From a virus, in IMG/VR virus record IMGVR_UViG_3300044624_001533, positions 1 through 21,204 of that record: a DNA stretch of 21,204 nucleotides; one strand, written 5' to 3'. Both the position numbers and the translations under genes were made by a program. This document shows, piece after piece, positions 1 through 21,204 of this stretch (position 1 is the stretch's first letter; each line of letters starts with the position of its first letter). Below the pieces are notes generated by a model. The model did not search any database and was not told the DNA's origin. It was given only the letters and a program-made list of their open reading frames with translations.

Positions 1-201
1 GTCGATTTAGTCGTTCCAAGCCTTAAAGGATGGTCCGTAAATTCGAGTGGTTATGTTAAAGTACTGCTAAGAGACATGAGTGATACTGCTACTCCTCTTA
101 CAATATATGCGGTGCAGGGCGCTAGGTACCCTGATATCGTTAGGCGGTTTATGGTATACGGCGGCACGCCTGCGGCTGGCGGAATTATAGCTTACTCCTA
201 A
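1..201 (+). CDS. 3' end of a virion protein gene (partial, unknown)
   Basis: The reading frame is open from the first base and ends in TAA at 199-201, giving 66 C-terminal residues; the start lies outside the window. The visible part has no cysteine, no obvious membrane segment and the alternating polar/hydrophobic, Gly- and Ser-rich composition of beta-rich virion proteins, and it ends in GGIIAYS. It sits 21 bases ahead of another structural gene on the same strand, which suggests a tail or capsid decoration protein. I do not recognise the family; the structural role is inferred from position only. Confidence 0.6.
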   Translation, partial: VDLVVPSLKGWSVNSSGYVKVLLRDMSDTATPLTIYAVQGARYPDIVRRFMVYGGTPAAGGIIAYS

Positions 202-222
202 GTAGTTTAAGGACCATATTTT

Positions 223-1224
223 ATGGCGAACTACGTAATCCCAATGTACATAGATTACGCAGGTAAACTGCGTAAATCTAGAACGACGTCTGATTTCTAT
301 TCGGCTACTAATAGAATAGTACTCAAGCGTGGGGATACGACTAAACTTGGCATCTACTTCTTAGACCAAGCCACCAACCTTAGCTACCTTCTATCGCCTG
401 GTACCATAGTACAGGCTGCGATGAAGCCTAAGGGTAAGTACGACTCATCGGTAGGCTACACCTGCTACGGTTCTACAAGTGTAAATCCATCTGGAGGAGA
501 CACTGCCTACTATGTAACGATCCCTCTTATCGGGGCTGCTTTAAATGCGTTACTTGGGGTTGATGGGGTTAGTGCTGATGATGCTGCTTACATAGACCTA
601 CTGTTTGAGATAAGCTGGAGCGAAGATACTGGGGTCACTTGGAACTCAACAACCGATGTAGTTGAGGTCAGGATCTATAACGACATAATAAGATCCGATA
701 CTGATACTCCAGACCTACCAGCGCCCCCGCCGGAAGGACTGGGGCTTTTTCCTGTCTATAAAGAGACAATAGCTTTTGAAGAAGGAGGAAGTGGTACGGT
801 AATTTTAAATCTAAGAAGTCTTTTTGATGTTAAGCCAGGACAGGTAGGGCACTTTAAGATAAGCACTGTCTGCACACGCAGACTGGATATGGCTGGGGAT
901 AACCCTCCGCCGACGGCTACTTATGGTCTTCAAAATATAGATATCGCACAGGGTTACGCTTCTGTTGATTTAAGTTCAGTTGCAAATTATAATGGACTAC
1001 CCGCCGTGTCTAACGTGTTCGACGAATACGATGGTGTTGATACCCTAGGAGAAGTATCAATAACACTGTCAGCTTCAGGAAATGCGGTAGCGGACGATGG
1101 TATTTACAAAAAAGCTAGCTTTGTTAGTGTTACATTTTCACATATAACTGAGTCGGACTATAGCCATATAGAACTTATAGGTTCAGTAATGGTAGAGGCC
1201 CTAGCTATCCACCAAGTTATTTAA
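223..1224 (+). CDS. Putative tail/baseplate structural protein
   Basis: A 333-residue protein whose start is supported by AAGGA nine bases upstream of the ATG. No signal peptide or membrane segment is visible. Residues about 30-165 form a compact beta-rich stretch beginning LKRGDTTKLGIYF, similar in style to the N-terminal domains of phage baseplate or neck proteins that start with a 'RGD(T/S)' strand and describe an Ig-like fold. A Pro-rich linker (LPAPPPEG, about residue 166-173) separates it from a second beta-rich domain (about 180-333). It is followed immediately by the adhesin genes, so a connector or baseplate role for the fibres is reasonable. The family match is impressionistic. Confidence 0.6.
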   Translation: MANYVIPMYIDYAGKLRKSRTTSDFYSATNRIVLKRGDTTKLGIYFLDQATNLSYLLSPGTIVQAAMKPKGKYDSSVGYTCYGSTSVNPSGGDTAYYVTIPLIGAALNALLGVDGVSADDAAYIDLLFEISWSEDTGVTWNSTTDVVEVRIYNDIIRSDTDTPDLPAPPPEGLGLFPVYKETIAFEEGGSGTVILNLRSLFDVKPGQVGHFKISTVCTRRLDMAGDNPPPTATYGLQNIDIAQGYASVDLSSVANYNGLPAVSNVFDEYDGVDTLGEVSITLSASGNAVADDGIYKKASFVSVTFSHITESDYSHIELIGSVMVEALAIHQVI

Positions 1225-1225
1225 A

Positions 1226-1450
1226 ATGATAGGAATAGGCATAACTATAGTGATGGCGGAGGTTTCGGCCCCTGTAGCTAGCGTCTTATCTGAGGGTAAC
1301 ACGCTTCCGCCACCTCCGCCTGTCGATCCGACAGACAGGTACTACTTGGACGGAGGAGACGCCTTTACTACGGCCTATGAAAGGACGATTGATGGGGGCA
1401 CTGCTACTACTACAGTATTCACAATAGACTATTCAGGAGGAACAGCTTAA
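1226..1450 (+). CDS. Small proline-rich hypothetical protein
   Basis: A 74-residue protein whose ATG lies one base after the stop of the upstream structural gene and 12 bases before the large adhesin, with no Shine-Dalgarno sequence; translation is probably coupled to the upstream gene. The first 25 residues are moderately hydrophobic, followed by a proline run (LPPPPPVDP, about residue 27-35) and a Thr/Gly-rich tail. The Pro-rich linker resembles the APPPEG linker of the preceding protein, so it may be an accessory virion peptide. I do not recognise it and infer no activity. Confidence 0.5.
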   Translation: MIGIGITIVMAEVSAPVASVLSEGNTLPPPPPVDPTDRYYLDGGDAFTTAYERTIDGGTATTTVFTIDYSGGTA

Positions 1451-1462
1451 CTAACTTGACTT

Positions 1463-5566
<4,104 letters not shown>

Positions 5567-5586
5567 AATTTTAATAGAATAAGGAT

Positions 5587-8097
5587 ATGCCTCTTAATAA
5601 ACCTTCCTCCTCAATGCTTAATGCGGGGTCTAGTACCGCTCCGCAAAACCTTGGAGCTACCGCCTCGGCTGGGACAGGTCCAGACCTGTCCTTTGCAGAT
5701 CACGTTCATGCTCGTCCTACCGCCTCAGAAGTCGGAGCTATCTCTTCTGGAGATAAAGGAGCCGCTAACGGCATTGCCTCTTTGGACGCAAATGCGCGTT
5801 TGAACGCCGTGCAAATGCCCGCTGTTTCTGGCGATGTCGTAATTGCGGCAGGGACAACTACCAGCACCGTAGAAAAGATCCGTAATATCACTGTCCCTGC
5901 CCCAACTGGAACTAATACGACTCTGCAATACACGGGAAGCCAGCTTTTGTGGGGAAGTGCTCCTGCGGGAGGAAGTGGCGGTGGAGGGATCGTAATGTTC
6001 TTCAATAATGGAACTAGCGGAGACGCCCCTCTTACAAACCTTCCAGCCCTTACTGGAGGTCAAACCTATAAAGAGTTTCGTAGGGTTGCTGATACAGTAC
6101 AGACCAGTGTCACCTCGCCAACGCTTACTAGCTCCTACACCAACATTGCTGGGTTCATTACAGACCTTAATGATCCAGAAACAGTCGAGCTTACGGCTGG
6201 GTTATGGGACTTTAATGTGTGGGCTGTAAGTAGTAATGGAGGAACCTTAATCAGGACTTCTCTATATAAGTACGATGGTGGCACTACCTCCTATTCACTA
6301 CTCACCACATCTGCGGCAGTGTCTGTCCCTACGATAGCTGGGCAGCTTGTGTTCTCCCTTACCATACCTCAGACCACAATTGCTATTACGGATCGTATTG
6401 TGATTGTTTTTGAGGCGCTGAACCCGAATAACAATCACACTGTAACTCTACAGTTTGGGGGGTCTACCCCTAGCCACGCACATACTACTCTGCCTTCGGT
6501 CGGAAAAACTGGTGTGGTGAAGGTAATCAATGGGGTGGTACAGGCAGACGCTTCTTCGATTACAGATTCGGATGTAGAGGATGGCGCTCTTTCCCAGAGT
6601 AAGATTAACGGACTGACAAATGCCTTATCCTCTAAAGTAGGTACTGGGGATACGATTGCGATAGCCAAGGGTGGGACTGGGGCAACAGAGAAGGCGGCTG
6701 CATTTAACGCCCTATCTCCGATCACAGCTACTGGGGATTTGATTATTGGAACAGGCCCTAACACTGCTGGCACGCTTCCAATCGGTACTAACGGAAAAGT
6801 ACTTACATCAAACGGCACTACAGCCACTTGGGAGACACCTGCTGCGGGAGGAGGGGTCACTGCGATAGCCGATGGAGGAACAGGTGTTACAACTCAAGAA
6901 GAGGCTAGAGAGGTAATGGGGGGCATACAGATAGCTACGGTTCGCTATGGCACAAATATAGTTGCAGCATCAGCGGGAACTGTAACAGGCGCTTCTTGGA
7001 CTACAGGCTCCGCTGTGTTGAATTATACAAGTTCGACTGTAACTTTAGTTCCAGGTATGTCTTTTAATGGAAGCGGTATATCCGCTTCTGTTATAAAAAC
7101 AGTAAACTCTCCGACCCAAGTAACTCTGAGTGCAAACGCTACCAATAGTAATACAGGAACGCTTACTGTTTACAATTCGACAGTAAATACACTGGTTACA
7201 TCTACTGCTCCGACAGTAGACGGTGTAACTCTTGAAGCTGGGCATATAGTCGTACTTGCAACGCAGAATACGAGTGCAACCGGAGGCCCTTGGCAGGTCG
7301 TTAGCAACTCAGGAAGTTCCTTATCGTTGGTTCGACCTTCTTGGTTCCAAGGAACTTTAAGCAATCCTGTACTTATAGGTATTCAAAGGGGAAGCGGTTC
7401 TGGAGGATTTATTGTAGCAGTAGGCCCGCTTGCAGGTGCTACTACTGCCACTACAACTATCGGAGTCGATTCGCTCGCAGTGGCGACATTGTATTCCAGA
7501 AGCACAAACGCCACCCTATCCGGTAACACCTTCGCTGGAGGTCAAACCTTTGCTGCTGGTACTGCTAGTGGGGTATACCCATTCGCATTTCAAAACGGGA
7601 TACTAAACACAACTCCAGTAGCACATCGTGCGGAGTGGGATGGTAGCAACTTCTACCTAACCAACAGTTCTGCGGTTAGGAGAAAGGTGTCTTACGTAGA
7701 AGACGGGGTTTCGGTTGTAGCAACTGCTTTTACGGCTCCGGTTTCCCCAGCCACGACAGTAGCCCTGAACTTCGATTCGGACACTAATGATGTGGTGTAC
7801 TACACCTCTAACACTATTGCAGACCTCACTCTTAATATAAGGGGTACGGCTACGGTTGCGCTGAACACTAGCCTCGGACTGAACCTGGCTCGTACAGTTG
7901 TCCTGATGGTTACTAATGGAACGACTGCGTATAAACTTACCACGGTAAGCGTAGACGGCACTAATCAGACTGTAAAGTGGCTTGGAGGGTCTGCACCGAC
8001 TGGCAACGCAAGCTCTATCGACTCCTACTCCCTCACAGTAATTAAGACAGCCGCAAATACATACACAGTACTTGGTAGTGTTGTGAAATTTGCTTAA
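5587..8097 (+). CDS. Phage tail fibre protein
   Basis: An 836-residue fibre starting 20 bases after the giant adhesin; AAGG lies only two bases before the ATG, a poor spacing. The N-terminal part (about 25-75) contains FADHVHARPTASEVGA and GIASLDANARL, both recurrent in long tail fibres. Residues about 155-300 look like a beta-sandwich domain (LTAGLWDFNVWAVSSNGGT). Two fibre signature segments follow, IAKGGTGATEKAAAFNALSP (about 358) and IADGGTGVTTQEEAREVMGG (about 426), and a tip or shaft region runs to the C-terminus. It would act outside the cell in host recognition. No chaperone or lyase domain is evident. The ligand cannot be inferred. Confidence 0.85.
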   Translation: MPLNKPSSSMLNAGSSTAPQNLGATASAGTGPDLSFADHVHARPTASEVGAISSGDKGAANGIASLDANARLNAVQMPAVSGDVVIAAGTTTSTVEKIRNITVPAPTGTNTTLQYTGSQLLWGSAPAGGSGGGGIVMFFNNGTSGDAPLTNLPALTGGQTYKEFRRVADTVQTSVTSPTLTSSYTNIAGFITDLNDPETVELTAGLWDFNVWAVSSNGGTLIRTSLYKYDGGTTSYSLLTTSAAVSVPTIAGQLVFSLTIPQTTIAITDRIVIVFEALNPNNNHTVTLQFGGSTPSHAHTTLPSVGKTGVVKVINGVVQADASSITDSDVEDGALSQSKINGLTNALSSKVGTGDTIAIAKGGTGATEKAAAFNALSPITATGDLIIGTGPNTAGTLPIGTNGKVLTSNGTTATWETPAAGGGVTAIADGGTGVTTQEEAREVMGGIQIATVRYGTNIVAASAGTVTGASWTTGSAVLNYTSSTVTLVPGMSFNGSGISASVIKTVNSPTQVTLSANATNSNTGTLTVYNSTVNTLVTSTAPTVDGVTLEAGHIVVLATQNTSATGGPWQVVSNSGSSLSLVRPSWFQGTLSNPVLIGIQRGSGSGGFIVAVGPLAGATTATTTIGVDSLAVATLYSRSTNATLSGNTFAGGQTFAAGTASGVYPFAFQNGILNTTPVAHRAEWDGSNFYLTNSSAVRRKVSYVEDGVSVVATAFTAPVSPATTVALNFDSDTNDVVYYTSNTIADLTLNIRGTATVALNTSLGLNLARTVVLMVTNGTTAYKLTTVSVDGTNQTVKWLGGSAPTGNASSIDSYSLTVIKTAANTYTVLGSVVKFA

Positions 8098-8098
8098 T

Positions 8099-9100
8099 AT
8101 GCCTAAGCTATCTTTATTATCGTCTATTTCTAGGGCTAACTTTGTTAGACGGATGGGCCCGTCGGACCCCTCTTATGGCTGGGCTTTAAGGTCTTCAGCC
8201 CCGACATCAAATAAATGGTTTTCTATTGCCATGTCTTCAAATGGCTTAGTACAAACCGCATTAGCGCACACTAGCAACATCTACACCTCTTCTGATGCAG
8301 GGGCTACTTGGACCGCTCGTACCTCTGCTCCTTCTACGGCTAACTATAATTGGAATTCTGTAGCAATGTCTGGAGATGGCTCTATACAGACTGCTGTAAT
8401 TTACAGTGCTTCTATAAATAATGTTTCGTATATTTATAGGTCAACAAACTCTGGAGCTACCTGGGCTGCTAATGCCTCTCCTCCTCCTGGTTATTGGAGT
8501 TCTGTAGCCATGTCTTCTAATGGAGTTATACAGACTGCTTCACTAAACGGTGATAGGATTTACACCTCATCAAATTCTGGAGTAAGTTGGACAGCTAATT
8601 TATCTGCGCCTAGTGGCCCTGCTTGGCAGCACGTAGCCATGTCCTCAGACGGCACACGGCAGACGTTTGTAACAACTGGTGTGTCTGGTAAACTGTACAC
8701 TTCTTCGGATTCTGGAGCAACTTGGTCCCTTAACGCATCCGCTCCCACTGGAGAATGGAGAGCAGTCGCAATGTCTTCAGACGGGACAAGACAAACTGCC
8801 GTAATCGGAGGCGCTGGTATATCAGGCGGTCCTATCTATGTCTCTTCTGACTCTGGAGTTAATTGGGTACAAAGCTCTGCTCCTTCTGGCAATTGGCAAT
8901 CAGTAGCTATGTCTTCTGATGGAAGAGTACAGTTAGCAGTAAGGTACGGTACGGGCATAATATACTCCTCATCTGACTATGGAGTAAACTGGTCGGAATC
9001 TTCTGATGTCGCTAATTGGTACAGGGTAGCCGTCTCAGCAGATGGAACAAAGCAAACGGCTTTAATTTATAATGGAGGTATATACACACGTACTGTGTAA
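8099..9100 (+). CDS. Asp-box (BNR-like) beta-propeller virion protein
   Basis: I place the start at the ATG at 8099, one base after the upstream stop, rather than at an in-frame TTG at 8090 that overlaps it; this gives 333 residues. After about 20 basic residues the protein consists of repeats of about 42 residues with the pattern W-x-S-V-A-M-S-S-D-G-x-x-Q-T-A ... I-Y-x-S-S-D-S-G-A-T-W ... A-P. Six Asp-box motifs are visible (SSDAGATW, STNSGATW, SSNSGVSW, SSDSGATW, SSDSGVNW, SSDYGVNW). The last repeat stops at IYTRTV and the missing strand is probably supplied by N-terminal WALRSSAPTS, closing a seven-bladed propeller. Such propellers bind or hydrolyse surface glycans; I see no sialidase arginine triad, so binding is the safer reading. 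Confidence 0.85.
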   Translation: MPKLSLLSSISRANFVRRMGPSDPSYGWALRSSAPTSNKWFSIAMSSNGLVQTALAHTSNIYTSSDAGATWTARTSAPSTANYNWNSVAMSGDGSIQTAVIYSASINNVSYIYRSTNSGATWAANASPPPGYWSSVAMSSNGVIQTASLNGDRIYTSSNSGVSWTANLSAPSGPAWQHVAMSSDGTRQTFVTTGVSGKLYTSSDSGATWSLNASAPTGEWRAVAMSSDGTRQTAVIGGAGISGGPIYVSSDSGVNWVQSSAPSGNWQSVAMSSDGRVQLAVRYGTGIIYSSSDYGVNWSESSDVANWYRVAVSADGTKQTALIYNGGIYTRTV

Positions 9101-9114
9101 AAGAGTAACTTAGC

Positions 9115-9124
9115 ACGTATACGT
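9115..9124. repeat. 10-bp perfect palindrome before a start codon
   Basis: ACGTATACGT, ending one base before the ATG at 9126. It lies in the only gap between the propeller gene and the next gene, where no Shine-Dalgarno sequence is seen. It could be an operator or chance. Confidence 0.4.
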
Positions 9125-9125
9125 T

Positions 9126-9476
9126 ATGCCTAACATAAACGGAACTGACATTAACTTAAAACCAACTTCAGGAATGAAGGAGGAAGCGCAACGCTACCGT
9201 GAGTGGAAAGGCCAAGGTAGGAGAGGAGGCACTCAAGTAGCGGCAACTCGGGCTTCTCAGATCCTTTCTGGTAATGAGATGAGCAGAGACACCGTAATCA
9301 CAATGTCGGCGTGGTTTGCTCGTCACGAAGTCGATAAGCAAGGCCAAGGGTTTAGCCCAGGGGAAGATGGATACCCTTCTCCAGGCCGCGTGGCGTGGGC
9401 TGCTTGGGGAGGGGACCCTGGGCAGACCTGGGCCACCGCAAAAGCAAAAGCAATAAGAAGAGCTGAGGAGGCATAA
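9126..9476 (+). CDS. Conserved phage protein of unknown function (RHEVDK/GRVAWAAWGGD type)
   Basis: A 116-residue, highly charged soluble protein with two recognisable stretches: EWKGQGRRGGTQVAATRA (about 26-43), and a motif of the form M-S-A-W-F-A-R-H-E-V-D-K ... G-E-D-G-Y-P-S-P-G-R-V-A-W-A-A-W-G-G-D-P-G (about 60-102). I know this combination from many phage genomes as a free-standing small protein or as part of head-region proteins, but no function is established. The C-terminal helix (TWATAKAKAIRRAEEA) is basic. There is no Shine-Dalgarno sequence. Its stop is one base from the next start, so it is co-transcribed with the holin-like gene. Confidence 0.75.
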   Translation: MPNINGTDINLKPTSGMKEEAQRYREWKGQGRRGGTQVAATRASQILSGNEMSRDTVITMSAWFARHEVDKQGQGFSPGEDGYPSPGRVAWAAWGGDPGQTWATAKAKAIRRAEEA

Positions 9477-9477
9477 T

Positions 9478-9981
9478 ATGAGCTGGGTAAGCAAAATCCT
9501 ACCTACAATCGGAACTTTATTGGGAGGCCCCCTCGGAGGAATGGCGGCTGAAGCAGTGGGCAAGGTGTTGAACCTCGAAGATGCGACAACCGAAAAGATA
9601 CAAAAGGCTCTTTCTAGCGGTAACCTTTCCGCAGAACAGATTGCGGCACTTCAAGCGGCAGATTTGAATCTGAAAACGCGAATGGCAGAGCTGGGGATCG
9701 ATGCAGAAAAGCTCGCTGCCGCCGACCGAGACTCTGCTCGGCAAATGCAGATCAAAACTGGCTCGCATGTTCCGGCAGTTTTAGGGCTCACCATTACCGT
9801 TGGGTTCTTTGGTATCCTTGTCGCGTTAATGACCGGAGTGTTAAAGTTGTGGGATAACGCTGGGCTCCAGATGCTCCTAGGGTCTCTGGGGACGAGTTGG
9901 GGGATGGTAGTATCTTACTATTTTGGGGCCAGTCACGCTCCTCAACCTAACTCGCCAATTACCTTGGATAAAAAATCATAG
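9478..9981 (+). CDS. Holin-like protein, GTA holin 3TM family
   Basis: A 167-residue membrane protein with one of the few strong ribosome binding sites in the window (AGGAGG, six bases before the ATG). The N-terminus ILPTIGTLLGGPLGGMAAEAVG is weakly hydrophobic and glycine-rich. A helical polar segment follows (about 40-95) and contains AADRDSARQM, a signature I associate with the three-TM holin family first described in gene transfer agents. Two clear membrane helices follow at about 98-123 and 130-151, ending in YYFGASHA. Members of this family lie next to phage tail genes and are thought to permeabilise the inner membrane for lysis; direct proof is limited. Three other membrane proteins lie downstream, so its exact share in lysis is uncertain. 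Confidence 0.8.
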   Translation: MSWVSKILPTIGTLLGGPLGGMAAEAVGKVLNLEDATTEKIQKALSSGNLSAEQIAALQAADLNLKTRMAELGIDAEKLAAADRDSARQMQIKTGSHVPAVLGLTITVGFFGILVALMTGVLKLWDNAGLQMLLGSLGTSWGMVVSYYFGASHAPQPNSPITLDKKS

Positions 9982-9984
9982 TAT

Positions 9985-10752
9985 ATGGCCAACATAGTAC
10001 ATAGGTGGAAGCGAGGCATGGCCTGGAGCTGCTCACACGCTAAGTACTGTGACAAAGAGGCTTTCGAGGCTATGCTGAAATTTAAGCAGCATTGGAAGCC
10101 TCAATACGTAGCATGTCTAGGGGACTTCACAGACATGACTGCGTTTATGTTATCGAGCAGGGGCGTGTCTGCTGAGCATGAGCCTGTAGAGCCAGACATA
10201 GACACGGGGTTAATGCATTTGGCCCAGATGCAGCCGACCGATGTTCTTCTTGGTAATCACGAAGACCGTATCTACAAGATAAGAAACGACCCTGGCTCAA
10301 ACGCTATCGTGGCTTATGCTGCGAATAAAGCGGTCGAGCATATAGAAGCGGCATGTAAAAAGATGAAGGCCAGAATACACCCCTACGATGGGGTGTTTCA
10401 GTTAGTAAAGGTCGAGCAGTCCGATATCGGTCTCTCTCACGGCACCATCTACAACGAAATGGCGGCTAGGGATATGGCCGAGATTTACTGCAACGGCTCT
10501 TCCGTCAGGAAGATCATATTCGGACATACGCACAAGGTTTCGATACAGTCCTCACGAACATTGGCTAGCTCAGTCGGATACAACATCGGCTGTATGACTA
10601 AGAGAAACGCTCTTGAATACGCAAAAACAAGGAGGTCAACGCTTGCGTGGACACAAGCGTTTTGCTGGTTCGAGTATTGCAATACTTTAGGTATCAGCTC
10701 TGTACATATAACGAGTAGATCTCCAGGAGAACAATGGAGGTTACCGATATGA
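9985..10752 (+). CDS. Calcineurin-like metallophosphoesterase with altered first motif
   Basis: A 255-residue soluble protein with the ordered metal-binding motifs of calcineurin-like phosphoesterases: G46-D47 (CLGDFTD), G90-N91-H92-E93 (LLGNHED), H152 (LSHGT) and G180-H181-T-H183 (FGHTHK). The first motif, normally D-x-H, reads C16-S17-H18 (WSCSHAKY), so one metal-coordinating aspartate is missing. The family hydrolyses phosphomonoesters or diesters with two metals; here a changed metal site or altered activity is possible. Phage genomes often carry such proteins without a known substrate. No Shine-Dalgarno sequence precedes the ATG, which lies three bases after the holin-like gene; the C-terminus overlaps the next gene by ATGA. 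Confidence 0.85.
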   Translation: MANIVHRWKRGMAWSCSHAKYCDKEAFEAMLKFKQHWKPQYVACLGDFTDMTAFMLSSRGVSAEHEPVEPDIDTGLMHLAQMQPTDVLLGNHEDRIYKIRNDPGSNAIVAYAANKAVEHIEAACKKMKARIHPYDGVFQLVKVEQSDIGLSHGTIYNEMAARDMAEIYCNGSSVRKIIFGHTHKVSIQSSRTLASSVGYNIGCMTKRNALEYAKTRRSTLAWTQAFCWFEYCNTLGISSVHITSRSPGEQWRLPI

Positions 10753-11015
10753 AAAAGAATAGCACAGATACCGCTAACAAGTGGCTCAAAGCTATTAAAG
10801 ACATGGCCGGAAGGAACGCCGATGTCGTACCAAGCGGATGGAGGACGATAGCCCAAATATCTAAAGACACTAATAAGTCCTACAGTAGAGTTCGAGAGTG
10901 TGTATCCAAGTTAGTCGAACTCAAGAAGGTTAAATGTCAAAAGTTTAGAGTGGCTACAGAGAGAAGGTCGCCTTATCCTACATGGCACTACTACTTAACG
11001 GATAAAGACCTATGA
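10749..11015 (+). CDS. Winged-helix DNA-binding protein
   Basis: I choose the ATG at 10749 (88 residues) over an in-frame ATG at 10734 because it overlaps the upstream stop as ATGA and has GGAGG eight bases ahead. The core (about 30-64), GWRTIAQISKDTNKSYSRVR followed by ECVSKLVELKKVK, reads as a helix-turn-helix with the recognition helix at SYSRVRECVSKL, followed by a wing ending in PTWHYYLT. This layout fits small winged-helix phage regulators. It sits between a phosphoesterase and membrane proteins, so it could regulate the late or lysis genes; no target site is known. The fold is inferred from the pattern only. Confidence 0.7.
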   Translation: MKKNSTDTANKWLKAIKDMAGRNADVVPSGWRTIAQISKDTNKSYSRVRECVSKLVELKKVKCQKFRVATERRSPYPTWHYYLTDKDL

Positions 11016-11335
11016 ACCTAAAAGAGATCGGAATTGATGTATCACTAGCAGTTGCCGGTCTTTTTGGTGCCGTTTTAATGTCATCTAAGACGGCTGGTCA
11101 GAACTTACCAAGGACACTAGCGAGTCTGCTCGGTGGAGCAGCCAGTGCTAATTACGTAACTCCATTGATTTTGAAGTTAGCTAGGCTTGATTCTGAACCT
11201 CAATATAGCTATGCTGCGGCGTTCCTATTAGGCTTTTGTGGCCTAAGGGCCGTAGAGACTCTTACCACTAAGCTGTTTAGCAGCTATGATACATCAAGTA
11301 ACACTAATAACACTGCTAAACGGACTCGCAAATAG
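11012..11335 (+). CDS. Small three-TM membrane protein, putative holin
   Basis: A 107-residue protein starting at an ATGA overlap with the winged-helix gene, without its own Shine-Dalgarno sequence. Three hydrophobic stretches are visible: about 6-24 (IDVSLAVAGLFGAVLMS), about 36-54 (containing LLGGAASANYV) and about 68-86 (YAAAFLLGFCGLRAV), followed by a polar basic tail ending KRTRK. Size, three helices and a charged C-terminus are typical of class I holins, and an endolysin lies 0.8 kb downstream in the same operon. Its last 50 bases overlap the next gene in a different frame. No family name can be given with certainty. Confidence 0.7.
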   Translation: MNLKEIGIDVSLAVAGLFGAVLMSSKTAGQNLPRTLASLLGGAASANYVTPLILKLARLDSEPQYSYAAAFLLGFCGLRAVETLTTKLFSSYDTSSNTNNTAKRTRK

Positions 11336-11642
11336 CGTCTTAGTCGTATCGGCGCTACATTTGCTTATCCGCGTTTTTGGTCATCCAGATAGCGTTATCT
11401 GGAGAAAACCGTGGGCGGCTATATTGTGTAAGCTCGCTACGAGTATTACGGTATGCGGAGCAGTATCCAACGTACTCACCTTTTCGACTCCTCCTTTAAC
11501 GGAACTGATACTTAATATAGGTGTCAGTCTTAATTTTATATGGCTCTCGTTCTACCATGAGTACGACCCTAAAAATACAACTGTTAAGCGTAAGGTAGGT
11601 GCTAGAGCAAAGAGTGCTGCTAACAGTCGCAAAAAAGTCTAG
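11286..11642 (+). CDS. Small membrane protein, putative holin/antiholin partner
   Basis: A 118-residue protein that starts inside the preceding membrane-protein gene and overlaps it by 50 bases. Hydrophobic stretches lie at about 14-31, 44-66 and 71-90, followed by a strongly basic tail (KRKVGARAKSAANSRKKV). A basic cytoplasmic tail and an overlapping pair of membrane genes before an endolysin recall holin/antiholin pairs, but a structural or spanin-like role is not excluded. No Shine-Dalgarno sequence is seen; an ATG start at 11286 is the only good one before the first helix. Function is inferred from context. Confidence 0.65.
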   Translation: MIHQVTLITLLNGLANSVLVVSALHLLIRVFGHPDSVIWRKPWAAILCKLATSITVCGAVSNVLTFSTPPLTELILNIGVSLNFIWLSFYHEYDPKNTTVKRKVGARAKSAANSRKKV

Positions 11643-11644
11643 TT

Positions 11645-11875
11645 ATGGATACATCATCTGATGCTATTGCACTAACACATGTGATTGACCTGGCTAGGGT
11701 TAATATGGTCAACATCGCAGCAATAGGATTGAGCCTTACAGGGGTAGAACAGTGGATAAGGCTATTAGGAATGATCGTGGCTTTAATATACACAACTGCA
11801 AAGACAGTGCAGTTGATTAAAGAGATGATGGATAAAAGTTCAGCACAGAAACAATCTAAAGAAACAAAACAATAA
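11645..11875 (+). CDS. Small membrane protein, putative lysis accessory
   Basis: A 76-residue protein starting three bases after the previous stop. It has a polar N-terminus, a hydrophobic region at about 23-56 (with IGLSLTGVEQWI and LGMIVALIYTTA) that could be one or two membrane helices, and a highly charged C-terminus rich in Lys, Gln and Ser (SAQKQSKETKQ). The arrangement resembles class II or III holins. It is the fourth membrane protein before the endolysin. No Shine-Dalgarno sequence; the upstream bases are A-rich. Confidence 0.6.
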   Translation: MDTSSDAIALTHVIDLARVNMVNIAAIGLSLTGVEQWIRLLGMIVALIYTTAKTVQLIKEMMDKSSAQKQSKETKQ

Positions 11876-11881
11876 AAAACT

Positions 11882-12118
11882 ATGTCAATCGACGCAGTTC
11901 AACCAATACATTCTCTTATACAAAGGTACACTGGGGTATCCGCACCTGCTAACATTGTGGTGCTAGCCCCTAGGTCCATTTCTAGCTTCGGACCTGAAGG
12001 CTCAATGGGGTCTGGAAACCCTGATACGAAAAACTCTCCGTATTCCGGTATCTACGATAAAAGCGGTAGGCTCCCTACCGTTCCTCCTCCAGGGACAACC
12101 TTTATGGCCAAAGCCTAA
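11882..12118 (+). CDS. Hypothetical small protein
   Basis: A 78-residue soluble protein between the membrane-protein cluster and the endolysin, with gaps of six and three bases on either side. It is rich in Ser, Gly and Pro in its second half (GPEGSMGSGNPDTKNSP, TVPPPGTTF), which looks disordered. There are no cysteines, membrane segments or known motifs. Co-transcription with the lysis genes is likely; I do not recognise the family and suggest no role. Confidence 0.55.
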   Translation: MSIDAVQPIHSLIQRYTGVSAPANIVVLAPRSISSFGPEGSMGSGNPDTKNSPYSGIYDKSGRLPTVPPPGTTFMAKA

Positions 12119-12121
12119 TCT

Positions 12122-12667
12122 ATGGATAACGGATTCGACAAAGCCATTAAGTTTATCATCGCCAGTGAGACCGTGTATAAGAAGGGCCACTACGGTGACC
12201 TTAATTATGCGATCTCTGAGAATGAGCCTGGGGACGATGGCGGGCTAACCAAGTTTGGGATCGATTTTAGATCGCATCCAGAGATCGATATCGAGCGGCT
12301 TAGTTATGAGCAGGCAGTTCAGATCTACCGCAAAGATTACTGGGAGAAGTCTAAGTCGGAAGACCTACCTTATCCACTAAGCCTAGTTCACGTAGACGGT
12401 GCGGTTAACACGGGTCTCGGGCAGCAGACGAAGTTCTTGCAAAGAGTTTGCGGCGTGGATGACGACGGTATCCTCGGCCCCAAAACCCTTAAAGCCGCTT
12501 TGGAGAAATGCGATGATGATGGGGTCAAGGAGGTCTGCATGGAGATCATCAAACGTAGGACTCAGTTCTACAAAGACTTGGCTCAGAGTAAGCCCGAGAA
12601 AGCTAGGTTCTTGAACGGCTGGCTCAACCGAATCGAAAAACTAAAGAAAGAGGTAGAGCTAGCGTAA
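12122..12667 (+). CDS. Endolysin: GH108 muramidase with C-terminal peptidoglycan-binding domain
   Basis: A 181-residue protein without a signal peptide. Residues about 1-95 are a glycoside hydrolase 108 (muramidase-like) domain: the probable catalytic E16 in the first helix (IIASETVY), then GDDGGLTKFGID (37-48), which corresponds to the family's D-x-G-G-x-T-x-x-G-I motif, and the YRKDYWEKS segment. Residues about 96-180 match the PG_binding_3 domain that accompanies it (AVNTGLGQQTKFLQ, DDDGILGPKTLKAAL). It would cleave the glycan strand of peptidoglycan once a holin opens the membrane. About ten extra residues separate E16 from the GG motif compared with the usual spacing I recall. It is the last gene before the terminator. 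Confidence 0.9.
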   Translation: MDNGFDKAIKFIIASETVYKKGHYGDLNYAISENEPGDDGGLTKFGIDFRSHPEIDIERLSYEQAVQIYRKDYWEKSKSEDLPYPLSLVHVDGAVNTGLGQQTKFLQRVCGVDDDGILGPKTLKAALEKCDDDGVKEVCMEIIKRRTQFYKDLAQSKPEKARFLNGWLNRIEKLKKEVELA

Positions 12668-12704
12668 CTTGCCATGTTGTATAGGGTTAGTAGCCCTGTA
12701 AAAG

Positions 12705-12737
12705 ACGCCCATCCTTAACGGGATGGGCGTTTCTTTT
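12705..12737 (+). terminator. Rho-independent terminator after the lysis genes
   Basis: A perfect 10-bp stem, ACGCCCATCC (12705-12714) with GGATGGGCGT (12721-12730), closes a six-base loop and is followed by TTCTTTT. It lies 38 bases after the endolysin stop and would end the late transcript. Confidence 0.9.
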
Positions 12738-12750
12738 GCACTGAGTGCAA
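12736..12750. repeat. 15-bp inverted repeat, possible operator
   Basis: TTGCACT-G-AGTGCAA is a perfect 7-bp inverted repeat with a one-base centre. It overlaps the end of the terminator T-tract and lies upstream of the AAA+ cassette, where a repressor site would be expected. No consensus promoter could be confirmed beside it. Confidence 0.5.
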
Positions 12751-12779
12751 ATACTTTCAATTTTTTTAAAAAAAGTATT
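12750..12779. repeat. AT-rich inverted repeat
   Basis: AATACTTT (12750-12757) and AAAGTATT (12772-12779) pair around an A/T-only centre that includes T7 followed by A7. It may be a promoter UP-type or melting element, or a weak second terminator without a T-tract on the plus strand. Confidence 0.45.
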
Positions 12780-12790
12780 GGCCGAGCTTG

Positions 12791-12817
12791 GGCTATGGGG
12801 TAGCCTGCAATCCCCAT
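12791..12817 (+). promoter_or_regulatory. Two mutually exclusive hairpins at the AAA+ start codon
   Basis: GGCTA (12791-12795) pairs with TAGCC (12801-12805). Alternatively ATGGGG (12795-12800) pairs with CCCCAT (12812-12817), which contains the first two bases of the start codon at 12816. Only one stem can form at a time. A translational switch is possible but inferred. Confidence 0.35.
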
Positions 12818-14441
12818 GAGGAACCACGACAAATACAAGCATGAGATCGCCATAAACTCCGCAGCCGGAGTAGGCGTACTGTTCACTAGGACGAGGGAGC
12901 CGTTCCGCTGCATCGAGGCTCTAAAAGAGGTGGCCCAGGCCGCAAAAATCCCATTCGGAATCTGGAATGTGCGAGACGGTTGGAAGAAGGCAGACACGGC
13001 AGACGCAGTGCCAAAGGCAGATGGGGTTACGGATGTTTACAAAGCCCTGAAGCGGATTAAGGACGTGGACGGTGATGGTTCCCAGAGTTGGGGCTCGGGA
13101 GTCTACGTGATGCACGCAGCCCACCACTGGCTCGCAAAGCACCCAGGTATGATTGAGTGCCTCAGGCATTACGTCAGAGAGTTCAGCGAGAATCGTTCTT
13201 TGCGGCTGGTGCTAGTATCTCCAGAAGGCGAGATGCTGCCTGAGGAACTCCAGCACGACATTCCTGTGGTCGATTACACTTTGCCGGACAAGGAAGAGAT
13301 CATCGATATCTATCGCTACGTAATGGACTCCTGTGCAGTGGACGGAGAAGAGCCTCCAAATGTCCACAGTCAAAAACAGGTTAACACCATTGTGTCTTCG
13401 GCATCTGGTATGACCCAGATGGAAGTCGAGGTCGCCTTATCGAAGGCCATTGTCGAGAACAAGACCCAGAAGGGGATAGACTGGGAAGACGTGGACTTTA
13501 ACTCATTCAACTCCACTATCCTCGAAGCAAAGACTGAGGTAGTTAAGCAATCGGAGGTGCTGGAGCTTATGTCGCCTGTTGCGATTAAAGAGGTTGGCGG
13601 CTTAGAGAATTATAAGGAGTGGATTCGTATGGTCGCTTCTTGCCTCACTCCAGAGGCAGAGCAGGCTGGAGTCGACAAGGCAAAAGGGGTTGTAGTCGTG
13701 GGCCCTCCTGGCACTGGCAAGACGCTTCTTGGAAAGACTACGGGCACAGTGCTCAACCGTCCTTTGGTTCGAGTCGACATCTCAAAGTGCTTTGCTGGTA
13801 TCGTCGGTCAGTCTGAAGGTAAAGCCCGCTCCGCAATTCGTCAGCTCGAAGCAATGTCCCCAGTGGTCGCACTTATCGATGAGGTCGATAAGGCATTGGG
13901 CGGTGCCCATAAAGGAGGCGGGGACTCTGGCGTATCTCAGCGAGTGCTCGGGATCTTCCTTACCGCAATGCAAGAATCGAAGGCCGACATCTTTTGGATT
14001 CTCACCGCAAATCGGGTAAACAATCTACCCTCCGAGATGTTGCGTAAAGGTCGTATGGATGAGGTGTTTGCAGTGCTTCCTCCAAACCGCACCGAGCGTG
14101 AGGCGGTATTCAAGATTCACCTTAAAAAGAGGCTTGTTGATCCAGAATCTGTAGAAGATCTTGACGACGCAATCGACGCTTCGAAAGGATATGTTTCGGC
14201 AGAGATTGAGGCGGCAGTGAAGGAAGCTAAGAAGTTCTCTTTCCAGAAAGATGAGCCGATCACTGGAGCCCTGCTCTGTCGCCAGCTTCGGATGATGAAA
14301 CCGATATCTGAAGCGTTTCCTGAAGATTTTGCGGAGATGGAACGATGGGCGAGTAACAACGCTCGGAATGCCTCTCTCGCAGATAACGAAAACCAACACA
14401 CGGTAACCGCAATTAAGGCTCGTAGGAGGGCCATCAACTAA
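12816..14441 (+). CDS. Ycf46-like AAA+ ATPase
   Basis: A 541-residue AAA+ ATPase, first gene of a five-gene cassette. The N-terminal half (about 1-255) contains TREPFRCIEALKEVAQAAK and IPFGIWNVRDGW, the pattern of the N-terminal domain of Ycf46-type proteins. The AAA+ core has Walker A GPPGTGKT (296-303), Walker B ALIDEVDK with D355 and E356, sensor-1 ILTANR (about 398) and an arginine-finger segment RKGRMDE (R410, R413), followed by a helical lid. All catalytic elements are intact, so it should hydrolyse ATP as an oligomeric ring. Ycf46 is conserved in cyanobacteria and plastids; its substrate is not firmly established. No Shine-Dalgarno sequence is seen; the start is at the end of the intergenic block. 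Confidence 0.88.
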   Translation: MRNHDKYKHEIAINSAAGVGVLFTRTREPFRCIEALKEVAQAAKIPFGIWNVRDGWKKADTADAVPKADGVTDVYKALKRIKDVDGDGSQSWGSGVYVMHAAHHWLAKHPGMIECLRHYVREFSENRSLRLVLVSPEGEMLPEELQHDIPVVDYTLPDKEEIIDIYRYVMDSCAVDGEEPPNVHSQKQVNTIVSSASGMTQMEVEVALSKAIVENKTQKGIDWEDVDFNSFNSTILEAKTEVVKQSEVLELMSPVAIKEVGGLENYKEWIRMVASCLTPEAEQAGVDKAKGVVVVGPPGTGKTLLGKTTGTVLNRPLVRVDISKCFAGIVGQSEGKARSAIRQLEAMSPVVALIDEVDKALGGAHKGGGDSGVSQRVLGIFLTAMQESKADIFWILTANRVNNLPSEMLRKGRMDEVFAVLPPNRTEREAVFKIHLKKRLVDPESVEDLDDAIDASKGYVSAEIEAAVKEAKKFSFQKDEPITGALLCRQLRMMKPISEAFPEDFAEMERWASNNARNASLADNENQHTVTAIKARRRAIN

Positions 14442-14442
14442 C

Positions 14443-15072
14443 ATGCCAATACTACAGACAACCATCGGAGACGTTAATCTCCGAAACTGCTCGGCAAAGA
14501 TCAGTATCTTCCACTGCGATAAAGCAGGTGGGCTTGAAAGGTACATCTCCCAGGCCGCAAAAGCCCAGACACAAGTCACGCAACGCGGGATGGCGATATT
14601 CAGCCCCTCTGTTCAGGGGATGCTTAAAGAAGTCGGCGGGCGCTGCATCAACGCTACCTTCTCAATTGCGGAGGGGGAGATCCTCAAGGTGTTTGTAAAG
14701 ATCAACCCAGGTTATGGGAGACTTGAGAAGAACGCTAACTTCTTCATTAAGGCCAGAGAGCACGCTGCCTATAGGGCGGTCAGCATTAACACCGTAGACG
14801 CGCCTAGCGTCATCTTCAGGACTGCTAGGCTGGAAGGATGCTTCGATATGCTTTCTCTTGAAGAGGCCCTTGCTGAGGGCATTCAAGTTAAGAGCGTGTT
14901 CAGAAGAGCCTACGATTCGAACCTTGTCGCCAGTGTTATCAGTAAGCACGAAGTTCTTCAGCCTGAACGGGCACCATCAATCAAGAAGCAAATCGTAGAG
15001 GTCGTAGATCCGATTTCTGGGGCTTCGACAAACGTAGTTAAAGTCAAACGTCGCAGAGCAATCTCCATCTAA
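14443..15072 (+). CDS. Unknown protein of the AAA+ cassette
   Basis: A 209-residue soluble protein starting one base after the AAA+ stop and ending one base before the DUF1257 gene. AGGAGG lies about 13 bases before the ATG, a long spacing. I recognise no domain. The middle (about 50-130) has alternating strands and a helical stretch (GYGRLEKNANFFIKAREHAAYRA), and the C-terminus is basic (KVKRRRAISI). Four cysteines are scattered without a metal-binding spacing. The position between the ATPase and DUF1257 genes implies that it works with them, perhaps as adaptor or substrate. Confidence 0.7.
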   Translation: MPILQTTIGDVNLRNCSAKISIFHCDKAGGLERYISQAAKAQTQVTQRGMAIFSPSVQGMLKEVGGRCINATFSIAEGEILKVFVKINPGYGRLEKNANFFIKAREHAAYRAVSINTVDAPSVIFRTARLEGCFDMLSLEEALAEGIQVKSVFRRAYDSNLVASVISKHEVLQPERAPSIKKQIVEVVDPISGASTNVVKVKRRRAISI

Positions 15073-15073
15073 T

Positions 15074-15610
15074 ATGTCACACACAACCTTAGTAAAAACT
15101 GTCCAGATCAAAAGCGAGTCGGCCTTGAAGGCTATGGCTACTGAATTGCGGAGGCTTGGCATCGATGTCGAACTCGTAGCCAACGCAGTTCCTCGCCTCT
15201 ACTACAAAGACCAGATCGCACGCACGTTGGTGAGAGATAAGAAGCCAATGCGCTTTCACCAGAACGTCGAGGAGTGCGACTATGTGTTGAAAGTTAAGGA
15301 CTCTTTTTACGACATCGGCTTCCTTAAAGACAATGAGGGCAACTACGTGCCACTGTTCGACGACTTCCCCTACGGGAGCCCGCACGACTCTCACCTTAAC
15401 GCTGGCAAGAAGCCACTTAAAGAGGTGCTCGGAACAAGACCTCCATCAGACTGTACTATGGAGGACCTGCACAGCTACTCCATCGGTAAGGCGATGCAGA
15501 TGTACTCTCTTGCGGCGGCTACAGAAGCCTGCACTGACTCTGGCTACTCCATTATCGGTAGTAGCTTCGACAACAACGGACAGATCGTACTTGAAGTAGA
15601 AATTCTATGA
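15074..15610 (+). CDS. DUF1257 (Ycf35-like) protein
   Basis: A 178-residue protein beginning MSHTTLVKTVQIKSESALKA, the typical opening of DUF1257, followed by a segment on the individual residue L-x-x-L-G-I-D pattern (about 26-32), the hydrophobic strand YDIGFLKDNEGNYVPLFD (about 79-96), and a C-terminal helical part with YSIGKAMQMYSLAAA and a final strand (SYSIIGSSFDNNGQIVLEVEI). DUF1257 proteins include the plastid/cyanobacterial Ycf35 and are of unknown biochemical function. In bacteria and phages they are found near AAA+ ATPases and DUF2997 proteins, as here. No Shine-Dalgarno sequence. The stop overlaps the next start (ATGA), implying coupled translation in fixed ratio. Confidence 0.85.
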   Translation: MSHTTLVKTVQIKSESALKAMATELRRLGIDVELVANAVPRLYYKDQIARTLVRDKKPMRFHQNVEECDYVLKVKDSFYDIGFLKDNEGNYVPLFDDFPYGSPHDSHLNAGKKPLKEVLGTRPPSDCTMEDLHSYSIGKAMQMYSLAAATEACTDSGYSIIGSSFDNNGQIVLEVEIL

Positions 15611-15807
15611 AAAAGCTGACCATCACAATCGACAAGTTGGGTAAGACAAAAGTAGAGGCCGACGGCTTTAACGGGCAAGGCTGCATGTCTGCCGCGAAGC
15701 CTATCCTCGATGCGCTAACCTCTTCGGACAGGAACCTGAGCGTCGAGGAGAAGCCAGAGATGCATGTGTGCCTGGACGAGTCTGAGTTTGAGAGCTTGGA
15801 TGTATGA
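15607..15807 (+). CDS. DUF2997 small protein
   Basis: A 66-residue protein whose first half (KLTITIDKLGKTKVEADGF, then GQGCMSAAKPILDAL) matches DUF2997: two strands with a 'dG-k-x-x-V-e-a-x-G-x-x-G-x-x-C' signature and one helix carrying the conserved cysteine C27. The family has no known function; the lone conserved Cys and small size suggest a ubiquitin-sized or carrier-like partner, which is inference. The second half is acidic. Both ends overlap neighbours as ATGA (15607-15610 and 15804-15807), the tightest coupling in the cassette. Confidence 0.8.
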   Translation: MKKLTITIDKLGKTKVEADGFNGQGCMSAAKPILDALTSSDRNLSVEEKPEMHVCLDESEFESLDV

Positions 15808-16142
15808 GACAGGTTATCGTTGTGACTCAGAACGGTGGATTGCACGGCCTAGAACACAAGGGCCGCTGTATTGACCTTAAGAAGTTTGGTAAGGCCCTTG
15901 TAGAGCGTATTACGCTTATAGAATGGGACTCTGACGTAGCCGGATGGTACATCAAATGGTGCAATCCTATGTTAGGCAGTCTCTGGAGCCTTAAAGAGCT
16001 TTCGGACGTTCAATCGCTACACACTGCAACACTTAAGATCCCAGTAGACAGAAGCGCACCCGTGTACTTTCACAGGTACGAGGATGCTGTGGATGCGGAA
16101 GTGGAAGTGATCCAACGACTCCAAAAAATAGGTGCCCTGTAA
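15804..16142 (+). CDS. Unknown protein, end of the AAA+ cassette
   Basis: A 112-residue protein starting at an ATGA overlap with the DUF2997 gene. It has an N-terminal strand-rich part (RQVIVVTQNGG, then LVERITLIEWDSD) with Trp-rich YIKWCNPMLGSLWSL (about 50-64) and an acidic C-terminal helix ending VIQRLQKIGAL. No family is recognised. Coupling to the DUF2997 gene and the hairpin just after its stop mark it as the last gene of the cassette. Confidence 0.65.
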   Translation: MRQVIVVTQNGGLHGLEHKGRCIDLKKFGKALVERITLIEWDSDVAGWYIKWCNPMLGSLWSLKELSDVQSLHTATLKIPVDRSAPVYFHRYEDAVDAEVEVIQRLQKIGAL

Positions 16143-16149
16143 AAAGAGA

Positions 16150-16188
16150 CCCTCGCCCCAAGGCTTACCAGCTCAATCGGGGCGAGGG
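16150..16188. other. GC-rich hairpin between cassette and replication genes
   Basis: CCCTCGCCCC (16150-16159) pairs perfectly with GGGGCGAGGG (16179-16188) around a 19-base loop. On the plus strand no T-tract follows; on the minus strand the stem is followed by TCTCTTTTT (complement of 16141-16149), so it reads better as a minus-strand terminator. On the plus strand it could be an RNA processing or 3'-end stabilising structure. Confidence 0.7.
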
Positions 16189-16246
16189 TGGATCGTTATG
16201 AACAAACTACGGAATCAGCACCCGCACTCTATACCACAAATATCAA

Positions 16247-16462
16247 ATGTCAACTAATAGCTACGATAGTCCAGGAAAGTCCGCGTATCCTTGTAATGGT
16301 GTTTACCTAACGCATAAATGGGATGGCCCTATAAACACTAAGGTCGATGAAGAGCTTTTAAGCCGTAAGTGTAAAAGATGCGGTCTTAAGTATGAGACGC
16401 TCTACACGTTCAGGAAGGAGCAGATTATAAAGAAGTATAGGGATGCCCAAACGAGCCAATAA
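16247..16462 (+). CDS. Small Cys-containing protein, possible zinc ribbon
   Basis: A 71-residue basic protein. It contains one C-x-x-C pair (CKRCGLKYETLY, about 42-45) and an upstream Cys/His pair (YPCNGVYLTHKW, C16 and H23), which could together hold one zinc ion as in small zinc ribbons, though the spacing is unusual. The C-terminus is Lys/Arg-rich (RKEQIIKKYRDA). It overlaps the replication initiator gene by 20 bases, so it is probably co-expressed with it. No Shine-Dalgarno sequence. The zinc site and any nucleic-acid binding are inferred. Confidence 0.6.
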   Translation: MSTNSYDSPGKSAYPCNGVYLTHKWDGPINTKVDEELLSRKCKRCGLKYETLYTFRKEQIIKKYRDAQTSQ

Positions 16463-17708
16463 GTACAGGGACTGGGAGTTCGCCAGGGCGGCACTAAGGC
16501 AGATACTCAGGGTCTGGGCGTTAGACTTTTCAGCACTTGAACTCCGAACCGCATTGTTTGTCTATGACAGGACCATCGGCTGGGGAAAGCAATGGGAGGT
16601 TATCACCTCGGAACAAGCATCGGTAGGCGTGTGGAACGACGAGGGGGAATGCTGGGCGGCTCCAATAACGAAAGACAAAGCCAGGGCAAGGGCTGCGTTG
16701 CAAGCCCTCGTAGATGGTGGATTTTTAACGAAAAGACAAAAAGGAAAGAGCTTCGAGTACGCTCTAAATCTTGAAATGAAAGTTCCAAAAAGGCTCAAAA
16801 CTGCTCAAAATAACGCACAAGAAGGGGTGCGAAATCGCATTTTTGAGGGGGGCGATTTCGCATCTAAAAGGGGGGCGATTTCGCACCCCAAAGAGTACTT
16901 CGTAGAAATAAGAGAAGCAAAAGATAATATCAGCGTCGTCGCTTCGCTTGACGCGGACATTCCGGTTGCGGAAAGCGTGGAGCAGATAAACGCGATAACC
17001 AGGTCCGTTGTCGTTAGGGCTAGGAAGCGTCAGGATCAGCGCAAGAAACAAGGAAAGTTTGAACGCCGTGCAAACGGTGGAGCTGAGTCAGGGTTCGTGC
17101 CTTTCAAGTCTTCGCTAGCGATTATATGGACTGACCTTTATCGAGGCGTCTATCCGCAAGAGGCGGTTGTGTCACTTCCTGCGATTACGCTACGGATACT
17201 TTATCTCTACGCAAAGAACTGGACGCTTTTGCGGCAGCAGGGAGAGTTCGTAGACTACCTAACATGGATCTTCGAAAACTGGTCTATGCTGAGGTCTGGG
17301 CCTTTCAAGTGGATGCAGGACTTCCCGATTACTCCCGCACCCAGAATCCTCGTTAGCACAAAGCTGCGCCCTCTTATCGAGGAGGCGTACCAGCAAAAGG
17401 ACTGGTGGTCCAGGTGGGCGAAAATGGACGAGTACGAGCGGAGAGTGCAGCACCTTACGGTAAATAAAGGACTGGATAGATCGAAGGCTGAAAGTATCGC
17501 GAAGCGGGAGACGGGATTTAGGGATGAGATTGAGGCGATCAAGCAGGAGCGCAGGAAACTCGAACTCGCCGCTTTGAGAGTGAAGCAGGCATACGAGCAA
17601 GAGAGGGCGGCACTCAGAAAACAGCAGCAGCGCAGCGGCGTTACCTCAGCGCCGAGTATACAGAACGTAGAAGGTGACTTTGGTAAATGGGACGAAAATG
17701 ATAACTGA
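16443..17708 (+). CDS. O-like replication initiator (winged helix)
   Basis: A 421-residue protein. Residues about 25-115 form a winged-helix domain as found at the N-terminus of phage replication protein O: ALELRTALFVYDRTIGWGKQ, then an ITKDKARARAALQALVDGGF segment (about 75-94) and a strand ending in KRQKGKSFEYAL. A polar linker (about 120-210) contains a stretch of G-rich DNA repeats. A helical domain (about 220-320) is followed by a long charged coiled coil (about 325-405). The family binds the origin and loads the replicative helicase, and a DnaB-type helicase gene lies 0.5 kb downstream, supporting this role. No helicase-loader ATPase is seen, so this protein may load DnaB itself. Confidence 0.75.
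   Translation: MPKRANKYRDWEFARAALRQILRVWALDFSALELRTALFVYDRTIGWGKQWEVITSEQASVGVWNDEGECWAAPITKDKARARAALQALVDGGFLTKRQKGKSFEYALNLEMKVPKRLKTAQNNAQEGVRNRIFEGGDFASKRGAISHPKEYFVEIREAKDNISVVASLDADIPVAESVEQINAITRSVVVRARKRQDQRKKQGKFERRANGGAESGFVPFKSSLAIIWTDLYRGVYPQEAVVSLPAITLRILYLYAKNWTLLRQQGEFVDYLTWIFENWSMLRSGPFKWMQDFPITPAPRILVSTKLRPLIEEAYQQKDWWSRWAKMDEYERRVQHLTVNKGLDRSKAESIAKRETGFRDEIEAIKQERRKLELAALRVKQAYEQERAALRKQQQRSGVTSAPSIQNVEGDFGKWDENDN
16824..16889. repeat. Iteron-like repeats inside the initiator gene, candidate replication origin
   Basis: Two direct copies of GGGGGGCGATTTCGCA (16847-16862 and 16870-16885), 23 bases apart, plus one inverted copy of the core (GGGGTGCGAAATCGC, 16824-16838; its complement equals 16875-16889). 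Because 23 is not a multiple of three, the two direct copies are read in different frames (GGDFA and RGAIS), so the DNA and not the protein is conserved. This parallels lambda, whose origin iterons lie inside gene O. Confidence 0.65.
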
Positions 17709-18240
17709 AAAAGAAAACAAAAAGGCAGCAGCGTTTTTTAGGTCCAGGCTTCCGTTGGATTATCACGATAACAAACGATCACTTGCCTCAGAGGGTGAAC
17801 ATGGTGAGCGTGTGATCGCATGGATATCTGCGGACGGGCTAAAGAAGATCAGTGAAAGAGGCATGGTGATCGAGGTAGTTGGTAAAAGCGCCAAGAGCCG
17901 CTACATCTTCTACCTTACCGCCAGGGCGCTAATCTTGAGGTCAGTCTCTGTTCAGTGTGGCTATCCTATTGATTTTCTTCCAGATAGGCTTACAGAGCAG
18001 CTTCGAGAAGACATCGCAGAACGAGGGTTACTCGCCTTGGATAAAATGGGCTGGGAGTCAAAATCGTTCTTAGATCCAGCGCAAACTTATGAGATCGAAG
18101 TGTTTATAGAAAGATGGCTGAACTCAGGTAGGTCTTTGCTGATGCGTGCGGAGTCCTCGATCTCTGTGAGCCCACAGTGGAGTGACGAATTTAAAAATTT
18201 TTTAAAAAGGAGATTGAGCACCAGCTTCGTAGTTGGCTAG
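17698..18240 (+). CDS. Hypothetical protein of the replication module
   Basis: A 180-residue protein. I start it at the ATG at 17698, overlapping the initiator gene by 11 bases; an in-frame GTG at 17674 would add eight residues but has no usable ribosome binding site. It is mixed alpha/beta and soluble, with a central ARALILRSVSVQ strand/helix and a segment EVFIERWLNSGRSLLMRAES. No motif is recognised. Its place between initiator and helicase suggests a replication accessory (for example single-strand binding or helicase loading), but the sequence gives no direct support. Confidence 0.65.
   Translation: MITEKENKKAAAFFRSRLPLDYHDNKRSLASEGEHGERVIAWISADGLKKISERGMVIEVVGKSAKSRYIFYLTARALILRSVSVQCGYPIDFLPDRLTEQLREDIAERGLLALDKMGWESKSFLDPAQTYEIEVFIERWLNSGRSLLMRAESSISVSPQWSDEFKNFLKRRLSTSFVVG
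18187..18210. other. AT-rich tract near the end of the 17698 gene
   Basis: Bases 18187-18206 are almost only A and T (AATTTAAAAATTTTTTAAAA with a preceding G), ending in AAAAAGG. They code for EFKNFLKR. The tract resembles the A/T core at 12758-12774. It could act as a melting element near the origin or be simple codon composition. Confidence 0.35.
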
Positions 18241-18254
18241 CTTCGTGACCCCAT

Positions 18255-19526
18255 ATGTCCGCTGGTAAAAACTTTTTAAGAGTCATAATCGACTCCCGTG
18301 AGACTCAGTATTTCCGTAGAGCTACGGAGGACCTGTTCATAGAAGGCGAGGTAGAGGCTTACAGGGCCATCAGAGGCCACCTCGATGCGTATGGGGCGCT
18401 GCCTACCCTTCAAGAGTTGCTGGACGGTCAGCATGAGCTTCCAGAGCCACGTAGAGCTAGTAGTGCTCAGTACTACCTCGATCAGCTAAAGAAGCGGTAT
18501 GCCTACTCGCAAGTAAACCAACGGCACCCACAGTTGGTGGAGGCAATGAGGCACCGTGATACCGACGGTGTGGTGAATGTGCTGGCTGAAATGCTACAGG
18601 AGGCAAGGAGGGCCACTGGAGGAGCCTCGTACTCGACGATAGCGGATCAGTTCGATGTTGTAGCAGTCGAGTATCAGGAGGCGAAACGGAACCCAGGTTT
18701 GCGCGGAATAACAACGGGCTGGGACACCCTCAACCTCGCAACCAATGGTCTGGTAGGGGGGGACCTAATTGTGATCGCTGGGAGGCCGTCTATGGGAAAG
18801 AGCTGGCTCATATCACACATGGCCTATTCTGCGGCAGAGGCAGACCTCAAAGTGGCCTTCTGTTCGATGGAGATGAGCCTCAAGCAAATCGCCCGCCGAT
18901 GGCTGGGGATGAAGACGGGCATCAACCCAAACTTCATTAGGGCTGGGGAGATCGGGACCTACTCTGAGGAGAGGATGCTAGACACGATTAACGACCAAAG
19001 AAACAAGAAGCACATCCACCTCCTCGGAGGAGACATGGCGAAGTCGGTTAGCTCAGTCGAGGCTATGGTCCTGGAGTTCCAGCCTGACATCCTTTTTGTC
19101 GACGCTGCCTACCTACTGACTCCAAGCGGCAGAAAGCAGGGCTACGTTTCCAAGTGGGAGAGTATTGCGGAGGTGGTGCAGGAACTCAAAAAGCTCAGTA
19201 TCCGGTACGACATACCTGTAGTGATTTCCGTACAGTTCAACCGAAATCAGAAAAGCAAATCCAAGAACCCTCTCGACCTAAGTGACATTGCGGGTACGGA
19301 CTCCATCCCACAGGATGCATCGATTGTCATGGGTGTTCGTAGCGGCCCAAGCCCAAACGAAACAAATCAGCGAATCATCGAGGTGATGAAGAACCGAGAA
19401 GGGGAGACGCCAAAGTTCGCAACGGCGTTTAGCTTTAGCCCAGTCAGAATGCATGAGGTTCCTCTTATCGAGGAAGGCGAAGAAGGTTTGGCAATGGATG
19501 ACGATTACAGTTCTTACGTATTATGA
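18255..19526 (+). CDS. DnaB-like replicative DNA helicase
   Basis: A 423-residue RecA-fold hexameric helicase. The N-terminal 120 residues are helical and shorter than bacterial DnaB, as in phage helicases. The motor has GITTGWDTLNLATNGLVGGD (about 155-174), Walker A GRPSMGKS (176-183), the CSMEMSLKQIARR segment (motif H1a, about 205-217), Walker B ILFVDAAYLL with D283, motif H3 PVVISVQFNRNQ (about 322-333) and the arginine-finger segment KNREG with R381. It should unwind duplex DNA 5'-3' ahead of the polymerase encoded next. Its last bases overlap the polymerase start (ATGA), implying coupled translation. Confidence 0.93.
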   Translation: MSAGKNFLRVIIDSRETQYFRRATEDLFIEGEVEAYRAIRGHLDAYGALPTLQELLDGQHELPEPRRASSAQYYLDQLKKRYAYSQVNQRHPQLVEAMRHRDTDGVVNVLAEMLQEARRATGGASYSTIADQFDVVAVEYQEAKRNPGLRGITTGWDTLNLATNGLVGGDLIVIAGRPSMGKSWLISHMAYSAAEADLKVAFCSMEMSLKQIARRWLGMKTGINPNFIRAGEIGTYSEERMLDTINDQRNKKHIHLLGGDMAKSVSSVEAMVLEFQPDILFVDAAYLLTPSGRKQGYVSKWESIAEVVQELKKLSIRYDIPVVISVQFNRNQKSKSKNPLDLSDIAGTDSIPQDASIVMGVRSGPSPNETNQRIIEVMKNREGETPKFATAFSFSPVRMHEVPLIEEGEEGLAMDDDYSSYVL

Positions 19527-21204
19527 AGCGATATAACACGACAAACATTAATGTTCTTAAAGGCTCATCGCCAAAGGTACTGGTTATTACGGATGCGCTT
19601 TCTGGTGCTGCGTATGAGCGAGGCGATGTAATGACAAAGCCAGCTCATACCTTATTTATTAAGGAGGCAGAGAAGAATGGTTTCTCCGAAGAAGATTTTA
19701 TCTTCATCACGCCATGCCCGCCTATTCCTAGCGAGTTCGAGGGATCAGAGTCGAAAATTGGCAAGTTCATTGCACAATATCACGATGAGTTTTTAACAAT
19801 CGTAGAGAAAGAAAAGGCCGGATGTCGTGCGGTGATCACTCTTGGAAAATGCGGCGGTCGGCAGCTAGCTGGCAAGGCCACGCAGATTACTAAGGCCAGG
19901 GGGACTTTCTGCACTAACAATGCAACAGGTACGCTGCCCGTGCTTCCTTTGCTTGGGCCATTTCATGTGCTTAGAAGGCCGGAGATGCGGGATGTATACG
20001 ACGCTGACTTTCGACAGCTAAAAGGGCTAATGGAAGCGGACTGGGATCTTGAGGAATACCTCAACGGCTGCGGGACCGATAGGTATCAGTGGACTAAGGA
20101 TATCTCTCATCTTTTAGAGAATCCTCCTAGCTGCGTAGCCGTCGACTGCGAGACGGTTGGGCTAGACTGGCATTCTGAAGGCTTCAGGATTTTGAACGTA
20201 TCGATTACTCCAAAGAAGGGAGTTTCTTACGTAATCCCATTAGACGTTGAGTACGCAACTAACTCTTCATTACATGGAAACCAAACTCCTGAATGGATGA
20301 AGGAATTATCTGAAGATGATGTTTCTAAATCGATAACTCAGATCAGGCAGTTTCTATCAAATCCTAAAGTCGCAGTAGTTGGACATAACCTAAAGTTTGA
20401 TGTTCACGTTCTAGATACAATAAACGTCAAGGTCGTTAATTGGTATTTGGATACAATGCAGTTAGCCTTTTGTATTGATGAGAACATGCAGTCTAAATCT
20501 CTGGATGACTGCGTTAGAAGGTGGCTGGCTACACACGCCGGATACGCCGACGAGTTCAATCGCAAGACCGATAAGAGCCGAATGGATCTCGTCCAGCACG
20601 ACGAGATGCTGGCTTATGCGGGCGGAGATACGGATGTAACCTATAGGTTAACAGAAGTCATGCTTCCGATAGCCAAGCAGGACGAGCGCAACTACAGCAC
20701 CTTCATGCGTATTCAGATGCCGTCACTAAGGACTTTTGTGGCGATGGAGAAGGACGGAGTTAAAATCGACATTGAGGCCCTACAGGAACTCAGCACCGCT
20801 CTAGAGGCCAGGGAAAAGGACCTGTATCAGGAACTTATAAGTGAAGTCCCCCCAGAAGTCCTTCGAGAGTTCGAAGGCAACTGGAACTTTGGTTCACAGA
20901 AGTTCCTAGTGTCCTGCTTATTCGGACCAAATGGAATTCGCGACCCAGATACTGGAAAGCGGTTGAAACCGATAAAGTACACATCCTCAACGGAGAAGCT
21001 CAGTCAGGAAGAGCGGGTACCGTCGACCAGTGCTAAGGACCATCTGCCGTTCTTTGAACACGTACCATTTGTCAGAAAGTTGATACAGTATTCTAAACTG
21101 CAAAAGGTTAGGTCGACGTATGTCGGCACAGATTCACAAGCACTTTCGAGAAAGGTGGCGACTCTAAAAAACGGCAAGTATCCAAAGGCAGTCACAGAGG
21201 TGCT
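19523..21204 (+). CDS. Family A DNA polymerase with N-terminal UDG-like domain (partial, runs off right edge)
   Basis: Open to the window end, giving 560 codons; the start at 19523 overlaps the helicase stop (ATGA). Residues about 15-165 resemble the uracil-DNA-glycosylase superfamily: a strand VLVITDA, ITPCPP, then RAVITLGKCGGRQLAG and HVLRRPEM, but the catalytic GEAPG/GQDPY-type and HPS-type motifs are replaced. A 3'-5' exonuclease domain follows: motif I VAVDCETVGL (D208, E210), motif II GHNLKFD (D293) and motif III YAGGD (Y365, D369), a complete DEDDy set. The start of the polymerase thumb follows (about 395-560, with MEKDGVKID). The palm and fingers lie beyond the window. This would be the replicative polymerase with proofreading. 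Confidence 0.88.
   Translation, partial: MKRYNTTNINVLKGSSPKVLVITDALSGAAYERGDVMTKPAHTLFIKEAEKNGFSEEDFIFITPCPPIPSEFEGSESKIGKFIAQYHDEFLTIVEKEKAGCRAVITLGKCGGRQLAGKATQITKARGTFCTNNATGTLPVLPLLGPFHVLRRPEMRDVYDADFRQLKGLMEADWDLEEYLNGCGTDRYQWTKDISHLLENPPSCVAVDCETVGLDWHSEGFRILNVSITPKKGVSYVIPLDVEYATNSSLHGNQTPEWMKELSEDDVSKSITQIRQFLSNPKVAVVGHNLKFDVHVLDTINVKVVNWYLDTMQLAFCIDENMQSKSLDDCVRRWLATHAGYADEFNRKTDKSRMDLVQHDEMLAYAGGDTDVTYRLTEVMLPIAKQDERNYSTFMRIQMPSLRTFVAMEKDGVKIDIEALQELSTALEAREKDLYQELISEVPPEVLREFEGNWNFGSQKFLVSCLFGPNGIRDPDTGKRLKPIKYTSSTEKLSQEERVPSTSAKDHLPFFEHVPFVRKLIQYSKLQKVRSTYVGTDSQALSRKVATLKNGKYPKAVTEV

Follow-up and report, generated by a model that had tools for sequence, protein, structure and literature searches.

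The window analysed here, a 21,204-base virus contig from IMG/VR, carries a cassette of five plus-strand genes at positions 12816–16142, flanked by two strong hairpins (Table 1). The record also encodes an endolysin and a DnaB helicase (Pfam and PHROG profile searches), and the cassette lies with lysis genes on one side and replication genes on the other. Its genes are separated by one-base gaps (at 14442 and 15073) or joined by ATGA overlaps (15607–15610 and 15804–15807), and all five reading frames and their junctions lie where the original prediction had placed them. That prediction also bounded the cassette by a hairpin on each side, and both are real by folding energy and z-score. The left one is a 13-pair hairpin at 12703–12732 followed by UUUCUUUU (−22.2 kcal/mol, z −6.0). 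The 3′ hairpin has no U-run on the plus strand, and is therefore as likely to be a processing or stability element as a terminator.

Table 1. Features of the five-gene cassette and its flanks in the window.
Feature	Position	Strand	Remark
Intrinsic terminator, cassette 5′ side	12703–12737	+	closes the endolysin unit
Gene 1, Ycf46-like AAA+ ATPase, 541 aa	12816–14441	+	PF00004, E 1.6e-25
Walker A GPPGTGKT, residues 296–303	13701–13724	+	G296, G299, G301, K302 invariant in alignment A1
Walker B acidic pair, D355 E356	13878–13883	+	invariant in alignment A1
Arginine-finger region, R410-x-G-R413	14043–14054	+	invariant in alignment A1
ATPase C-terminal tail, KARRRAIN	14415–14438	+	similar to gene 2 tail
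Gene 2, tail-bearing partner, 209 aa	14443–15072	+	in every five-gene locus
Gene 2 C-terminal tail, KVKRRRAISI (last eight KRRRAISI)	15040–15069	+	similar to same-locus ATPase tail
Gene 3, divergent DUF1257 (Ycf35-like), 178 aa	15074–15610	+	PF06868, 14.0 bits alone
Gene 4, DUF2997, 66 aa	15607–15807	+	PF11211, 24.8 bits (cut-off 24.1)
Gene 5, conserved small protein, 112 aa	15804–16142	+	phrog_38408, 2.1e-8
GC-rich hairpin, cassette 3′ end	16149–16189	+	−27.2 kcal/mol, z −4.0

The ATPase and its small neighbours

Judged from its sequence, gene 1 encodes a full AAA+ ATPase with Walker A, Walker B, sensor 1 and arginine fingers. It consists of a ~240-residue N-terminal domain, a single AAA+ domain that is probably active, and a linker, and it matches phrog_8638 over residues 3–529 (E 1.8e-134). 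The intact Walker A, Walker B and arginine finger from which an active motor had been predicted are present and invariant in alignment A1, which holds nine ATPase sequences, as is the sensor-1 residue N399. Its assignment as Ycf46-like was only partly borne out: the linkage to DUF1257 and DUF2997 agrees with it, the full-length evidence is 32% identity to a chromosomal homologue adjoining DUF1257/DUF2997, over 435 residues that take in part of the N-terminal domain, and Pfam and NCBIfam scans gave no Ycf46 model for gene 1. Ycf46 of cyanobacteria and plastids (Slr0374) appears to resemble gene 1 in its layout of an N-terminal domain and one active AAA+ domain, and in being kept near, or lost with, DUF1257/Ycf35. 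Unlike chromosomal homologues that have no partner, the phage ATPase possesses a linker and a C-terminal tail.

Gene 3 had been predicted to belong to DUF1257. On its own it falls below the gathering cut-off of 22.2 bits, and we therefore name it a divergent relative and not a scored member; the assignment does hold for its counterparts at the same position (37.1, 34.6 and 24.0 bits), and the cut-off is passed in 19 of 30 related virus records. No close relatives of gene 3 were found in a scan of viral contigs, and no cellular relatives of the phage-type protein in a genome scan. The DUF2997 assignment of gene 4 passes its own cut-off (Table 1), and Cys26 of this protein, within G-x2-C, is invariant in alignment A4. 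These two families are adjacent as in the cyanobacterial duf2997-ycf35-fed7 cluster; unlike in that cluster, the phage DUF1257 is longer and divergent, with no adjoining ferredoxin. Gene 5 holds the same position across all five-gene loci. Genes 2 and 5 gave no family in the Pfam search, and a PDB sequence search returned nothing for genes 2–4 and two chance-level matches only for gene 5.

Gene 2 is predicted to fold as a beta-sandwich with helices, a hairpin and a disordered tail (pLDDT 89.3, pTM 0.80), and gene 3 as an alpha/beta protein (pLDDT 93.1). Against the PDB neither model had a match at E 0.001 (best VIA Z 4.0 and 4.8, respectively), while a BFVD search with the gene 2 model returned its own family (SM1, 3.5e-12) and one further phage protein (1.6e-18). 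The weak fold matches of genes 2 and 3 do not argue for a new fold.

Conservation of the cassette and of a core trio

The same order and strand of the five genes recur in 24 non-redundant loci of phages or phage-plasmids, and every one of the 16 loci retrieved by gene 3 alone also holds the other four. The set recurs in many unrelated phages, which upholds the view of the cassette as one unit: homologues are not scattered, DUF2997 passes its profile, and DUF1257 passes in relatives.

A core trio of ATPase, DUF1257 and DUF2997 is grouped in cells and plasmids as well. It was found in all nine deltaproteobacterial MAG loci, and the three genes are adjacent in nine of ten chromosomal DUF1257 loci of Desulfobacterota; the tenth, at the end of its contig, has an adjacent ATPase. 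Plasmids of Pseudanabaena, Nostoc, Geminocystis, Planktothrix, Bacillus and Rhodococcus carry the trio, in Pseudanabaena in the order grpE-Hsp70-DUF1257-...-DUF2997-AAA (Hsp70 match 1.1e-38). Chromosomal copies have Hsp70 or HEAT proteins as neighbours, and in several cases the cellular trio adjoins Hsp70/GrpE or a radical-SAM protein; Hsp70 was not noticed in the phage loci. A role in acting on a host target or shielding the phage genome, as had been proposed, found no support. The cassette is flanked by lysis and replication genes, and the neighbours of the cellular versions are chaperones or Fe-S proteins and not DNA-protection genes.

The orphan genes ycf46, ycf35 and DUF2997 have long been retained in cyanobacteria and plastids. 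A further, independent hint comes from 127 red-algal plastids, across which ycf35 and ycf46 both show loss linked to habitat (PMC5940233). The present analysis ties the three families into a single module that spans phages, plasmids and chromosomes, and for which phages offer small, genetically tractable models.

Partner families and matching C-terminal tails

In other phages the gene 2 slot is taken by DUF3150 or by phrog_11021, and a partner from one of these three families is present in 44 of 56 full-length viral loci seeded with the ATPase. A single locus among the 56 has neither a partner nor DUF1257/DUF2997. Since phrog_11021 may be a distant DUF3150, the partner families are perhaps two and not three. 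DUF3150, for which a literature search found no mention, replaces gene 2 beside the same ATPase type in more distant phages. Gene 2 itself was rejected as a DUF3150 member: it does not match the profile, and its predicted beta-sandwich contrasts with the helical DUF3150. The suggestion that the two unrecognised proteins may be new components fits these results, as both are conserved and gene 2 is the tail-bearing partner.

In all three families, partner and ATPase share a short C-terminal motif. Tails from the same locus are closer to each other than shuffled pairs, both for ATPase and gene 2 (p = 0.004) and for ATPase and DUF3150 (p < 0.0001), in a set of ATPases thinned to <60% identity in which common ancestry may still raise similarity. 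The same matched-pair test showed no such likeness for gene 3 tails, gene 5 tails or upstream segments; gene 4 tails matched over all loci (p 0.004) and not within the five-gene loci. The tail is absent from ten partner-less chromosomal ATPases, some of them in loci truncated by the end of the contig or of the locus. The motif is loose and was defined after inspection of the tails, and its strict form occurs in less than half of the ATPases (28 of 92). Motif-bearing genes near the ATPase are not significantly enriched (16/487 versus 6/378, p 0.13), so the tail claim rests on the matched-pair test. By sequence, then, the ATPase and its partner end in the same short tail, which may point to a mode of docking.

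A candidate protein-remodelling machine

With moderate confidence, we propose that the five genes specify a single AAA+ machine for remodelling proteins, to which the partner would attach by a tail mimicked in the motor itself. The Hsp70/GrpE or HEAT neighbours of the plasmid and chromosomal copies lead us to protein remodelling. The motor would form a ring that pulls on proteins, with DUF1257 and DUF2997 as its fixed adaptors, and gene 2 would dock on the complex by its disordered basic-hydrophobic tail. The motor's own tail would fill the same site, so that the motor might be held off until the partner comes, or the partner be handed on. The substrate could be a host protein, or else a protein or complex of the phage that is produced around the lysis–replication block. 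In the tethering of SspB to ClpX, the disordered C-terminal peptide of a partner docks it on an AAA+ ring. The proposed docking of gene 2 would resemble this pair in function and not as a family member, as the cassette has no homology to ClpX, ClpP or SspB and, unlike in ClpX–SspB, the motor itself bears the same tail as its partner. A MoxR–VWA system was also considered and rejected, as the Pfam search found no VWA domain in the five proteins. A short peptide on motor and partner would offer a removable handle on control of the machine, and gives this orphan group a concrete binding hypothesis.

An unlikely alternative, compatible with the remodelling machine if its substrates are replication proteins, is that the machine is made just before DnaB and DNA polymerase and has the phage replication complex or other proteins on the DNA as its remodelling target, so as to load, unload or recycle replication proteins. 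Genes for DnaB and DNA polymerase directly follow the cassette in the window, and they do so too in phages of Rhizobium, Aeromonas and Pseudomonas; the Nostoc plasmid trio adjoins dnaN and a WGR protein, and in Corndog phages ParB, Ku and a sliding clamp are encoded close to the ATPase. However, all of this is evidence from gene neighbourhood, chromosomal copies occur without adjoining replication genes, and DnaB is normally loaded by other, smaller AAA+ proteins.

The matching tails could also be functionless, arising from shared base composition, ancestry or the copying of gene ends within a genome. GC-rich phages commonly have Arg-rich tails, and copying could account for pairs such as KRSLEV/KRSLEF in locus L076. 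We nevertheless consider this rather improbable, given that the tails of genes 3 and 5 and the segments just upstream in the same genomes are unmatched, and that the motif recurs across unrelated partner families and is missing where the partner is missing.

Quite improbable, in our estimate, is that the core matures Fe-S or metal cofactors, with DUF2997 as carrier, DUF1257 as binder and the AAA+ ring inserting the cofactor into a client. Radical-SAM/4Fe-4S proteins adjoin the module in four loci (L143, L153, L154 and L155), cyanobacteria group duf2997 and ycf35 with the ferredoxin gene fed7 (PMC4284462), loss of ycf35 and ycf46 in red algae tracks iron-related habitat (PMC5940233), and Cys26 of DUF2997 is invariant. 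This is, however, the single invariant cysteine of DUF2997, the DUF1257 alignments have no conserved metal-ligand set, and a motif scan found no Fe-S protein adjoining the phage versions. That the cassette is a defence or toxin–antitoxin system against competing phages, with the ATPase paired to a protease or acting as its antitoxin on the model of IetAS or SgiAT, is very improbable and was rejected: the PADLOC match to IetA (58 bits) covers the generic AAA+ domain only, and although the cassette has the SpoVK/Ycf46-type AAA+ domain that SgiAT combines with a subtilisin-like toxin (PMC10954446), it includes no such protease or other PADLOC protein and, unlike accessory islands, keeps a constant place in many phages.

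Returning to the remodelling machine, it is conceivable, if unlikely, that the shared tail serves as a docking code throughout the phage proteome, carried by several other proteins besides the motor and gene 2, and that the AAA+ machine is thereby a hub assembling or remodelling many phage proteins. Aeromonas HJ05 and Pseudomonas PA_L9 showed no such extra tails across their genomes. One Rhizobium phage has seven motif tails in 130 ORFs (1.4 expected) and a second has four in 56 (0.7 expected), with most of the extra tails lying between terminase and portal.

The five-gene unit in the window and in annotated phages

Re-reading the sequence gave exact agreement with the five open reading frames, lengths and junctions of the original prediction, and both proposed flanking hairpins were present, the left one with a U-run, each with a stability far above that of shuffled sequence. 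The window, a virus record of 21,204 bases from IMG/VR, also encodes tail-fibre, endolysin, DnaB and DNA polymerase genes, the last called from an open frame and its position in related phages; these phages have a similar-sized gene of unknown family at the place matching the 421-aa protein ahead of DnaB.

Gene 1 matched an AAA+ ATPase profile (1.6e-25) and its Walker A, Walker B, sensor-1 and arginine-finger residues are invariant in the alignment; we describe it as Ycf46-like. Gene 3 scored only 14 bits against DUF1257, and we consider it a divergent relative of DUF1257/Ycf35 because its counterparts in Rhizobium, Aeromonas and Pseudomonas phages, and 19 of 30 related virus records, passed the cut-off. 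Gene 4 scored slightly above the DUF2997 cut-off, and gene 5 matched phrog_38408. Gene 2 had no match in any of the family libraries searched; its predicted model (pLDDT 89) combines a beta-sandwich with a helical region and a hairpin, and its tail is disordered. In Pseudomonas phage PA_L9 (L004, 10121-10564), PAL9_74 is annotated from 10184, which is probably downstream of its true start; translation from an ATG at 10121 gives the DUF1257 protein its conserved N-terminal MSHTS.

The five genes form one unit. Their order is common to annotated phages of Rhizobium, Aeromonas, Pseudomonas, Rhodobacter and Agrobacterium, at times interrupted by a single extra gene, for example an HNH endonuclease. 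Two virus-contig scans, the first seeded with gene 3 and the second with the ATPase, yielded 96 loci; by profile searches we detected genes 1-2-3-4-5 in this order at 28 loci (24 non-redundant five-gene loci after near-identical records were dropped and one Rhizobium plasmid was added), and all five genes in 16/16 gene 3-seeded loci.

Coordinates of features in the window and in comparison loci (L-numbers)
Locus	Positions	Feature	Details
Window	1463-5566	Tail-fibre-like large protein	Mtd_N, collagen repeats, CBM_5_12 carbohydrate-binding module
Window	8090-9100	BNR/Asp-box repeat protein	Probable tail component, carbohydrate-binding or sialidase-like
Window	12703-12737	Left hairpin (terminator)	
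Window	12816-16142 (+)	Cassette, genes 1-5	541, 209, 178, 66, 112 aa
Window	16149-16189	Right GC-rich hairpin	
Window	16443-17708	421-aa protein ahead of DnaB	Weak Phage_rep_O match
L031	7049-7603	SWIM-like zinc-finger-motif protein	Inside module, ends in tail motif
L072	6994-7782	SWIM-like zinc-finger-motif protein	Inside module, ends in tail motif
L152	1-5527	grpE, Hsp70, DUF1257, AAA_21 ATP-binding protein, DUF2997, AAA+ ATPase in one row	Pseudanabaena galeata plasmid pPg_01
L123-L131, L138-L142		Core trio, diverged Hsp70/actin-like protein, HEAT-like protein	Chromosomal Desulfobacterota operons
L143	820-1518	Radical-SAM 4Fe-4S protein (Fer4_12)	Adjoins ATPase or core trio
L153	3339-3947	Fer4_12	As L143
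L154	272-1087	Fer4_12	As L143
L155	7112-7720	Fer4_12	As L143

The core trio in cells and plasmids

The core of ATPase, DUF1257 and DUF2997 is common to phages and cells. When bacterial genomes were scanned with a variant of gene 3, nine deltaproteobacterial MAG loci emerged, and each of them has the three genes in that order. DUF1257 occurred in 15 of 198 Desulfobacterota genomes, and among the ten strong chromosomal loci the ATPase was adjacent in every case and DUF2997 in nine, the tenth stopping at a contig edge. The trio is also found on plasmids of cyanobacteria, Bacillus and Rhodococcus, and the four loci with Fer4_12 neighbours are plasmids and one Desulfobacterota contig. Cyanobacterial duf2997, ycf35 and fed7 group together (PMC4284462), and in red-algal plastids loss of both ycf35 and ycf46 tracks habitat (PMC5940233). 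A Synechocystis ycf46 mutant reportedly has reduced carbonic anhydrase activity (as cited in PMC7496141).

Swappable partners and matching C-terminal tails

Gene 2 is confined to the window's own clade; beside more distantly related viral ATPases its place is taken by DUF3150 (two examples scored E 4e-19 and 3e-23) or phrog_11021. One of these three partners was present in 44 of 56 full-length ATPase-seeded viral loci, and partner type tracks the ATPase tree (13 changes versus 59 in shuffles).

Read directly, the C-termini of ATPase and partner are similar, with a basic stretch followed by an alternating-hydrophobic motif. The window pairs KARRRAIN with KVKRRRAISI, L076 pairs VKRSLEV with PKRSLEF, and L038 pairs VRALDL with ARALEL. 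Ten partner-less chromosomal ATPases showed no such tail. Comparing the last 14 residues within loci against permuted pairs, for a loose motif that was seen first and tested afterwards, and with relatedness controlled in part by thinning ATPases to <60% identity, we found that same-locus tails align better for gene 2 (p 0.005; repeat runs 0.004-0.005), DUF3150 (p 0.00015; repeat runs <0.0001) and phrog_11021 (p 0.009, only five loci). In repeat runs, neither gene 3 and gene 5 tails nor segments directly upstream of the tails matched; gene 4 tails gave p 0.004 over all loci and nothing within five-gene loci. Corndog phages have partner and tail with no recognisable genes 2-5 within the 49.7 kb examined, and the tail therefore seems to go with the motor-partner pair, not with DUF1257 or DUF2997.

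The gene set, the linkage of the core and the tail match are direct results. We infer an AAA+ ring that would remodel proteins, with DUF1257 and DUF2997 as fixed adaptors and the swappable partner docking through its tail; the tail of the motor could fill that docking site too, and may thereby restrain the motor until the partner comes or pass the partner on. The chaperone neighbours of cellular versions point to protein rather than DNA as the substrate of this machine, but the phage cassette lies beside replication genes and its substrate may be the replisome.

Tail-ending proteins at other positions

The SWIM-like motif of the L031 and L072 proteins was read by eye, with no Pfam match. In Rhizobium phages L338C (L144, 3996-12563) and RHph_I4 (L149, 25911-34880), several proteins encoded between terminase and portal have tails of this type (RRKINLD, RKVSLD, RRLIDLSD, RNVRI); such tails end 7 of 130 (1.4 expected) and 4 of 56 (0.7 expected) ORFs, respectively. 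In Streptococcus satellite phage Javan368 (L007, 9674-13627), a Ycf46-like ATPase adjoins a 573-aa protein that ends in a similar tail, RKIKI.
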